Made by a program: the position numbers and the translations under genes. Below the pieces are notes generated by a model. It ran no database searches and was not told where the DNA came from. It worked only from the letters and a program-made list of their open reading frames with translations. From the NCBI RefSeq assembly GCF_000325665.1, contig NC_019908.1, forward strand, positions 1,984,001-2,048,000: a stretch of 64,000 nt of DNA, read 5' to 3'. Shown piece by piece: positions 1-64,000 of this stretch (its first letter is position 1; the number at the start of each line of letters is the position of its first letter). The DNA comes from Brachyspira pilosicoli P43/6/78 (lineage in GTDB: Bacteria > Spirochaetota > Brachyspiria > Brachyspirales > Brachyspiraceae).

Positions 1-409
1 GCCTGTTAGCATTAGCCTCTGTAATTTTTATCTCTGTAACATCTTTAGATACATTCGGTGCATTTTGAAGCCTTCTAAATATTTCATCTTTTATAGGTCT
101 TGTATCTTTTATTTTCATGTCTATTCTAATTGTAAGAATACCTGCATTTTCTATCATTATAGAATAAAACTCATCAATACCCGCTATAGTTTGAAGCTCA
201 TCTTCTATAGGTATCATAGCATTTTGTTCAACATCTTCTGGCGAAGCACCAGGATATATTACCTGCACTATCATTACATCAAAGTTTGTAGAAGGGAAAG
301 CCTCTTTTTTTATGGCAGTATAAGAAAACATACCAACTGCTATGGTGATTAATATTATTACATTTACTAATAATCTGTTTTTAGCAAATAGTTCTACAAT
401 TTTATCCAT
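1..409 (-). CDS. RND-family efflux permease, N-terminal part only
   Basis: The reading frame opens with ATG at 407-409 and runs off the window edge, leaving about 136 residues. The start reads MDKIVELFAKNRLLVNV, followed by one hydrophobic segment (about residues 13-32) and then the periplasmic porter start with PGASPEDVEQ, a motif typical of AcrB/HAE1-type RND pumps. A ribosome site AAAGAGGT precedes the ATG. It lies 41 nt downstream of the tolC-like gene on the same strand, so the two probably form one efflux operon, using proton motive force to export compounds through the outer-membrane channel. The substrate cannot be told. The rest of the protein, and any membrane fusion protein, lie outside the window. 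Confidence 0.9.
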   Translation of the reverse strand, partial: MDKIVELFAKNRLLVNVIILITIAVGMFSYTAIKKEAFPSTNFDVMIVQVIYPGASPEDVEQNAMIPIEDELQTIAGIDEFYSIMIENAGILTIRIDMKIKDTRPIKDEIFRRLQNAPNVSKDVTEIKITEANANR

Positions 410-450
410 AATACCTCTTTATTAATAATACCTCGAGTTTTATTATGTTT

Positions 451-1971
451 TTAGTTGTTAAGAAGCACAAGCGAATTATAATCCATCACCGTGCTTATTA
501 TCATATATTCCAAATTAAGAAGTTCTGCCCGAGCATTTACTAAATCTAATCTTGCATTAATTATCTCATCAACAGGAAGCCTTCCCTGCCTAAACCTTTC
601 ATTTTGAGTTCTCACTCTCGAAGCTAGAGCCTGTACTTCAAGTTTTTTATCTTCAAGCATTGTTTTGTAAGCTTCAAACTCATCGTAATAAGTACCAATT
701 TGTACGTCAAAATCTCTGTTTACTCTATCAAAATCTGCAGTAACTGCTGTTAAAGCATTGTATGCATCTTCCATCTTAGCTTTAGCATCTCTTCCGCCTA
801 TAGGATAAGAAAACATTAAACCCACAAAATATTCAACATTCGTCATAGTTGAAAAAGAATTAAAATAACCGCTATCATCTAAAGTAGATAATGACACACT
901 TCCCACTATAGATAAATCTGGAAGTGAATTGTTTTTCATTATAGATAATGCATATTCGCTTCTTAATTTTAATTGATAAGCCATCTGCCCCTGAGCACTC
1001 TCCAAAAATGGCACAACATTTATTTTTGTATTAATTGAAGTTTCTAACATACTCTCCCAATCATCTTCATTAGGCTCAACATTCTCTTCTGGTATAAAAA
1101 ACTGTATATTTCTAATTATCTTTTTTAAAATTAACTCTGACTTGTTTCTTGCTTCTCTATATTTTAAAGTTTGTCTTCTAGCATTTTGATAAGCGTCATT
1201 ATCTATTACTCCGCTTGTGTATCTTTTGTATATTTGATTCTCAAAAGCCTTAGCCTCTCTAATCATTTCATCATAGAGTTTAATTAGTTTTTGAGACATA
1301 ATCCACTGATAATATATTTTCTGATATGATGTTAATACGCTGTTATCATCTATTATTCTTTTTAGTTTTGCTATTGTAAGCTGATATTCTGCATCCTTTA
1401 TTGGGTACATATCTAATTTACCAAAAAAGTCTCTCAATATTGGCTGAGCTATTTGTATCTCTATGCTTGGGGCATAATATTTAAAATTGTTTGTGCTTAA
1501 ATTTGGAAGTCTTCCTACAACTGTGCCGAGCGGTGTATCTACAGGTATTTCTACCTCTCCCATTTTTAAATCACCAAAGTAGCTGTCATGCTGTATTTTT
1601 ACAGACCATCTTGTGCCAGAATATGGTATAAGTCCGCTGAAACCAGCACCTATTCTCATACCGTTATGCATAAAGTCTGCTGTTGGTATAATATTATATT
1701 CATCAAAGTGTTTTTGTGTACCTATTGCACCTGCCTGCAAATCAAACTTAACATCTCCAGAGCTTTTTGCTTTGGTTAGATTATTATAGGCATTACTCTC
1801 TTGTATGGCTGTTAATTTCATCTCTGGTATTATGTTTTTTATTCTTTCAATATATTCTGCATAAGAGAGTATTTCAGCATTGGTTTGAGTGTATATTGAA
1901 CTGCTTAATAAAAATAAAAATGCGGTAAAATAATATAATAATTTTTTTGACACTTTTGTACAAAACCTCAT
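451..1971 (-). CDS. TolC-family outer-membrane efflux channel
   Basis: 506 residues, close to the usual outer efflux protein length. An N-terminal signal peptide (Lys-rich start, hydrophobic core about residues 10-25) is followed by long amphipathic helices in two halves, the OEP pattern; the C-terminal half ends with the NARLDLVNARAELLNLEY helix common in TolC relatives. It would form the outer-membrane and periplasmic duct for the RND pump encoded just downstream. No Shine-Dalgarno sequence is visible before the ATG; a TATAAT lies only 4 nt upstream (1976-1981) but without a good -35 box, so leaderless translation is possible but weakly supported. Family assignment is firm; the substrate is unknown. 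Confidence 0.9.
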   Translation of the reverse strand: MRFCTKVSKKLLYYFTAFLFLLSSSIYTQTNAEILSYAEYIERIKNIIPEMKLTAIQESNAYNNLTKAKSSGDVKFDLQAGAIGTQKHFDEYNIIPTADFMHNGMRIGAGFSGLIPYSGTRWSVKIQHDSYFGDLKMGEVEIPVDTPLGTVVGRLPNLSTNNFKYYAPSIEIQIAQPILRDFFGKLDMYPIKDAEYQLTIAKLKRIIDDNSVLTSYQKIYYQWIMSQKLIKLYDEMIREAKAFENQIYKRYTSGVIDNDAYQNARRQTLKYREARNKSELILKKIIRNIQFFIPEENVEPNEDDWESMLETSINTKINVVPFLESAQGQMAYQLKLRSEYALSIMKNNSLPDLSIVGSVSLSTLDDSGYFNSFSTMTNVEYFVGLMFSYPIGGRDAKAKMEDAYNALTAVTADFDRVNRDFDVQIGTYYDEFEAYKTMLEDKKLEVQALASRVRTQNERFRQGRLPVDEIINARLDLVNARAELLNLEYMIISTVMDYNSLVLLNN

Positions 1972-2172
1972 TATTATTATACTTTATATTTTATTTATGA
2001 TTATTATTATATCAAGTACAGAAAAATTACTATTGTATTATAAACTACATATTTTTATTTTTGTAAATTATTTTGATATAAATTAATCTTATTACTAATA
2101 TATTCTAAACAACATATAAAAATATGAAATAATATATATATTGTATATACATAAGAAGATTGACTTTATTAA

Positions 2173-2300
2173 ATGCAGTTATTTTGCTTCTTTTATACCA
2201 ATACCGAGTAGGTGCCTTGCCGCAGGCACGCAGAGCGTCGGCAAAAGAAGTGGGGTGCTACCCTAAGGGTACGCTTCGCAGGGGGCAAAGCCCTGCAGAT
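2173..2300 (+). repeat. GC-rich dispersed repeat, copy 1
   Basis: A GC-rich block in very AT-rich surroundings, starting TGCAGTTATTTTGC and ending GCAAAGCCCTGCAG. It carries several small inverted repeats (for example GTGCCTTGCCGCAGGCAC). Near-identical blocks lie at 31316-31475 and 30939-31042, and inverted at 10683-10800 and 12595-12735. I see no gene in 1972-2567 apart from this and the next repeat. Confidence 0.8.
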
Positions 2301-2370
2301 AAATAAAATATAAAAGAGTTAAAAATTTTTAGTGTATATTAAAACAACAATTTTTTATTCAGCTTTTTGT

Positions 2371-2545
2371 TGTTCTTTTTCCAGCATTACACGCTTTTAT
2401 CAATTTTTTCCCGCGTACGAGCTGTACCACCTTGCCGCACGGTAATGCTATGGTTTAATTATAACTTCTTAGTCGTGCGGGTGAGTGCATTTTTGTGGTG
2501 CTACCTTACGGGCACGCTTCGTATGGGGCTAGTCCCCGCAAATAA
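2371..2545 (+). repeat. Composite GC-rich repeat segment
   Basis: Begins with TTGTTCTTTTTCC, the edge also seen at 31110 and 34330. It contains a short variant (about 2436-2479) of the CGCACGGTAA...TCGTGCGG inverted-repeat element found at 57401 and 57744, and ends with a copy of the GCTACCTTACGGGCACGCTTCG block shared with the other GC-rich repeats. It looks like several repeat families layered on one another. The 65-codon frame across it is not a convincing gene. Confidence 0.65.
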
Positions 2546-2567
2546 TAAAAAACTTAAAAACTAAATT

Positions 2568-2596
2568 TTGACAAAATATGATTGTTTCAGTATAAT
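2568..2596 (+). promoter_or_regulatory. Consensus sigma-70 promoter of the tetR-type gene
   Basis: TTGACA at 2568-2573, a 17-bp spacer and TATAAT at 2591-2596: a perfect match to the housekeeping consensus. The expected transcription start, about 7 nt after the -10 box, falls on or next to the ATG at 2603. Confidence 0.9.
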
Positions 2597-2602
2597 CTAA
2601 CT

Positions 2603-3157
2603 ATGATAGAAGAAAAGAAAAAAGATTTGAGAATAATAAAAACTCAAAAATTATTAAAACAATCTTTACTCGAACTTTTTAAAACTCACTCTTTTAATGA
2701 TATCACAGTTACAGAAATATGCGAAAAATCTATGATTAATAGAGTTACCTTTTATGACCACTACAATAATAAAGAAGAACTTTTAAATAGCATCATAGAA
2801 GATATAAAAGAAGATATTATAAAAGAATTGAGAGATGATAATTTAATTTATAATTTTAAAAAGAACTACAGGAAAATAATAGAGAAAATAATAAACTATT
2901 TTGATAACAACAAACAATATTTTAATACTTCATTAGTTAATTATAACAATACTCTTTTATTTATATCTCTTCTTCATAAGATTTTATTGGGATATTTAAA
3001 TGAATGGTTAAAAGATGAGGAGAATATAGTAATACAGGAGTTTATATCTGGAGGATTAGTTTCCATAATATATCATTGGATAAAGGAAGATAAGAATATA
3101 GATAAAAATATTTTAATTAATAATATATGTAAGCTATTAGAGAAGAGTTTAAAATAG
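2603..3157 (+). CDS. TetR/AcrR-family transcriptional regulator
   Basis: 184 residues from the ATG at 2603. Residues 10-55 form a TetR-type helix-turn-helix (ITVTEICEKSMINRVTFYDHY, where 'VTFYDHYNNKEEL' is the typical helix 3-4 region); the all-helical C-terminal part would bind a ligand and dimerise. I chose ATG 2603 because a TTG 21 nt upstream lies inside the promoter spacer. The ATG has no Shine-Dalgarno sequence and sits at the predicted +1, so the mRNA is probably leaderless. Neighbours (efflux genes upstream, purC downstream) do not fix a target; control of the tolC/RND genes is conceivable but unproven. Confidence 0.85.
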   Translation: MIEEKKKDLRIIKTQKLLKQSLLELFKTHSFNDITVTEICEKSMINRVTFYDHYNNKEELLNSIIEDIKEDIIKELRDDNLIYNFKKNYRKIIEKIINYFDNNKQYFNTSLVNYNNTLLFISLLHKILLGYLNEWLKDEENIVIQEFISGGLVSIIYHWIKEDKNIDKNILINNICKLLEKSLK

Positions 3158-3271
3158 TTTAATATATTAGTTTTAATAAAAAAAATATAGTAAAATAATA
3201 AAAAAGGGTATATAATAAATAATCGTTTTAATAAATAGGAGTATAGGTTATGTCCAAAGAAAAAAAAGAAA

Positions 3272-3967
3272 ATGATTTATGAAGGTAAAGCAAAGAAAGT
3301 TTATTCTACTGATAATGCTGATGAAATAATAGTTTATTACAAAGATGATGCCACAGCTTTTAACGGCGAGAAAAAAGGCTCTATAAAAGATAAAGGCGTT
3401 ATGAATAATGAAATTACTACTTTACTCTTTAAAATGTTGGAGAAGAATGGTGTTAAGACGCATTTTATAGAAAAGTTATCTGACAGAGAACAGCTTTGCC
3501 AGAAAGTAAAAATATTTCCATTGGAAGTGATAGTAAGAAACTTAATAGCAGGTTCTATGGCTAAAAGACTTGGCATAGAAGAAGGTACAGTTCCTCCTAA
3601 TACTATTTTTGAAATATGCTATAAAAATGATGCATACGGCGACCCTCTTATTAATGACCATCATGCTGTTGCTTTAAATCTTGCTACTTATGATGAATTA
3701 AAATATATATATGAAGTAACTTCTAAAGTAAATAATTTATTAAAAGAAGCTTTAGATAAAATAGGCATTACTTTGGTAGATTTTAAAGTAGAGTTTGGTA
3801 AGAACTCAAAAGGTGAAATACTTTTAGCAGATGAAATTACACCTGATACTTGCCGTTTCTGGGATAAGGCTACTGGAAAAAAATTAGATAAAGATAGATT
3901 TAGAAGAGATTTGGGTTCTATAGAAGAAGCTTATATAGAAGTATTAAACAGACTTAATAATATGTAA
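3272..3967 (+). CDS. purC: PurC, SAICAR synthetase (5' end in another frame)
   Basis: Phosphoribosylaminoimidazole-succinocarboxamide synthase of purine synthesis. Family motifs: [12 protein letters not shown] at the N-terminus, [19 protein letters not shown] and [15 protein letters not shown]. The continuous frame starts at ATG 3272, which has no ribosome site. A better start is ATG 3250 with AGGAG about 9 nt upstream, but that frame ends after 10 codons. Removing one A from the eight-A run at 3260-3267 joins the frames to give [16 protein letters not shown] and 238 residues, the usual PurC length. So the gene is either frameshifted, misread at a homopolymer, or rescued by slippage. A terminator follows. 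purD lies 13 kb away. Confidence 0.93.
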
Positions 3968-3989
3968 ATAAATTCATATCGTTATTTTT

Positions 3990-4020
3990 AAGGGCTTTAC
4001 TATTAGTTTAGCCCTTTCAT
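3990..4020 (+). terminator. Intrinsic terminator after purC
   Basis: AAGGGCT ... AGCCCTT arms (3990-3996 and 4009-4015) with a 12-nt loop, followed by a T-rich tract, 20 nt after the purC stop. Confidence 0.7.
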
Positions 4021-4046
4021 TTTTACATATATTTATTATATTTACT

Positions 4047-4075
4047 TTGACAAATAATACATAATTTTGTATAAT
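4047..4075 (+). promoter_or_regulatory. Promoter of the ComFB-domain gene
   Basis: TTGACA (4047-4052), 17-bp spacer, TATAAT (4070-4075); an AAGGAG ribosome site precedes the ATG at 4103. Confidence 0.85.
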
Positions 4076-4102
4076 GTACTATAAAGTTTAAGGAGTTTTG
4101 TT

Positions 4103-4762
4103 ATGTACTTAGTAAACCTAATGGAACAGAAAGTTTCTAAGTTGGCAGATGCATATTTACAAAAGAAAAATATTCCAGTTAATAGCAATATGCGTATGGA
4201 TATTATTGCATATACATTAAATAGAGTAAAACCAGAATATGTTACAAGTGCTAGAGGTGTATTATACAGTTATAAAGACCCTATAGAAGATAATAAAGAA
4301 GTTTTAAATATTATCTCTCAAGCTTGTGAGGTTGTTACAAAAAGAAGAGAGAGCAATGCTTCAGATACTATACCTGTTATAGAAGAAAGCGGTTATTATA
4401 TTACTTATCCTAGTATAATGGGTAATTTATTTGCTTCTAATAATACTGACAGAATAGAGAGTGCTAAGGTTTATATGTTCAGCAATAATGCTTTATTAAA
4501 AGGATATGGAGTTAATTTTCCTAATCCTGCTATAGTTGCTAAAAATGTTGCTGGTAAATATATGTTTTGTTTTATGCCGCAAAAAACAGATTCTAATAAA
4601 AAGATAGATGTTAATTTGGATATAGTAGTAGAAGCTGAGAATTATCAGAAGTTTAAGAGTTCTTTAACTTTTACTGTACAGCCTGAATATTATAATGCAG
4701 GAGACATGCCATTATTTTCAGTTGAAGAAGTTAATGATATATCACTTATAGAAAATAAATAA
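4103..4762 (+). CDS. ComFB-domain protein
   Basis: 219 residues. Residues 1-60 match the late competence ComFB fold as I know it: LVNLMEQKV, then MDIIAYTLNRVKPEYVTSARG, equivalent to the D-I-x-A-x-x-LNR-x-P-x-Y-x-x-S-x-x-G signature. Some ComFB-domain proteins in other bacteria have been reported to bind cyclic dinucleotides; whether this one does is unknown. The last roughly 120 residues are predicted beta-rich and match nothing I recognise. There are no membrane segments or signal peptide, so it is probably cytoplasmic. It has its own promoter and may be co-transcribed with the small membrane-anchored gene 38 nt downstream. Confidence 0.75.
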   Translation: MYLVNLMEQKVSKLADAYLQKKNIPVNSNMRMDIIAYTLNRVKPEYVTSARGVLYSYKDPIEDNKEVLNIISQACEVVTKRRESNASDTIPVIEESGYYITYPSIMGNLFASNNTDRIESAKVYMFSNNALLKGYGVNFPNPAIVAKNVAGKYMFCFMPQKTDSNKKIDVNLDIVVEAENYQKFKSSLTFTVQPEYYNAGDMPLFSVEEVNDISLIENK

Positions 4763-4799
4763 ATAAAAAATATTTGTAAATTAGTATTGTTGTAGATTA

Positions 4800-5339
4800 A
4801 TGAGATTCGTAAAGTTTGTAGTATTAGTATGTTTTATTATATTTGGTATAATGATATTGAATATCATACAAAAAAATAAAGCCGTGTATGATAAAAAAAA
4901 TATGGTTCGTCCTTTTTCTTATAATGATATACTTTATTGTGTAAATGGGGAGGTAAAATCTTTAGCTTCCCTTTCTTTCACAACATCGTTTGATGATTTA
5001 TCTAATCTATTTAATATAGATAGAAATATGATTTATAATAATATTTTGAAAAAAAATATAAATATATATGATAATAATGCTGAAATTAATGTATTTATTT
5101 CTGAAAAAAAAATAGAGCAAATTACACTAAATATTACTAATAATATTGATATGTCTTTAAGCAGTATATTTAAAAACTTAGAAAACAATAATATAGCATT
5201 GGAAGATGAGAATATAGAAGCTTCTGATGGAAGTATTTTAGCTGAGATTTATAGTCATTATGGCGATAAGTATAAATTAGTTATAACAAAAACTAAAGAT
5301 GAGTTATCTATAGATTATGTGAATTTGAAAATTAATTAA
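4800..5339 (+). CDS. Hypothetical protein with N-terminal membrane anchor
   Basis: 179 residues, not recognised. Residues 4-24 are strongly hydrophobic (VKFVVLVCFIIFGIMILNII) and are followed by a polar, Asn/Asp-rich domain, so the protein is probably anchored in the inner membrane with the rest in the periplasm. The ATG lacks a clear Shine-Dalgarno sequence. It lies 37 nt after the ComFB gene on the same strand and is probably in its operon; a separate pepA promoter begins at the stop codon. Confidence 0.7.
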   Translation: MRFVKFVVLVCFIIFGIMILNIIQKNKAVYDKKNMVRPFSYNDILYCVNGEVKSLASLSFTTSFDDLSNLFNIDRNMIYNNILKKNINIYDNNAEINVFISEKKIEQITLNITNNIDMSLSSIFKNLENNNIALEDENIEASDGSILAEIYSHYGDKYKLVITKTKDELSIDYVNLKIN

Positions 5340-5367
5340 TTGACATAAAACAAACATTATATATAAT
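5340..5367 (+). promoter_or_regulatory. Promoter of pepA
   Basis: TTGACA (5340-5345), 16-bp spacer, TATAAT (5362-5367), with AAAGGA just before the pepA ATG at 5408. The -35 overlaps the stop codon of the upstream gene. Confidence 0.8.
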
Positions 5368-5407
5368 ATTTAAAATATCAATTATAGAATTCTTAAAGGA
5401 CTTATCG

Positions 5408-6877
5408 ATGAAACTCAAACATACAAACAATTTTATAAAAAAAGATACAGTTGCAATCTTTGTTAAGGTTGAAAAAGAGAAGCCTAAAGTTTGTACATTT
5501 AATGATGAGTATATAAAACTATTTAACAGTTTAGTAAAAGACAAATATTATACTATATCAACTCCATTTGCATTTGCTTTTTCTAGTAATACTAGAGTAA
5601 TTTATATTACTTACAAAGAAGTGAAAAATTATATTTATGAAACTTGGAAAAATGCAGGAGCTTCTTTAATAAGCATAATGAATCAGCTTCATATATCTGA
5701 TATAGAAGTGGATATGGCAGAATTATTTGCTGAAATTGGTTCTCAGGAATCTTATATACAATTTTGTTTAGGAATGTTTTTAGCTTCTTATAGTTTTAAT
5801 TATCATCTTGGCGAGAAGAGACTTAAAGAGAAAAACAATATTAATAATATTTTACTTGTTTCTGACCATAAAAAAGATACAGAGAATGCTATTAATATTG
5901 CTTCTAATATATCTGAGCATATTTGCTGGGCTAGAGATATGGTTAATGAGCCTAGCAATGTTATTAATTCTTTAACTTTTATAGATAGAGCAAAAAAGAT
6001 TGCTGAGAAGAAAAAAATCACTGTTTCTATATTAGATGAAAAGCAATTAAAGTCATTAAAGATGAATGGAATATTAGGTGTTAATGCTGGAAGCAAGAAT
6101 CCTCCAAGACTTCTTTGTATGCAATATAAAAAAGCTAAGGCTAAAAAGAATATAGTACTAGTTGGTAAGGGTATAACATTTGATACTGGCGGAATGAGTT
6201 TGAAGCCTGCTGACAGCATGCTTGGAATGAAAGATGATATGGCTGGTGCTGCTGCAGTTTCTGGAGCTTTATTTTTGGCTGCTGATATGAATCTTGATGC
6301 TAATGTTACTGCTATTTGTCCATTAACAGACAACAAAACAGGAAGCGGTGCTATTAACCCAGGAGACATATTAAAGATGTATAATGGTGTTACTGTTGAG
6401 GTTGTTAATACTGATGCTGAGGGAAGATTAATACTTGCTGATGCTCTTGCTTATGGAATAGATAAATATAAACCTGATTATATAATAGATATTGCTACAT
6501 TAACAGGTGCTTGTTCTATAGCTTTAGGAAGACATGCTACAGGACTTCTTTCTACAGATGATAAATTGTCAAGAGCTATTAAAGATGCTGGTGATGATAC
6601 TTATGAAAGAGTATGGGAGCTTCCTATGTTTGATGAGTATAAAGAGCAAATAAAATCTGATGTTGCAGATATTAAAAACACTGGCGGAAGAAATGCCGGC
6701 ACTATCACTGCAGCACAATTTCTTTCATACTTCACTGAAGGAACTAAATGGGCTCACTTGGATATAGCTTGCACTTCTATATCTGATTCTAATGATAAAT
6801 ATTTAACTAAAGGTGCTACTGGTGTTGGAGTTTATTTATTAGAAAAAACAATTGAGAAGTTAATAGAAATTAATTAA
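5408..6877 (+). CDS. pepA: Leucyl aminopeptidase (M17 family)
   Basis: 489 residues, typical of M17 cytosol aminopeptidases. It removes N-terminal residues from peptides in the cytoplasm using two metal ions. Visible motifs: ARDMVNEPSN in the linker, GKGITFDTGGMSLKP (metal and catalytic Lys), KDDMAGAAAV, and the signature NTDAEGRL with the catalytic Arg. The C-terminal GTGVGVYLLEK region is also usual. The N-terminal macro-like domain is present. It has its own promoter and terminator, so it is probably monocistronic. Confidence 0.95.
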   Translation: MKLKHTNNFIKKDTVAIFVKVEKEKPKVCTFNDEYIKLFNSLVKDKYYTISTPFAFAFSSNTRVIYITYKEVKNYIYETWKNAGASLISIMNQLHISDIEVDMAELFAEIGSQESYIQFCLGMFLASYSFNYHLGEKRLKEKNNINNILLVSDHKKDTENAINIASNISEHICWARDMVNEPSNVINSLTFIDRAKKIAEKKKITVSILDEKQLKSLKMNGILGVNAGSKNPPRLLCMQYKKAKAKKNIVLVGKGITFDTGGMSLKPADSMLGMKDDMAGAAAVSGALFLAADMNLDANVTAICPLTDNKTGSGAINPGDILKMYNGVTVEVVNTDAEGRLILADALAYGIDKYKPDYIIDIATLTGACSIALGRHATGLLSTDDKLSRAIKDAGDDTYERVWELPMFDEYKEQIKSDVADIKNTGGRNAGTITAAQFLSYFTEGTKWAHLDIACTSISDSNDKYLTKGATGVGVYLLEKTIEKLIEIN

Positions 6878-6905
6878 TAATAATTATTATTATATATTTT
6901 TTAAT

Positions 6906-6944
6906 AGTCCTGCTAAATACTTTGTATTGGCAGGGCTTTTTTAT
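6906..6944 (+). terminator. Intrinsic terminator after pepA
   Basis: AGTCCTGC (6906-6913) pairs with GCAGGGCT (6930-6937, allowing G-U), with further pairing inside the loop (AATAC/GTATT), followed by a T-run. Confidence 0.85.
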
Positions 6945-6986
6945 TTTAACAAAATTACAATATTTTAAGGAAAAGTGTTTATATTT

Positions 6987-7048
6987 TTGATTGATTTTGA
7001 TTATTTTTGACTATTTATGATTGATTTTTTATGAAAATTTTATATACT
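6987..7048 (+). promoter_or_regulatory. Tandem 10-bp direct repeats and promoter of the fru operon
   Basis: Four head-to-tail decamers follow the pattern [T/A]TGA[T/C]T[A/G][A/T]TT: TTGATTGATT (6987), TTGATTATTT (6997), TTGACTATTT (7007) and ATGATTGATT (7017). The last overlaps a plausible -35 (TTGATT 7021-7026), 16 bp before TATACT at 7043-7048. The 10-bp period puts the repeats on one face of the helix, as expected for an oligomeric regulator; the adjacent DeoR-type FruR is the obvious candidate. Confidence 0.65.
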
Positions 7049-7072
7049 ATAATTATGAAGAGGTAAGAAATT

Positions 7073-7813
7073 ATGTTAAAAGTAAGCAGATATGAATTGA
7101 TATTAGAAGTTATAAGAGAGAAGAGAAATATAAAAGTAGAAGAACTAATTGAGAGGCTAAATGTATCAGAGGCTACAATAAGACGCGATTTAAGTTTTCT
7201 TGAAAAGGCAGGAAAAATAAGAAGAGTTCATGGCGGTGCAATATTAGTTGATACACAGGAAGAGAGCTTATTATACAAAAAAGAAATATACTCTGAAGAA
7301 AAGGAAAGGATAGGAAAGTTTGCTGCTTCATTAGTAAAAAGCGGAAATATTATATATTTAGATGCTGGTACAAGTGTTTCTGCTATGATTAAATATTTAT
7401 CTGGAATAGAAAATATAAAAGTAGTAACTAACGGATTAAACCATATAGAAGAGCTTTGCAACAAAAAAATAGAGAGTTATTTAATTGGCGGAAAAATGAA
7501 AATGCTTACTGGGGCTTTAGTAGGTGCAAGTGCTGTTTTATATCTAAAAAGTTTTAATTTTGATTTAGCATTTATGGGGGCAAATGGAGTAGATGTGAAT
7601 GGGTATTCTACTCCTGATAATGAGGAGGCTTTGATAAAAAATGAGGCTGCTTCAAAGGCAAAGAAAACTTATTTCTTATGCGATGAATCAAAATTAAATA
7701 AAAACAGTTTAATGAATTTTTTCAATTTGGAAGATTCTTATTTAATAACAAATGCTAAAGAAATAAATGAAAATATAAAAAGAAAATTAAAAGGATTATA
7801 TATTGTTAATTAA
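7073..7813 (+). CDS. fruR: DeoR-family regulator of the fructose operon
   Basis: 246 residues, the standard DeoR/GlpR size. Residues 18-56 form the N-terminal winged helix (VEELIERLNVSEATIRRDLSFLEKAG, then RRVHGGA, the DeoR signature). The C-terminal domain is the sugar-phosphate-sensing fold, with DAGTSVSAMIKYL, TNGLNHIEEL and LAFMGANGV. It is first in an operon with fruK (18 nt gap) and fruA, so it most likely represses its own operon until fructose-1-phosphate accumulates. GAGGT precedes the ATG. Symbol inferred from context. Confidence 0.88.
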   Translation: MLKVSRYELILEVIREKRNIKVEELIERLNVSEATIRRDLSFLEKAGKIRRVHGGAILVDTQEESLLYKKEIYSEEKERIGKFAASLVKSGNIIYLDAGTSVSAMIKYLSGIENIKVVTNGLNHIEELCNKKIESYLIGGKMKMLTGALVGASAVLYLKSFNFDLAFMGANGVDVNGYSTPDNEEALIKNEAASKAKKTYFLCDESKLNKNSLMNFFNLEDSYLITNAKEINENIKRKLKGLYIVN

Positions 7814-7831
7814 AAATAGGAGGATTAATTT

Positions 7832-8749
7832 ATGATATATACTTTAACATTAAATCCTGCTGTTGACTATTATATAGACATGGAAAGCTTTGAAGAGGGA
7901 GATTTAAACAAAGTGAATAATGCCTATACATTGGCAGGAGGTAAGGGAATAAATGTTTCTAAGGTTTTAAAAAATTTTAATATTGAATCTACTGCATTAG
8001 GTTTTTGCGGCGGATTTACTGGGGATTATATAAAAAAAGATATTAAAGAATGCGGCATTAAAGAAAATTTTATTTATTTAGAAGAAGCTACAAGAATAAA
8101 TATTAAATTAAAAACAAGTAAGTCAGAAAGTGAAATAGCAGGCAAATCTCCAAATATATCAAAAGAAAAAGTTCATGAACTATTAAACTATATAAAAAAT
8201 AATATAAAAGAAAATGATATATTAGTTTTATCTGGAAGCGTTCCTAATTCTATTGAAAGCAGTATATATAAAGATATTATATCAAATGCAAATAAAAATA
8301 TAAAAGTGATATTAGATGCTAGAGACGAGGCATTTAAAATAGGATTAAGAGAAAAAGTATTTCTCACAAAACCTAATAAAAAAGAGTTAGGTGAATATTT
8401 TAATAAAAAAATAGAATCAACAGATGACATCATAAAATATGCTAGAGAATTAATAAAAGACGGAAGTAAAAATGTGATAGTATCTTTAGGAAAAGATGGT
8501 TCTGTATTAGTAACAGAAAATGAAGTTTATATAGGAAATGCTCCTAAAGGAAAATTAATAAGTTCTGTAGGTGCTGGAGATTCTATGGTTGCTGGTATAG
8601 TTTATGGATTAAGCAATAATTTAAGTATAGTTGATTCTTATAAATATGCTATAGCAAGCGGAAGCTCTACTGCATGTTCTGAAATGTTAACTACATTTGA
8701 AAATATGAATAAGTTTTTAGAAAAAGTTGAAATAAAAAAAATTAATTAA
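7832..8749 (+). CDS. fruK: 1-phosphofructokinase
   Basis: 305 residues, PfkB/ribokinase family. It phosphorylates fructose-1-phosphate, made by the PTS, to fructose-1,6-bisphosphate. The N-terminus IYTLTLNPAVDYYI and the GGKGINVSKVL motif are typical of FruK/LacC; the anion-hole/catalytic motif SSVGAGDSMVAG is near residue 245. AGGAGG precedes the ATG. Its position between fruR and fruA supports fructose-1-phosphate over tagatose-6-phosphate as substrate. Confidence 0.93.
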   Translation: MIYTLTLNPAVDYYIDMESFEEGDLNKVNNAYTLAGGKGINVSKVLKNFNIESTALGFCGGFTGDYIKKDIKECGIKENFIYLEEATRINIKLKTSKSESEIAGKSPNISKEKVHELLNYIKNNIKENDILVLSGSVPNSIESSIYKDIISNANKNIKVILDARDEAFKIGLREKVFLTKPNKKELGEYFNKKIESTDDIIKYARELIKDGSKNVIVSLGKDGSVLVTENEVYIGNAPKGKLISSVGAGDSMVAGIVYGLSNNLSIVDSYKYAIASGSSTACSEMLTTFENMNKFLEKVEIKKIN

Positions 8750-8781
8750 AGTTTATGTAATTATATAAATGGAGGAATAGG

Positions 8782-10656
8782 ATGTTAAAAGATGTTATAA
8801 CTTTAGATTGTATAAATATAGATTTAAAGGGACAAACAAAATCAGAAATTATAGATGAAATGGTAGACATTCTCTATAATAACGGCAAATTAAATGACAG
8901 AGAAGAGTATAAAAAAGAAATATTAAAGAGAGAAGCTCAAAGCTCAACAGGAATGGAAGAAGGAATAGCAATACCTCATGGTAAAACTGATGCTGTAAAG
9001 ATTCCTACAGTTGCAATAGGTATTTCTAAAAAAGGTGTTGATTATGAATCATTAGACGGTAAGCCTTCACATTTATTTTTTATGATAGCAGCACCAGCAA
9101 ATTCTAATAATTCTCATATTGAATTATTATCAAAAATAACAACACTTCTTCTTGAAGATGATATTAGAGAAGCACTTATCAATGCAAAAAGTAAAGAAGA
9201 AGTATTGGATATATTAATAAAGAATGCTGAGAAAGATAATGAAAACTCATCATTAAATCAAGAAACTAATAACGATTCATATCAAGTATTAGCAGTAACA
9301 GCATGCCCTACAGGAATAGCACATACTTATATGGCAGCAGATGCCTTACTTAAAAAAGGTAAAGAACTTGGTATTACTATCAAAGTAGAAACTAATGGTT
9401 CAAGCGGTGTAAAAAATGAACTTACAAAAGAAGAGATAAAAAATGCAAAAGGAATAATAGTAGCAGCTGATAAAAATGTTGCTATGGAGAGATTTGCTGG
9501 AAAGAATGTTGATATAGTAGGAGTAAAAGAGGCAATAAAAGACCCTGAAAGATTAATAAACAATGCCATAAATCAAACAGCTCCTATATATCATAGCAGT
9601 GAAGATAACACTCAATCTTCAAATAAATTTGCTAAGAAACCAAAAACAGGAGTATATAAACATTTAATGTCAGGAGTATCAAATATGCTTCCATTTGTTG
9701 TAGGCGGAGGTATATTGATAGCATTTTCATTTATGTTTGGTATTAATGCAAGCAACCCTAATGATCCTTCATACAATTATTTTGCTAAGCTTTTAAATGA
9801 CATTGGAGGAGGAAATGCATTCTTTCTAATGGTTCCTGTAATGGCAGGATTTATTGGTATGAGTATTGCTGACAGACCTGGTTTTGCTCCTGCTATGGTT
9901 GGAGGATTAATTTCTTTAAATAGCGGCGGCGGATTTTTGGGCGGTTTGATAGGCGGATTCTTAGGAGGATATATCACTCTTTTATTAAAAAAAGTATTTA
10001 ATAAATTGCCTGAAAGTTTGGACGGAATTAAGCCTGTTTTATTATATCCTTTATTTGGTATATTTATTACTGGTGCTATAATGTATTTATTCATTGTTAA
10101 TCCAATAGCTGCAATCAATACAGGACTTTCTAATTTCTTGAAAAACTTAGGTACAGGAAACTTAATATTATTAGGTGCTTTGCTTGGTGCTATGATGTCC
10201 ACTGATATGGGAGGCCCTATAAATAAAGCTGCTTTCACATTCGGTATAGCAATGATAGCTTCTGGTCAATATGCTCCTCATGCTGCTGTTATGGCTGGAG
10301 GTATGGTTCCTCCTTTGGGTATAGCATTAGCTACTACAATATTTAGAAATAAATTCTCTGCTGATGAAAGAGATGCTGGAAAAACTTGTTATGTTATGGG
10401 GCTTTCATTTATTACTGAAGGAGCTATACCATTTGCTGCTTCTGACCCTATAAGAGTTATTCCTTCTTGTATGATAGGTGCTGCAATTTCTGGGGCTTTA
10501 TCTATGGCTTTTCATATAGAATTAAGAGCTCCTCATGGTGGTATATTTGTTTTGCCTATAGTTAATAATCCTATAATGTATTTGCTTGCTATAGTAATAG
10601 GTTCTGTAGTTACAGCGGTACTTCTTGGATTTATTAAAAAGCCTGTTAATGAATAA
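8782..10656 (+). CDS. fruA: Fructose PTS enzyme II, EIIABC fusion
   Basis: 624 residues in one chain: EIIA (1-150) with the phosphorylated His66 in GIAIPHGKTD; EIIB (about 165-260) with Cys175 in AVTACPTGIAHTYMAADAL; and the membrane EIIC (about 290-620) with Gly-rich segments (SGVSNMLPFVVGGG) and the ADRPGFAPAMVGG loop. It imports and phosphorylates fructose to fructose-1-phosphate at the inner membrane, using phosphate from HPr (not in this window). It is the last gene of the fru operon; the stop is followed by a GC-rich repeat and then a strong terminator about 200 nt later. Confidence 0.95.
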   Translation: MLKDVITLDCINIDLKGQTKSEIIDEMVDILYNNGKLNDREEYKKEILKREAQSSTGMEEGIAIPHGKTDAVKIPTVAIGISKKGVDYESLDGKPSHLFFMIAAPANSNNSHIELLSKITTLLLEDDIREALINAKSKEEVLDILIKNAEKDNENSSLNQETNNDSYQVLAVTACPTGIAHTYMAADALLKKGKELGITIKVETNGSSGVKNELTKEEIKNAKGIIVAADKNVAMERFAGKNVDIVGVKEAIKDPERLINNAINQTAPIYHSSEDNTQSSNKFAKKPKTGVYKHLMSGVSNMLPFVVGGGILIAFSFMFGINASNPNDPSYNYFAKLLNDIGGGNAFFLMVPVMAGFIGMSIADRPGFAPAMVGGLISLNSGGGFLGGLIGGFLGGYITLLLKKVFNKLPESLDGIKPVLLYPLFGIFITGAIMYLFIVNPIAAINTGLSNFLKNLGTGNLILLGALLGAMMSTDMGGPINKAAFTFGIAMIASGQYAPHAAVMAGGMVPPLGIALATTIFRNKFSADERDAGKTCYVMGLSFITEGAIPFAASDPIRVIPSCMIGAAISGALSMAFHIELRAPHGGIFVLPIVNNPIMYLLAIVIGSVVTAVLLGFIKKPVNE

Positions 10657-10682
10657 AATAAAAAAACAGATTTTTTAAATTT

Positions 10683-10800
10683 AGAATATTTGTGGGGCTT
10701 TGCCCCCTGCGAAGCGTACCCGTAGGGTAACACCCCACTTCTTTTGGCGACCGAAGGAAGTGCCTGTGGGTATGACCCAAAGAAGCAAAAAGACTGCATT
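10683..10800 (-). repeat. GC-rich dispersed repeat, copy 2 (inverted)
   Basis: Reverse-oriented copy of the 2173 repeat: GGGGCTTTGCCCCCTGCGAA, GTAGGGTAACACCCCACTTC and a GAAGCAAAAAGACTGCA end. It lies in the gap between convergent fruA and the ABC transporter gene. An 88-codon antisense frame spans it and the end of fruA but has no support as a gene. Confidence 0.75.
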
Positions 10801-10852
10801 TTTTAATACTCAAATATAAAAAATTACAAAATATAATTGTTTAGAGATATAT

Positions 10853-10885
10853 AGAAGTATAGGAATTTCCTATACTTCTTTTTTT
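10853..10885 (+). terminator. Strong intrinsic terminator between fruA and the ABC gene
   Basis: Perfect 12-bp inverted repeat AGAAGTATAGGA / TCCTATACTTCT with a 3-nt loop, followed by a T-run on the plus strand. It ends the fru transcript after the repeat copy and may also slow minus-strand transcripts. Confidence 0.88.
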
Positions 10886-10902
10886 AAACTTAATTTACTT
10901 TT

Positions 10903-12558
10903 TTAACTCACTCTGTCTGTTTTCATCTTATACACTTTGTCAGCTATATTAAGCGTAGAGAGTCTATGCGATACCAAAACAACGGTTCTATCTTTACTAT
11001 TATCTTTTACAGATTTTAATATAACAGCTTCATTTAAACTATCAAGATTGCTTGTAGGCTCATCAAGAAGCATGAATGGTGCCTTGTGTAAAAAACTTCT
11101 AGCTATGCCAATACGTTGTTTTTCTCCGCCAGATAAAGTATCTCCAAGTTCTCCTACATTAGTATCATATCCATTTGGAAGACTCATTATAAAGTCATGT
11201 AATGATGCCTTTTTGCATGCTTCAATAACCTCTTCTCTTGTGGCATTTTTATCTGCTATTTTTATATTGTTTTCTATGGTGTCTTTAAATATTGAAGTCT
11301 CTTGTGTTACATAGCTTTCTAAATCTCTAAGAGAATCAGTATTAATATCTTTTATATTAGAGCCAGATATTTTTAAGCTTCCTTTTTTTATATCCCAAAA
11401 TCGCATAAAAAGTTTTAAAAGTGTTGATTTACCGCTTCCGCTTTTTCCGCTTATTCCTATTATCTTATTAGGCTCTATTTGTAAGTTGTAATCATTTAAT
11501 ATTTCTTCGCCTTCATAATCAAAGCATACATTCTCGCATTCAAGCCCATTAAACTCTAAAATACTCTCACCATCATAAACTTCTTCAATAATTGGTTTTT
11601 CATTAAGTAAATTTAATATTCTCTCTCCGCTTGCCAATGTCATAAATAAATTGTTTGATAAATTACTCAATGCTATCACAGGTCCGAAAGAACTTGCCAT
11701 TGCTATAGTAGGTATTAATATGTTAGAGAAATTTTTGTCTTTTGATATTAATACACTCACAACAAGAATAGCTAATGTAAATAATGATACTGCTGAAGTG
11801 GTAAGTCCTGATATTATGCCTTCATAGTGTTTTAGTTTTTTATTTAAATCCATTAAGTCATCAGTTTTATTTTCTATTGCTTGTATTCTTTTTTCACCGT
11901 ATCCAAATTGAAGTATCTCTTTTATTCCCCATAAACTGTCAAGAAAATAGCTGTTTAATTTACCAAAATTATTTCTATATTCCATTCCAGCATTTTTTCC
12001 AAACTTTGATGAAAAATAAGGAATTACAAAACCTATAGTAAAATATCCTAATAATGCAATAGCCCCTAAGATAATATTAAAACTTCCTATAAATATTGTC
12101 ATAATCATTGAAGTTAATACTCCTATAGCTATTGGTGAAATTGTATGAGCATAAAACACTTCAAGAAGTTCAATATCGCTTGTGATGAGTGCTATTAAAT
12201 TTCCTTTATCTCTTCCTTCAAGTTTTGCAGGTGATAATTTTCTTAAAGCCTTAAAAACTTTATCTCTAATAAGAGCAAGCAATTTAAAAGCTATAAAATG
12301 ATTGCTTAGCTGTTCAACATAGTGAAGCAAACCTCTTAAGGCTGCAAGCACCAAAACAGTAATGAATATTGTTTTTATTGTAAAGAAATTATTTAACCCC
12401 AAAAAAGTTAATATTGCATATCCGCCAAGTATTGTTATAGATATAGCACACAAGAATCCTAAAACTCCTGTAGTTATTGCCAATATCATAACATGCATAA
12501 GAGGAGCAATTAGCCCGATTAATTGTGCCATAATTTTAATACCGCTTCTTCGCATCAT
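10903..12558 (-). CDS. ABC exporter subunit, fused permease and ATPase (CydC-like)
   Basis: 551 residues: six predicted membrane helices (residues 1-300), then an ATPase domain with Walker A GKSGSGKST near 370, signature LSGGEKQRIGIARSF near 475 and Walker B FMLLDEPTSNLD near 495. GGAG lies 5-8 nt before the start. It is the second gene of a pair with the ABC half-transporter at 12872, so the two probably form a heterodimeric exporter in the inner membrane. The regulator TetR and the envelope genes upstream suggest an efflux or envelope role; substrate unknown. A 313-nt gap containing two GC-rich repeats separates it from its partner. Confidence 0.88.
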   Translation of the reverse strand: MMRRSGIKIMAQLIGLIAPLMHVMILAITTGVLGFLCAISITILGGYAILTFLGLNNFFTIKTIFITVLVLAALRGLLHYVEQLSNHFIAFKLLALIRDKVFKALRKLSPAKLEGRDKGNLIALITSDIELLEVFYAHTISPIAIGVLTSMIMTIFIGSFNIILGAIALLGYFTIGFVIPYFSSKFGKNAGMEYRNNFGKLNSYFLDSLWGIKEILQFGYGEKRIQAIENKTDDLMDLNKKLKHYEGIISGLTTSAVSLFTLAILVVSVLISKDKNFSNILIPTIAMASSFGPVIALSNLSNNLFMTLASGERILNLLNEKPIIEEVYDGESILEFNGLECENVCFDYEGEEILNDYNLQIEPNKIIGISGKSGSGKSTLLKLFMRFWDIKKGSLKISGSNIKDINTDSLRDLESYVTQETSIFKDTIENNIKIADKNATREEVIEACKKASLHDFIMSLPNGYDTNVGELGDTLSGGEKQRIGIARSFLHKAPFMLLDEPTSNLDSLNEAVILKSVKDNSKDRTVVLVSHRLSTLNIADKVYKMKTDRVS

Positions 12559-12594
12559 TTAAACTCCAATTTATTATTTTTTAGTATTATTATT

Positions 12595-12735
12595 TGTAGG
12601 GACTAGCCCCCTGCGAAGCGTGCCCCTAGGGTACACACCCCCACTTCTTTTGCGACCGAAGGGAGTCCTTCAGGACGACCGTAGGAAGTGCCTTCGGTAT
12701 TGCCACAAAGAAGCAAAAAGGCTATATTTTGAATA
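12595..12735 (-). repeat. GC-rich dispersed repeat, copy 3 (inverted)
   Basis: Reverse copy of the same family: GGGACTAGCCCCCTGCGAAG, CCCACTTCTTTTGCGACCGA, tandem GAAGGGAGTCC/GTAGGAAGTGCC motifs and a GAAGCAAAAAGGCTATA end. It sits between two genes that appear to encode partner ABC subunits. Confidence 0.72.
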
Positions 12736-12796
12736 GCTTTATAATTATATGTCTAAAATATAATCAATTATTTTATAGCTATTATTATTTGCACTT

Positions 12797-12850
12797 TTTG
12801 CAACTTTGACGAAGTCCACACCGTGTAAGGCGGGAAAAAGTTGAATAAAA
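12797..12850 (-). repeat. Short repeat of the AACTTTGACGAAGTCCACACC type
   Basis: Contains TTTGACGAAGTCCACACCG and GCGGGAAAAAGTTGAAT. Inverted relatives lie at 31110-31252 and 34330-34412, and a same-orientation relative at 62938-63012. Confidence 0.7.
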
Positions 12851-12871
12851 TAAAATTTTTAAAATATATAA

Positions 12872-14620
12872 TTATATCGCTATGCTTAGACTCTCTCCTT
12901 TTGTTATGCTCTCTAAATTTGTTTGTTCATTAAATATTCTCGCATACTCTCCATTTATACTCATCAATTCATTATGCGTGCCTTCTTCCTCTATAACGCC
13001 GTCTTTTAAGAAATATATCTTGTCTGAAGGTATGCAGTTGTAAAGTCTATGAGATATTAATATAACTGTCTTCTCTTTAGCAATATCTCTTATAATCTCC
13101 ATAATGCTCTCCTCACTTTCAACATCAACATTAGAAGTAGCCTCATCAAATATATATATATCAGCATTAAAAAGTATAGCCCTTGCTAATGCTAATCTCT
13201 GTTTTTGTCCTCCAGATAGATTGGAAGCTTTCTCCATTATCTTTGTATTAAGTCCGTCTTCAGTTTGTAAAAAATCATAAAGCTCCACTTTTTTTAATGC
13301 TTCATTCATCTTTCTTTCTGTGATAGTGCTTCCTGCCATTTTTAAGTTATCATATACAGTGCCTTCAAATAAATAACTGTTATGATCAACTACAACTATT
13401 TTTTTATATAAATCATCTTTTTCTATTGTAGAGAGTTCAATATCACCTATTTTTATAGAGCCTTTATAATTTTCATTTTTTAATGATATGAGTCCTGCAA
13501 TGGTGCTTTTTCCAGAACCAGAAACCCCTACTATAGAAACAAATGATTTTTCTTTGATATTGAGATTTATATTTTTTAATATGGTTTTATCTTCGTTGTA
13601 GGCAAAACTTACATTGTTAAAAATAATCTCTTCATTATCTTTATTTATTTTGTTTACTCTGTTTTTGTCTTCAGGCATATCAAGTATTTCAAACATCTTG
13701 TCGCTTGCAGATATTCCATTCATAGCTATGTGGAAGAATGAACCCAAAAGCCTTAAAGGGATAAAAAACTCTGCAGAAAGCATTATTATAGTGAATGTGC
13801 CTGCAAGGTTAATGTTTCCTTTTATATATTCAAGTATAGATATTATCACTCCCAAAGCAGCTCCGCCGTATGCGATTATGTCCATTATAGTTGTGGAGTT
13901 TAATTGCATAAATAGTAGATTCATCGTAGCAATTCTAAACTTTTCTGCTTCTATATTCATCTCTTCATTTTTCTTTTCATCGGCCTTATATATTTTTAAA
14001 GTGGTAAGTCCCTGTACATCTTCTAAAAATATCTCTCCCAAATCGCTATAGCTTCCCCAGTATTTTTTTAATATTTTCTTAGCAATTTGCACTATAGCAA
14101 CTATTGATAAAGGTATAAGAGGAACACATATTAAAAGTATAACAGCTGATTTTATACTTATAGTAGAAAGCACACAAAAAAGCACAATAGGAGCTATCAT
14201 ACTATAAAAGAATTGAGGCAAGTAACGTCCAAAATAAGTTTCTAATTGATCAACACCTTCCATTGATATTTGAACAATTTCGCTTGTTGAAAATTTTTCT
14301 TTGTATCTGCTTCCAAGCGTAAGAAGTTTTGAGTACATTTTCTCTCTTAAAGTTTGTTTTACTCTGCCAGAAGCATAATATGACATTTGCGATAATAAAA
14401 TATTAAATCTAAATCTTAATACTATTATAACAAGAAAAGCAATACATAATGTTATAATATCTTCTTTAGTTATATTTTTTTGATATGCTTTTTGTATAAT
14501 ATCTGCCATAAAAAATATTGCAGCTATATTGAGAGCTAAATTGGCAAGCTGTATTATTACATGCCAAGCGATATATTTTTTAGCTTCTCCCATTAAAGCT
14601 ATAAGCCTTTTATTTATCAT
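12872..14620 (-). CDS. ABC exporter subunit, fused permease and ATPase (CydD-like)
   Basis: 582 residues: six membrane helices in the first 320 residues and an ATPase domain with Walker A GVSGSGKSTIAG near 370, signature LSGGQKQRLALARAI near 467 and Walker B IYIFDEATSNVD near 490. Upstream of the partner subunit at 10903 and 24 nt downstream of a TetR regulator, it probably belongs to the operon that starts at the DUF454 gene (16268). It would export an unidentified compound. CydDC, siderophore-type and multidrug exporters share this architecture, so I do not name it. Confidence 0.88.
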   Translation of the reverse strand: MINKRLIALMGEAKKYIAWHVIIQLANLALNIAAIFFMADIIQKAYQKNITKEDIITLCIAFLVIIVLRFRFNILLSQMSYYASGRVKQTLREKMYSKLLTLGSRYKEKFSTSEIVQISMEGVDQLETYFGRYLPQFFYSMIAPIVLFCVLSTISIKSAVILLICVPLIPLSIVAIVQIAKKILKKYWGSYSDLGEIFLEDVQGLTTLKIYKADEKKNEEMNIEAEKFRIATMNLLFMQLNSTTIMDIIAYGGAALGVIISILEYIKGNINLAGTFTIIMLSAEFFIPLRLLGSFFHIAMNGISASDKMFEILDMPEDKNRVNKINKDNEEIIFNNVSFAYNEDKTILKNINLNIKEKSFVSIVGVSGSGKSTIAGLISLKNENYKGSIKIGDIELSTIEKDDLYKKIVVVDHNSYLFEGTVYDNLKMAGSTITERKMNEALKKVELYDFLQTEDGLNTKIMEKASNLSGGQKQRLALARAILFNADIYIFDEATSNVDVESEESIMEIIRDIAKEKTVILISHRLYNCIPSDKIYFLKDGVIEEEGTHNELMSINGEYARIFNEQTNLESITKGESLSIAI

Positions 14621-14644
14621 AAACTTTCCTTTATTTTTTAATTA

Positions 14645-15202
14645 TTAATAAATACTTCTTTTTATTATCTCTTTTATCCCAGAACTGTCATAATCCTCTC
14701 TAGTCATAGCACTTATTATAAATGACAATATTATATCTATAAACTTATCCGCAGTAAAACTTTCATTGAATGCATCTTTTCTCACATTCTTATCATTCAT
14801 AAGATTTTTATATAAACCATCTCTAATATGTGTTTTTATATTATTCATCATACCAATAGCCTTGGTTTTATTTTTTCCAAATAATATAGTAGAATGCATC
14901 AAGAAAAAATTTGGATATTCTTTATTTCCTTTTTCAATACTCTTAAAAATTGTATCTATCACTTCCATAAAACTATTAGATTGTATACATATATTTGAAG
15001 GGTGAAATATATCAAGCCATATGCTTCCTATTATAGATATAGTTAACTCCTCTTTTGAATTAAAATAATTATATATAGAACCAATAGCTATATTACAGTT
15101 TTCAGCTATTGTTCTTATATTGATTGAATTAAAACCTTTCTTTTTTATAAGTTCTCTGCTTATATTAAGTATTTCTTCTTTTGAAGTTATATTTTTATTC
15201 AT
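14645..15202 (-). CDS. TetR-family regulator of the envelope/ABC cassette
   Basis: 185 residues. The N-terminal helix-turn-helix is clear (FNSINIRTIAENCNIAIGSIYNYFNSKEEL, residues about 20-50; only the motif is cited); the C-terminal part is helical. There is no promoter in the 48 nt upstream, so it is transcribed with the barrel-protein and DUF454 genes. Two identical palindromes, TGAACANTGTTCA, overlap the two promoters feeding this cassette (16296 and 17051) and are the best candidates for its operator. The likely role is a repressor that controls its own operon and the TPR gene, released by a compound the ABC pair exports. That link is inference. Confidence 0.85.
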   Translation of the reverse strand: MNKNITSKEEILNISRELIKKKGFNSINIRTIAENCNIAIGSIYNYFNSKEELTISIIGSIWLDIFHPSNICIQSNSFMEVIDTIFKSIEKGNKEYPNFFLMHSTILFGKNKTKAIGMMNNIKTHIRDGLYKNLMNDKNVRKDAFNESFTADKFIDIILSFIISAMTREDYDSSGIKEIIKRSIY

Positions 15203-15250
15203 AATATTTACTTCCTTTAATTTTTTAATACTTATTTTATTAATTTATTA

Positions 15251-15857
15251 CTAAATATAATATCTTACACCCATGCTCATTCTTCCAAAACCAACCATAT
15301 TCAATTTTCTAGGATATCCAAGTTTTGCCCCATTATAAATATCATGAAGTCCCCCGCCAAACTCTAACACTATACCTACATGTTTGCTTACATTTATATT
15401 AAATCCAGCACCTCCGCCAACTTCCCAATATAAAGGCTCTGAAAATAAAAATTTATGGTCTGTATCAGCACCAAATGATAAAAAACCAAAACTTGCAAAA
15501 GCAAATGCATATCTTGCTATGCTTATTTCTCCTGTATACACATCTTTGCTTCCAAAAGTAATTTTCTGCATAAAACCTAATTGATACATGTCCGGGTTAT
15601 CATCATATATTTTTGAGCCTACTATAGAAGTATAACTTTTCATCTCAAAATTGTTATACTTAAATAGTTTAAAACCAAACTCTATATTAACACTTGTCTT
15701 TATAGTATCAGCACTGCTGTATAACCCTATAGAAAAAAATCTATTATCTATTCCAGATAAAACTTTATTTTTTTTATCTTCCTCCTCTGTATATGCAATA
15801 TACAAAAAAACTTAAAGTTATAATATTTATTACAGCAATATATTTATATACCTTCAT
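15251..15857 (-). CDS. Outer-membrane beta-barrel-type protein, first copy (frameshifted)
   Basis: Paralogue of the 201-residue protein at 19015-19620. The intact frame (15251-15805) lacks a signal peptide. ATG 15857, with AGGT upstream, gives MKVYKYIAVINIITLS and then stops early. Removing one T of the seven-T run (plus-strand A-run 15804-15810) joins the frames and gives exactly 201 residues with a signal peptide, matching the paralogue's length. The mature part alternates polar and aromatic residues, as in a small barrel (NRFFSIGLYSSAD, GGGAGFNINVSKHVGIVLEFGGG, RMSMGVRYYI), and ends in an aromatic-rich strand typical of outer-membrane insertion. Specific function unknown. Confidence 0.8.
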
Positions 15858-15872
15858 AATAATACCTGTTTT

Positions 15873-16268
15873 CTATTCATCAAATTCAATATTTGTGTTT
15901 TCTTTATATTCTTTTATGGTCTTTATACATACAAAAAAATAAAAATATTTTATTGTAAGTAATACAACTAATGCAATTCTTGCATGCAAATTATTTACTA
16001 ATATAAAAGCAATTATAAGCATAATACTTACAGGTATGAGTATGCTAAGTTTAGATTTTAATGTCATAGCTTTTGATTTTACAAAACTCTCTAAATGTTT
16101 TTTGTAAAGTTTTGTTGATATAAACCAATTATGAAACTTTTGAGAGCCTTTTGCAAAGAAAAAAGCAGCAAGCAAAAGAAATGGAGCAGTTGGAAGTATT
16201 GGGAGAGCTACTCCTATTATTCCAAGTCCCATAAACAAAAAAGCTAAAACTATGTATAATATTCTCAT
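15873..16268 (-). CDS. DUF454 (YbaN-like) inner-membrane protein, first copy
   Basis: 131 residues from ATG 16268; a TTG at 16274 gives two more residues and is closer to the AGGA ribosome site, so the start is not certain. The paralogue at 20018 supports the ATG. Family marks: GLGIIGVALPILPTAPFLLLAAFFFAKGS near residues 15-45, FHNWF and LYKKHLESF. Three to four membrane helices. DUF454 function is not established. It is first in a run of DUF454, barrel protein, TetR, ABC, ABC, behind a promoter overlapped by a palindrome. Confidence 0.88.
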   Translation of the reverse strand: MRILYIVLAFLFMGLGIIGVALPILPTAPFLLLAAFFFAKGSQKFHNWFISTKLYKKHLESFVKSKAMTLKSKLSILIPVSIMLIIAFILVNNLHARIALVVLLTIKYFYFFVCIKTIKEYKENTNIEFDE

Positions 16269-16295
16269 AAACAAAGCATTCCTAATATATCATAG

Positions 16296-16336
16296 TGAAC
16301 AATGTTCATTATAAATTAATAGTACTTTTTAGTCAA
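16296..16336 (-). promoter_or_regulatory. Promoter with overlapping palindromic operator
   Basis: On the minus strand: -35 TTGACT (plus 16331-16336), 17-bp spacer, -10 TATAAT (plus 16308-16313), and directly downstream the 13-bp palindrome TGAACATTGTTCA (16296-16308). Pairing extends to 21 bp with one mismatch. An operator at this position would block transcription of DUF454 and the genes after it. Confidence 0.82.
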
Positions 16337-16351
16337 TAATAAATATGAACT

Positions 16352-17020
16352 TTATAGTGTTTTTTTGTAATTAAAATTCCTATCCATTGCATATTCTAAT
16401 AGATAGCCGTTTGAATATATTTCTTTACTCATTTTTATATACTTAATATAGTTTTCATTATCATTTATTTTAAAATAATATTGCGACAGCCAAACATAGG
16501 CTAAATATTTCTGATATTTTTCTTTAGCATTCATTAAAGCTTTATTAAAATATTGAAAAGCTTTTTTACTGCTTCCTCCAGCTATTTTAGGAGCATGCAT
16601 ATATCCCACAGCTGTGCCTAAAAGAGCAAAGAAATTTTTATCATCTTTATCTAATATAGTTTTATATATATCTTTACTCTTTGAACCAAAAGAAATTTTT
16701 TCTGGAACATTGCAATAATAGATTATATAATTCATTAATTCTGATACGCTAATTAAATAATCAATATCATCAGAGCTTTCATAATCATTGTTTTTATTAA
16801 TTGCATCTTTTAAAAAATTGTATTTTTCTTTTTCATCTTTTATATATTTTGATTGTACTAAGAAATATAAGTTTTGATATGTTTGAGATGAATTAGCTTC
16901 TATATTTTTTATATCATAATAAGATGAATAATAATCATTATAAAAATCATTAATTTCTTTAGAATTATATGAATATAGAGAAGTGTAAAATATTGTCAAC
17001 AGCAAAATTATATATTTCAT
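16352..17020 (-). CDS. Secreted TPR-like protein, first copy
   Basis: 222 residues with an N-terminal signal peptide (MKYIILLLTIFYTSLYSYN) and helical repeats; the C-terminal half has TPR-like units (KAFQYFNKALMNAKEKYQKYLAYVWLSQYYFK) around a Gly-rich turn, GTAVGYMHAPKIAGGS. It is clearly paralogous to 20554-21222. Probably periplasmic. TAGGAGT precedes the ATG, and its promoter carries the same palindrome as the DUF454 promoter, so the TPR gene and the downstream operon look co-regulated. Exact function unknown; the conserved HAPKIAGGS-type loop may help find homologues. Confidence 0.8.
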   Translation of the reverse strand: MKYIILLLTIFYTSLYSYNSKEINDFYNDYYSSYYDIKNIEANSSQTYQNLYFLVQSKYIKDEKEKYNFLKDAINKNNDYESSDDIDYLISVSELMNYIIYYCNVPEKISFGSKSKDIYKTILDKDDKNFFALLGTAVGYMHAPKIAGGSSKKAFQYFNKALMNAKEKYQKYLAYVWLSQYYFKINDNENYIKYIKMSKEIYSNGYLLEYAMDRNFNYKKTL

Positions 17021-17050
17021 AGATTATACTCCTAAATTAAGTGCTTTAAC

Positions 17051-17090
17051 TGAACATTGTTCATTTTATATAAAAATATATTTTTGTCAA
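17051..17090 (-). promoter_or_regulatory. Promoter with second copy of the palindromic operator
   Basis: On the minus strand: -35 TTGACA (plus 17085-17090), 16-bp spacer, -10 TAAAAT (plus 17063-17068), then TGAACAATGTTCA (17051-17063) overlapping the start site. Same sequence and same place relative to the -10 as at 16296. Confidence 0.8.
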
Positions 17091-17166
17091 TTAAAAATCA
17101 ATTATTTTATAGACTAAATATGATTATTAATTTATAATATAAGAAAAAAAATAAAGGTTTTGTATA

Positions 17167-18423
17167 ATGAAAATACTAATCATAGGCTCTGGCGGAAGAG
17201 AACATGCTATAGCTTTTAGCTTATCAAAGAATGAAAGAGTAGAGAAGATATACTGTTCTGAGGGTAATGCTGGAACTTTTTATGAAAATAAATGTGAGAA
17301 TGTGAAATTAAACGGAATTGATGAGTTTGTTAATTTTGCAAAAGAGAAGAGTATTGATTTAACTATAGTAGGAAGTGAGGAGCTTCTTGTTGCCGGCATA
17401 GTAGATATATTTGAAAAGAACAATTTAAAAATCTTTGGACCTGATAAAAAAGGTGCTATGCTTGAGGGCTCTAAGGCTTATGCTAAAGAGTTTATGAAAA
17501 AATACGGAATTAAAACAGCTGAGTACAAAACATTTAATGACTATAATAATGCAAAAGAATATTTAAAAAGTATAAATTATCCTATTGTTATAAAGGCTAG
17601 CGGACTTGCTTTAGGTAAGGGTGTAATTATATGTAAAGATATAAAAGAAGCCAATAATGCATTAGAAGATATGATGATAAAAAAAGTATTTGGTGATGCT
17701 TGTAATGAGATTGTAATAGAAGAGTTTTTGGAAGGTTATGAGGCTTCTATTTTATCTATAACAGATGGTAACACTATAATACCTTTTATATCTGCAAAAG
17801 ACCATAAAAAAGCGTTGGATAATGATGGCGGATTAAACACTGGAGGAATGGGTGTAATATCACCAAACCCTTATTATACAAAAGAGGCAGAAAGTTTATT
17901 TATAAAAGATATTTTAAATCCTACTCTCGAAGGAATGAAGAGAGAAAATATAAGTTTTGCTGGTATAATATTTTTTGGGCTTATGATTACAAAAAATGGA
18001 GTGTATTTGCTTGAGTATAATGTGAGAATGGGAGACCCAGAGACACAGGCTGTGCTTATGCTCATGGAGAGTGATTATTTATCTTTAATAGAAAGTGCTA
18101 TGGATAAGAAATTAAAAGACATAGATATAAAATGGAAAGATAAACATGCTTGCTGTGTGGTTATGGCTTCTGGCGGATATCCTTCTAGTTATAACAAGGG
18201 ATATAAAATTACTGGCATAAACAATATAAACGGCAAATGTTTTATAGCTGGTGCTAAACTCGATGAAAATAAAAATATTATTACAAGCGGCGGAAGGGTT
18301 TTGAATGTTGTGAATATTGCTGATAGTTTGGAAGAAGCAAGAAAACTTACTTATAACGATATTGAAAAGATAGATTTTAAAGATAAATATTTTAGAAAAG
18401 ATATTGGTTTAATTAAGCTGTAA
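17167..18423 (+). CDS. purD: Phosphoribosylamine-glycine ligase (GARS)
   Basis: 418 residues, the family length. It adds glycine to phosphoribosylamine using ATP in purine synthesis. N-terminus MKILIIGSGGREHAI; ATP-grasp features PIVIKASGLALGKGVI and IVIEEFLEGYEAS; then NTGGMGVISPNP and VYLLEYNVRMGDPETQ. It is the only plus-strand gene between two minus-strand cassettes that are copies of each other. A terminator follows its stop. Confidence 0.96.
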   Translation: MKILIIGSGGREHAIAFSLSKNERVEKIYCSEGNAGTFYENKCENVKLNGIDEFVNFAKEKSIDLTIVGSEELLVAGIVDIFEKNNLKIFGPDKKGAMLEGSKAYAKEFMKKYGIKTAEYKTFNDYNNAKEYLKSINYPIVIKASGLALGKGVIICKDIKEANNALEDMMIKKVFGDACNEIVIEEFLEGYEASILSITDGNTIIPFISAKDHKKALDNDGGLNTGGMGVISPNPYYTKEAESLFIKDILNPTLEGMKRENISFAGIIFFGLMITKNGVYLLEYNVRMGDPETQAVLMLMESDYLSLIESAMDKKLKDIDIKWKDKHACCVVMASGGYPSSYNKGYKITGINNINGKCFIAGAKLDENKNIITSGGRVLNVVNIADSLEEARKLTYNDIEKIDFKDKYFRKDIGLIKL

Positions 18424-18452
18424 AATTATATAAGCAAAAAATTATATAATAA

Positions 18453-18487
18453 AAGCCTATCTTAATATTTTAAGGTGGGCTTTTTTA
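18453..18487 (+). terminator. Intrinsic terminator after purD
   Basis: AAGCCTATCTTAA (18453-18465) pairs with TTAAGGTGGGCTT (18470-18482), allowing one G-U, with a 4-nt loop followed by TTTTTTATTT. Confidence 0.9.
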
Positions 18488-18507
18488 TTTAATAAAGTTT
18501 ATTTTAT

Positions 18508-18587
18508 CACGCGTTAAGCTAGTTATAAAAACAAATTTAATTAATAATTGCATTATAACTATAAACAAAAAGTTTGTTTACCGCGTG
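18508..18587 (+). repeat. 80-bp inverted-terminus element, copy A
   Basis: CACGCGTTAA (18508-18517) and TTACCGCGTG (18578-18587) form 10-bp terminal inverted repeats with one mismatch around an AT-rich core. AAATTTAAAAAACTC lies just downstream, as in the other copies. No coding potential. The 590-nt gap 18424-19014 contains this, copy B, a small hairpin and the GGGTGGGGAGTGT motif, but no gene. Confidence 0.75.
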
Positions 18588-18752
18588 TATTAAAAAATAT
18601 CAAATTTAAAAAACTCTTTGCTGGTGTATAATCTTAGTTTATAGACACTAAATATATATCAAATTTATTATTTTAAAATAAAATTTCAAACTCTCAAAGT
18701 CGTATAATTAAAATAAACTTATTAATATTACCAAATTAATTAGTCTTTTTTG

Positions 18753-18778
18753 CAACTTTTTTGGGCACAAAAAAGTTG
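18753..18778. repeat. Short perfect hairpin
   Basis: CAACTTTTTT and AAAAAAGTTG (10-bp perfect arms) around GGGCAC. The same GCAACTTTTT wording occurs in the GC-rich repeats, so this is likely repeat debris between the two 80-bp elements. Confidence 0.6.
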
Positions 18779-18791
18779 ATATATTTTTAAT

Positions 18792-18871
18792 CACGCGTTG
18801 AACTTACTTTAAAGATATAGATACTCAATGGTTGTAAAATTTCTATAAATTAAAATTTATATTACCGCGTG
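18792..18871 (+). repeat. 80-bp inverted-terminus element, copy B
   Basis: CACGCGTTGA (18792-18801) and TTACCGCGTG (18862-18871), again spanning 80 bp, followed by AAATTTAAAAAATCCTGGGC and GGGTGTG. Same orientation as copy A, 284 bp away. Confidence 0.75.
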
Positions 18872-19014
18872 GAGTTAAAACTATAAATTTAAAAAATCCT
18901 GGGCGGGTGTGATATTTCTAATTAAACATTAAATATAATATAAATTATAATATCAAAATAAAGTTATAAAAATAAAAAGGGTGGGGAGTGTAAATAAAAT
19001 TTTATAAATATATA

Positions 19015-19620
19015 TTAAAAATAATACCTTGCTCCAATACTCATTCTTCCAAATCCAGCTTTATTTATTTTGGCAGGATATCCTAACTCTTTTCCATTTA
19101 CAACCATATGAAGCCCACCTCCAAACTCTAATATTATACCCACATGCTTACTTACATTTATATTAAAACCAGCCCCACCACCAACTTCAAAATAATATGG
19201 AGCACTGAATAAAAACTTTCCGCTTTTATCAGCATCAAAAGATAAAAATCCAAAACTTCCAAAAGCAAAACCATACCTTGATATGCTTATAGCTCCTTTG
19301 TATTCGTCATCTCCTCCAAATATAAACTTTTGCATAAGCCCTAATTGATACATATGAGGATTGTCATCGTATATCTTTGAACCAGCAATAGATGTGTAGC
19401 TTTTTATTTGAAAGTTATTGTATTTCATTAGCTTAAAACCAAACTCTATATTTACAGATGTTTTTATTGAATCTGCACTGCTGAATAAACCTATAGAAAA
19501 AAATCTATTATCAAGTACAGACTGAAAGCCTTTTTTTTCATTGTTATCATTTTCTTGAGAGTATAGTATATCAAACAAAGATAAAAATATTATATTTATT
19601 ATAAGTATGTATTTTTTCAT
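19015..19620 (-). CDS. Outer-membrane beta-barrel-type protein, second copy
   Basis: 201 residues with a signal peptide (MKKYILIINIIFLSLFDILYSQ). The mature protein shares long stretches with the product at 15251 (DNRFFSIGL, SSADSIKTSVNIEFGFKLMK, GGGAGFNINVSKHVGI), ends RMSIGARYYF with a terminal aromatic, and is predicted to be a small beta-barrel in the outer membrane. It is the intact reference for the broken first copy. It is last in the order TPR, YgbA, DUF454, barrel. Function unknown. Confidence 0.82.
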   Translation of the reverse strand: MKKYILIINIIFLSLFDILYSQENDNNEKKGFQSVLDNRFFSIGLFSSADSIKTSVNIEFGFKLMKYNNFQIKSYTSIAGSKIYDDNPHMYQLGLMQKFIFGGDDEYKGAISISRYGFAFGSFGFLSFDADKSGKFLFSAPYYFEVGGGAGFNINVSKHVGIILEFGGGLHMVVNGKELGYPAKINKAGFGRMSIGARYYF

Positions 19621-19655
19621 TAAATTTATTTTCCCAGTATTCGTTAAATTTATAG

Positions 19656-20018
19656 TTATTCTTTTATTGTTTTTATTTGCGTGAAGAAGTATAAATATTT
19701 ACTAATAAATAATACAACTAACAAAATCCTTGCATGCAAATTATTAACAAATATAAAAGTAGCTATAAGCATACAGCTAACAGGAAGAAGTATTGTTAAT
19801 TTAGATTTTAAAGTCATAGCTCTAGAATTAACAAAACTCTCTAAATGTTTTTTATACAATTTTGTAGACATAAACCAATCATGAAACTTTTTAGAGCCTT
19901 TAGCAAAAAAGAATGATGCTAATAGCAAAAAAGGAGTTGTAGGAAGTATAGGCACAACTATTCCGACAGCTCCTATAGCCACACATATAAATCCTAAAAC
20001 TATTAATAATGTTTTCAT
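19656..20018 (-). CDS. DUF454 (YbaN-like) inner-membrane protein, second copy
   Basis: 120 residues, starting MKTLLIVLGFICVAIGAVGI; motifs PILPTTPFLLLASFFFAKGS, FHDWF and LYKKHLESFVNSRAMTLKSK are nearly those of the first copy. Three to four membrane helices. Its ATG overlaps the stop of the ygbA-like gene (ATGA), so translation of the two is probably coupled. Family function is unknown. Confidence 0.88.
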   Translation of the reverse strand: MKTLLIVLGFICVAIGAVGIVVPILPTTPFLLLASFFFAKGSKKFHDWFMSTKLYKKHLESFVNSRAMTLKSKLTILLPVSCMLIATFIFVNNLHARILLVVLFISKYLYFFTQIKTIKE

Positions 20019-20422
20019 ATAATACCTTTAAAATCTAATTTTTTATTTTTTATAAAATTATGCTTAATCATAACAAATATATGTTTAAGTGCTATTATAG
20101 GGTGATATATTAGCATTATTTTTCCAGAAAAAGACATAATTTGTTTTACTTTATTTTTTATATTTATTTTGTAGCATTGCCTTGGACAAGCACTGCAAAA
20201 AGTTTTTGTTTCTATAAATATGCATTTGTCTGTTCTATCTGTTGAGTAATTGTATATTTCTTCGCACTCTTTGCATAATGGTTTGCTTCCAAATGTTTTT
20301 AAGCAAATCTTTTGATAATCTTTATGATGATGTTTACAGTAAAGATTTATCATATAAAACATTACTCTTTTTTCATTTTCTCTTTTTTTACATAGTTTGT
20401 CATTTGTTTTTTTTAAGCACAT
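20015..20422 (-). CDS. YgbA-like protein (nitrous oxide-stimulated promoter family)
   Basis: 135 residues, Cys-rich. The pattern KRENEKRVMFYMINLYCKHHH, LCKECEEIYNYSTDRTDKC, CSACPRQCYK and GKIMLIYHPIIALKH follows the YgbA_NO family as I know it; in Escherichia coli ygbA belongs to the NsrR nitric-oxide regulon. The conserved Cys clusters suggest a metal or Fe-S site (inference). Translationally coupled to DUF454. If the family link holds, this second cassette may respond to nitrosative stress. Confidence 0.8.
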   Translation of the reverse strand: MCLKKTNDKLCKKRENEKRVMFYMINLYCKHHHKDYQKICLKTFGSKPLCKECEEIYNYSTDRTDKCIFIETKTFCSACPRQCYKINIKNKVKQIMSFSGKIMLIYHPIIALKHIFVMIKHNFIKNKKLDFKGII

Positions 20423-20440
20423 TTTTACAGCTCTTTTTTA

Positions 20441-20473
20441 TATATTGGGCATCTTTTTTTGATACCCAATATA
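20441..20473. promoter_or_regulatory. Hairpin between the TPR gene and the ygbA-like gene
   Basis: TATATTGGGCATC (20441-20453) and GATACCCAATATA (20461-20473): 13-bp arms with one G-U/A-C position around seven Ts. It lies 19-50 nt upstream of the ygbA-like ATG. No T-run follows on the minus strand, so it may be a weak terminator, an mRNA processing/stability hairpin or an operator. Confidence 0.55.
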
Positions 20474-20553
20474 CTATTCCCAAAAATCAATATTTTAATA
20501 AAAAAGTCCAAATAAAAAATATTTATTATATTAATTAACCTTATAAACTATTT

Positions 20554-21222
20554 TTATAAAGGTTTATTTTTTGTTTTATTTATTTCTATAGCCTCATTTA
20601 ACAACTTGCCATCTTGGTAGATACTTCTGCTCATATCTATGTATTTTTTATAGTTTTCATTATCTTTTATTTTGAAATAATATTGTGAAAGCCATATATA
20701 TGATAAATATTTTTGGTATTTTTCTTTTGAGTTATCTAAAGCTTTGTTAAAATATTCAAATGCTTTTTTATCGCTTCCTCCTGCTATTGCCGGAGCATGC
20801 ATATATCCTATAGCTGTGCCAAGAAGTGCAAAAAAGTTGCTGCTGTCAATTTTTAAAATGTTTTGATATATCTCTTTAGATTTTTTCCCATAAGAAATTT
20901 TATCAGGAAGTGATGAATAATATATAATATAATTCATTAATTCTGATATACTTATTAAATAATCAATGTCTTTTGATGTTATATAATTTTTATTTTCATC
21001 TATTGCCTTTTTTAAATAATTAAATTTTTCTTTATCGCTTGATATATTTTTTGAAGTTATCAGGTTATATATATTTTTGTAAGTTTGAGAATTATTTGCT
21101 TTTAATAAATTAATATCATAGTTTTTTGAAGAGTAGTAATTATTATAAAAATCATTTATTTCTTTTGAATTATAACTATATAGCATATTTGTTATGATAG
21201 CGATTAGTATTATATATTTCAT
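20554..21222 (-). CDS. Secreted TPR-like protein, second copy
   Basis: 222 residues, the same length as its paralogue at 16352. Signal peptide MKYIILIAIITNMLYSYN; conserved core ISELMNYIIYY, FFALLGTAIGYMHAPAIAGG, KAFEYFNKALDNSKEKYQKY and LSYIWLSQYYFKIKDNENYK. TPR-like helices suggest a periplasmic scaffold or lipid/protein-binding role; nothing more specific can be said. First gene of the second cassette, with a promoter buried in a long inverted repeat. Confidence 0.8.
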   Translation of the reverse strand: MKYIILIAIITNMLYSYNSKEINDFYNNYYSSKNYDINLLKANNSQTYKNIYNLITSKNISSDKEKFNYLKKAIDENKNYITSKDIDYLISISELMNYIIYYSSLPDKISYGKKSKEIYQNILKIDSSNFFALLGTAIGYMHAPAIAGGSDKKAFEYFNKALDNSKEKYQKYLSYIWLSQYYFKIKDNENYKKYIDMSRSIYQDGKLLNEAIEINKTKNKPL

Positions 21223-21251
21223 AGCAAGTTCCTTTATATGTTTGCTAGTAC

Positions 21252-21296
21252 TTAAATAATGTTAGTATATTCTAACATTATTTAAAAAAATGTCAA
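21252..21296 (-). promoter_or_regulatory. Promoter overlapped by a 34-bp perfect inverted repeat
   Basis: Arms at 21252-21265 (TTAAATAATGTTAG) and 21272-21285 (CTAACATTATTTAA) around TATATT. On the minus strand the -35 TTGACA is at plus 21291-21296 and the -10 TAGAAT at plus 21269-21274 (16-bp spacer), so the -10 sits inside the palindrome. This differs from the TGAACANTGTTCA operator of the first cassette. Confidence 0.8.
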
Positions 21297-21352
21297 TATT
21301 ATATTTAATTATTAACAATAAACAATTATTACAATACATTAAAATATTATAC

Positions 21353-21380
21353 TTGCAGAAGTTATAAACTTTGATATACT
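21353..21380 (+). promoter_or_regulatory. Promoter of argS
   Basis: TTGCAG (21353-21358), 16-bp spacer, TATACT (21375-21380); GGAGAGGG precedes ATG 21419. Confidence 0.65.
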
Positions 21381-21418
21381 ATAAAGGCTATTTTCTAAAT
21401 ATTTTTTGTGGAGAGGGT

Positions 21419-23008
21419 ATGCTTAAAAAAATAGTATCAGATATAATAAAAGAAGCTTTATGCAATTATTTAAAAGACACAGATGTAGAGAATATAGATT
21501 CTTATATAGATATAGGATACACTGTAGATGAGAAGTTTGGAGATTATGCTTCGCCTGTAGCTATGAGGCTTGCAAAAGCACTTAAAAAAAATCCTTTTGA
21601 TATAGCTAATGATATTGTAAAACTAATAGATAAAAAATATTTTGATAATGTTGAGGTTGCTAGACCTGGATTTATAAATTTAACATTATCAAAAGATTAT
21701 ATAAATGAATGTATAAATCAATTATTAGAAGATGATGATTACGGCAAGAACTCTGCAGAAGATAAGAAAAAAATACTAGTTGAATATGTTAGTGCCAATC
21801 CTACAGGTCCGCTTCATATTGGTCATGGAAGATGGGCTGCTATTGGAAGTGCTTTATCAAATATACTTAAATATGTTGGTCATGATGTGTATCAAGAGTT
21901 TTATGTTAATGATGCGGGAGAGCAGATAACAAAGCTTAATGAGAGTGTTAATGCTGTAAAAGAAGGAAGAGAGATTCCTGAAGACGGATATCATGGTGCT
22001 TATATTAAAGATATTGCTAAAATGGAAGGAGTGCCTAAGGATATTATATTAGAACAGCAGAGAAAATTGTTAGAGAGATTTCGCACATATATGGACAATT
22101 ATGCTTCTGAACTTAAGATAAGAGAGGGCGGAGAATTAGAAAAGACTATAGATTATTTAAATGAAAAGGGGCTTTTATTTGAAGAGGATAATGCTACTTG
22201 GTTTAGAAGTACTGAATACGGCGATGATAAAGATAGGGTAGTTAAAAAAAGTAATGGTTCATACACTTATTTTGCACCAGATATTACATATCACAAAAAC
22301 AAAATAGACAGAGGATATAAATATTTAATAGATATATTGGGTGCTGACCATCATGGTTATGTTCCAAGAATTACTGCTGCTGTGAGAGCTGTGAGCGATG
22401 ATACTGCTGATTTAAAAGTTATACTAGGTCAGTTGGTTCGTTTGTACAGAGGAAATGAGCTTGTAAGAATGAGCAAAAGAACTGGGGATATGATTAGTCT
22501 TGAAGAGGTTATTGATGAGATTGGTGTTGACCCTACTAGATATTTTCTTCTTATGCGTTCATATTCTAGTTCATTAGATTTTGACTTGGAGCTTGCAAAA
22601 AAGAAGGATAATGATAACCCTGTTTATTATGTTCAATATGCTTATGCGAGAGTTTGTAATATTTTCTTCAAATTAGAAGAGAAAAACATGAAGTATGATT
22701 ATAATAAAAAATTTGACATTAATAAAATATCTAATGAAAGCACTTTAAAACTTGCTAAGATGATATTAAGATTCCCAGATGAGATTTATGAGTCTGCTAA
22801 GTCTTTAGAGGTTTATACTTTATTAAATTATACTTATGATGTTGCTTCTGCTTTGCATAAGTTTTATTATGACAATATTGTATTAGAAGAAAATGATGAT
22901 ATAAGACAGGAAAGACTTACTTTAATAAGAGCTGTTAAAAAGATTCTTGGCATATGTTTTGATATTATAGGTATAACAAAAATAGAAAGAATGTATGACA
23001 ACAATTAA
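21419..23008 (+). CDS. argS: Arginyl-tRNA synthetase
   Basis: 529 residues from ATG 21419, chosen for its GGAGAGGG site and because an upstream in-frame TTG lies within the promoter. Class I synthetase that charges tRNA-Arg. The HIGH motif appears as [17 protein letters not shown], the KMSKS region as [16 protein letters not shown]; the N-terminal Arg-tRNA additional domain and C-terminal anticodon-binding DALR domain ([14 protein letters not shown] onward) are present. The tilS gene follows 15 nt downstream. Confidence 0.96.
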
Positions 23009-23023
23009 AATAAGCTAAAGAAT

Positions 23024-24392
23024 ATGTTAAAAGAAGTAGAGCAGTTTTTATTAGAAGCAATAAAAGAAAATGAAGAAAATAATAAAAAGAATATTTCTAA
23101 TAGTTCTTCTAATAAAGAAAAAAAAATAAACTTTTGCTGTAGCATATTCCGGCGGTATTGATTCACAAGTACTTTTAAATATAGCATACAAACTTAAAGA
23201 TAAGCTAAATTATAACCTTATAGCAATTCATGTTAATTATAATTTGAGAGGCGAAGAGTCTATCGGCGATGAAATGTTTGCAAGAGAAACTGCCAAAAAT
23301 TATAATATAGATATTTACGTAAAACATATAGAGAAAGGAAGCTACAATAATAAAAACACTCAATTAGAAGCAAGAAAAGACAGATACTTATTTTTCAAAG
23401 AACTATACAATAAAAAAATATATGACTATTTGCTTATAGCTCATAATAAAGATGATTTAACAGAAACTATAATTTATAGAATGATTAAAGGTTCGGGCAC
23501 AAATATTTATAAAGCCCTAAGCAAAAAAAGAAAATATGTATTAAGACCAATATTAAACTTCTACAGAAAAGATATTGAAGAGTATGCTAAAGAAAACAGC
23601 TTATCTCACAGAGAAGATTCATCAAACAAAACAAATAAATATTCAAGAAACAAATTAAGAAATGTCATTATACCAATGCTCGAAGAGATAAACTTACAAG
23701 CAAAAAATAATATAATAAAGTTTGCTTATAGAGTTTATGAAGAGTCAAATATATTAAGAAAAAAAGTTAATAAAACATATAAAAAAATAGAAATCAGCAG
23801 AAATAAAATAAATATAAAAAATATAAAAAACAAACTTGTATTAAAAAAAATAATTATAAAGTTTCTTTTTAAAAATAATATTGAGATAACAGAAAAAAGA
23901 TTATTAGAGATATTAAAAATAATTTATTCAAAAAAACCAAATATAATATTAAGGCTTGATGATTATAATTTAGCAAAGAGTTATTGTTTATTAGAAATTG
24001 TAAAAACTAACGATATTAATACAGATTCAATTACAGTTTATAATGACGGAGTTTACAATTTTGCTGGTAAAACCATAAATATAAAAACTGTTTTAAACAA
24101 GGATATTGATTATAAAAAAAATATATACATAAAAAAAACTTTCCCTATTGTTATACGAAAAAGAAAAGAAGGAGATTTTTTATATAGCTATCCAAATGGA
24201 AATAAAAAATATTTAAGAAACATTTTAATAGATTTAAAAGTTCCTTCTAAAGAGAGAGATTTAATTCCTATAATAGAATCAGAAAATGAAATAGCTGCAA
24301 TATATTTAGAGCCTTATGGAATTAATAGAGTATCAAAAAATTATGCATTAAAAAATAACGATGATTATGCATTAGAGATATTAATTAACTAA
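23024..24392 (+). CDS. tilS: TilS, tRNA(Ile)-lysidine synthetase (frameshifted)
   Basis: The enzyme converts C34 of the AUA-reading tRNA-Ile to lysidine and is normally essential. ATG 23024 opens a 45-codon frame that ends at TGA 23159-23161. The rest continues one base over: the ATP-binding loop AVAYSGGIDSQVLLN, then HVNYNLRGEES, THNK/HNKDDLTET and a C-terminal TilS domain. Removing one T from TTTT at 23132-23135 joins them as KINFAVAYSGGIDS and gives about 455 residues, a normal length. A shift at the nine-A run just upstream would not help, because TAA at 23127 lies in the target frame. The uninterrupted second frame has no start before codon MRGEES (23244), which lacks the ATP loop. Confidence 0.88.
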
Positions 24393-25788
24393 TTTCTTTT
24401 ATTCCATTTTCTATATCGAATACCCAATGCCTATTAAAAACTTTTTTATAAGAATATCCAAATGGAAACTTACCAATAGACACAGCAAAAAAATTGTTTC
24501 CCTCTTTTCTCTGCTTTAAACATATATCAACCAAATATTGAGGCATATCTTCCATTATAAAATCTGATATCACAAGTACATCATTATTATTATATTTTTT
24601 CATTATTCTATTTGCTTCATAGAGAGCCTTGTATATATCAGAACCTCCGTAGTAGCTAAGTTTTAAAAATTTTATAAGTTCATCTACGCCGCTACTACTA
24701 TCAAACTTATATGTGTATATTTCTGTGCTGAAGTTAATAAGATAAGCATTTCTATTTTCTGCTATAGCTTTCATTAATATTTTAAACATTATAGATTTGG
24801 CAATATATTCGTTTACCCCTTTCATAGAGCCGCTTGTGTCTATGCATATAATCATATCGCCTTTTGAGTCTTTATAGCCCGATGCGGTTTTGTCTTTATC
24901 TAATTCATCAAATGCATAGTAACTTTTATCAAAGCACATAATCCTATTTTCTATATATTTTAGCTTAAACAACTTTTCTGCTTCATCATTGCAAAGAAGT
25001 GAAAGCTCCTCTGGAATAATGTTTTCTATATCTTTAGAAAAATAAATTCCAGATATCTCATCTTTAGAATCAATCTTTTTATTTGTGTATGAATAGTTAT
25101 TTTTTAATTCTATATTTTTTGTTATTTTTTCTATATCTATTTTTTTGCCTATAGAGTCTGCTATTTTTTCTATATAATTATTTTTATCAATATTATCTAT
25201 AAACTTAACCCATCTCTCTAATAAAGAAATATCTTCTTCTTTTAATTCCCCAACTCTAAAATCCCATAACACACCTGTTTTTATTCTAAGTATATTAGAC
25301 ATATATCTTAATCTCTTTAATAATTTAATCCAAGATTCTATATCATTAATAAACTTATATCTTTTTTCTTTGATAGCATTTATAGTCCATTCATTATTTT
25401 TTTTATTATAAACTTCATTCCAATTTGATATTATATTTTTCTTTATAGCGTTTAAATTATTATTATTGTTTTCTAATTTATCAATCCAAAATTTTGTGTC
25501 TATATCAAGAGAGTTAAACATATTCAAATTATTTATTATATCTTTTTTGCTAATATCTTTTTTCTCTAATTCTTTTTTTGCTATTTCTAATTCTCTTCTA
25601 TTTTCTATATATGGATTATTGCTAGATATATAATCATTTAAATCTTTTTTCCATTTTTCAATTTTTGTTTCTAATTCTTTTTCTATTCTTTCATCTTTAT
25701 TAAATGAGCCGTAAAAAACGCCTCTTGCCATTTTTTCTGTTTTTTTTATTTCTTCTTTATAAGAATTATTATTAATAAATTGTTTCAT
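24385..25788 (-). CDS. viaA: ViaA-like von Willebrand factor A protein
   Basis: 467 residues. The C-terminal VWA domain (about residues 295-460) has the MIDAS motif CIDTSGSMKG, then NFSTEIYTY, GGSDIYKAL and VISDFIMEDMP. The N-terminal helical region is long and charged. Paired with a RavA-type ATPase gene that overlaps its start by 17 nt, it matches the RavA-ViaA system, in which the VWA protein recruits the ATPase to respiratory complexes or membranes in enterobacteria. The role in an anaerobic spirochaete is open. Confidence 0.85.
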   Translation of the reverse strand: MKQFINNNSYKEEIKKTEKMARGVFYGSFNKDERIEKELETKIEKWKKDLNDYISSNNPYIENRRELEIAKKELEKKDISKKDIINNLNMFNSLDIDTKFWIDKLENNNNNLNAIKKNIISNWNEVYNKKNNEWTINAIKEKRYKFINDIESWIKLLKRLRYMSNILRIKTGVLWDFRVGELKEEDISLLERWVKFIDNIDKNNYIEKIADSIGKKIDIEKITKNIELKNNYSYTNKKIDSKDEISGIYFSKDIENIIPEELSLLCNDEAEKLFKLKYIENRIMCFDKSYYAFDELDKDKTASGYKDSKGDMIICIDTSGSMKGVNEYIAKSIMFKILMKAIAENRNAYLINFSTEIYTYKFDSSSGVDELIKFLKLSYYGGSDIYKALYEANRIMKKYNNNDVLVISDFIMEDMPQYLVDICLKQRKEGNNFFAVSIGKFPFGYSYKKVFNRHWVFDIENGIKEIS

Positions 25789-27340
25789 GGTTTTCTATTT
25801 CATTTTTTAGCTTTTCAGCGTTTAATTTTTCGCTTTCGAGATTCTCTATGTAATCATCAAATATCTCTCTAAAAAAATTAAACTCTTCATCAGACATAAA
25901 TATATTTCTTGATATTTCAAAATTATTTTTAATATTGGAGATAATATTATCAATCTTTAATAATAAGTCATTTAGAATATTTATATATTTTTCTTTTTTT
26001 TCTTTTTCTATTTTTTTAGCTTTTAATCTTTTAATATGATATTCAGGCTCAAACTCAAACAATGCTTCATAATTTTTTGAAAGTCTGTTTGATAATAAAC
26101 CATTTGTTTTTATAGCAGAGTTTATTTCAACAACACATTTATCACTTCCAAAAAAATTGCATCTAAACTTTTTTGTTTGATTTCTGCTAATGTCTAATGG
26201 ATAAAAATATCCGTTTTTCTGTAATTGTTTTATTGGTATATAAATAATAGTTTCAGCTTTATTATTATATTCGTCCATAACAACATCAAAACTTTTTGCT
26301 ATATAATACTTATCATCAATGTTTTCTGTATCATAAACTTTCTCTAAATAAAAACATTCATTATTTATTTTTATATTTTCAAAATCATTTTTCCATTCAT
26401 CTATTAAATCATTAAAATTATAATATTCTCTAATAGCGTTTTCAGTAATCTTTTTTACAATATCAATATGCTCTTCTTTACTCCATAAACAATTATAAAT
26501 AATAAAGCAATCATAAATATCAACTTCTTCTTTAGCACTTAAATAAGCCGACAGCTTTAATAAATATGCTATATGCTGCCATCTTCTGTCTGATACATAT
26601 ATATTAATATTCTCTTCATTAAACTTCTCTATAGAAAGCTTTATATAATGAATAATATCAATAACAGTTTTTGAAAGTTTAATATTATTAGCATTATTTC
26701 TAATTTCTAACCATTCATCTGTTGATATTTTTAAGTTATCATCTATATCTACAAAAGAAGATAGTTCTGTGTTTTGAAGTATTTTTTCAAAGTTATCTTT
26801 AGTTTTTATATTTGTTATATTTAAACGCATTATAAATCTATCATACAATGCTTCAAGACCTTGACCTTCTGGAGGAGTTTCATTGCTTGCTGAGATTAAT
26901 GCTTTTAATGGCACTTTTATTTCATTAACACCATTTTTAAATATTCTTTCATTTATTATGGTAAGAAGTGTGTTTAATATAGCGGGGCTGCTTTTCCAAA
27001 TTTCATCTAAAAAAGCAAAGTCAGCATCTGGCAAATATCCTTCAATTTTTCTTATATATCTATCGTTTTTTAATTCTTCCAAACTAATAGGGCCGAATAT
27101 ATCTTCTGGTGTGCTGAATCTTTGCATTAAGTATCCAAAATATTTTGAATCTTTGAATGCATAAGATATTCTCTTTGCTATAAAGCTTTTTGCTGTTCCA
27201 GGAGGGCCGTATAAAAATATTGGTTTTCCTGCTATAGCACTTAATAGAGTTAATGCTACAATATTTTCTCTCTCATAAAGACCATTAGAAAGTAATTTTA
27301 TAATATTTTCTATTTTTTTAAATATATCAGTATTTTTCAT
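25772..27340 (-). CDS. ravA: RavA-like MoxR-family AAA+ ATPase
   Basis: 522 residues, near the 498 of Escherichia coli RavA. Walker A PIFLYGPPGTAKSFIAKR near residue 40, then RFSTPEDIFGPISLEELKND, Walker B ADFAFLDEIWKSSPAIL, and sensor ISASNETP. The C-terminal half carries the RavA-specific helical and beta (LARA-type) extensions. The overlap with viaA indicates co-translation of a chaperone-like pair. A different MoxR gene (33261) is also present, so the two should not be confused. Confidence 0.87.
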   Translation of the reverse strand: MKNTDIFKKIENIIKLLSNGLYERENIVALTLLSAIAGKPIFLYGPPGTAKSFIAKRISYAFKDSKYFGYLMQRFSTPEDIFGPISLEELKNDRYIRKIEGYLPDADFAFLDEIWKSSPAILNTLLTIINERIFKNGVNEIKVPLKALISASNETPPEGQGLEALYDRFIMRLNITNIKTKDNFEKILQNTELSSFVDIDDNLKISTDEWLEIRNNANNIKLSKTVIDIIHYIKLSIEKFNEENINIYVSDRRWQHIAYLLKLSAYLSAKEEVDIYDCFIIYNCLWSKEEHIDIVKKITENAIREYYNFNDLIDEWKNDFENIKINNECFYLEKVYDTENIDDKYYIAKSFDVVMDEYNNKAETIIYIPIKQLQKNGYFYPLDISRNQTKKFRCNFFGSDKCVVEINSAIKTNGLLSNRLSKNYEALFEFEPEYHIKRLKAKKIEKEKKEKYINILNDLLLKIDNIISNIKNNFEISRNIFMSDEEFNFFREIFDDYIENLESEKLNAEKLKNEIENHETIY

Positions 27341-27557
27341 AAAACTCTCTCACTTATTTAAGTATATCATAGCTGTATTATTATTTAAAGTAATTATATT
27401 TAATAATGCTTAATTTACTTTTATATGTTTTTTTGATATAATTAATAAAAAAGTTAAATAAATCATTTTACAAAAATAGTTCTCTTATGCTTTTTTATAT
27501 AATTGACGAATATATAATAATTAATAAATAAATTTAATAAGCCTATGCGGGGTAAAT

Positions 27558-29495
27558 ATGTATAAATATATATTACTAATATTCATAATTGGGTTGAATA
27601 TTCTTAATGCACAAACTTCTTTAAGCAATGATTATTCTTCTACAAATAGCTATAGTGAAAATGGATATATTAGAAATGAAGAAGAGGCAAGGGCAGCATA
27701 TAGTTTTGCTCTATACTATAAAGAAAAAGCATTAGCAAGTGGTGTACGCAATGAAGAGAGTATTAATAATTTAGAAAATGCTAAAGTTATATTAAAAGAA
27801 GTTTTAAAATATATACAAGATGATGATATATATATTTCTCTTGCTGAAACTCATGAGGCTTTAGGAGAAATTGAGGAGAGTATAAAAATATATGATTCTC
27901 TTGTATTAAACAATCCTCAAAATATAGATATATTAATCAAGGCTGCTGAGAGAAACATATTTTTTGTAGGAGATTTTAAAAAGGCAAAATATTATCTTGA
28001 AAATGCTTATGAGATAGACAGAAATTATAATGATACTTTGATATTATTAGGTTTTATTAATTTTAATGATAGAGATTTTCAAAATGCTGTTTATTATTTT
28101 GATAAGGTAAATACTTCAAAACCAGCTAGTAAGAATTATTTGCAGTATTATAATTTTTATTATGGAATGTGCAATTTTTATTTAAGCAGATTTCAAAATG
28201 CAATAGATAGACTAAATAAACTTAATTATGATTCTTTATCAGATAAAGATAGGCAAGATGCTTCATTTGCTGTAATAAAGAGTTATCAAGCATTAGAAAA
28301 CTATGATGAGGCATATAGTAAAAGTTTAGAAAACCCTAATGCTTCTATTTTAAGTGCTTATTTAAGTTTTATGGCTGACAAATATAATGAAGAATTATTC
28401 TCACAAATTAATAATAGTGTTAATATTCCGCAAGTGTTGTCTGTTATTATAGAAGCTAAAAATAATGGCTACAGCAATGCTTTAAATATTATAGAAACAG
28501 ATATAGACAGAGCAAAAATAGATTTGGATATAATTCAAACATACTATAAACTTGTAAATGAAGTAGGAAGCAAAGAAGAAAAAATAAAAGCAGAGATGGA
28601 TATTATTAGTTTTTATTTAATGCTTGGCAATATAGATGCTTTGCCTAAACATATAGAAAATATTATTAATTATGACAGTAAAAATGAAAAACTATATACA
28701 TTATATTTGCAAGCTGCTTTGAAATTTGAAGAGCAAAATAATAAAGAAGCTGCCAAAGAGATGCTTTATAAATATGCTTCATTAAAAAAAGGCAATATAG
28801 CAGAAAATGAATTAGTATCTTTGGTTATGACTTCTTCTGATATAGGCGAATATGATTTTGCTATAAAAAATATTGAAAAGTTTGAAAAAGAAAAAGATTC
28901 TTATAGTTATTTGAAATCTTATGTATATTATTTAAATAATGACTTTGATAATGCTAATAACTTTTTAAATAAAGATTTAGAGTTTTTTAAGAGAAATAAA
29001 AATCTTAATACTAATGATTATAGATTAAATATACCTTATGTTACAGCACTTTCTGTTTCTAATACTAACTCTATTATGGAATATGCCAATTTTAAATATT
29101 CTATAGATAAAGATTCTGCTGAAGGATTAAATAGTTTAGCTTGGGCTTTGATATATTTGAATATTGATATAGATAAAGGAATATCGCTTGCTAAAGATGC
29201 TGTAAAAATAGAGCCTAAATCTCCTCATTATATAGATACTTTAGGTTTTGGATATTATTTAAAAGGCAATTATGATGAGTCTTTAAAATTATTGTTAAAG
29301 GCAGCATTTTATGCAGATGAAACATCTGAGGCTGAAATTTATTCACATTTGGCAGATGTTTATTATGCTAAAAAAGATTTTAACAATGCATTAAAATATT
29401 ATAGAAAATCAATTTCTTCTATTTATAAAGATAATAGCTTTGATTCAAAGAGAATAGAAGAGAGAATATCATCAATAGAAAATAACAAACAATAA
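27558..29495 (+). CDS. Secreted tetratricopeptide-repeat protein
   Basis: 645 residues with a signal peptide (MYKYILLIFIIGLNILNAQ) and TPR units throughout: EALGEIEESIKIYDSLVLNNPQ, DFKKAKYYLENAYEIDRNY, DFQNAVYYFDKV and, at the C-terminus, YLKGNYDESLKLLLKAAFYA and DFNNALKYYRKSI. Probably periplasmic or surface-attached, mediating protein contacts. It leads an operon with the LolA-like gene (31 nt gap) and rsmG, an arrangement that hints at an envelope-assembly role. Confidence 0.82.
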   Translation: MYKYILLIFIIGLNILNAQTSLSNDYSSTNSYSENGYIRNEEEARAAYSFALYYKEKALASGVRNEESINNLENAKVILKEVLKYIQDDDIYISLAETHEALGEIEESIKIYDSLVLNNPQNIDILIKAAERNIFFVGDFKKAKYYLENAYEIDRNYNDTLILLGFINFNDRDFQNAVYYFDKVNTSKPASKNYLQYYNFYYGMCNFYLSRFQNAIDRLNKLNYDSLSDKDRQDASFAVIKSYQALENYDEAYSKSLENPNASILSAYLSFMADKYNEELFSQINNSVNIPQVLSVIIEAKNNGYSNALNIIETDIDRAKIDLDIIQTYYKLVNEVGSKEEKIKAEMDIISFYLMLGNIDALPKHIENIINYDSKNEKLYTLYLQAALKFEEQNNKEAAKEMLYKYASLKKGNIAENELVSLVMTSSDIGEYDFAIKNIEKFEKEKDSYSYLKSYVYYLNNDFDNANNFLNKDLEFFKRNKNLNTNDYRLNIPYVTALSVSNTNSIMEYANFKYSIDKDSAEGLNSLAWALIYLNIDIDKGISLAKDAVKIEPKSPHYIDTLGFGYYLKGNYDESLKLLLKAAFYADETSEAEIYSHLADVYYAKKDFNNALKYYRKSISSIYKDNSFDSKRIEERISSIENNKQ

Positions 29496-29526
29496 CTAAA
29501 AAACAAAATAAGAGAGGTTTAAAATA

Positions 29527-30249
29527 ATGATGAAAAAAAGAATAATTTATATATGTTTATTTATATTTTCTGCAGCTACAGTATTTGCTCAAAATGAACA
29601 GGAAGTAATGAAAGAGGCTTTTGATAAGTTTTCAAAATCTCCATTTACTTCGCTTTATTCATCTGGAGGTGCTTTTTACAGCGGAGATGATTTAGACCAA
29701 ATGCCTATGATAGTTAATTATTATAAAAATGAAAATAATAATAAATATATGACAGCATTAGACGGGCTTTTGGGCGGTGTTATAATGGACGCTAAAGTTA
29801 TTAACAATGAACTTACATTATACACACAAGATTCTGGTGAAACTATTAAAAGAAACTTTAATACATTTGCATTAGAAGCTCCTATTATGCGTTTTCCTAA
29901 ACTTTATGCTGATATATTAGATTATAAATTTATAGATTTAAATAAAAAAATAATAAGCAGCAATATCACATTAGGTAAAAATTGGCATACTCTAAAAATT
30001 GGATATAATGACAGAGTTGATACTATAGTTTTTTCTGCTTCTACTTTCCGTGTAAGAAGTTTTTCTACTTCATTTATGGATAATGTTGTTAATGTTGAAT
30101 TTGGTTCTTATACTACAGTTAATAATATACCGTATCCTAAAGAGTTTATTATGAAAAGTAAAACTGATAAAAGAGAAATTCGCTACAATGTAACAAATGT
30201 TTCTGCTGGTAATAATGCTAAAAATGCAGCTAAAAAATTAGGCTGGTAA
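29527..30249 (+). CDS. Periplasmic LolA-like protein
   Basis: 240 residues; signal peptide MMKKRIIYICLFIFSAATVFAQ. The mature part is predicted mostly beta (YKNENNNKYMTALDGLLGG, ETIKRNFNTFALEAPIMRFP, NITLGKNWHTLKIGY), resembling the LolA/LolB half-barrel that carries lipoproteins or lipids, but I cannot match a family signature with certainty. GAGAGGT precedes the ATG. It sits between a TPR protein and rsmG. Confidence 0.6.
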   Translation: MMKKRIIYICLFIFSAATVFAQNEQEVMKEAFDKFSKSPFTSLYSSGGAFYSGDDLDQMPMIVNYYKNENNNKYMTALDGLLGGVIMDAKVINNELTLYTQDSGETIKRNFNTFALEAPIMRFPKLYADILDYKFIDLNKKIISSNITLGKNWHTLKIGYNDRVDTIVFSASTFRVRSFSTSFMDNVVNVEFGSYTTVNNIPYPKEFIMKSKTDKREIRYNVTNVSAGNNAKNAAKKLGW

Positions 30250-30250
30250 T

Positions 30251-30880
30251 ATGATTTATGATGATTTATGTATTGAATTAGATAAATTATCTTTATTTAA
30301 AGATGATGATAATGATTTAAAAAAAAGAAAGATAATAGATTATGCATCTTTAGTTATGGATTATAATAAAAATATAAATATAACAGGTGCTAAAGATATT
30401 CAGACATTTTTAGATGAGCATATTCTTGATTCTCTTTTGGCATTAGATGTATTTAGAGATTATGATAATATTATAGATGTTGGAAGCGGGGCAGGACTTC
30501 CTTCTATTCCGCTTGCTATAATGTATAATGATAAAAAGTTTACATTATGCGAGTCTAAAAATAAGAAGTCTGATTTTTTAGTTATAGCTAAAGAGAAATT
30601 GCATCTTACTAATATAAATATTGCATCAAAAAATGTATATGAATTAAAAGAGAAATATGACACAATTACATCAAGGGCTTTTTCTGATATAAAAACTCTT
30701 ATTAGAATATTTAAAAAGATAAAGACTAAAAATGCCTCTCTAATAGCATATAAGGGAAAACTTCAAACAATAGAAGAAGAGCTTAAAGAGATTAACGATA
30801 TACATAAATATGATGTTAATATAGTGAAGTTAGCTTCAAAGGAAAAAGAAAGACATTTAGTGATAATAAGAGACAAATAG
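30251..30880 (+). CDS. rsmG: 16S rRNA (guanine527-N7)-methyltransferase
   Basis: 209 residues, the GidB/RsmG family. It methylates G527 of 16S rRNA using S-adenosylmethionine. Motifs: MDYNKNINITGAKD, HILDSLLAL, the SAM-binding IIDVGSGAGLPSIPLAI, and TITSRAFSDIKTL. The ATG follows the previous stop by one base, so it is probably coupled to the LolA-like gene. Loss of RsmG gives low-level streptomycin resistance in other bacteria. Repeats follow its stop, and I see no clear terminator. Confidence 0.94.
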   Translation: MIYDDLCIELDKLSLFKDDDNDLKKRKIIDYASLVMDYNKNINITGAKDIQTFLDEHILDSLLALDVFRDYDNIIDVGSGAGLPSIPLAIMYNDKKFTLCESKNKKSDFLVIAKEKLHLTNINIASKNVYELKEKYDTITSRAFSDIKTLIRIFKKIKTKNASLIAYKGKLQTIEEELKEINDIHKYDVNIVKLASKEKERHLVIIRDK

Positions 30881-30938
30881 TTATATGTTTAAAATATAAA
30901 TTGAATATAAGATAATGGTTATATTATGATTAAAAAAA

Positions 30939-31042
30939 TGCAGTTCTTCGCGAAGCGTATCCGAAGGATATAAGGTTCTTTTATACCAATACCGAAAGGT
31001 ACCTACTCGGTAAAAGAACTGGGGTGCGGGGCAAAGCCCTGC
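30939..31042 (+). repeat. GC-rich dispersed repeat, copy 4
   Basis: Starts TGCAGTTCTTCGCGAAGCGT and ends GCAAAGCCCTGCA. The first 70 bp are almost identical to the start of the copy at 31316. The gap 30881-31491 holds three repeat segments and no gene that I can see. Confidence 0.8.
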
Positions 31043-31109
31043 AAATAATATAAAATAAAAGAGTTTAAAATTTTTATAATATATTGAAACAATAGTTTTC
31101 TATTGATTT

Positions 31110-31252
31110 TTTTCTTGTTCTTTTTCCCGCAGCTCGCACCCATACCTAAAGGTACTTCCTATGGTCGACCTGAAGGACTCCCTTCGGTCGCAGGCACTTC
31201 CTTCGGTTGCGGTGTGGACTTCGTCAAAAGAACCAAAAAGTGCAAGTACTAT
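31110..31252 (+). repeat. TTGTTCTTTTTCCCGCAG-type repeat with iterated CTTCCTTCGGT
   Basis: Begins TTGTTCTTTTTCCCGCAG, contains repeated CTTCCTATGGTCG/CTCCCTTCGGTCG/CTTCCTTCGGTTG units, then GGTGTGGACTTCGTCAAAAG and AAAAAGTGCAAGTAC. A shorter copy lies at 34330-34412. Confidence 0.75.
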
Positions 31253-31315
31253 AACTTTGTATGTTTGGAATATGTATAAACTTATATTGTAATACCAACA
31301 TCTTAAGCTAAAAAA

Positions 31316-31475
31316 TGCAGTTCTTCGCGAAGCGTATCCGAAGGATATAAGGTTCTTTTATATCAATACCGAGTAGGTGCCTTGCCGCAGGCACGCAGAG
31401 CGTCGGCAAAAGAAGTGGGGGTGTGTACCCTTACGGGCACGCTTCGCAGGGGGGCAAAGCCACCACAAATAAAAA
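31316..31475 (+). repeat. GC-rich dispersed repeat, copy 5
   Basis: Left part matches copy 4 (30939); the middle (ACCGAGTAGGTGCCTTGCCG and onward) matches copy 1 (2173). It ends GGGGGCAAAGCCACCACAAA, just before the stop of the minus-strand gene at 31492. Confidence 0.8.
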
Positions 31476-31491
31476 ACTTAAAAAATATCTT

Positions 31492-31905
31492 TTATTTATT
31501 AGAAAATATATTCTTTATATAATCATATGGAAGCATTGAGTTTTTATCTGTATAATAGAAATATCCAATTGATGCTGTGTCTTTTGAATATATTATAATA
31601 TCATTTGGTATATTTTTATTTGTGCTTATTATATTTATTTTATAGCTGTTAGTGTTTGCTTTAATAATTGGTATTGTTTTATTTAGAGATATGCTGTTTA
31701 AGCTTTTTATAATAAACTCTATATCATTTGTATTTGTGATGTTTAATATTTTATTTTGATATTCTAGAGTAATTTTTTCTACACTTTGAGGGTAGCAATT
31801 TATACCGTTGATTGGGGTTTTGTACCATAGAATTAGTATAACAATAATAAATAACGGTATTAGGCTTATAAGTTTTTTTATGTTTTTTTTGATATTGTTT
31901 TTCAT
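31492..31905 (-). CDS. Small membrane-anchored hypothetical protein
   Basis: 137 residues, not recognised. A Lys-rich N-terminus is followed by one membrane segment (residues about 13-28, LISLIPLFIIVILILWY) and a polar domain rich in Asn, Ile and Thr. It probably faces the periplasm or cell exterior. It stands alone: a terminator on the upstream side ends the transaldolase transcript, and repeats follow. Confidence 0.65.
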   Translation of the reverse strand: MKNNIKKNIKKLISLIPLFIIVILILWYKTPINGINCYPQSVEKITLEYQNKILNITNTNDIEFIIKSLNSISLNKTIPIIKANTNSYKINIISTNKNIPNDIIIYSKDTASIGYFYYTDKNSMLPYDYIKNIFSNK

Positions 31906-31913
31906 TTACTATA

Positions 31914-31955
31914 ATAAAAAAATTAGCTTTGCACTAAGTACTATATGCAAAGCTA
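31914..31955 (-). terminator. Intrinsic terminator of the transaldolase gene
   Basis: Plus-strand arms TTAGCTTTGCA and TGCAAAGCTAA (11-bp perfect, 12-nt loop). On the minus strand the stem is followed by TTTTTTTATT, as expected after the gene ending at 31972. Confidence 0.85.
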
Positions 31956-31971
31956 ATATAATATTTATAAA

Positions 31972-32625
31972 TTATTTACCAAAAACAGCTTCATAATCTT
32001 TTTTGAATTTTTCTATACCTTGGTCAGTGAGAGGGTGTTTAGTCATTTGTTCAATTACATTATAAGGTACAGTAGCAATATCAGCACCAGCTAAAGCACA
32101 TTCTGTAACATGTATAGGGTGGCGAACACTTGCTGAAATTATTTCTGTTTCTATTGCATGTGTAGCAAAAATATCAGATATTGTTCTAATAAGTTCAAGA
32201 CCGTCAGTAGATATGTCATCAAGTCTTCCTAAGAAAGGAGAAACATAAGTTGCACCTGCTCTTGCAGCAAGTAATGCCTGATTAGCTGAGAATATTAAAG
32301 TAACATTAGTTTTTATTCCTTCTTTAGATAATACTTTTACAGCTTTTAATCCTTCTACAGTCATAGGAATTTTTACTACCATGTTTTTATGTATTTTAGC
32401 TATTTCTCTTCCTTCAGCTATCATATCTTCTGCTTTTACAGTAGTAGCTTTTACCTCTCCGGAAATAGGTCCATCAACAATTGTAGTTATTTCTTCTATT
32501 GTTTTTTTAAAATCTCTTCCTTCTTTTGCTATTAATGATGGGTTTGTAGTAACTCCGCATATCACGCCCATATCATTAGCTTTTCTTATATCATCAACAT
32601 TAGCTGTATCTATGAAAAATTTCAT
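31972..32625 (-). CDS. tal: Transaldolase, short (TalC/FSA-like) form
   Basis: 217 residues from ATG 32625, chosen for TAGGAG upstream and the family start [16 protein letters not shown]. Motifs: [27 protein letters not shown] (Schiff-base Lys in KIPMT), [25 protein letters not shown], and [10 protein letters not shown]. It moves a three-carbon unit between sugar phosphates in the pentose phosphate pathway; the related fructose-6-phosphate aldolases cannot be excluded by sequence alone. It may complement the split transketolase at 41087-42865. Confidence 0.93.
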
Positions 32626-32714
32626 TACAACACTCCTATAAATATATTTTGTTTTATCAATTATATATTTAATTTTATTTAATTTCAATTTATTATATAA
32701 TACATTTAATTAGG

Positions 32715-32740
32715 TTGACTTTTTTGCGTTTTATTATAAT
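32715..32740 (+). promoter_or_regulatory. Probable promoter of the BatD-like gene
   Basis: TTGACT (32715-32720) and TATAAT (32735-32740) with a short 14-bp spacer. The ATG at 32751 is only 10 nt beyond the -10 and has no Shine-Dalgarno sequence, so the 5' leader would be about 3 nt. Confidence 0.5.
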
Positions 32741-32750
32741 CTAAAAAGCT

Positions 32751-33248
32751 ATGAGATATTATATTATTTTGCTTATATTATTTATCAGCGGAACAGTTTT
32801 TCCAATGGTTTCTGTTGAAGGTAAGGTTAATAGAAAGAGTATATATAAATGGCAGAACATAAAATATACTTTAACTTTTACAGGAGATGCGAATAGTTTT
32901 AAGGCTGAAGGATTAGACGAAAACTCTATAAGCGATTTTGAAATAATAAACAAAAGAATAGAAAGCGAAACCATAGATAAAGATAATTCCGATATAAAAA
33001 CTGTATACAAAATAATATATACATTAAAACCTATTAATAAAGGTAAATTAAAAATACCAGAATTAGAGGCTCGTTATTATGAACTTGAGAGGGGAAATAA
33101 TTTAATACCAAATGAAGAGCCTTTGAGTGAATACAACATTAGAGTTTTTGGCAATTCATTTTTAATTATAATGATTGGGCAATGGGTACTTATAGTTCTT
33201 ATAGTGTATTTATTATATAAATTTATAAAAAAACAGCATAAAAATTAA
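32751..33248 (+). CDS. Short BatD-like membrane protein
   Basis: 165 residues: signal peptide (1-19), one immunoglobulin-like beta domain (VNRKSIYKWQNIKYTLTFTG, KTVYKIIYTLKPINKGKLKIPELEARY) and a C-terminal membrane helix (about 135-157). The domain and the adjacent moxR gene recall BatD of aerotolerance operons, but BatD is usually several hundred residues long; this is one domain only. The gene ends 12 nt before moxR. No BatA, BatB or DUF58 gene follows. Confidence 0.65.
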   Translation: MRYYIILLILFISGTVFPMVSVEGKVNRKSIYKWQNIKYTLTFTGDANSFKAEGLDENSISDFEIINKRIESETIDKDNSDIKTVYKIIYTLKPINKGKLKIPELEARYYELERGNNLIPNEEPLSEYNIRVFGNSFLIIMIGQWVLIVLIVYLLYKFIKKQHKN

Positions 33249-33260
33249 AATGGAGAGTTT

Positions 33261-34244
33261 ATGACTAAGGATTTACAGGCTATTTCAGAAGCAGCCAATG
33301 CGGCATTAGATGTTGTGAATGCAGTAAAAGATGAGATTAAAAAAGTAATAGTTGGGCAAGAGAATATGATAGATAAGCTTTTGCTTGGCATAGTATGTGA
33401 TGGGCACGTATTGCTTGAAGGGGTACCTGGTCTTGCAAAAACGCTTACAGTAAAAACTTTAGCTTCTACAATAGATGCTACTTTTAAAAGAATACAGTTT
33501 ACACCCGATTTGCTTCCTGCAGATATAATAGGTACAGAGATATATGATATTAAAAATTCAGTTTTCTTACCAAAGCAAGGACCAATATTTTCAAACATCA
33601 TACTTGCAGACGAGATAAACCGTTCTCCTGCTAAAGTGCAATCTGCTTTGCTTGAGGCCATGGAAGAACATCAAGTTACAATAGGCGATAAAACATATAA
33701 ACTTCCAGAAGTATTTTTAGTATTAGCTACTCAAAACCCAATAGAGCAGGAAGGTACTTATCCTTTACCAGAGGCACAAGTTGATAGATTTATGCTAAAA
33801 GTAATTGTAAAATACCCCCTAAAAAGCGAAGAGAAAACTATAATAAAAAATATGTCTTCTTCAAAACCAGAGGAAGTAAAACCTATCACAACAATAGAAA
33901 CAATAAACAAATTAAGAATATTAGCTAAACAAATATATATAGAAGATAAATTATTAGACTATATAGTTAATATAATAGATGCGACAAGAAACCCAATAGA
34001 ATATAAACTTAAAGAGGAGTATATTGATTATGGTGCTTCTCCTAGAGCTGGTATATATCTTACAAAAGCAGCTAAGGCTAATGCTATGATGAGCGGCAGA
34101 GGCTTTGTGATACCGGAAGATATTAGAGCTGTTGCTTATGAGGTTTTAAGACATAGAATAAGTGTAAGTTATGAGGCACAAGCTGAGAATGTAAGCAGCG
34201 ATATGATTATAGAGGAACTTCTTTCAAACATCAATGTGCCTTAA
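33261..34244 (+). CDS. moxR: MoxR-family AAA+ ATPase
   Basis: 327 residues, a canonical MoxR. Motifs: VIVGQENMIDKLLLGI, Walker A LLEGVPGLAKTLTVKT, FTPDLLPADIIGTEIYD, Walker B NIILADEINRSPAKVQSALLEAMEE, sensor LVLATQNPIEQEGTYPLPEAQVDRF, and GASPRAGIYL. Such ATPases act as chaperones in assembling VWA- or DUF58-containing membrane complexes. Here only a short BatD-like partner is adjacent; the downstream gene is a sulfotransferase-type lipoprotein, separated by a repeat. Confidence 0.93.
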   Translation: MTKDLQAISEAANAALDVVNAVKDEIKKVIVGQENMIDKLLLGIVCDGHVLLEGVPGLAKTLTVKTLASTIDATFKRIQFTPDLLPADIIGTEIYDIKNSVFLPKQGPIFSNIILADEINRSPAKVQSALLEAMEEHQVTIGDKTYKLPEVFLVLATQNPIEQEGTYPLPEAQVDRFMLKVIVKYPLKSEEKTIIKNMSSSKPEEVKPITTIETINKLRILAKQIYIEDKLLDYIVNIIDATRNPIEYKLKEEYIDYGASPRAGIYLTKAAKANAMMSGRGFVIPEDIRAVAYEVLRHRISVSYEAQAENVSSDMIIEELLSNINVP

Positions 34245-34329
34245 AAGTTGTATAAGAAGTTTTGAGCATATTAATATAATTTTTAAAAATTAAAATATAT
34301 ATTTAAAAATTTTAAGTTATTAATATTTT

Positions 34330-34412
34330 ATTGTTCTTTTTCCCGCAGCTACACACCTAAAGGTACTTCCTTCGGTCGCGGTGTGGACTTCGTTAAGGGC
34401 AAAGACATGCAA
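34330..34412 (+). repeat. Repeat related to 31110, copy 2
   Basis: TTGTTCTTTTTCCCGCAG, CTAAAGGTACTTCCTTCGG and GGTGTGGACTTCGTTAAGG, a shortened version of the 31110 copy. Confidence 0.72.
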
Positions 34413-34483
34413 ATATTTAAAATTTAAGTTATTAGAAAATAAAAAATTTTTTAGTATATATATATTATATTTAGGTGCTGCTT

Positions 34484-36013
34484 ATGAAAAACATTCTATT
34501 AACCTTTTTATTTAGTTTTTTATTTATAGTAAACTGTAGTGCAAATGAAAAGGAGTTAGAAGAAAATATTATTGAGCCTAATAAACTCACACCATTAGGC
34601 ACTATAATATTAAACCCTTATGATATAGCTCCATTATCTGCTTCTTATGTTATAAGCAATACAAACAACTATCCAATAACTGTAACTGTTAAAGGGCTAT
34701 ACAATGAACCTGATATAATTCATACATATCCAGCTAATTACGGCAAAGAGTTTGAAATACATGGACTTTTCCCAGAGGCTACAAATACAATTATTATCAA
34801 TGATGCAGGAAGAGAAATTGTAGAAAATCATTATATAAAAAAGATTTATCATGATGATGTATATATTGATTCAAAATATGCTGTAGAAGTTAATAAACTT
34901 ACAAACGACGACGGAAATAATCCTGAATTATATTTTATTCAATATTTTAATGGCTGGTATCCTACTGCTACTATAGGTATATCAAAAAATGGTTATGTGA
35001 GATATTTTATTAAAGGAGTTACTGCTTCAAAAATCGCTATAGAGGGCAATAAGTTTTTAATATATCCTATGTATGAAGGCAAAATTTATAATATGCTTGG
35101 AAAGGAACTTGTAAAATATCCGAGCAATTCTCATCATGACACTATAAAAAAAGATGATAATTATATTTATTTATCTGCAAGCAAATGGGGCGGAGATGAT
35201 GAGATTACAGAGATTGACTTTTATGGAAATATAGTTAGGAAGATGAGTTTTGCTTCTATTATAAGAGATATAGTAGTTCCTAATAATGATAAAAATGAAA
35301 TAAGAATATTAAACAGAATAGTGTTTGATGAAAACAATATATTTATAGATGAAAACGGAGAGCAGAAATCTATAGACTGGTTTCATGCTAATTCACTTGT
35401 TTATGATAAAGATACTGATATACTTTATATCTCTTCAAGGAATTTAGGAGTATTTGCAATTGATTACAGCGATTGGAAACTTATATGGTGGTTTGCAGAT
35501 GAAACATTAAACACAAGAACAGGAAATGCATATGGTCAGATTCCTTATAAAGATAATTTAGGAGATTTGCCTTCATTGGATGCATACAGAGTAAAAGGAG
35601 ATGCACTCACAGATGGACCAAAAAATCAGCATGCATTAATACTTTTAGAAAATGGAAACTTAGGCATGCTTGATAATCAGGGAGATGCCAACAGAAACTC
35701 TAAAGGCTCAAGATATGTAGAGTATAATATTACAGGAGAGCATGGTTATTATACTGCGATTAAAACAGATGAGTTTAGAGATGCTTCGCTTTATTCGAGA
35801 ATTACTTCAGATGCTGACATTAAAGGAAATAATTTACTTTTAACTTATGGAACTATAAGAACTGTATTAGAAGTAGATAAACAAACAAAAGAAGTTTTAT
35901 TTAAAGCTAAGTTTGATATGCCTAAATCTGAATTATATTACAGAGCAGACAAATTACCTTTATATTATGAAGAGGGAAGAGAGTACTTTGAAGATGCTAA
36001 TATGAAGAATTAA
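34484..36013 (+). CDS. Lipoprotein of the arylsulfate sulfotransferase (ASST) family
   Basis: 509 residues from ATG 34484 (AGG 9 nt upstream; a GTG 9 nt earlier is less likely). A lipobox, FLFIVNCSANE, predicts a lipid-anchored Cys. The body matches arylsulfotransferase (ASST) proteins: N-terminal beta domain, then six-bladed propeller segments with WFHANSLVYDKDTDILYISS, WKLIWWFAD and NQHALILLENGNLGMLDNQG, whose His residues correspond in kind to the catalytic and substrate His of ASST. The reaction would be PAPS-independent sulfate transfer between phenols. A lipid anchor is notable because enterobacterial ASST is a soluble periplasmic enzyme. No DsbA/DsbB-like partner is adjacent. Confidence 0.83.
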   Translation: MKNILLTFLFSFLFIVNCSANEKELEENIIEPNKLTPLGTIILNPYDIAPLSASYVISNTNNYPITVTVKGLYNEPDIIHTYPANYGKEFEIHGLFPEATNTIIINDAGREIVENHYIKKIYHDDVYIDSKYAVEVNKLTNDDGNNPELYFIQYFNGWYPTATIGISKNGYVRYFIKGVTASKIAIEGNKFLIYPMYEGKIYNMLGKELVKYPSNSHHDTIKKDDNYIYLSASKWGGDDEITEIDFYGNIVRKMSFASIIRDIVVPNNDKNEIRILNRIVFDENNIFIDENGEQKSIDWFHANSLVYDKDTDILYISSRNLGVFAIDYSDWKLIWWFADETLNTRTGNAYGQIPYKDNLGDLPSLDAYRVKGDALTDGPKNQHALILLENGNLGMLDNQGDANRNSKGSRYVEYNITGEHGYYTAIKTDEFRDASLYSRITSDADIKGNNLLLTYGTIRTVLEVDKQTKEVLFKAKFDMPKSELYYRADKLPLYYEEGREYFEDANMKN

Positions 36014-37296
36014 TTATATATGCTTATAGATTTTATAGCCTCTATACATAATTCTTCGTTTTCTTTGCCATTGTATGTAAACCATGCAAGAAGTGCTAGC
36101 TTTTTTGAAACTGCTACTACAGTAAATACATAATCATCATTACTCATAGATTTTTTGTATACAGCAGATTTTATATCTTTTATTTTTATATCTGTAAGGT
36201 CGCCTTTTTCTTCTTTTGTTACGTCCATCTGTTTTATAACATATTCCATTATAGCGTCAATTTCATCATTTGCAAAAGAATATACCTGCATTGCAATGTA
36301 TGTATGTATGTTTTTAAACTCTACTAAGGTTTTATCATCTCTGTAAATGTTAAAACTCATAGGAAGAGAAATATTAAATCCGCCTGCTATAGAGTATCTT
36401 GCATATTCTTTTCTAAATCCAATATCAGTATTAACCATTTGAATATTATTTTGTTTATTGGATTCTATAAATTTAGCTAAATTATCATCGTCTAAATAGT
36501 ATGCTATATCAGAAAGTATTTTCCAAGGATATGGCAGTGTTTTATCTTTTTTGTATGCCTCTTGAAAACAGTAAATTATTTTTTTATATACATCTCTCTC
36601 TTTATCATCTATAATCTCTCTAAAAGGGAAATAAAGCCATATAATGCTATTTAAACTCTTAAACCAAAAATCAGCATTAATCTCTTCATCATTCCAAATA
36701 AAAAACTCTCTTGCAAAATTATATTTATCTTCTAAAGGAGCATTAACTAAATTATTAAACCAAGATTTACCCCAATATCCCAAAGGAGAAAGTGCATAAT
36801 ATTCTTTTTCTATCATAGGGTAATCATAAGGCATAGATATCATAAAGTCTTTAAACTCTTCATTAGCAAGCAAACTCTCTGAATATTCATTTAATGCTGC
36901 TGCAAAGAAATTTTTTAATTTATCAAATTTTTTTTCTTTAAAATATCCGCTGTAGTCTTTATATGTTTTATCTTCTTCAAATACAATATCTAATCTTGTT
37001 GCAATTCTGCCTAATACAGAAATTATAAATCTATGATACCCAGCACCCAAAATACCGCTATTAATAGTTACATATAATGTGCCTTCTTTATATTCAAAAT
37101 ATACAGGGTCAGAAGCTGGGTGAAAAGAGTATATTAATGTGCTTGAGTTATCTTCATCTAAGATAGAATATTCTGATAGCATTACAAGAGGGTTAATATT
37201 TACTTCGTTTAGAGATGATACTATTGATTTAAATAGTCTGTCTTTTGTAGGAAGAGCCCTATTAAATTTAGCACTAAGTAAAAACTCAATATTCAT
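36010..37296 (-). CDS. Hypothetical protein, 428 residues
   Basis: Not recognised. No signal peptide or membrane helices, so probably cytoplasmic. Rich in aromatic and acidic residues, with mixed alpha/beta segments (GTLYVTINSGILGAGYHRFIIS near residue 95; HTYIAMQVYSFANDEIDAIM near 325; FTVVAVSKKLALLAWFTYNG near the end). The last two could be one domain with a duplicated strand pattern. It converges with the sulfotransferase gene, their ends overlapping by 4 nt. No obvious operon partners. Confidence 0.75.
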   Translation of the reverse strand: MNIEFLLSAKFNRALPTKDRLFKSIVSSLNEVNINPLVMLSEYSILDEDNSSTLIYSFHPASDPVYFEYKEGTLYVTINSGILGAGYHRFIISVLGRIATRLDIVFEEDKTYKDYSGYFKEKKFDKLKNFFAAALNEYSESLLANEEFKDFMISMPYDYPMIEKEYYALSPLGYWGKSWFNNLVNAPLEDKYNFAREFFIWNDEEINADFWFKSLNSIIWLYFPFREIIDDKERDVYKKIIYCFQEAYKKDKTLPYPWKILSDIAYYLDDDNLAKFIESNKQNNIQMVNTDIGFRKEYARYSIAGGFNISLPMSFNIYRDDKTLVEFKNIHTYIAMQVYSFANDEIDAIMEYVIKQMDVTKEEKGDLTDIKIKDIKSAVYKKSMSNDDYVFTVVAVSKKLALLAWFTYNGKENEELCIEAIKSISIYN

Positions 37297-37413
37297 AAAA
37301 TTTATATGTACATATTATAATATTATATATAATAACATTTTTTATTATTATATCAATATATATTTTGTAGTTGTTTTATACGAAAGCATTTATTATTATA
37401 TTATTTTTTGTTA

Positions 37414-37442
37414 TTGACAAAGTTAATATTTTGTAGTAGAAT
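37414..37442 (+). promoter_or_regulatory. Promoter of the nhaC leader
   Basis: TTGACA (37414-37419), 17-bp spacer, TAGAAT (37437-37442). Transcription would start near 37449, about 180 nt before nhaC. Confidence 0.82.
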
Positions 37443-37472
37443 AAATTACTATAAAAAGAAAGTAGGAAAATA

Positions 37473-37523
37473 ATGAATAGATTTAAGAAACATAATAAAC
37501 CTCTTTTCGTTTGGGAGTGTTAA
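37473..37523 (+). CDS. Candidate 16-codon leader peptide upstream of nhaC
   Basis: ATG 37473 with TAGGA 5-9 nt upstream encodes MNRFKKHNKPLFVWEC and stops at TAA 37521-37523. It follows a consensus promoter and precedes a terminator, the layout of a translated attenuator leader. The last codons TGG-GAG contain GGGAG (37513-37517), which can pair with CTCCC in the terminator (37564-37568). The residue or ligand sensed is unknown; the lone Trp and the Trp-Glu-Cys end are suggestive only. Confidence 0.6.
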   Translation: MNRFKKHNKPLFVWEC

Positions 37524-37560
37524 ATTATTTATTCATTATTTATATAGTTTAGCAATTTAA

Positions 37561-37594
37561 AAGCTCCCTTAAAATACGGGGGGCTTTTTTATTT
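37561..37594 (+). terminator. Terminator in front of nhaC (putative attenuator)
   Basis: AAGCTCCC (37561-37568) pairs with GGGGGCTT (37579-37586, one G-U) across a 10-nt loop and is followed by TTTTATTT. It lies between the promoter and nhaC with no other gene in between, so read-through must be conditional. Confidence 0.8.
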
Positions 37595-37630
37595 GAATAT
37601 AATACATAAAAAAATAGGAGCTGATTAAAA

Positions 37631-39253
37631 ATGGAACATTACGGTTTATTTGGTATTATACCTCCGCTTTTGGCTATAATACTCGCCCTTCTTACAAAAG
37701 AGGTAATAATCTCTTTAACTGTTGGTATACTTTCCGGTACTTTAATACTTGCACATGGCAACATATTTACTGCTATCACTATATTTACAGATAAAGTTGC
37801 TGCTATGACTGGGGACTCTTGGAATGTAAGAATACTTTTGTTTTGTGCTTTGCTTGGTGCATTTGTAAGCATGCTTTCAAAAACAGGTGCTACTAAAGCT
37901 TTTGGTTTATGGGCTAGTAAATACCTTAAAACTAAAAAGAGTGTATTAATATTTACTTGGTTTTTTGGACTTATTATATTTATAGACGATTATTTTAATA
38001 GTCTTTCTGTGGGTACTGTAATGCGCCCTGCTTTCGATGAAAAAAAGATTTCTAGAGCTAAACTTGCTTATATATTAGATTCTACTGCTGCTCCTGTTTG
38101 TATACTTGCACCTATATCTACTTGGGTTGTAACTGTTATGAGCTATATTAGAGATTCTGAGGGGTTTGAATCTTTGAATATGAGTGAGTTTATCTTCTTT
38201 ATAAAAATGATACCTTATTCGGTTTATCCGCTTTTAGCTTTGGCTTTTGTAGTATTAATTTCACTATTTTTTAAAGATTTCGGACCTATGAAAAGAAGTG
38301 AAGATGATGCTGCTAATGGTAAATTATTTAATGAAGATTTATATGGTGCTTGTCCTGGTAATTTAGAGACTATTTCAGGCGACAGTGCTAAATGGTATGA
38401 CATGGTTATAGCTATAGTAGTATTAATATTGGTTTGTATAGTGATGTTTCCTATTACAACATATATGGGCTTAGTTGGTTCTGATGGTATAGAAACTTTA
38501 TCACAAGCTTTTAACAGTACTACTATTACAAATGCTTTTATACAAACAGATGCTTCTAAAGCTTTGTTTTATGGAGCAGTTATTTCGCTTATAATAATGT
38601 ATATTTATTATGTTGCTAGAAGACTATTAAATGTTCGTTCTGCCGGTAATGCTATAATGGAAGGTATAAAATCAATGGTGCCTGCTTTGGTAGTATTAGC
38701 TTTGGCTTGGACTATTGGTAATGTTATAAAATCATCTCCAGAAGAAGGCGGTTTAGGTTTAGCTTCTTTCCTATCAGAAGTTGTTAAAGGCGGCGGTTTC
38801 CCTCTTTGGCTTCTTCCTGCTATTGGTTATTTGCTTGGCTGTGTTATAGCTTTCTCTACTGGAACAAGCTGGGGTACTTTTGCTATACTTATTCCTATAG
38901 TAATACCTATTGCTACAGGTCTTGCTAATGCTAATGGTTATTCTGGAGAACAGCTTTTGAATGTACTTCTTATTAGTGTAGGTTCTTTGGTTTCTGGTGC
39001 TGTATTTGGAGACCACTGCTCTCCTATATCTGATACTACTATACTTTCTTCTACTGGAAGTAACTGTCCTTTATTGGAACACGTTAGTACACAGCTTCCT
39101 TATGCTAGTTTGGTAGCTATTGCTTCATTTATAGGAGTTATAGTTGGAGGTATTACTTTAAATCCTTTCTTGGCTTTATTAACAGGATTTGTAATAATGT
39201 GTATAATGGCTATACTAGCACCAAAATTTTATGATAGAAAAATGATAAAATAA
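37631..39253 (+). CDS. nhaC: NhaC-family Na+/H+ antiporter or Na+-linked amino/organic acid transporter
   Basis: 540 residues, about 12 membrane helices. Family features include PLLAIILALLTKEVIISLTVGILSG at the N-terminus (first part), FIDDYFNSLSVGTVMRP, LDSTAAPVCILAPISTW, CVIAFSTGTSWGTFAILIPI, and SGAVFGDHCSPISDTTILSS near the C-terminus. NhaC relatives exchange sodium with protons or with amino and organic acids; the attenuator-like leader favours a nutrient-responsive substrate over housekeeping sodium export (inference). Terminators bracket the gene. Confidence 0.88.
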   Translation: MEHYGLFGIIPPLLAIILALLTKEVIISLTVGILSGTLILAHGNIFTAITIFTDKVAAMTGDSWNVRILLFCALLGAFVSMLSKTGATKAFGLWASKYLKTKKSVLIFTWFFGLIIFIDDYFNSLSVGTVMRPAFDEKKISRAKLAYILDSTAAPVCILAPISTWVVTVMSYIRDSEGFESLNMSEFIFFIKMIPYSVYPLLALAFVVLISLFFKDFGPMKRSEDDAANGKLFNEDLYGACPGNLETISGDSAKWYDMVIAIVVLILVCIVMFPITTYMGLVGSDGIETLSQAFNSTTITNAFIQTDASKALFYGAVISLIIMYIYYVARRLLNVRSAGNAIMEGIKSMVPALVVLALAWTIGNVIKSSPEEGGLGLASFLSEVVKGGGFPLWLLPAIGYLLGCVIAFSTGTSWGTFAILIPIVIPIATGLANANGYSGEQLLNVLLISVGSLVSGAVFGDHCSPISDTTILSSTGSNCPLLEHVSTQLPYASLVAIASFIGVIVGGITLNPFLALLTGFVIMCIMAILAPKFYDRKMIK

Positions 39254-39276
39254 TATTAAAAATATTTTATTAATTC

Positions 39277-39317
39277 TAAAAAGTCTCATAATTTCTTATA
39301 TTATGAGACTTTTTTTG
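39277..39317 (+). terminator. Strong terminator after nhaC
   Basis: AAAAGTCTCATAA and TTATGAGACTTTT form 13-bp arms with a short loop, followed by a T-run. Confidence 0.9.
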
Positions 39318-39349
39318 TTTTTTTCATATTTAATTAATAATATTTAAAG

Positions 39350-39371
39350 TACTTTATTTCTATATAAAGTA
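39350..39371. promoter_or_regulatory. Palindrome upstream of the PTS-transketolase operon
   Basis: TACTTTAT and ATAAAGTA (8-bp perfect arms) around TTCTAT, 20 bp upstream of the promoter -35. Possible operator; the regulator is not encoded in the operon. Confidence 0.5.
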
Positions 39372-39390
39372 ATAGTTTGGTATTTTATTA

Positions 39391-39419
39391 TTGAGTTTTT
39401 TATACCTTTTTTATATAAT
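39391..39419 (+). promoter_or_regulatory. Promoter of the PTS-transketolase operon
   Basis: TTGAGT (39391-39396), 17-bp spacer, TATAAT (39414-39419); AAGGA precedes the ATG at 39453. Confidence 0.78.
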
Positions 39420-39452
39420 AATTAGAAAATTTTAATAAATTAAGGAAATTTT

Positions 39453-39728
39453 ATGAAAAAAATTTTGGTCGTTTGCCGAACAGGCATGGGAAGTAGTATG
39501 CTTCTCAAAATAAAAGTAGAACAGGCTGTATCAGCATTAAATGCAGATGCAGAGGTGTATCATGATGTAACATCAGCTATAGATGGATATAATGATGTTG
39601 ATATATTAGTTACGATGAAAGATTTAGCTGATGAACTTCAAGGCAGATTCCCTATAGTAATCGGTATAGAATCTATCACAAATAAAGAAGAAATAAAATC
39701 TAAAATATCAGAAGCTTTAAGCAAATAA
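39453..39728 (+). CDS. PTS EIIB, ascorbate/SgaB type (first)
   Basis: 91 residues. N-terminal P-loop-like phosphocysteine motif ILVVCRTGMGSSMLLK, Cys near residue 8, the phosphorylation site of lactate/ascorbate-type EIIB. It passes phosphate from EIIA to the sugar carried by the EIIC encoded 36 nt downstream. Substrate not known. Confidence 0.9.
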   Translation: MKKILVVCRTGMGSSMLLKIKVEQAVSALNADAEVYHDVTSAIDGYNDVDILVTMKDLADELQGRFPIVIGIESITNKEEIKSKISEALSK

Positions 39729-39764
39729 GCATCACAGTAATAACATTATAAGGAGAAAATTCAA

Positions 39765-41036
39765 ATGATTACAGGAATATTAAATTTTATAGTTTATGAT
39801 TTATTAGGTACTAGTTCTATATTAGTTGGTTTTATAGCTATGTTTGGTCTTATCTTACAAAAGAAGAAATGGGATAAGGTTGTAATCGGTACTATAAAAA
39901 CAATAGTTGGATTTATAATTTTTAGTGCTGGTTCTTCTTTGGCAACTAGTTCATTAAATTCTTTCCAAACTTTATTTACAAAAGCATTTAATTTGGAAGG
40001 AGTATTACCTTTAGCTGAAGCTGTTACAGCATTGGCTCAAAATAAATTTGGACCTATAGTTGCTTTAATAATGGTTACCGGTTTTATAGCTAATTTAATA
40101 ATAGCTAGATTAACTCCATTTAAATACATATTTTTAACAGGTCAGCACAATTTATATTTAGCAGCACTTTTAACTGTAATATTTAAAGCAAACGGTGTAT
40201 CTGATGGTCTTACTATAGGATTGGGAGCTATTATATTAGGAGCTTCTGCAGCATTATTCCCTGCTATAGCACAAAGAGGTATGAAGAAAATTACTGGTGA
40301 AAATGAGATAGCTATGGGACACTATGTTACATTAGCTTATGCTTTATCATCTTTCATAGGTTCTAAAGTTGGTAAACCAGAAGACAGTACTGAAAAATTA
40401 AAATTACCTTCTTGGCTTATGATATTTAAAGATTATGTTGTTTCAGTAGCTTTATCTGTTGCAGTGTTCTATTATATATCAGCATTTATGGCTGGTAAAG
40501 CAGAAGTTGAGGCTTTATCTGGAAATGTTAGCTGGATATTATTCCCATTTTTACAATCATTATCATTTGCAGCTTCATTATTTATAATCATCACTGGTGT
40601 AAGAATGGTATTAGGTGAAATAGTTTCTGCATTTGTTGGTATTTCTGAAAAACTTATTCCTAATGCAAAACCTGCTTTAGACTGTCCTGTAGTATTCCAG
40701 TATGCTCCTACTGCTACTGTTATAGGATTCTTATCTGCTTATATAGGCGGTTTATTATGTATACCTGTATTTATAGCTTTAAAAACACCTGTAATTATAC
40801 CTGTTGCTGTTCCTTATTTCTTCATAGGTGCTACTGCTGGTGTATTTGGTAATGCTACAGGCGGTTGGAAAGGTGCTATTGCTGGAGGATTTATCACTGG
40901 TATACTTATAGCTGTTGGACCTGCTTTAATATACCCTATAATGAGTTCTATAGGTTTAACAGGTACTTCTTTCCCAGAAACAGACTTTGTTAGTGTTGGT
41001 TTAATATTAAATGCTATATTAAGCATATTCAATTAA
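39765..41036 (+). CDS. PTS EIIC, UlaA/SgaT type (first)
   Basis: 423 residues, about 11 membrane helices. UlaA-type marks: FLTGQHNLYLAALLTVIF, SGVRMVLGE-like ITGVRMVLGEIVSAFVGISEK, PALDCPVVFQYAPTATVIG, and GATAGVFGNATGGWKGA. It forms the membrane channel for a sugar acid or related polyol brought in and phosphorylated with the EIIB upstream. A second, clearly related EIIC lies at 43686 in the same operon. Confidence 0.92.
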   Translation: MITGILNFIVYDLLGTSSILVGFIAMFGLILQKKKWDKVVIGTIKTIVGFIIFSAGSSLATSSLNSFQTLFTKAFNLEGVLPLAEAVTALAQNKFGPIVALIMVTGFIANLIIARLTPFKYIFLTGQHNLYLAALLTVIFKANGVSDGLTIGLGAIILGASAALFPAIAQRGMKKITGENEIAMGHYVTLAYALSSFIGSKVGKPEDSTEKLKLPSWLMIFKDYVVSVALSVAVFYYISAFMAGKAEVEALSGNVSWILFPFLQSLSFAASLFIIITGVRMVLGEIVSAFVGISEKLIPNAKPALDCPVVFQYAPTATVIGFLSAYIGGLLCIPVFIALKTPVIIPVAVPYFFIGATAGVFGNATGGWKGAIAGGFITGILIAVGPALIYPIMSSIGLTGTSFPETDFVSVGLILNAILSIFN

Positions 41037-41086
41037 TATAAAATAATGTTATAATATATAAAAATAATAAAATAGGAGAAAAATAG

Positions 41087-41896
41087 ATGAGTTCTATAGA
41101 AGAATTAGAAAAGAAAGCGAAGAAATGCAGACAAACACTTCTTCAAATGGTTTATGATTCAAAAGGTGTAGCACATTTAGGCGGATCTTTATCTGCTATG
41201 GATATGGCTGTTGCTGTGTATGATAAATATATTAATGATTTAAAAGATAGTAATAGATCTCGTTTTGTATTATCTAAAGGACATGTTGTTGTTATGCAAT
41301 ATGCTATATTTGCTAATATGGGTATTATACCTATGGAAGAGCTAAAAACATTAAAGCATGTTAATAGCCATCTTCAAGGACACCCAGATATTAACAAGAT
41401 ACCAGAAACAGAGATGAATACTGGTCTTTTAGGTCAGGGTTTAGCTGTTGCTATGGGTATGGCTTATGCTAGAAAATTAAATAATAACAGCAATAAAATA
41501 TTTGCTTTATGCGGTGATGCTGAGCTTCATGAAGGTCAAATTTGGGAAACTGTTCAGCAGGCTGCACATTTCAAATTGGATAATTTAGTAGCTATTATAG
41601 ATAATAACGGACTATCTTCACATGACCCTGTTAATGAAGTTATTAATTTAGGTTCTTTGGAAGATAAGTTTAATAGCTTTAATTGGAATGTAATAACAGT
41701 AAAAGACGGAAACAATATGAAAGATGTTGTTGAAGCATTAGACAAATTAGATAAATTAAATGGAAAACCTGTTGCTATTATAATGAAAACAGTAAAAGGT
41801 AAAGGTGTTTCTTTCTTAGAAAATAACCCTAATTGCCATTCTGTAACTATAAGTGATAAAGATTTTGAGCAAGTAAAAAAAGATTTAGATATGTAA
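41087..41896 (+). CDS. Transketolase, N-terminal (thiamine diphosphate) subunit
   Basis: 269 residues, the thiamine diphosphate-binding half of a split transketolase. Motifs: KGVAHLGGSLSAMDMAVAVYD, LSKGHVVVMQYAI, HLQGHPDINKIP, GLLGQGLAVAMGMAYA and the cofactor motif LCGDAELHEGQIWE...IIDNNG (GDAE ... NN). The C-terminal half follows 22 nt on. Together they transfer a two-carbon ketol unit between sugar phosphates. Placement inside a PTS operon suggests they act on the imported phosphosugar. Confidence 0.93.
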   Translation: MSSIEELEKKAKKCRQTLLQMVYDSKGVAHLGGSLSAMDMAVAVYDKYINDLKDSNRSRFVLSKGHVVVMQYAIFANMGIIPMEELKTLKHVNSHLQGHPDINKIPETEMNTGLLGQGLAVAMGMAYARKLNNNSNKIFALCGDAELHEGQIWETVQQAAHFKLDNLVAIIDNNGLSSHDPVNEVINLGSLEDKFNSFNWNVITVKDGNNMKDVVEALDKLDKLNGKPVAIIMKTVKGKGVSFLENNPNCHSVTISDKDFEQVKKDLDM

Positions 41897-41917
41897 TAAA
41901 AAAGGGGAATAATATTT

Positions 41918-42865
41918 ATGATAAACATAGAAAAAAATTCAGCTCCTAGAGCGATAATAGGAAAACATTTAACTAGTTTAATAGAAAAAAATAATAAGAT
42001 TATAGTTATAGACAATGATTTAGGTACTTCAACATCTTCTTATGATGTAACTAAAACTTTCCCAAAAAATTATTGGGAATTAGGTATTGGTGAGCAAAGT
42101 TCTTTGAGTGCTGCTACTGGTTTAGCATTAGAAGGAATGTATCCTGTATATGTTAATTTTGCTATATTTGCTACTGGTACTATATGGACACAAATTAGAC
42201 AGGCTGCTTATGCTAAAGCTAATCTTAAAATAATAGCTACTCACCCAGGTTTAGATGCTGGTCCAGACGGTGCAAGCCACCAAGCTACACAAGATATGGC
42301 TTTAATGCGTTGTGTTCCAAATATGAATGTACTTCTTCCTCTTGATGAAAATGATGTAAAATCTGCTATTACTTATGCTCTTAACAATAAAGGTCTTTAT
42401 TATGTAAGAGTATCAAGAGAGCCTGTACCTATAATTTATAATTCTCCTGAAGAGGCTAATTTTGATATTACAAATAAAGAAATTGCTAAAACTGGTGATG
42501 ATGTTGCTTTATTCTTTGACGGTTCTTCTTTTGAACAAGCTATTGCAGCTGCTAACTTATTAGAGAAAAATAATATTACTTATCGTTTAATACATGTTCG
42601 TTCTTTAAAGCCATTAGACAGCAAAAACATTATAGAGAATGCTAAACAAGTAAAATGTGTTGTAAGTTTAGAGAACCATAGTGTTATAGGCGGTTTGGGA
42701 AGTGCTATAGCTGAGGTGCTTGCTGAGCATAAAGATGTTGCTCCTTTAAAAATAGTTGGATGTCAGGATACTTTCACTGAATCTGGTAAATCTACAGAAT
42801 TAAAAGCTAAATACGGCGTATCTGGAGAAAATGTTTTAAGCAGAGTAAAAGAAGTAATAAAATAA
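41918..42865 (+). CDS. Transketolase, C-terminal subunit
   Basis: 315 residues: the pyrimidine-binding domain (ELGIGEQSSLSAATGLALEGMYPVY, with the Glu that activates the cofactor, and HPGLDAGPDGASHQATQDMALM) and the C-terminal transketolase domain (VKCVVSLENHSVIGGLGSAIAE). Partner of the protein at 41087. Split transketolases occur both in central metabolism and in dedicated sugar pathways. Confidence 0.93.
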   Translation: MINIEKNSAPRAIIGKHLTSLIEKNNKIIVIDNDLGTSTSSYDVTKTFPKNYWELGIGEQSSLSAATGLALEGMYPVYVNFAIFATGTIWTQIRQAAYAKANLKIIATHPGLDAGPDGASHQATQDMALMRCVPNMNVLLPLDENDVKSAITYALNNKGLYYVRVSREPVPIIYNSPEEANFDITNKEIAKTGDDVALFFDGSSFEQAIAAANLLEKNNITYRLIHVRSLKPLDSKNIIENAKQVKCVVSLENHSVIGGLGSAIAEVLAEHKDVAPLKIVGCQDTFTESGKSTELKAKYGVSGENVLSRVKEVIK

Positions 42866-42888
42866 AATTAATATAAAGGATATATTTT

Positions 42889-43360
42889 ATGTCTGGTTTG
42901 GTAGATATGCTAAAAGAACTTGATTCTGTCAAGATTATTGATAATACTAATAATTGGCAGGATGCAGTTGAAGAATGTTTTAAGCCTTTACTAAAAAAAG
43001 AGTATATTAATAAAGAGTATATACAAAAGGTTATAGATTCTGGTAAGGAACTTAATTTTTACTATCTTATAGGTAAACATTTAGCTATGCCTCATGCTAA
43101 AAGAAGAATCTGGGGTTTTTAAAAATGGCATTACTTTGCTTGTAGTAAAAAATGGAGTTAATTTTGAGAATCATTCTAATAATCCCATTTATTGTTTAAT
43201 AGGATTAGCTGCTGTGGATAATGATTCGCATATAGAGATTATGTCTGATATATTAGATATATTTGGAAGCGAAGAAGATGGGGTTGTTGCGAATGAATTA
43301 AGAAATATGAACTCTGAAGAAGAGATTATTAATTATCTTTTAAATAAAAAATCTAATTAA
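42889..43360 (+). CDS. PTS EIIA, ascorbate/mannitol type (frameshifted)
   Basis: Two overlapping frames cover one EIIA domain. The first (42889-43122) ends in the phospho-His motif GKHLAMPHAK and then stops. The second, in the next frame, continues EESGVFKNGITLLVVKNGVNF ... VDNDSHIEIMSDIL to 43360. Removing one A from AAAA at 43099-43102 joins them as MPHAKEESGVFKNG and gives 156 residues, the usual length. It is the only EIIA in an operon with two EIIB and two EIIC genes. If truly broken, both transporters would need an EIIA from elsewhere. Confidence 0.85.
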
Positions 43361-43378
43361 TAAAAAAGGAAGATTTAT

Positions 43379-43663
43379 ATGTTAAAATTTATAGCAGCTT
43401 GCGGATCCGGTTTAGGATCATCTTTAATGGTTTCTATGAATGTATCTAAAGTTTTAAAAGAACTTGGCATAGAAGCTGAAGTAGAACATAGCGATATATC
43501 AAATGCTGTATTTAAAAATGCTGATTATTATGTATTAGGCAGAGATGTTGCAGAGTCATCAGCAGTAAGTTCTATAGATAAAGAAAAAATAATAGTATTA
43601 CAAAGTATATTAAGTGTAGATGAATTAAGAAACAAAATAAAAGAAAAACTTAATATTCAATAA
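43379..43663 (+). CDS. PTS EIIB, ascorbate/SgaB type (second)
   Basis: 94 residues with the phospho-Cys motif FIAACGSGLGSSLMVSM, Cys8. Only distantly similar to the first EIIB (39453). It pairs with the EIIC 23 nt downstream. Confidence 0.9.
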   Translation: MLKFIAACGSGLGSSLMVSMNVSKVLKELGIEAEVEHSDISNAVFKNADYYVLGRDVAESSAVSSIDKEKIIVLQSILSVDELRNKIKEKLNIQ

Positions 43664-43685
43664 ATAATATTTAGGAGTTTGTATA

Positions 43686-44954
43686 ATGGTATTAAAATTT
43701 TTAGTTGACTTACTTAGCCAAGCTTCAATACTTGTAGCTTTATTTACTATGGTAGGTCTTATTCTATTAAAAAAGCCTATTAATGAAATAATAGCAGGTT
43801 CTATGAAATCTTTAATAGGTTTTATTTTGCTTGGTGCTGGTGCTACAGTTATTACAACTTCATTAGCTCCTTTTGGAAATATGGTAGAGGTTGCTTTTAA
43901 TGTTCAAGGTGTTGTGCCAAATAATGAGGCTATAGTATCTTTAGCATTAACAAAGTATGGTACTCAAGTTTCTATGGTTATGATACTTTCTATGATATTC
44001 CATATAATCATAGCTAAATTCTCACCATTGAAATTTATATTCTTAACAGGTCACCATATATTCTACATGGGTGTAATGATTACAGTTATATTAGCAGTAG
44101 CAGGTTTAAGCGGTGTTACTCTTATAATAGCTGCTTCTTTAATAAATGCTCTTGCTATGAGTATTTCTCCTTTATTAAGCTATTGGGCTATGCCTAAAGT
44201 TATAGGAGACAGCACTAGTCAGGTTGCTTTAGGTCACTTCTCTAATGTTACTTATAGTATTTCTGCTCTTATTGGTAAAATAGTGGGAGGAAATTCTCCT
44301 TCTGTTGAGGATTTAAAATTACCTAAAGGTTTAAGCTTCATGAGAGACAATATACTTGCTATAGCTTTAACTATGTCTATTATTTATATCATAGTTGCTA
44401 TTGCTGCAGGAAGTGCTTATATAGAAAAAGAATTATCTAATGGTCAGAATTATTTAGTATTTGCTCTTATACAGGGTGTTACTTTTGCTGCTGGTGTTTC
44501 TGTTGTATTATCTGGTGTTAGAATGATATTAGGTGAAATTATTCCTGCTTTCAAAGGTATATCTGAAAAGATTGTTCCTAATGCTATACCTGCTTTGGAT
44601 TGTCCTGTAGTATTCCCTTATGCTCCTAATGCTGTTTTAATAGGATTTATTACAAGCTTTATAGGCGGATTAGTTGGTTTAGCTATACTTGGTGCTGTAG
44701 GCGGCGTTTTAATTATACCTGGTGTTGTACCGCATTTCTTTGTTGGTGCTACTGCTGGTGTATTTGGTAATGCTACTGGCGGAAGAAGAGGCTGTATTAT
44801 AGGTTCTTTCATTAATGGTCTTCTTCTTGCTTTCCTTCCTATTATATTACTTCCTATACTTGGAGATTTAGGTTTCCAAAATACTACTTTCAGCGATGCT
44901 GACTTTGTAGCTGTGGGCGGTATTATAGGATTTATCACTAGCTTGATAAAATAA
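43686..44954 (+). CDS. PTS EIIC, UlaA/SgaT type (second)
   Basis: 422 residues, about 11 helices, with the same landmarks as the first copy: FLTGHHIFYMGVMITVIL, LSGVRMILGEIIPAFKGISEK, PALDCPVVFPYAPNAVLIG and GATAGVFGNATGGRRG. Clearly paralogous to 39765 but diverged, suggesting a different or broader substrate. Last gene of the operon; a terminator follows. Confidence 0.92.
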   Translation: MVLKFLVDLLSQASILVALFTMVGLILLKKPINEIIAGSMKSLIGFILLGAGATVITTSLAPFGNMVEVAFNVQGVVPNNEAIVSLALTKYGTQVSMVMILSMIFHIIIAKFSPLKFIFLTGHHIFYMGVMITVILAVAGLSGVTLIIAASLINALAMSISPLLSYWAMPKVIGDSTSQVALGHFSNVTYSISALIGKIVGGNSPSVEDLKLPKGLSFMRDNILAIALTMSIIYIIVAIAAGSAYIEKELSNGQNYLVFALIQGVTFAAGVSVVLSGVRMILGEIIPAFKGISEKIVPNAIPALDCPVVFPYAPNAVLIGFITSFIGGLVGLAILGAVGGVLIIPGVVPHFFVGATAGVFGNATGGRRGCIIGSFINGLLLAFLPIILLPILGDLGFQNTTFSDADFVAVGGIIGFITSLIK

Positions 44955-44978
44955 AAAAATTATATAATTATATAAATA

Positions 44979-45011
44979 AGGGCATCATAAGTTATTGATG
45001 CTCTTTTTTTA
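44979..45011 (+). terminator. Terminator of the PTS-transketolase operon
   Basis: AGGGCATCA (44979-44987) and TGATGCTCT (44996-45004) with one G-U pair, followed by a T-run. Confidence 0.85.
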
Positions 45012-45076
45012 TATTTTTTACTATATATATTGAAGATTTGTTTTTTATAAGATACAAAAAATTGCTATGTATTGAC

Positions 45077-45105
45077 TTGCAAAGTTAATTATATCATAGT
45101 ATTAT
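45077..45105 (+). promoter_or_regulatory. Possible promoter of the PBP gene
   Basis: TTGCAA (45077-45082), 17-bp spacer, TATTAT (45100-45105), 31 nt before ATG 45137. Confidence 0.5.
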
Positions 45106-45136
45106 ATTAAATAAATATTATGTTAATTGGTGTATA

Positions 45137-47477
45137 ATGGCTACTAAAGATAAAACTATCAAAAAAGAAAAAATCAAAACTTAAAAAATTTTTAATAAGT
45201 GCATTTATTATTATACTTTTGATTTCTGCAACTGGCGGTATAATACTTAGTCTTTATGTAGGAAATATATATAAAGACTGGGTTTCTAAGAGAGACCAAA
45301 GTATGGCCATGCTTGAGGAATACTATAATATAATAGTAATAAGAGGAAATGAAAAGAGAATAAGATATTTTAACCCTCTAAATCCTTTTGGTGATTCTCC
45401 TCCTACAAAGATTTATGATAAAAACAATATACTCATAGGGGAATATATGCCTCCTGCTTATGAGGTTGTAAATGTTGATGATATTAATCCGCTTTTAGAA
45501 AAAACGCTTCTTTTAATGGAAGACCAGAAATTTTATTCGCATAAGGGTATAAATTATTTTAGGTCTGCATATTTGGCAATACAAACTGTTTTAACTAGGA
45601 AGATAGTAGGCGGAGGTTCAACACTTACACAGCAATTAGCAAAATTGTTATTTACAAAAAGTGAAAGAACAATAGAGAGAAAATTGTTTGAGATGTTTGC
45701 GGCAAGAGAGATAGAGGCTAAATATACAAAAAAAGAAATACTTGCTATGTATTTTAATACTGTTTACTTGGGTGATGGAAATTATGGTTTTGAGGCAGCT
45801 GCTAATTATTATTTTCAAAAACCTTTAAGGCAATGCAGATTATTAGAGTTTGCCATAATGGTTGGTATGCTTCCAAACCCTACATATTACTCTATAGTAA
45901 ATAATCCAGACAACAGCAGAAAAAAAGTTGAGCAGATTTTATCAAGACTTGTTAAAAATAAAATTATAGATGAAGAAACTAAAAAGGCAGAATTAGAATT
46001 ATTTGACCAAAAATATACAAACATAAGCAAGCAGGTAAAAGGTGCTCAGTGGAAAATGACTGTAAACAGAACACCCTATGCTAATGAATATGTAAGACAA
46101 GAATTATTAAACTATTTCAATAAAGATGAACTTGCTTTGTCTGGTCTTAAAATATACACAACAATAAATGAAAGATATTACAGAGTGGCAGATGCTGTGA
46201 TGAAAGAAAAAATAAGAAATCTTCAAGCATCTACTTCCAACAGAAGCTATCAAGGAGCAATGGTTTCTATAGACCCAAAAACAGGCGGTATACTTGTAAT
46301 GATAGGCGGTGACGGATACACTTTGCAAAATCAGTTTAATAGGGCAGTGCAGGCAAAAAGACAAATAGGAAGTGTAATAAAGCCTTTTATATATTTGTAT
46401 GCATTTGAAGGAGGTGCTCAGCCTTTTTCTACTATGCTTGATACAAATTACAGCTATCCTCAAGGACCAGGGAAACCTGCATATTCTCCTAGAAACTTTA
46501 ATAGAAGATATATGGGTGAAATTACTTTAGAAACTGCTTTAACAAAATCTATCAATACAGTTGCTGTTAAATTATTAAATGATATTGGTCTTGCTTATTT
46601 TGTTGATCATGCGAGGGAGTTTTTTGGAAATGATGCCTATATACCAAATGCATTATCTATTGGTTTGGGTACTATAGAGATGAGTCCTTTAGATTTGGCT
46701 ACTGCTTACGGCGGGCTTGCTAATAATGGTACAAGATACAATAATTATATAGTAGATAAAGTAATAGATATAGACGGAAATGAATTAAGTGTAACTGCTC
46801 TTGCAGATAGAACTCCTAAAAAAATAAGCTCAACTTCACAGGCATCATATTATTTTTTAAACTCTACTCTTCAAAAAGTAATAGCTCCAGGAGGTACAGC
46901 ATACAGAAGTGCTAGTACTTATGGTTTTCAAAGTCCTTCATATTCTGCTAAAACAGGTACTACTAGCGAGCATAGAGATAACTGGTTTGTTGCTTATAAT
47001 GATGAGATTGTAACTGTTGCTTGGATTGGAAGCGACAGAAATGATGTTCTTCCTAATAATGTTACTGGAGGAGCTACTACTGCTTTGGCTACATTTCAAT
47101 ATTTAGATGCAATTACTCCTGTAAATAAAAGAGAGTTTCATTGGAAAGTGCCTGAAGATGTATTTATTGTAGAGATTTGTCAAGATTCTGGACTTCCTAG
47201 AAATCATACTTGTGTTAATACTACTCCTCTTACTGTTGGAGGAAATATTGACCTTAGTACTCAATGTAATATTGACCATATAAGAAGCGGTACTAGAAGA
47301 AATAATAACAATAATGCAACTAATATGGCAGATGATGAAGAAGAATATTATTATCCTCCATTAGATGAAAATAATAATTATACAAATGAAAACACTAATA
47401 CAGAAAATAATAATAATATTTATACACTTCCAGAAGAAGTAATATATGATCCTACTGTTGGTAATATAAGAAGCTAA
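45137..47477 (+). CDS. Class A penicillin-binding protein (frameshifted at 5' end)
   Basis: Bifunctional peptidoglycan synthase. Glycosyltransferase domain: EDQKFYSHKGINYFRSA, GGSTLTQQLAKLLFT, and KKEILAMYFNTVYLGDGNYG. Transpeptidase domain: SxxK in GSVIKPF, SxN in TKSINTVA, KTG in SAKTGTTSEH. The long frame begins at 45219 (TTG), inside the membrane anchor. ATG 45137 opens a frame ending at TAA 45182. Removing one A from either six-A run (45161-45166 or 45168-45173) joins them, restoring a basic start, the membrane helix SKLKKFLISAFIIILLISAT and about 779 residues. The C-terminus is Asn-rich and low-complexity. Involved in cell-wall synthesis at the inner membrane. Confidence 0.9.
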
Positions 47478-48658
47478 ATATTATAACTTGAATGTATTGA
47501 TATATATTCCTGACTTATATCTGTAAAATAATAGTAGTCTTCAAACTTTGTATTGTATCCGCAATCTAATATAATATGATGTTCGTTTTTATCTTTATTT
47601 AAACTATTATTTAATATTTTTAGTTCATCTTGATTTTCGTTTATTTTGCCGTTTTTGTAAATATTAATATTATCTACTGTTATAGACATTTTATCTACAT
47701 TAACGTTCATATTTCCTATAGTTGATAATAATTTACGATGTTCTATTTCATTAGATATAAATAAAATTTTTACAAGATTAGATTTTGATATTTTGTTTGC
47801 TATTTCAAAGGCATCTTTTTGAGTTTTTGCTTTTTTTACAGATACCATAATAGTTTTGCTCATTCCTTCGCCGTCTAATAGTATCATCTTTGATATAACA
47901 GCACATATCTCTTCTAATTTTTGCTGAAGCTCTAAAAATAGCTTTTTATTTTTCTCATTAATTTGTTTATTTTCTAATGCTCCATTTGCCATTATCAAAG
48001 CCATATCATTAGTAGATGTTTCACCGTCTATTGATATTCTGTTTAATGTATGTTCTACTGCATATTTAAATGCTTTATTTAATGTCTTTTTTTCTACATT
48101 CAAATCTGTAAATATAAATAATAATACAGTAGCCATATTAGGGTGAACTATTGAGCTTCCTTTAGCTATTGCCAAAAAGTTTGCTGTTTTATCTTCTATT
48201 TGTAATTGGGTTTTATATACTTTATCTATTCTATCTCTAGTTTGAATTGCTTTTATAATATTTTCATCAAAGCCTGTATTAAGTTTAGAATTAGTAATAG
48301 CATTTTTTATCTTTTCTACTTCCAGAGGAATACCTATAATGCCTGTAGAAGCCATCATTATATTTTCTTTTTTGCATTTAAAAACATCACTTGAATGTTT
48401 AGCTATATCTAAAACATCTTGATAGCCTTTTTTTCCAGTGAGAGAATTAGCAGACTTGCTATTTACTATTAATAATTCAATTTTATTTTTATCATTATTT
48501 TTAGAAAATTGTATAGGAGCTGCTTGCAGTTTATTTTGAGTATATAATGCAGATACTGTGCTAGGCAATTCACTTTTTATTATAGCTAAATCATAATCAT
48601 TGTTTTTTAGACCAGCTTTTATTGCCGCAGAGGAAAATCCCTTAGGCATATTATACAT
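47474..48658 (-). CDS. argJ: ArgJ, glutamate N-acetyltransferase
   Basis: 394 residues, the family length. It moves the acetyl group from N-acetylornithine to glutamate (arginine synthesis); some forms also use acetyl-CoA. Motifs: NMPKGFSSAAIKAGLK at the start, ASTGIIGIPL, the self-cleavage region GSSIVHPNMATVLLFI (cleaved before the Thr), and IDGETSTNDMALIMANG. Its start overlaps the end of the upstream gene (48651) by 8 nt. It converges on the PBP gene, their ends overlapping by 4 nt. No other arg biosynthetic gene is in the window. Confidence 0.93.
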   Translation of the reverse strand: MYNMPKGFSSAAIKAGLKNNDYDLAIIKSELPSTVSALYTQNKLQAAPIQFSKNNDKNKIELLIVNSKSANSLTGKKGYQDVLDIAKHSSDVFKCKKENIMMASTGIIGIPLEVEKIKNAITNSKLNTGFDENIIKAIQTRDRIDKVYKTQLQIEDKTANFLAIAKGSSIVHPNMATVLLFIFTDLNVEKKTLNKAFKYAVEHTLNRISIDGETSTNDMALIMANGALENKQINEKNKKLFLELQQKLEEICAVISKMILLDGEGMSKTIMVSVKKAKTQKDAFEIANKISKSNLVKILFISNEIEHRKLLSTIGNMNVNVDKMSITVDNINIYKNGKINENQDELKILNNSLNKDKNEHHIILDCGYNTKFEDYYYFTDISQEYISIHSSYNI

Positions 48659-49145
48659 TAAACAAATCCTCCTCTTCAGGATCTGAGTCGTCTTCCACCT
48701 TTTTTACTTTTCTGTTTTCGTAATTTATTCTCTTTCTTACAAAAAGCTTAGTGCCTTTAGAATTTTTTCTTTCTTGTATAATACCAAAAGTACCGGAACC
48801 TAAATAAACTATTTTATCATTTTCTTCCATCTCTTCTTCATTATTGCTTTTTATCTCTTTTAATATACATTCAAAATGAGCTAGCTTATTTGTAACATTA
48901 TGCATTATGCCTTCTTCTGGTATATATATAGGTTCATTGCATATAGGACATATTGCTTTTTCTGATTTATCTTTCATCTTATTGCTAAGATAGATTTTTT
49001 CATATTCTTCTATAGTTTTTTTATTTCTATATTGATTATGGTTATTTTTTTTTCTGTTGTTGTAAGAATTATTATCTTTCTTTTTTTTGTTGTGAAAATT
49101 ATTATAGTTATTTTTAAATCTATTATTGTTATTTCTTTCAGCCAT
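48651..49145 (-). CDS. Asn/Lys-rich protein with a small Cys/His zinc-ribbon-like motif
   Basis: 164 residues from ATG 49145 (AGG 9 nt upstream). Residues 3-45 are very rich in Asn, Lys, Arg and Tyr (RNNNNRFKNNYNNFHNKKKK), a disordered, nucleic-acid-binding type tail. Residues about 60-95 carry CPICNEPIY ... HFEC, a likely zinc site. The C-terminal tail is acidic (DDSDPEEEDLF). I infer an RNA- or ribosome-associated role; no family is identified with certainty. It overlaps argJ and lies 63 nt from the Asp-rich gene on the same strand. Confidence 0.72.
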   Translation of the reverse strand: MAERNNNNRFKNNYNNFHNKKKKDNNSYNNRKKNNHNQYRNKKTIEEYEKIYLSNKMKDKSEKAICPICNEPIYIPEEGIMHNVTNKLAHFECILKEIKSNNEEEMEENDKIVYLGSGTFGIIQERKNSKGTKLFVRKRINYENRKVKKVEDDSDPEEEDLFNV

Positions 49146-49208
49146 TACAAAACCTACAATTACAAGCAATATTAATATTACTGTAATATCAATATTGCTT
49201 ATATATTA

Positions 49209-49595
49209 TTAATCTTCGTCGTCAAAATCGTCATCATCATAATCTTCATCGTCGTCGAAATCATCATCATCGAAGTCATCATCATCAAAGTCATCGTCAA
49301 AATCATCATCAAAGTCTAAATCATCATCATAATCATCATCAAAGTCTTCATCATCATCATAGTATTCATCATCTAAATCTTCATCATCGTCATAATCTTC
49401 ATCATCATCTAAATCATCGTCAAAATCATCATCGAAATCGTCATCATCATCATAATCATCTTCATCATCATAATCTTCTTCTTCGTCATCATAATCATCA
49501 TAATCATCATCATCGAAGTCATCATCAAATTTAGCAAAATATCCATTTAACATTTCTATAATATTAAAAAAACTAAGACATTCTAATTTTTCCAT
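49209..49595 (-). CDS. Extremely acidic Asp/Tyr/Phe low-complexity protein
   Basis: 128 residues. After an ordinary start (MEKLECLSFFNIIEMLNGYF) nearly the whole chain is Asp with Tyr, Phe and Glu (units like DDDFDDDDY, DEDYDD). A consensus promoter (49627-49654) and a GGAG ribosome site precede it, so expression is likely. DNA repeats of ATC/GTC triplets mean its length may vary by slippage. It could bind cations or mimic DNA or nucleic acid, but no function can be assigned. It lies just upstream of a very basic partner gene. Confidence 0.72.
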   Translation of the reverse strand: MEKLECLSFFNIIEMLNGYFAKFDDDFDDDDYDDYDDEEEDYDDEDDYDDDDDFDDDFDDDLDDDEDYDDDEDLDDEYYDDDEDFDDDYDDDLDFDDDFDDDFDDDDFDDDDFDDDEDYDDDDFDDED

Positions 49596-49626
49596 ATTTA
49601 CTCCATTTTATCGTAATTTTAAGGCT

Positions 49627-49654
49627 ATCATAATACAATACTTTTTTTTGTCAA
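49627..49654 (-). promoter_or_regulatory. Promoter of the Asp-rich gene
   Basis: On the minus strand: TTGACA (plus 49649-49654), 16-bp spacer, TATGAT (plus 49627-49632). It probably also serves the zinc-ribbon gene and argJ. Confidence 0.75.
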
Positions 49655-49754
49655 GTCATTTTTTATAAATTACAGCATATTATATATGAAGTTTTTTTAT
49701 ATTATTTTTTTATTTAAAAATAAGAATTAAAAATATATATTTCTAAGCCATATA

Positions 49755-49788
49755 AAAACCCCAAGCATCATATAAATGATACTCGGGG
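49755..49788 (-). terminator. Terminator of the alcohol dehydrogenase gene
   Basis: CCCC...GGGG-ended 13-bp stem (49759-49771 with 49776-49788, two G-U pairs), followed on the minus strand by TTTTTATA. Confidence 0.85.
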
Positions 49789-49813
49789 AAAAACTATGAT
49801 TAAAATATATTAA

Positions 49814-50983
49814 TTAAAAGTTTACAGCATTTCCATAATAAGCTGCTTCTAATACTTTTTTCATATTAGCAACATCAGTCTCTCTTGGGTTAGAGCCTGT
49901 ACAAGGGTCAGCAACAGCATTTTTAGCTATATCATCGCATTTTTGTTTGAAATGATCTTCAGTAACGCCGTTATCTTTGTAAGTTTGTTTGATGCCTAAT
50001 TTAACATTTAATTCTTTAACTTTATTTACTAAAGAAGCTGTAAGTTCTGCATCAGTATTTCCAGAAAGTTTAAGCATTCTAGCTATATCAGCAAATCTAT
50101 CAGCACAAACTTTTGAATTATACTCTATAACATAAGGAAGAAGTATAGCATTACATCTGCCATGTGTGATGTGGAACTCAGCACCTGTTTTGTGAGCTAG
50201 ACTATGTACTATACCAAGTAAAGCATTAGAGAAAGACATACCAGCTAAACATTGAGCAACATGTAGTTTTGCTCTTCCTTCTTTATCTCCTTTAACAGCT
50301 TTTTCTATATTATGAACAATCATATCTATTGCTTTCATAGCTAAAGCATCAGTTATATCAGTTCTAAGTCCTGCTACATAAGCTTCTATAGAGTGAGTTA
50401 AAGCGTCCATACCAGTATCAGCAGAAACTGTTTCAGGCATTGTCATAGGAATAGAATAATCAAGTATAGCAATGTCTGGAGTAATTTCAAAGTCTGCTAA
50501 AGGGTATTTAATGTTAGTAGAATAGTCTGTGATAACTGAGAAAGCTGTAACTTCTGAAGCTGTACCGCTTGTAGAAGGAATAGCAGCAAATATTGCTTTT
50601 TTTCTAAGTTTAGGCATAGTAAAAGGTGTTTTAATATCATCGAATTTCTTTTCAGGATATTCATAGAACACCCACATAGCTTTAGCAGCATCAAGAGCAG
50701 AACCGCCTCCTAATGCCACTATTACATCAGGATTAAACTCTCTCATAGCCTCAGCACCCTTATAAACAGTTTCTATAGAAGGGTCTGGCTCAACACCGTC
50801 AAAAATTTTAACCTCTAAACCAGTGTCTTTTAATATTTTTTCGCATTTATCAAGAAATCCACCTCTTTTCATAGATGAACCGCCTGTAACTATTATAGCT
50901 TTTTTATAACCTTTTAAGTTCTTTAATTCTTCCATAGCGTTATCGCCATAGTATAAATCTCTAGGAATTGTAAATCTTGACAT
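49814..50983 (-). CDS. Iron-containing alcohol dehydrogenase
   Basis: 389 residues, type III (iron) alcohol dehydrogenase. NAD-binding motifs GGGSALDAAKAMW and PSTSGTASEVTAFSVI; metal ligands in DALTHSIEAYVAG, SLAHKTGAEFHITHGRCNAI (His and Asp spacing typical of Fe-ADH). It reduces an aldehyde to an alcohol (or the reverse) in fermentative metabolism, likely regenerating NAD+. AGGAG precedes the ATG. It has its own promoter and terminator. Substrate (ethanol, butanol, propanediol) cannot be told from sequence. Confidence 0.93.
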   Translation of the reverse strand: MSRFTIPRDLYYGDNAMEELKNLKGYKKAIIVTGGSSMKRGGFLDKCEKILKDTGLEVKIFDGVEPDPSIETVYKGAEAMREFNPDVIVALGGGSALDAAKAMWVFYEYPEKKFDDIKTPFTMPKLRKKAIFAAIPSTSGTASEVTAFSVITDYSTNIKYPLADFEITPDIAILDYSIPMTMPETVSADTGMDALTHSIEAYVAGLRTDITDALAMKAIDMIVHNIEKAVKGDKEGRAKLHVAQCLAGMSFSNALLGIVHSLAHKTGAEFHITHGRCNAILLPYVIEYNSKVCADRFADIARMLKLSGNTDAELTASLVNKVKELNVKLGIKQTYKDNGVTEDHFKQKCDDIAKNAVADPCTGSNPRETDVANMKKVLEAAYYGNAVNF

Positions 50984-51018
50984 CTTTAATCTCCTAAAAT
51001 ATGTTTTTATTGTACCAA

Positions 51019-51046
51019 ATTATAACATTTATAGAAAACTTGTCAA
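51019..51046 (-). promoter_or_regulatory. Consensus promoter of the alcohol dehydrogenase gene
   Basis: On the minus strand: TTGACA (plus 51041-51046), 16-bp spacer, TATAAT (plus 51019-51024). Perfect hexamers suggest strong expression. Confidence 0.85.
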
Positions 51047-51203
51047 TTATATTATTTTATATTATTCTTTTTTATGATAAAAGGTGTAATAAAAGATAGT
51101 AAAGTGTATATAATTATTGCTTATAAAATTATTAATATGCTATATTATTACTAATTCAAAATTGTTAATACTAAAGATTGTAATAAATTAATATCAATAT
51201 CAT

Positions 51204-52163
51204 TTATTCAAATTTTTCTTTTATGTCTCTTTTATATTTAATTTTAAAATTATTTCTCATTTCTCTGAAAGGTATCCACCAAGATAATTTATCTATAAGT
51301 TTATTATGCCCTGCTATTTTAGGATCGTTTTGATCAATTAAGATAATAGCATATTTTAAGCTTTCATCTTTAAAACTTTTAGTTTCTACAAAACATTTCC
51401 AAAATTCATAGTAGAATCTATTTTTAAATATTGGCGTATTATGATATAGCGGTTTCACTAAAGTAAAATGTGGAATTATAACATTTTCTATATTATTATT
51501 ATGTTTTTTAGCTATAGCTGAAGTAAAATTATAATTTTCACTAAAATATTTGATTTTATCTTTAAGTAAATAATTTAATATGTCTTGTTCTAAGAAAAAT
51601 ATTTTTTCATGTGTATTAACATATTCTTCTATCTTTTGAGGAATATTATCTTCATTATATTTTTTAGTATTAAACAATATCAAACCACCATTAAAATAAT
51701 TAGTATTATATCCTATTCCTAATTTATTTCTGTGACTTTTACTAATATTTAAATCATTAACTCCGCCTATATAATATCCTTCCATATCAGAATCAAAAAA
51801 TTCTTTTAAACTTCCTAAAACTATCATATCAGAATCTATATATAATACCCTTTCTATATCTTTAAGAATAATTGGTATATCAAGTTTTAAAAAAACATGT
51901 ACACTCCATTTTCCACCAGATTTATCATTATACCATTTTGTGTATTTTTCCAAATTTATAGGTTTGTGAATTTTTATTTCAAAATCTTTTATTTTTTTTA
52001 AATACTCTATTTTTTTTAAAGAATTGTCAGAGAAGTTTAAAGTTATAATATGAAAAATAAACTTTTCATCATCTAAAGAATGTTTTAGTATAGAAACAAT
52101 CAATGCTTCCATATATGGTGTAAAATTATCATCTGAACAAAGACATATATTATATTCTTTCAT
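51204..52163 (-). CDS. Glycosyltransferase family 8 protein
   Basis: 319 residues from ATG 52163 (AAGGAT upstream; an upstream in-frame start lies in the preceding gene). GT8/LgtC-like: NICLCSDDNFTPYMEALIVSIL, the DxD metal motif in VLYIDSDMIVLGSL, YFNGGLILFNTKKY, and a C-terminal HFTLVKPLYHNT segment. It transfers a hexose from a nucleotide sugar, probably to lipooligosaccharide. It follows the flippase-like gene by 19 nt, supporting an envelope role. Confidence 0.88.
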   Translation of the reverse strand: MKEYNICLCSDDNFTPYMEALIVSILKHSLDDEKFIFHIITLNFSDNSLKKIEYLKKIKDFEIKIHKPINLEKYTKWYNDKSGGKWSVHVFLKLDIPIILKDIERVLYIDSDMIVLGSLKEFFDSDMEGYYIGGVNDLNISKSHRNKLGIGYNTNYFNGGLILFNTKKYNEDNIPQKIEEYVNTHEKIFFLEQDILNYLLKDKIKYFSENYNFTSAIAKKHNNNIENVIIPHFTLVKPLYHNTPIFKNRFYYEFWKCFVETKSFKDESLKYAIILIDQNDPKIAGHNKLIDKLSWWIPFREMRNNFKIKYKRDIKEKFE

Positions 52164-52182
52164 AGTAAAATCCTTAAATAAA

Positions 52183-53175
52183 TTATTCTTTTTGAGCAGT
52201 AGCATCTTTTAGATTAATACCCATAATAAATAGGAATATAAATCCAACTATAGTAATAGGTACAATACCCATCATATGATAAACTAAAGCATAAGGAGCA
52301 GCTACTGTTTTTTCAACACCTATCAATGAAAGCCCAAAAATAATAGCCCATTCAAAAGGTCCTATTCCAGAAGGTGCAGAAGGTACAGCAAAACCAAAGC
52401 CTCCAATAGCAAATACAAATAATGCTATTATTGGGGAAGCCTTTATATTAAAAGCTGATAGTAAAAAACCTATAGTAAATATTTGACCTATAAGATAAAG
52501 AATTGTATAGAAAAATATTAAAAATATATGTTTAGGGTCATTTTTAAAACCTATACCATCTATAAAATTGCAAGAGAACTCTATTAATTTTGAGCCAATT
52601 TTTTGAGGCAGTATTCCAAACACTTTGTGAAAAACTTTATGAGCAAAATCTTTCTGCCATACTAAAAACATTAACACCAAAAAACCAACAATAGATACAA
52701 CAAATAAAGCAATTGCAGCATAAGTCACAGTTTTTGGCAAATTTGGAATAAATGCCACAGAAATAGTAAGTATAACTCCGCCGGTAATAACATCAAATAA
52801 TCTCTCTGTAACAACAGAGGCTATTAAAGCAGATTTACTAACATCTTCTTTAATTCCTAATATATAAGCACGTGCAACTTCACCAAGTTTAGCAGGAAGT
52901 ATATTATTAGCCATAAAACCTATATATGTAGCCATTACTACAGTTCTTTTTTTAATGGGTTTTTTTAAAGGTATAAAACATTCCCATCTTAAACCTCTTA
53001 AAGCAATTATAACTACACTGAGTATTAAAGATATAATAAAATATGTTACATTAATATTTTTTACTACTTCAATAGAGCCTTTTATATCAATGCCTCTAAA
53101 AGCAAAGTATAAACATGCAATACTTATAATTATACCAATAGTGATATTAATAGCTGTTTTATATTTTTTATACAT
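52183..53175 (-). CDS. Flippase-like / lysylphosphatidylglycerol synthase-type membrane protein
   Basis: 330 residues, eight or so membrane helices, with no soluble catalytic domain. This is the UPF0104/AglD-type family: FAFRGIDIKGSIEVVKN, LRGLRWECFIPLKKP, MATYIGFMANNILPAKLGEVARAYIL, VVTERLFDVITGGVILT, FGFAVPSAPSGIGPFEWAIIFGL. Related proteins are proposed lipid flippases or part of MprF. It stands between an uncharacterised gene and a GT8 gene, consistent with lipid or glycolipid movement. Confidence 0.85.
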   Translation of the reverse strand: MYKKYKTAINITIGIIISIACLYFAFRGIDIKGSIEVVKNINVTYFIISLILSVVIIALRGLRWECFIPLKKPIKKRTVVMATYIGFMANNILPAKLGEVARAYILGIKEDVSKSALIASVVTERLFDVITGGVILTISVAFIPNLPKTVTYAAIALFVVSIVGFLVLMFLVWQKDFAHKVFHKVFGILPQKIGSKLIEFSCNFIDGIGFKNDPKHIFLIFFYTILYLIGQIFTIGFLLSAFNIKASPIIALFVFAIGGFGFAVPSAPSGIGPFEWAIIFGLSLIGVEKTVAAPYALVYHMMGIVPITIVGFIFLFIMGINLKDATAQKE

Positions 53176-53199
53176 ACGAACTCTCTAAATATTTATTTG

Positions 53200-54717
53200 T
53201 TACCTTACAAAGTTTTTTAATAATGATATAAAGTTTTCAAAATCATCAAGCATCTCTTTAGCTATATTTAAATTGAATTTTTCTAAAGTAGGTATTTTAT
53301 TAGCATTAAGAATCTCATTTTTAGTGCCGTTATTATAATCTTCTATAACATTTTTTACTATGCTTGTTAAATCTAATACAGAATTGTAGGCATTAATAAT
53401 AATCTTGTTGCCTTCATCATCTAACTTTTTTACCATAGCTTCTATTAATTCTCTGCTTGTTAAGGCCTTATTTTTTGTAATAGTCCAGCCTTTAAATCTT
53501 TTGAAGTTTTCAGATTCTGGGCTTAATTGTGCATCAAAATTAACAATTTCTGTATTAGAATCGTTTAAAGTATAAAATGCATCAAGCCCCATAGAATTTC
53601 TTTCTTTATTAACAAAATCTACACCCAAAAACATATCATTTAAAGGAGATTTATATTTTATATCGAATATCTCTACAACAAAAGTTTTTATATACTCTAA
53701 AGGCTCTATACAAGTAAAAGTATTGCACTCATATTTTTCTAAAAGCTCATTTTTATCATCATTAATATTACTCATCTTCATTATTTCTATTCCGCTAAAA
53801 GTCTTTTCTCTCATAGTGGTAATTTTATTAGCTTTTATTTCTGATACTATTTCATTCATATCTTTTTTTAGATTATTAGTGCAGTCTGTTATGTAGTTTA
53901 CAAATATATTTACGTTAGATGAGTTTGATGGAGATTTATATGTAAAATCTTTTAGCAGATAAATAATAATATCACTCAATAAATTTGGTGTTTGCAAATA
54001 TTTTACTCTAGCCAAAAAAGTTTTTATATTATTTTCAGGTATTTCAGGAACACCTATGTATTTTTGAAATATTTTTAAAGCACTAGCCAATTCTTTTCTT
54101 ATTACTATACTTTTTACAGCTTCATCTAATCTTATTAAGTCATCTACTACCTGAATGTTTGATGTACTTTTGAATGTAGGATTAGAATTATATGCACCAT
54201 CTACAAAAGAAGGACAAAAAGCTCTTAAAAATAAAAAGAAATCAAAATTTGATATAGCTGCAAAGTCTTTAAGCAAATTAAAAGTTAAATTTATTTCTCT
54301 TCCATTATCGCTGCTAATAAACTTTTTAAACTTACTGAAATTATCTTTTACATCATTAAATACGTTATTAATTTTTTCTCCGCTTTTTAATTTTTCTGTC
54401 ATATATTCTTTGTTAAGCGTGAGATACAAGTTTTTCATTTCATCATTAAATGATACTTCTATTAAATAATATGAAAATTGTTTGCCATCTTTAATAATAA
54501 ACTCTTCTTTTAAAGAGTGTAATAATGGTCCAATTACTTTATACATATCAAATACAAACTTAGCAAGCGTATCTGTTAGAGCACCTGTTTTTAAATCTAC
54601 AAAATGATACTTATTATTTTGTATTCTTGCAGCATATTCCTGCAAACGCACTTTTTCTACCAAGCTTGGAGTTCTTATATTAAAGAAATTGTATTTTATA
54701 TAATCTAAAACATTCAT
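53200..54717 (-). CDS. Uncharacterised 505-residue protein
   Basis: No confident family. No signal peptide or membrane segments; largely alpha-helical with Lys/Asn/Asp-rich stretches (for example DLIRLDEAVKSIVIRKELASA) and a possible C-terminal helical bundle. The layout recalls spirochaete-specific DUF5312-type proteins, but I could not confirm this. It starts the group with the flippase-like and GT8 genes, 24 nt upstream of the former, so a cell-envelope role is possible. Confidence 0.72.
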   Translation of the reverse strand: MNVLDYIKYNFFNIRTPSLVEKVRLQEYAARIQNNKYHFVDLKTGALTDTLAKFVFDMYKVIGPLLHSLKEEFIIKDGKQFSYYLIEVSFNDEMKNLYLTLNKEYMTEKLKSGEKINNVFNDVKDNFSKFKKFISSDNGREINLTFNLLKDFAAISNFDFFLFLRAFCPSFVDGAYNSNPTFKSTSNIQVVDDLIRLDEAVKSIVIRKELASALKIFQKYIGVPEIPENNIKTFLARVKYLQTPNLLSDIIIYLLKDFTYKSPSNSSNVNIFVNYITDCTNNLKKDMNEIVSEIKANKITTMREKTFSGIEIMKMSNINDDKNELLEKYECNTFTCIEPLEYIKTFVVEIFDIKYKSPLNDMFLGVDFVNKERNSMGLDAFYTLNDSNTEIVNFDAQLSPESENFKRFKGWTITKNKALTSRELIEAMVKKLDDEGNKIIINAYNSVLDLTSIVKNVIEDYNNGTKNEILNANKIPTLEKFNLNIAKEMLDDFENFISLLKNFVR

Positions 54718-54775
54718 ATTATTCTATATACTCCTAATATTCTATTAAATAAAATGTCTATATATAAGAAAATTA

Positions 54776-55492
54776 TTAATCATCAGCGAATAAATCTATA
54801 AAAACAATATATAAAGCACAAATTTCATCATTATCATCATAAGCAAAATATGAAGGATAAAAACCATCTCCATATCCGCTTTGAAATAAAACTATATTGT
54901 ATTTGCTTTCTGGTATATTAAAATTAAGCCAATCACCATATTCACTTTGATATTTAGGATATTTTTTAGCATTATCTTCTAATAGACCTGCAAATAAATC
55001 ATCATATCTATTATAATCATCTCCCTTTGATTCTATTAATTTATCTTCAAACTTTATAAAATCATTAAGAGCATTATAATCACATATACAAGCCATACCA
55101 GCATCCACAGGAAATCCAAAAAAATCTCCATCTTCTACATGTTCTAACTCTTCTACACCAGTTAATGCCAAATCATAATATTTAGGTGCTTTGTCTGATA
55201 TTTGAAGTTTTACAATAGCGTATCTCTCTTCATCTTCTAAAACACCGGCAAATACTTTATATTTATTGGGTTTTATTTCTTGTATAAATGATAAAGATTC
55301 TTCATCTAAATATGCCAATGGGTCGCATACTACAATTTTTCCGCTTTCTATATTAACTTCGCCTAAATCTAATATTTCTAATTTTGCATCATTTATTTCT
55401 TTTTTTGTGAATGCTTCTTCTAAATTATCTTGTGCTTTTAGCATATTTTTTATTTTAGAATATTTTTCAAGCCACTCTTTAGAAACTTGCAT
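54776..55492 (-). CDS. DUF4241-domain protein
   Basis: 238 residues from ATG 55492 (AGAGGAT upstream). Signature blocks: IESGKIVVCDPLAYL, FFGFPVDAGMACICDYNAL and LFQSGYGDGFYPSYFAYDDNDEICALYIVF, typical of DUF4241, whose function is not established. No secretion signal or membrane segment, so probably cytoplasmic. It stands alone between the envelope group and the divergent pheA. Confidence 0.8.
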   Translation of the reverse strand: MQVSKEWLEKYSKIKNMLKAQDNLEEAFTKKEINDAKLEILDLGEVNIESGKIVVCDPLAYLDEESLSFIQEIKPNKYKVFAGVLEDEERYAIVKLQISDKAPKYYDLALTGVEELEHVEDGDFFGFPVDAGMACICDYNALNDFIKFEDKLIESKGDDYNRYDDLFAGLLEDNAKKYPKYQSEYGDWLNFNIPESKYNIVLFQSGYGDGFYPSYFAYDDNDEICALYIVFIDLFADD

Positions 55493-55736
55493 AGTATCCT
55501 CTGTAAACAAAATAATTCTATATACAATAAATGAAATTTGTAGATATATTAAAATATAGTTGCATTTTATTTTATAGTAATAAGTAAAAAAGTCAACAAA
55601 TTTAATTATAATGTAAAGAAAATTAAAATATGATATTATAGACTTTACAATTTTTAGGCATTTTGTATAATAATTATTATTAGTAGTAAGGATCATATTA
55701 TTATTAATTTAATATATTTTATAATGGCAGGATATA

Positions 55737-56846
55737 ATGGAAGAGTTAAAGGATTTAAGAAAAAAAATTGATGAGATAGACAGAGATATTGTAAGGTTAA
55801 TAGATGAGAGAATGAAAGTTAGTGTGAAGGTTGGGGAGATTAAGAAAAAAAACAATGCTCCGATATTCGACCCTAAAAGAGAAAAAGAAGTTATAGCAAG
55901 CAGAATAAATCTTCTTGAAAACAAGGAATTATCAAACTTAATTACTACTATTTATAATGATATAATGTACACATCAAAGCAGATTCAAAAGCATTTGATT
56001 GATAATAACACTAAAGAAAATAGTAATAAAAAAATAAAATACGATTCTGTTATAGCGTATCAAGGAAGAGAGGGCGGAAATGGTTATGAGGCTGCTAAAA
56101 AGTTTTTTGGCGATGAGGCTAAATTGGTAAAGAAAAAGAGTTTTGAAGATGTTCTTGAGAGTATAAGAAGTTCTGAGAGTTATTATGGGGTTTTACCGCT
56201 TGAAAACTCTTCTACAGGCATGGTTAATGAGGTGCTTGATATACTTGCTGATTATAATTGCAAAATAGTTGGTGAGGTTTATCTTACAATAGAATATGCA
56301 CTTATGGCAAATAAGAATACTAATATAGATAATATAAAAAAAGTAATATCGCATCATCAGGCACTAAAACAATGTTCTAATTTTATAAAAGAGAATAATT
56401 ATGAAGAGATTTTCTCTACAAATACTGCAGAGGCTGCTTTTTTTGTATCAAACAGTAATGATGATTATATAGCTTCTATATCCAATAAAAATGCTTATAA
56501 GATTTATAATTTAAATATATTAAAAGAAAATATTGAAAACATAAAAGGAAACACTACAAGGTTTATAATAGTGAGCAATTATGATAATGCTTTAAACTCT
56601 GGAAATAAAATGACTATGAGATTTTTACTTCCGCATGAAAATGGTTCTCTTGCTGATGTTTTAGATAAGCTAAAGATATTTAATTTAACATCAATAGTAA
56701 GCAGGCCTCATATTGAGAGAAAATGGCAGTATTATTTTTATATTGATATGGTTGGAGATTTTGAGAGTGATGAGGCTAAGAAAGTTTTTGAAGATTTTAA
56801 AAACAGTGTAGAGAATTTTATAGTGCTTGGGGTTTATGATGAATGA
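55737..56846 (+). CDS. pheA: Bifunctional chorismate mutase/prephenate dehydratase
   Basis: 369 residues in three parts: chorismate mutase (1-90, LKDLRKKIDEIDRDIVRLIDERM and KREKEVIASR), prephenate dehydratase (about 105-280, YQGREGGNGYEAAKKFFG, VLPLENSSTGMVNEVLDIL, GNTTRFIIVS with the catalytic Thr-Arg-Phe), and an ACT domain (about 295-368, IVSRPHIERKWQYYFYIDM) that binds phenylalanine for feedback. It makes phenylpyruvate from chorismate. aroK overlaps its end. Confidence 0.95.
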   Translation: MEELKDLRKKIDEIDRDIVRLIDERMKVSVKVGEIKKKNNAPIFDPKREKEVIASRINLLENKELSNLITTIYNDIMYTSKQIQKHLIDNNTKENSNKKIKYDSVIAYQGREGGNGYEAAKKFFGDEAKLVKKKSFEDVLESIRSSESYYGVLPLENSSTGMVNEVLDILADYNCKIVGEVYLTIEYALMANKNTNIDNIKKVISHHQALKQCSNFIKENNYEEIFSTNTAEAAFFVSNSNDDYIASISNKNAYKIYNLNILKENIENIKGNTTRFIIVSNYDNALNSGNKMTMRFLLPHENGSLADVLDKLKIFNLTSIVSRPHIERKWQYYFYIDMVGDFESDEAKKVFEDFKNSVENFIVLGVYDE

Positions 56847-57360
56847 TTTAAAAAAAACTATATTTGTTATTGGTCTTCCAGGAAGCGGCAAGAGTGATTT
56901 ATCAAAACTTTTAGCAGAATATATTAATTATAGTTTTTTTGATATGGATAAGGTTATAGAAAGCAGAGAGAAAAAAACTATAAACAAGATATTTGAAGAT
57001 AACGGAGAAGAATATTTTAGAGAAGTAGAAAGCGATGTACTTGAAGAGTTGTCAAATATAAAAAATGCTGTTATATCTACCGGCGGCGGAGCAATATTAA
57101 AAGAAAAAAACAGAGCTTTGATGAAAGAGCGAGGTATAGTTATTTTTATTGACAGACCCGCCGAGCTTATAGTAAACAATATAAATGTATCAGAACGACC
57201 ATTACTCGTGCAAGACAAAAATAAATTAATTGAGCTATCAAAAAAAAGAGATGCTCTATATAGAGAATGTGCTAAAGTAATTTTTAATCATAATACTTGG
57301 GATAACGATATAAAAGAGACTTTTAAAAAATTCTATGAATGTGTTGGTTCTTATATTTAG
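56836..57360 (+). CDS. aroK: Shikimate kinase
   Basis: 174 residues from ATG 56836 (ATG 56839 is equally possible), overlapping pheA by 11 nt, which implies coupled translation. Walker A FVIGLPGSGKSDLSKL, then FFDMDKVIESREKKTI and the substrate-site NAVISTGGGAIL, and the lid SERPLL. It phosphorylates shikimate in the chorismate pathway that supplies PheA. No aroE or aroA lies nearby. Followed by repeat-rich sequence. Confidence 0.95.
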   Translation: MMNDLKKTIFVIGLPGSGKSDLSKLLAEYINYSFFDMDKVIESREKKTINKIFEDNGEEYFREVESDVLEELSNIKNAVISTGGGAILKEKNRALMKERGIVIFIDRPAELIVNNINVSERPLLVQDKNKLIELSKKRDALYRECAKVIFNHNTWDNDIKETFKKFYECVGSYI

Positions 57361-57400
57361 TTTTTTAGAATAGTTATATTTATAAAAAATAATAATCCAA

Positions 57401-57479
57401 CGCACGGTAAATAGGATTATATATATTATTTAAATTATATTATTATCAAATACATTAAATTAAATTTTCTTATCGTGCG
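57401..57479 (+). repeat. 79-bp inverted-terminus element, copy C
   Basis: CGCACGGTAA (57401-57410) and TTATCGTGCG (57470-57479), one mismatch; AT-rich core. Followed by ACAAATTTAAAAAAATCTAG and GGTGGGG, the same tail as the 18508/18792 copies. The gap 57361-57842 contains this, a long hairpin and copy D, but no gene. Confidence 0.78.
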
Positions 57480-57588
57480 GTAAACTAGCAACAAATTTAA
57501 AAAAATCTAGGGTGGGGCACAAAAATAACTCTAGTAAGCAAAAAAGAAATATAATACAAAGATATCAAATAATTACAAAAAGCCTATA

Positions 57589-57637
57589 GGGTGGGGAGTG
57601 TAATTAAGTTTTAAAACTTTTATTACATACCCCGCCC
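57589..57637. repeat. Long imperfect hairpin, GGGTGGGG...CCCCGCCC
   Basis: GGGTGGGGAGTGTAATTAAG pairs with TATTACATACCCCGCCC across the centre TTTTAAAA, nearly 24 bp per arm with mismatches. The left arm recurs at 18979-18990 just beyond the second barrel gene. Confidence 0.7.
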
Positions 57638-57743
57638 TTTATTTTTATAGCTTATTTTAAAATTCTAATTTAAATTATTTTTACTGCCTGTTTAGAAATG
57701 TTAACGCCCGCCCAAGATTTTTTAAATTTAAAACTTAACTCTA

Positions 57744-57821
57744 CGCACGGTTAACTAATGCTAGTTTTTTATTCATTGCAATTGTTAATAAAATTTATAC
57801 TTTTGCCTTGTTTACCGTGCG
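57744..57821 (-). repeat. 78-bp inverted-terminus element, copy D (inverted)
   Basis: CGCACGGTTAA (57744-57754) and TTTACCGTGCG (57811-57821), one mismatch. The conserved tail (CCGCCCAAGATTTTTTAAAT) lies on its left, so it is inverted relative to copy C. Confidence 0.78.
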
Positions 57822-57842
57822 GTGTATTTTATAAAATTATTA

Positions 57843-59198
57843 TCAAACATTCCAATTTTCTGGATCTTTGTTCCACTCTAAAGCTTTCTTCAATTCATCT
57901 TCGCTTATATATTTCTCATCTTTTGCTATTTCCATTAATGATGAGAAATTAGAAAGAGAAGAGAATTTTATATTTGCTTCTTCAAAGTTCTTCTTAGCCT
58001 TTTCAAACTCATAAGAAAATATTGAAATAATCTCAAGACCAATAGCTCCTTCTGCTTTAGCTGCCTCAAATGCTTTTATAGAACTACCGCCTGTTGAAAT
58101 TAAATCTTCTATAAGTATTAATCTTTTGCCGTTACAATCAGCTCCTTCAATCTGCCTTCCTCTGCCATGCTCCTTTTTCTCAGCTCTAATATAACACATA
58201 GGCTTATCAAGTTCATATGCTATAAAAGAAGCCCAAGGTATACCAGCTGTTGCAGTACCAGCTACTATATCAAAATCTTTTAATTTTAATATATTTACGA
58301 AAGATTCAACTATTACTTTTCTATATTCAGGGAAACCTATTACATATCTGTTGTCGCAATATATAGGACTTTTTATTCCAGATACAAAAGTAAAAGGCTC
58401 TTTAACATTAAGTTTAACAGCTTGAGATGAAAGCAAAGCCATAGCTATTTTTTGAGCCTTGCTTTTTTTATTGTGTTCCATACCCTCTGCAATCTCTTCA
58501 ACAATCATTCTGCAAGCTTTAACTCTGTCTTCGCTTCTTGTTATAGGGCGTCCAACTACAAGATAATCGCATCCATTTTCTATAGCCTCTTTTGGAGTCA
58601 TAATCCTCTCTTGGTCATCAACACTAGCCCACTTAGGACGAACTCCTGGACATACTGTTCTAAATCTCTCACCGCATTCTTTTTTTATAATAGCAGCCTC
58701 TTTAGGTGAACATACAACTCCATCAAGTCCTGCCTCTTTTCCAAGTTTTGCCCAATTAACAGCCAAGTCTTTTAATGCTATGCTTGAAGTAAACATGTTT
58801 TTAATATCATTTTCTGAAAGACTAGTTAAAACTGTTACACCTATTATTAAGTTTTCTTTGTTTAATTTTTTTATCTCTTCAACAGTCTTTTCCATCATCT
58901 TCTTTCCGCCGCTTGTATGCACATTAAACATAAATACATTCTGTTTAGCAGCAAAAAGTGAAGCCATAGCTGTTGTATTTGGTATGTCGTGAAATTTTAA
59001 GTCTAGAAATACTTTTTTATTTTTGTTAGCTAAATATTCTATTATCTCGCCTTTAGTATACAAAAATAACTCAAGACCAACTTTATAAAACACAGCTTCA
59101 TCGCCAAGTTCATCTATTAACGCTACAGCCTCAGACATAGAATTAAAATCTAATGCTACTATAAGCCTATCTTTTGGATTATTATCTGCTATTATCAT
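57843..59198 (-). CDS. pyrFE: Fused PyrF-PyrE (OMP decarboxylase/orotate phosphoribosyltransferase)
   Basis: 451 residues. N-terminal half (1-245): OMP decarboxylase with LIVALDFNSMSEAVAL, KVGLELF, FLDLKFHDIPNT (catalytic Asp-Lys-Asp), CPGVRP and DYLVVGRPIT. C-terminal half (about 255-451): orotate phosphoribosyltransferase with SGIKSPIYCDNR, VAGTATAGIPWASFIA, KEHGRGRQIEG and LILIEDLISTGGSS (PRPP loop). It carries out the last two steps of UMP synthesis. Domain order is the reverse of the animal UMP synthase. Its start overlaps the end of pyrD by 4 nt. Confidence 0.95.
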   Translation of the reverse strand: MIIADNNPKDRLIVALDFNSMSEAVALIDELGDEAVFYKVGLELFLYTKGEIIEYLANKNKKVFLDLKFHDIPNTTAMASLFAAKQNVFMFNVHTSGGKKMMEKTVEEIKKLNKENLIIGVTVLTSLSENDIKNMFTSSIALKDLAVNWAKLGKEAGLDGVVCSPKEAAIIKKECGERFRTVCPGVRPKWASVDDQERIMTPKEAIENGCDYLVVGRPITRSEDRVKACRMIVEEIAEGMEHNKKSKAQKIAMALLSSQAVKLNVKEPFTFVSGIKSPIYCDNRYVIGFPEYRKVIVESFVNILKLKDFDIVAGTATAGIPWASFIAYELDKPMCYIRAEKKEHGRGRQIEGADCNGKRLILIEDLISTGGSSIKAFEAAKAEGAIGLEIISIFSYEFEKAKKNFEEANIKFSSLSNFSSLMEIAKDEKYISEDELKKALEWNKDPENWNV

Positions 59199-60109
59199 AA
59201 ATGTGCTACTCCTATTAAATCTTTTATATTGTTTATATTATTTTCTTCAAGATAATTATTTATTTGTTTTATTATTTCTATAGGTAGTATTGGGTTAGAA
59301 AATATACCAGAGCCTATAGAAACAACTGAAGCACCAGCCATTATAAACTCTAAAGCATCTTCATATTTTTGAATGCCTCCCATTCCAACTATAGGTATTT
59401 TAACAGCCTTATAAACTTGATAAACCATTCTCAAAGCAATAGGCATTATAGCTGCTCCAGAAAGCCCGCCGAAAGTGTTGCCCAATAATGGTTTTTTTGT
59501 TTTTATGTCTATCTTCATGGCTAAAAAAGTATTAACCAAAGAAACACTGTCAGCACCTGCATATTCTACAGATTTAGCAATGCTTACAATATCAGTAACA
59601 TTTGGAGATAATTTTACTATTAAAGGCTTTTTTGTTAATACTTTTTTTACCTCTTTTGTAGTCTTTTCAGCACTTTCACAGCTAGCACCAAAAGCCATAC
59701 CTCCGTTTTTTACATTAGGGCAAGATATATTAAGTTCTATAAAATCAACTCTATCTATCTCATTAGCAATCTCTGCCACTTTAACATATTCTTCTAATGT
59801 GCTTCCATTAATATTTAAAATAATAGGTGTTGAGTATTTTATATTTTTTATAATCTCATCTCTAAAATATTCTATACCAGGATTTTCTAAGCCTATACAA
59901 TTAATCATTCCGCTTGGTGTTTCTGCGATGCGAACTCCGCTATTTCCATCTCTCTTATTTAATGTTATGCCTTTTAAGTTTACAGCACCAAGTTCATTAA
60001 CATCAAAATAATTATTATACTCTTCTCCAAAACCAAAACAGCCAGATGAAGTTATCACTGGGTTTTTTAATTCTTTACCTAAAAAATTAATATTTAGTTT
60101 ACTTTTCAT
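59195..60109 (-). CDS. pyrD: Dihydroorotate dehydrogenase, class 1B catalytic subunit
   Basis: 304 residues from ATG 60109, which overlaps the pyrK stop. N-terminus NINFLGKELKNPVITSSGCFG; FMN-binding and catalytic features NLKGITLNKRDGN, IELNISCPNVKNGG (class 1B has Cys as base), KPLIVKLSPNVTD and IVGMGGIQKYEDALEFIMAGAS. The cytoplasmic FMN enzyme passes electrons to NAD+ through PyrK, encoded just upstream, so class 1B is supported by both sequence and context. Confidence 0.95.
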   Translation of the reverse strand: MKSKLNINFLGKELKNPVITSSGCFGFGEEYNNYFDVNELGAVNLKGITLNKRDGNSGVRIAETPSGMINCIGLENPGIEYFRDEIIKNIKYSTPIILNINGSTLEEYVKVAEIANEIDRVDFIELNISCPNVKNGGMAFGASCESAEKTTKEVKKVLTKKPLIVKLSPNVTDIVSIAKSVEYAGADSVSLVNTFLAMKIDIKTKKPLLGNTFGGLSGAAIMPIALRMVYQVYKAVKIPIVGMGGIQKYEDALEFIMAGASVVSIGSGIFSNPILPIEIIKQINNYLEENNINNIKDLIGVAHL

Positions 60110-60869
60110 TTTTAATCCATAAATATTTAGCATCAAATACAGGTCCGTCAGAGCAAGCCTTTTTTAATACTACTGTTTTATTGTCATAACTAACTTCCAC
60201 ATTGCACCCCAAACAAGCATTAACTCCGCAAGCCATTCTCCTCTCAAGAGAAGCATAGCATAATATGTTGTTTGATAATGCTATTTTTATTATTCCATTC
60301 ATCATAATGGTAGGACCGCAAGTGTATATTATATCAAACTTTTCTTTTTTTATTATTTCGTTTGTTTTCTCTACAGCATTACATTTATCACCAATAGAGC
60401 CATCATCTGTAACTATATGTAATTTAATATTATTAGTATCAAATCTCTCCATTATGTTGAGGGCGTCTTTATTTGCTCCTCCCATTACAAGAGTGATATC
60501 ATTATTGTTTATTAGTTTTTCTATTAAAAGCTTTATAGGGGCAATACCCATTCCGCCTGCTGCTATAAGCACTTTTTTATTATTAATATTAGTGTCAAAA
60601 CCGTTTCCTAAAGGTCCTTGTATATTAACTTTTTCTTTTAGACTAGATAAATATTTTGTGCCTTCGCCTTTTACCTGATAATAAAACTCTACCATATCAT
60701 TAGAAACATAATGAACACTTATAGGTCTTCTTAAATATGTGCTGCTTTTTAGCATAAAAAATTGTCCTGCCTTAATATGCCTAAAAGCTTCTTTTGATTT
60801 TACTTTGAGAATATATTTATCCTCTGCTATTTTTTTGTTTTCTACTATCTCACAATCTTCTAAAAACAT
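60099..60869 (-). CDS. pyrK: Dihydroorotate dehydrogenase electron-transfer subunit
   Basis: 256 residues from ATG 60869 (MFLEDCEIVENK); an alternative TTG/ATG 12 nt upstream is possible. Ferredoxin-reductase fold with FAD-binding YLRRPISVHY and NAD-binding VLIAAGGMGIAPIKLLI, and the [2Fe-2S] cluster CGVNACLGC ... KKACSDGPVFDA. Partner of PyrD in a heterotetramer. Follows DinB by 25 nt. Confidence 0.94.
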   Translation of the reverse strand: MFLEDCEIVENKKIAEDKYILKVKSKEAFRHIKAGQFFMLKSSTYLRRPISVHYVSNDMVEFYYQVKGEGTKYLSSLKEKVNIQGPLGNGFDTNINNKKVLIAAGGMGIAPIKLLIEKLINNNDITLVMGGANKDALNIMERFDTNNIKLHIVTDDGSIGDKCNAVEKTNEIIKKEKFDIIYTCGPTIMMNGIIKIALSNNILCYASLERRMACGVNACLGCNVEVSYDNKTVVLKKACSDGPVFDAKYLWIKNEK

Positions 60870-60893
60870 AATCCTATACAACCAGTAATAAAA

Positions 60894-61397
60894 TTAAATT
60901 ATAGTAATTAAATTAGAATAATCATTTACATATCCCATCATATCAAGCATAGCAGATATTTCTCCTCTATGATGAGTGTTATGATTTAATTCATGCATTA
61001 TTATATGATAGATTGGCTTTTTTATTGTATCATCAGCAAAATCTATTTTTATTATTACATTATAATCATCTATGCTGTTTATCACATCTATTATAATGTC
61101 ATCTAATTTTTTTCTTGTATCAAATAAAGTATCCAAATTAGCATCTATCGGCTTATTAAACAAAAAATTATCATTAAGGTATGTTAATATCTCTTCATTC
61201 GCTATTATTTTCTTGCTTGAGTATTTTCTTAAAATAGAAAAGAAATAAATATCTGTTTTTATAATATGAGTGAAGCTATTTATTAATGAGTTAAAATAAC
61301 TTCCTGTCTCTTTATATAAATCTGATTCATTAATTTTTTGTATATCTCTAAAAATACTTATAAGCATTCTATTGGCTTTTCTATTATATTCTGCCAT
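60894..61397 (-). CDS. DinB-family protein
   Basis: 167 residues, four-helix bundle. The DinB metal-site pattern is visible: a His in the second helix (SFTHIIKTDIYFF) and MHELNHNTHHRGEISAMLDMMG near residues 130-150. The family includes thiol transferases and stress proteins of mostly unknown action. It precedes pyrK in the same orientation; that link may be positional only. Confidence 0.85.
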   Translation of the reverse strand: MAEYNRKANRMLISIFRDIQKINESDLYKETGSYFNSLINSFTHIIKTDIYFFSILRKYSSKKIIANEEILTYLNDNFLFNKPIDANLDTLFDTRKKLDDIIIDVINSIDDYNVIIKIDFADDTIKKPIYHIIMHELNHNTHHRGEISAMLDMMGYVNDYSNLITII

Positions 61398-61429
61398 AAG
61401 AGTAAGAACTCTTTGTGATGTGATTGTTT

Positions 61430-61735
61430 TTATGATATTTTCTGAGATTTCAGATTTTTCTTTATCAGATTTTTTTTTGATTTATTTTTTTTAGTTTTTT
61501 TGTACTCTTTTTTTATTTCTGAAAAATCATTTCTTAATTCTAATAAATTATCATATATTAATTTTTTCTCTTCTCTTAGCTTCTTTAATTTTTTACTTTT
61601 CAATTCTTTTAAATTTTTATTTAGATTGCTTATAATACTTGATTTTAATATATCAATTTCTTCTGACTTTTTATTTAATCTATTTAATTCTGAGTTTATT
61701 TTTTTTTCTAATAAATTGATTTTATGGTCTATCAT
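61430..61735 (-). CDS. Small Lys/Leu-rich coiled-coil protein
   Basis: 101 residues, one long heptad-like coiled coil (KINLLEKKINSELNRLNKKS and onward) with a strongly basic tail (KKTKKNKSKKNLIKK). Not recognised; probably cytoplasmic. It lies 32 nt upstream of the DinB gene and could be in its operon. Confidence 0.6.
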   Translation of the reverse strand: MIDHKINLLEKKINSELNRLNKKSEEIDILKSSIISNLNKNLKELKSKKLKKLREEKKLIYDNLLELRNDFSEIKKEYKKTKKNKSKKNLIKKNLKSQKIS

Positions 61736-61823
61736 AAATGATTCCTTTTTGCTGATATAATAAAAACAGCAATTGATTAATAGTAATAGAGAAATTTATT
61801 TTTGTCAAATAATTATTAATTAT

Positions 61824-62285
61824 TTATTGCTCAAAATTATAATTTCTATAGCAAAATACTATTACTTCTATGTTTGTAATATTGTTTTCTTTTAATAATT
61901 TTATAAGCTCTTTTAATGTAGCCCCCGATGCATAAACATCGTCTATAATAAGAAGTTTTTTATTTTTAATGTTTTCTATATTTTTTATAGTGAATGCATT
62001 TTTTATGTTGTCTTCTCTTTCTTTTAATGTTTCTAATACTTTTTGCTCTTTTATATTTTTATTTAATAGAATATCATCAGATTTTTTTATATTGAGTGTT
62101 TTTGATATTGTATTAGCAAAAAAGTTCATAACATTATTATTTTTATTTGAAGGTACATATAAAAGCAAATCAAAATTAGTATTTAAATATTTATAGCAAT
62201 TAAAAAAACTTTCAAATATTAAAGGAGTATTATTTATACTGCCTTTTTTAAAAGCTCTAAGTTCATCTCCAAGCTCTAAATCCAA
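61824..62285 (-). CDS. ComF-like phosphoribosyltransferase domain protein
   Basis: 153 residues from TTG 62285. The PRPP-binding loop KLLIIDDVYASGATLKELIK is clear near residue 115, and LGDELRAFKKGS resembles the ComF N-terminal region. The zinc-finger part of typical ComF is missing. The open frame extends upstream to about 62357 with no ATG or GTG; an ATT (62348) would start near the ECF gene's stop. Removing one T of the TTTTT run there would instead fuse it to the ECF protein. So the start is uncertain. Confidence 0.72.
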   Translation of the reverse strand: MDLELGDELRAFKKGSINNTPLIFESFFNCYKYLNTNFDLLLYVPSNKNNNVMNFFANTISKTLNIKKSDDILLNKNIKEQKVLETLKEREDNIKNAFTIKNIENIKNKKLLIIDDVYASGATLKELIKLLKENNITNIEVIVFCYRNYNFEQ

Positions 62286-62340
62286 ATCACCAAGAGCAGA
62301 TACTCTTATATTATTATCTAAATAAAAAGTTTTATATGGT

Positions 62341-62853
62341 TTAAAAATGTTTGCTGCCTTTTTTGTTTATTATAATATATGTTAAAGCTATATAGATAGA
62401 GTTTATAATTATTCCTTTATATCCATTAATTAAAGAATTAAACCACATATCATAATTAAATATATTTAATAATAAAATAGATGAAAACCTTGCTGCTATA
62501 AAAGAAAGGATAGATAAAATAATAACATAATTAGTGTTTTTAAAAAAATGTTTAATAGCTGATATTAACAAAGAATAAACTATTCCCTCAAACATTAAAA
62601 AATATAAAATAGGAACATTAGGCATTTGAAATATTAAATAGTTTACAAGCGGGGATAATATTGAAAGAGCTATTAAATAAATTGGGCTTAGAATAAAAGT
62701 GCCTATAGATAAAGCAAAGAATATTGGAAGAAACTCTGTGCCTTTAAGTCCTACAAAGTGTATAGCAATAGGAGATATTATACTCACTGCTATTAAAGAT
62801 ATAAGAATTAAACTTTCTAATTTTATTTTTTTTATAGCCAAACTACTAATCAT
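62341..62853 (-). CDS. ECF transporter S-component-like membrane protein
   Basis: 170 residues, five to six membrane helices. LKGTEFLPIFFALSIGTFILSPIYLI and SPLVNYLIFQMPNVPILYFLMFEGIVYSLLIS follow the pattern of vitamin-type ECF S-components (substrate-binding subunits). It would work with a shared energising module encoded elsewhere. Substrate unknown. Adjacent to the phosphoribosyltransferase gene, whose frame begins at its stop. Confidence 0.75.
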   Translation of the reverse strand: MISSLAIKKIKLESLILISLIAVSIISPIAIHFVGLKGTEFLPIFFALSIGTFILSPIYLIALSILSPLVNYLIFQMPNVPILYFLMFEGIVYSLLISAIKHFFKNTNYVIILSILSFIAARFSSILLLNIFNYDMWFNSLINGYKGIIINSIYIALTYIIINKKGSKHF

Positions 62854-62937
62854 AGTGTTATTCCTTGTATTATTTATTTTAAGCTATAAATAATATATCA
62901 TAATATAGAGTTTTTTTAAATATGGTGAAATATATTC

Positions 62938-63012
62938 ACTTTTCGCGAAGTGTGCCCGAAGGACGAAAACTTTGACGAAGTTCACACCGTATAACGACAG
63001 GAAAAAGTTGAA
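62938..63012 (-). repeat. GC-rich repeat, AACTTTGACGAAG type, copy 3
   Basis: TTCGCGAAGTGTGCCCGAAG, ACTTTGACGAAGTTCACACC and GGAAAAAGTTGAATAAA, a same-orientation relative of 12797-12850. It sits in the divergent gap before the last gene. Confidence 0.72.
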
Positions 63013-63083
63013 TAAAAAACTTATATAACAAATACATATACTATCAATTGAATTTTTTTGTTTATAATATAATATATTTGTCT

Positions 63084-64000
63084 ATGGAAACAATGTATAA
63101 AAAAATTTTAAATATAATAAATACTGATATCACACTAAATAAAAACTTAAAAATATTACTTAGTATATTTGCAATACTATTTTCAAATGTGCCGTTATAT
63201 ATATATCTTTTTAGTATTGATATAATAGAAGCAAATACATTGATTTTATTTGTTGTAAAAAGTTATCCATTTTCATTTTTTTATTTATTTTGCTTTACTA
63301 TATTCTTTCATACAGATGTATTAAAAATTAAAGTAATAGTGATGACTTTTTTGTCTTTTTTGCTTGTAAGTTTACTTTTATTTTCTTTTCATTTTATGTT
63401 TAATTATGTCACAATGCCTCCATATGATTCTGAAGATTTTTATGTTATTATAAACAATTTAGTATTTGTGCCTTGTATATTTTTTATTATAATGATTATT
63501 TCTTATATCAATTTTGATTTAAAAGATACAAAAAATATTTCTGAGTTTTTTACTGTGGTTGGAGAGACTTTCTCTTGGCTTTTTATTGTTAATACGGCAA
63601 GCAGTGTTTTAGTTTCAATAGCATATTTTTCAGTTTTTATAGTGGGTGCTTCTTTAGCTTCGCTGCTTTATTCTTATGATGAGGCAGGATTTATACTTGC
63701 AAAAATTGCTATTTCTTTAATAATATTTTTGTACAGTCTAGCTTTATTTGTATCTTATTTCTTATACAAAAAAACTAAGTCTATTATATCAATATATTTA
63801 TCAAGAATGATTATGATATTTAGCTTGATAGTTATATTTATACTTTTTATCGCATTATTATCTGCCGAGTTTAGACCTTATGGCAATACAAGTAGTTTTG
63901 TAGTTTATAATATAGCACTTTCTCTTATGATGATAAACATGTTGTTTACAAGATTAGATAAAAAGGCTACTATATTAACTAAAATAATATATTGTTTGGT
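63084..64000 (+). CDS. Multi-pass membrane protein, 5' part only
   Basis: The frame is open from ATG 63084 to the window end (305 residues). It begins METMYKKILNIINTDIT and then shows about eight membrane helices (FAILFSNVPLYIYLFSI, LFCFTIFFH-type segments, and onward). The appearance is that of DUF4153-type proteins, but this is a weak guess. A TATAAT (63068-63073) lies 10 nt before the ATG and no Shine-Dalgarno is seen; ATG 63093 is an alternative start. Confidence 0.72.
   Translation, partial: METMYKKILNIINTDITLNKNLKILLSIFAILFSNVPLYIYLFSIDIIEANTLILFVVKSYPFSFFYLFCFTIFFHTDVLKIKVIVMTFLSFLLVSLLLFSFHFMFNYVTMPPYDSEDFYVIINNLVFVPCIFFIIMIISYINFDLKDTKNISEFFTVVGETFSWLFIVNTASSVLVSIAYFSVFIVGASLASLLYSYDEAGFILAKIAISLIIFLYSLALFVSYFLYKKTKSIISIYLSRMIMIFSLIVIFILFIALLSAEFRPYGNTSSFVVYNIALSLMMINMLFTRLDKKATILTKIIYCL

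Follow-up and report, generated by a model that had tools for sequence, protein, structure and literature searches.

The question raised by this locus is what a short open reading frame (ORF) and an intrinsic terminator are doing between the promoter and the start codon of nhaC, a transporter gene of a gut spirochaete. The window, that is, the whole 64-kb stretch of DNA analysed, belongs to a 2.56 Mb single-contig Brachyspira genome (G000). The consensus promoter, the ribosome site, the 16-codon ORF, the complementarity between GGGAG and CUCCC, the terminator and then nhaC were all found where an earlier note on this DNA had placed them (Table 1). The same note held that nhaC has no other promoter, and no second plus-strand promoter matching at least 9 of 12 positions was found from the terminator to nhaC. 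A promoter scan of the G000 locus gave hits near the shuffle level (15 versus 12.8), single matches being weak when taken alone, and the element stands above chance because it is conserved across Brachyspira. The terminator was also considered as the end of an upstream gene, which was ruled out since the upstream neighbour is divergent; this neighbour has no match in Pfam or NCBIfam. The nhaC product matches PF03553 (E = 2.8e-45), and no solved structural relative was found for it by sequence. The nhaC unit looks monocistronic. It is followed by a unit (39453-42865) encoding ascorbate-type PTS components IIB and IIC and a transketolase in two pieces, with domain matches for IIB, IIC and the first transketolase piece. 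At Rfam gathering scores the window holds no known element, neither a lysine riboswitch nor a T-box, in agreement with what had been noted from the letters.

Table 1. Features of the nhaC locus in G000 (window positions; codons numbered from the invariant Trp of the leader peptide).
Feature	Position	Strand	Evidence
Upstream neighbour gene, 428 aa	36010-37296	divergent from nhaC	
Promoter TTGACA-17-TAGAAT	37414-37442 (TTGACA 37414-37419; TAGAAT 37437-37442)	+	11/12 match
Predicted 5'-end hairpin UUACU...AGUAG, near expected transcription start	37446-37465	+	sequence
Probable ribosome site AGGA of leader ORF	37464-37467	+	sequence
Leader peptide ORF MNRFKKHNKPLFVWEC, 16 codons	37473-37523 (ATG 37473; TAA 37521-37523)	+	sequence, conservation
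Lys codons -9 and -8 (AAG AAA), conserved putative control codons	37485-37490	+	codon changes in genus
Lys codon -5 (AAA)	37497-37499	+	Lys at -5 or -6 in 24/24 leaders
Region 1 (CUCUU), predicted protector-stem partner of GGGAG	37501-37505	+	folds
Region 2 (GGGAG within Trp-Glu codons), predicted antiterminator 5' arm	37513-37517	+	folds, shuffle test
AU-rich stretch from stop codon to terminator, with hairpin inside antiterminator	37524-37555	+	folds
Region 3 (CUCCC), predicted partner of region 2 or region 4	37564-37568	+	folds, shuffle test
Intrinsic terminator (regions 3:4)	37559-37588, with U-run to 37590	+	folds; U-run in 24/24
Ribosome site AGGAG of nhaC	37616-37620	+	sequence
nhaC, putatively controlled gene, NhaC-superfamily transporter, 540 aa, PF03553	37631-39253 (ATG 37631)	+	domain match
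Terminator-like hairpin 3' of nhaC	39280-39316	+	sequence

The transporter gene is present in 25 of 26 Brachyspira genomes, and the promoter, the in-frame ORF, the GGAG/CUCC pair and the U-run precede it in 24 of these, which speaks for the proposal of the earlier note that the locus holds an attenuator built on a leader peptide and a GGGAG antiterminator. In all 24 leader-bearing genomes a TTGACA promoter is located 27-44 nt 5' of the leader start, and CUCC follows GGAG at a distance of 39-59 nt. The remaining genome, G001 (L014), has lost the ORF and the terminator together, so that the promoter and the 5' hairpin nearly adjoin nhaC, and from its sequence it may be regarded as a natural constitutive variant of nhaC control. 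This is the opposite of a conserved terminator accompanied by an unconserved ORF, the outcome named beforehand as fatal to the proposal. A sequence model of the element matched once per genome, always at nhaC, and the search of the genomes with this model gave no convincing copies at other genes, the extras being weak or opposite-strand matches of the leader; likewise, nothing similar was found when the lysA gene of G000 was examined for a lysine leader. A hairpin (UUACU...AGUAA/G) at the expected 5' end of the RNA recurs in the genus (L002-L026), including G001 without the attenuator, and is perhaps an RNA stabiliser.

The start, frame and stop of the ORF are conserved in 24/24 leaders, with ATT in place of ATG in L024. 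The leaders are 15-20 codons long, the differences being in-frame indels, and the spectrum of peptides extends from MNRFKKHNKPLFVWEC via MNNSFLYKKLKETFCSWEC and MNNFLKKIKQSFYIWEY to MFITVKKHKKLHFCWS, the last from the deepest species. Survival of the start, frame and stop through these indels, together with codon-like changes, indicates that the ORF is, in evolutionary terms, translated. At the lysines in positions -9 and -8 (counted from the invariant Trp) five codon changes were mapped on the nhaC tree, all of them between AAA and AAG, and no amino-acid change, whereas positions -10, -7, -4 and -1 underwent 5, 6, 8 and 10 amino-acid changes, respectively. Judged from these five synonymous and zero non-synonymous changes, selection is for lysine codons and not for the bases. 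A further Lys occupies -5 or -6 in 24/24 leaders. In one leader (L012 of G010) a 12-nt in-frame deletion took four codons, including -9 and -8, but spared the Lys-Lys pair at -6 and -5; this leader is a natural experiment on how many of the control codons are needed.

On the RNA level, GGAG in region 2 is kept in 24/24 leaders and region 1 reads CUUC(U) in most other species and CUCUU in G000. In the printed folds, the 2:3 antiterminator, in which GGGAG/CUCCC encloses an AU hairpin, has -10 to -17 kcal/mol and the terminator -8.5 to -15.5 kcal/mol; the region 1:2 pairing is short (-3.3 to -6.9 kcal/mol). The AU-rich middle varies in sequence, and its hairpin recurs in most species. The antiterminator of the earlier note was thus correct in its GGGAG/CTCCC pairing and incomplete, having missed the region 1 arm (CUUC/CUCUU) and the inner AU-rich hairpin. 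Compared with shuffled ORFs, the duplex between the ORF and the terminator arm gave P values of 0.0025-0.044 in each of 13 representatives (about 0.01 in G000). Against a synonymous null the 2:3 pairing was unremarkable (about 0.3 per sequence), since only the choice of GAG is free; the weight of the 2:3 pairing comes from its retention in all species. The region 1:2 pairing, with synonymous P values of 0.002-0.5, is weaker than 2:3. Codon choice points to RNA-level constraint in regions 1 and 2, as the rarer synonyms are kept where a codon overlaps a pairing arm: TTC encodes 18/18 Phe at position -3 versus 16% TTC in the window genes (84% of Phe codons are TTT), and GAG encodes 23/23 Glu of the leaders versus 32% in the genome. 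The alignment that had been suggested as a check showed the conserved ORF; the covarying GGGAG/CTCCC expected with it is scarce, as the arms hardly vary, the exception being G019, where the pair changed on both sides to GGAG/CUCC. Covariation counting in MAFFT columns was dropped because the AU-rich middle was aligned out of register, and the per-sequence tests took its place. Against the attenuator reading, different species give different free-energy folds for the open RNA. The element thus appears, by comparison, to combine the parts of an attenuator, namely a translated ORF between promoter and gene, control codons upstream of the antiterminator arm, a terminator ahead of the gene, and the alternative 2:3 and 1:2 pairings.

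The reading that we favour, and consider probable, is that nhaC is controlled by a ribosome-mediated transcription attenuator that senses a shortage of charged lysyl-tRNA. Sequence comparison supplied the conserved ORF, the Lys-codon selection, the alternative pairings and the terminator; we infer the co-transcriptional order, that the ribosome stalls on Lys, which way the response goes, and that the substrate is lysine. RNA polymerase would transcribe the leader while a ribosome translates the lysine-rich peptide. With enough lysine, the ribosome would reach the stop codon and cover GGGAG, regions 3 and 4 would pair, and transcription would end before nhaC. If Lys-tRNA runs low, the ribosome would pause on the Lys codons between -9 and -5 with region 1 covered and GGGAG free, and the latter would pair with CUCCC before region 4 is made, so that no terminator forms and the transporter is produced; lysine shortage would therefore turn the transporter on. 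The leading edge of a ribosome lies about 12 nt past the first base of the A-site codon, and GGGAG starts 16 or 19 nt past the first base of the nearest Lys codon (-5 or -6), so that a stall there should cover region 1 and leave GGGAG open. Against this reading, a ribosome halted at -9 or -8 would not sterically block region 1, and the ribosome site of the leader is weak in many species, being weaker or further away in many relatives than in G000.

The link to lysine is also suggested by the transporter family. Among 54 distant relatives (about 40% identity, mostly Clostridia), 21, including one Spirochaetaceae, are immediately preceded on the same strand by the lysine riboswitch RF00168, and no other riboswitch recurs upstream of the 54. 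The riboswitch-controlled transporter lysW has been listed as COG1757/NhaC (PMC5584792), and an NhaC-like gene of C. difficile is under a lysine riboswitch, its function being unproven (PMC11477304). RF00168 had no match in the 26 Brachyspira genomes, the control genomes being positive. In the tree, the riboswitch carriers form one clade; the Brachyspira gene lies outside it, in a sister clade of spirochaetes set apart by a long branch. Spirochaete orthologs with 55% identity that were examined have neither riboswitch nor leader, and those of the Treponema/Sphaerochaeta type that were examined have no leader of the Brachyspira kind. The substrate could therefore differ from that of the riboswitch-linked relatives, given the separate clades and the orthologs with neither device. 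Nevertheless, a substrate common to the Brachyspira transporter and the riboswitch-controlled relatives is likely on this comparison, and by the riboswitches on those relatives the transporter is likely a lysine importer. Brachyspira keeps lysA, so lysine uptake would supplement synthesis. In a sister genus (g2; L033 and L034), ORFs of 44 and 40 codons lie upstream of the ortholog; they are Lys-rich and end in NKIKRNKQGK or NKIKPNKENTLK, and the upstream regions form extended hairpins with no clear U-run terminator. This K-rich small ORF is not claimed as the same attenuator, as it is a different ORF and lacks a clear U-run terminator.

The earlier note had proposed a nutrient-sensing leader with Trp, Cys or another stalling cue; the attenuator is retained here, and Trp or Cys as the cue is probably wrong. 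The codons TGG-GAG-TGT form the antiterminator arm, the deepest relative ends in W-S-stop with no Glu and no Cys, the last codons vary in G019, and a stall at Trp or Cys would favour termination, since the stalled ribosome would hide GGGAG; the conserved candidate sensor codons are the lysines 5-9 codons upstream of Trp. The same attenuator could instead respond to phenylalanine, to aromatic amino acids or to a mixture, an unlikely alternative that draws on the composition of the leaders, in which Phe is enriched 3.3-fold and Lys 2.3-fold (Lys being common, at 9%, in the AT-rich Brachyspira genomes) and many of which start with F, FF or FL runs. Nevertheless, there is no invariant Phe position, the one Phe that is largely retained (-3, TTC) falls on the region 1 pairing and is replaced by Leu or His where the pairing shifts, and the relatives are preceded by lysine riboswitches and not by aromatic T-boxes. 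A nascent-peptide arrest sensor like TnaC or SpeFL, in which the C-terminal WEC/WEY would hold the ribosome on the stop codon in the presence of a small molecule, is quite unlikely. Trp is indeed invariant (24/24), and WE, a final Cys or Tyr and the full WE[CY] ending each occur in 23/24 leaders, but the TGG-GAG bases are needed as antiterminator RNA, which explains W and E without a function of the peptide, the ending of the deepest relative departs from the motif, and a ribosome held at the stop codon would mask GGGAG and so cause repression. It is improbable that the leader responds to no particular amino acid and reports on the speed of translation or the supply of ribosomes in general, for instance by means of slow AAG codons or inefficient initiation: AAG does account for 22/46 codons at -9 and -8 versus 17% in the genome, and the ribosome site is weak in many species as mentioned, but Lys is retained through a free exchange of AAA and AAG, and the gene family is tied to lysine elsewhere. 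That the ORF is incidental, and that nhaC is governed simply by a terminator or by some unknown riboswitch-like RNA, is hardly credible even though shuffled sequences fold less well than the G000 leader (z = -4.3), given the conserved frame, start, stop and Lys codons with codon-like substitutions in an otherwise variable leader and the lack of a match to any Rfam family.

The textbook RNA sensor for lysine is a riboswitch. The lysine riboswitch (L-box, RF00168) of lysW/NhaC-type transporters resembles the nhaC leader in that it serves the same superfamily, has a terminator in the leader and is off when lysine is plentiful; the nhaC leader, however, has no aptamer, and its putative sensor is the translating ribosome with the Lys codons and not an RNA that binds free lysine. 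The lysine-sensing attenuator would thus do, in these gut spirochaetes, the job that the lysine riboswitch does for related transporters elsewhere. With the enterobacterial trp, his, thr, leu and phe leaders and the his leader of Firmicutes hisS/hisZ (PMC2965389), it has in common a translated leader with control codons for one amino acid, the mutually exclusive pairings 1:2, 2:3 and 3:4, and a terminator ahead of the gene; it is unlike them in its putative lysine control, its spirochaete host and its lone transporter gene, and no sequence similarity to any known leader was found. As of 2010, leader-peptide attenuators were described from Proteobacteria, Actinobacteria and some Firmicutes (PMC2965389). 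The proposed leader SEP5 of S. meliloti, with six Thr and three Lys codons (PMC10117765), likewise has a cluster that includes lysine codons, but this cluster is mixed, precedes an aspartate dehydrogenase gene and belongs to another phylum. Beyond the SEP5 suggestion, no lysine leader-peptide attenuator was found in the literature, with most subscription papers outside the search. The mechanism is classical; its proposed specificity for lysine and its presence in a spirochaete are, as far as was searched, apparently undescribed. That an undescribed lysine-specific leader attenuator, in a phylum without described ones, took over in the spirochaete lineage the role of the relatives' lysine riboswitch is held with somewhat less confidence than the attenuator itself, but still as the likelier course of events. 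If true, it would widen the phylogenetic and amino-acid range of attenuation, offer a clear-cut example of a switch from one RNA sensor to another in front of genes of the same kind, and give a likely substrate to a transporter annotated only as 'Na+/H+ antiporter'.

A further complementarity, perfect in G000 and its closest relatives, links the leader start region (37466-37487, AAUAAUGAAUA) with a segment that follows the stop codon (37523-37546, UAUUCAUUAUU). The G000 leader folds through this pairing, whereas a local hairpin takes its place in the main clade, and the pairing may shut off re-initiation on the finished leader RNA.
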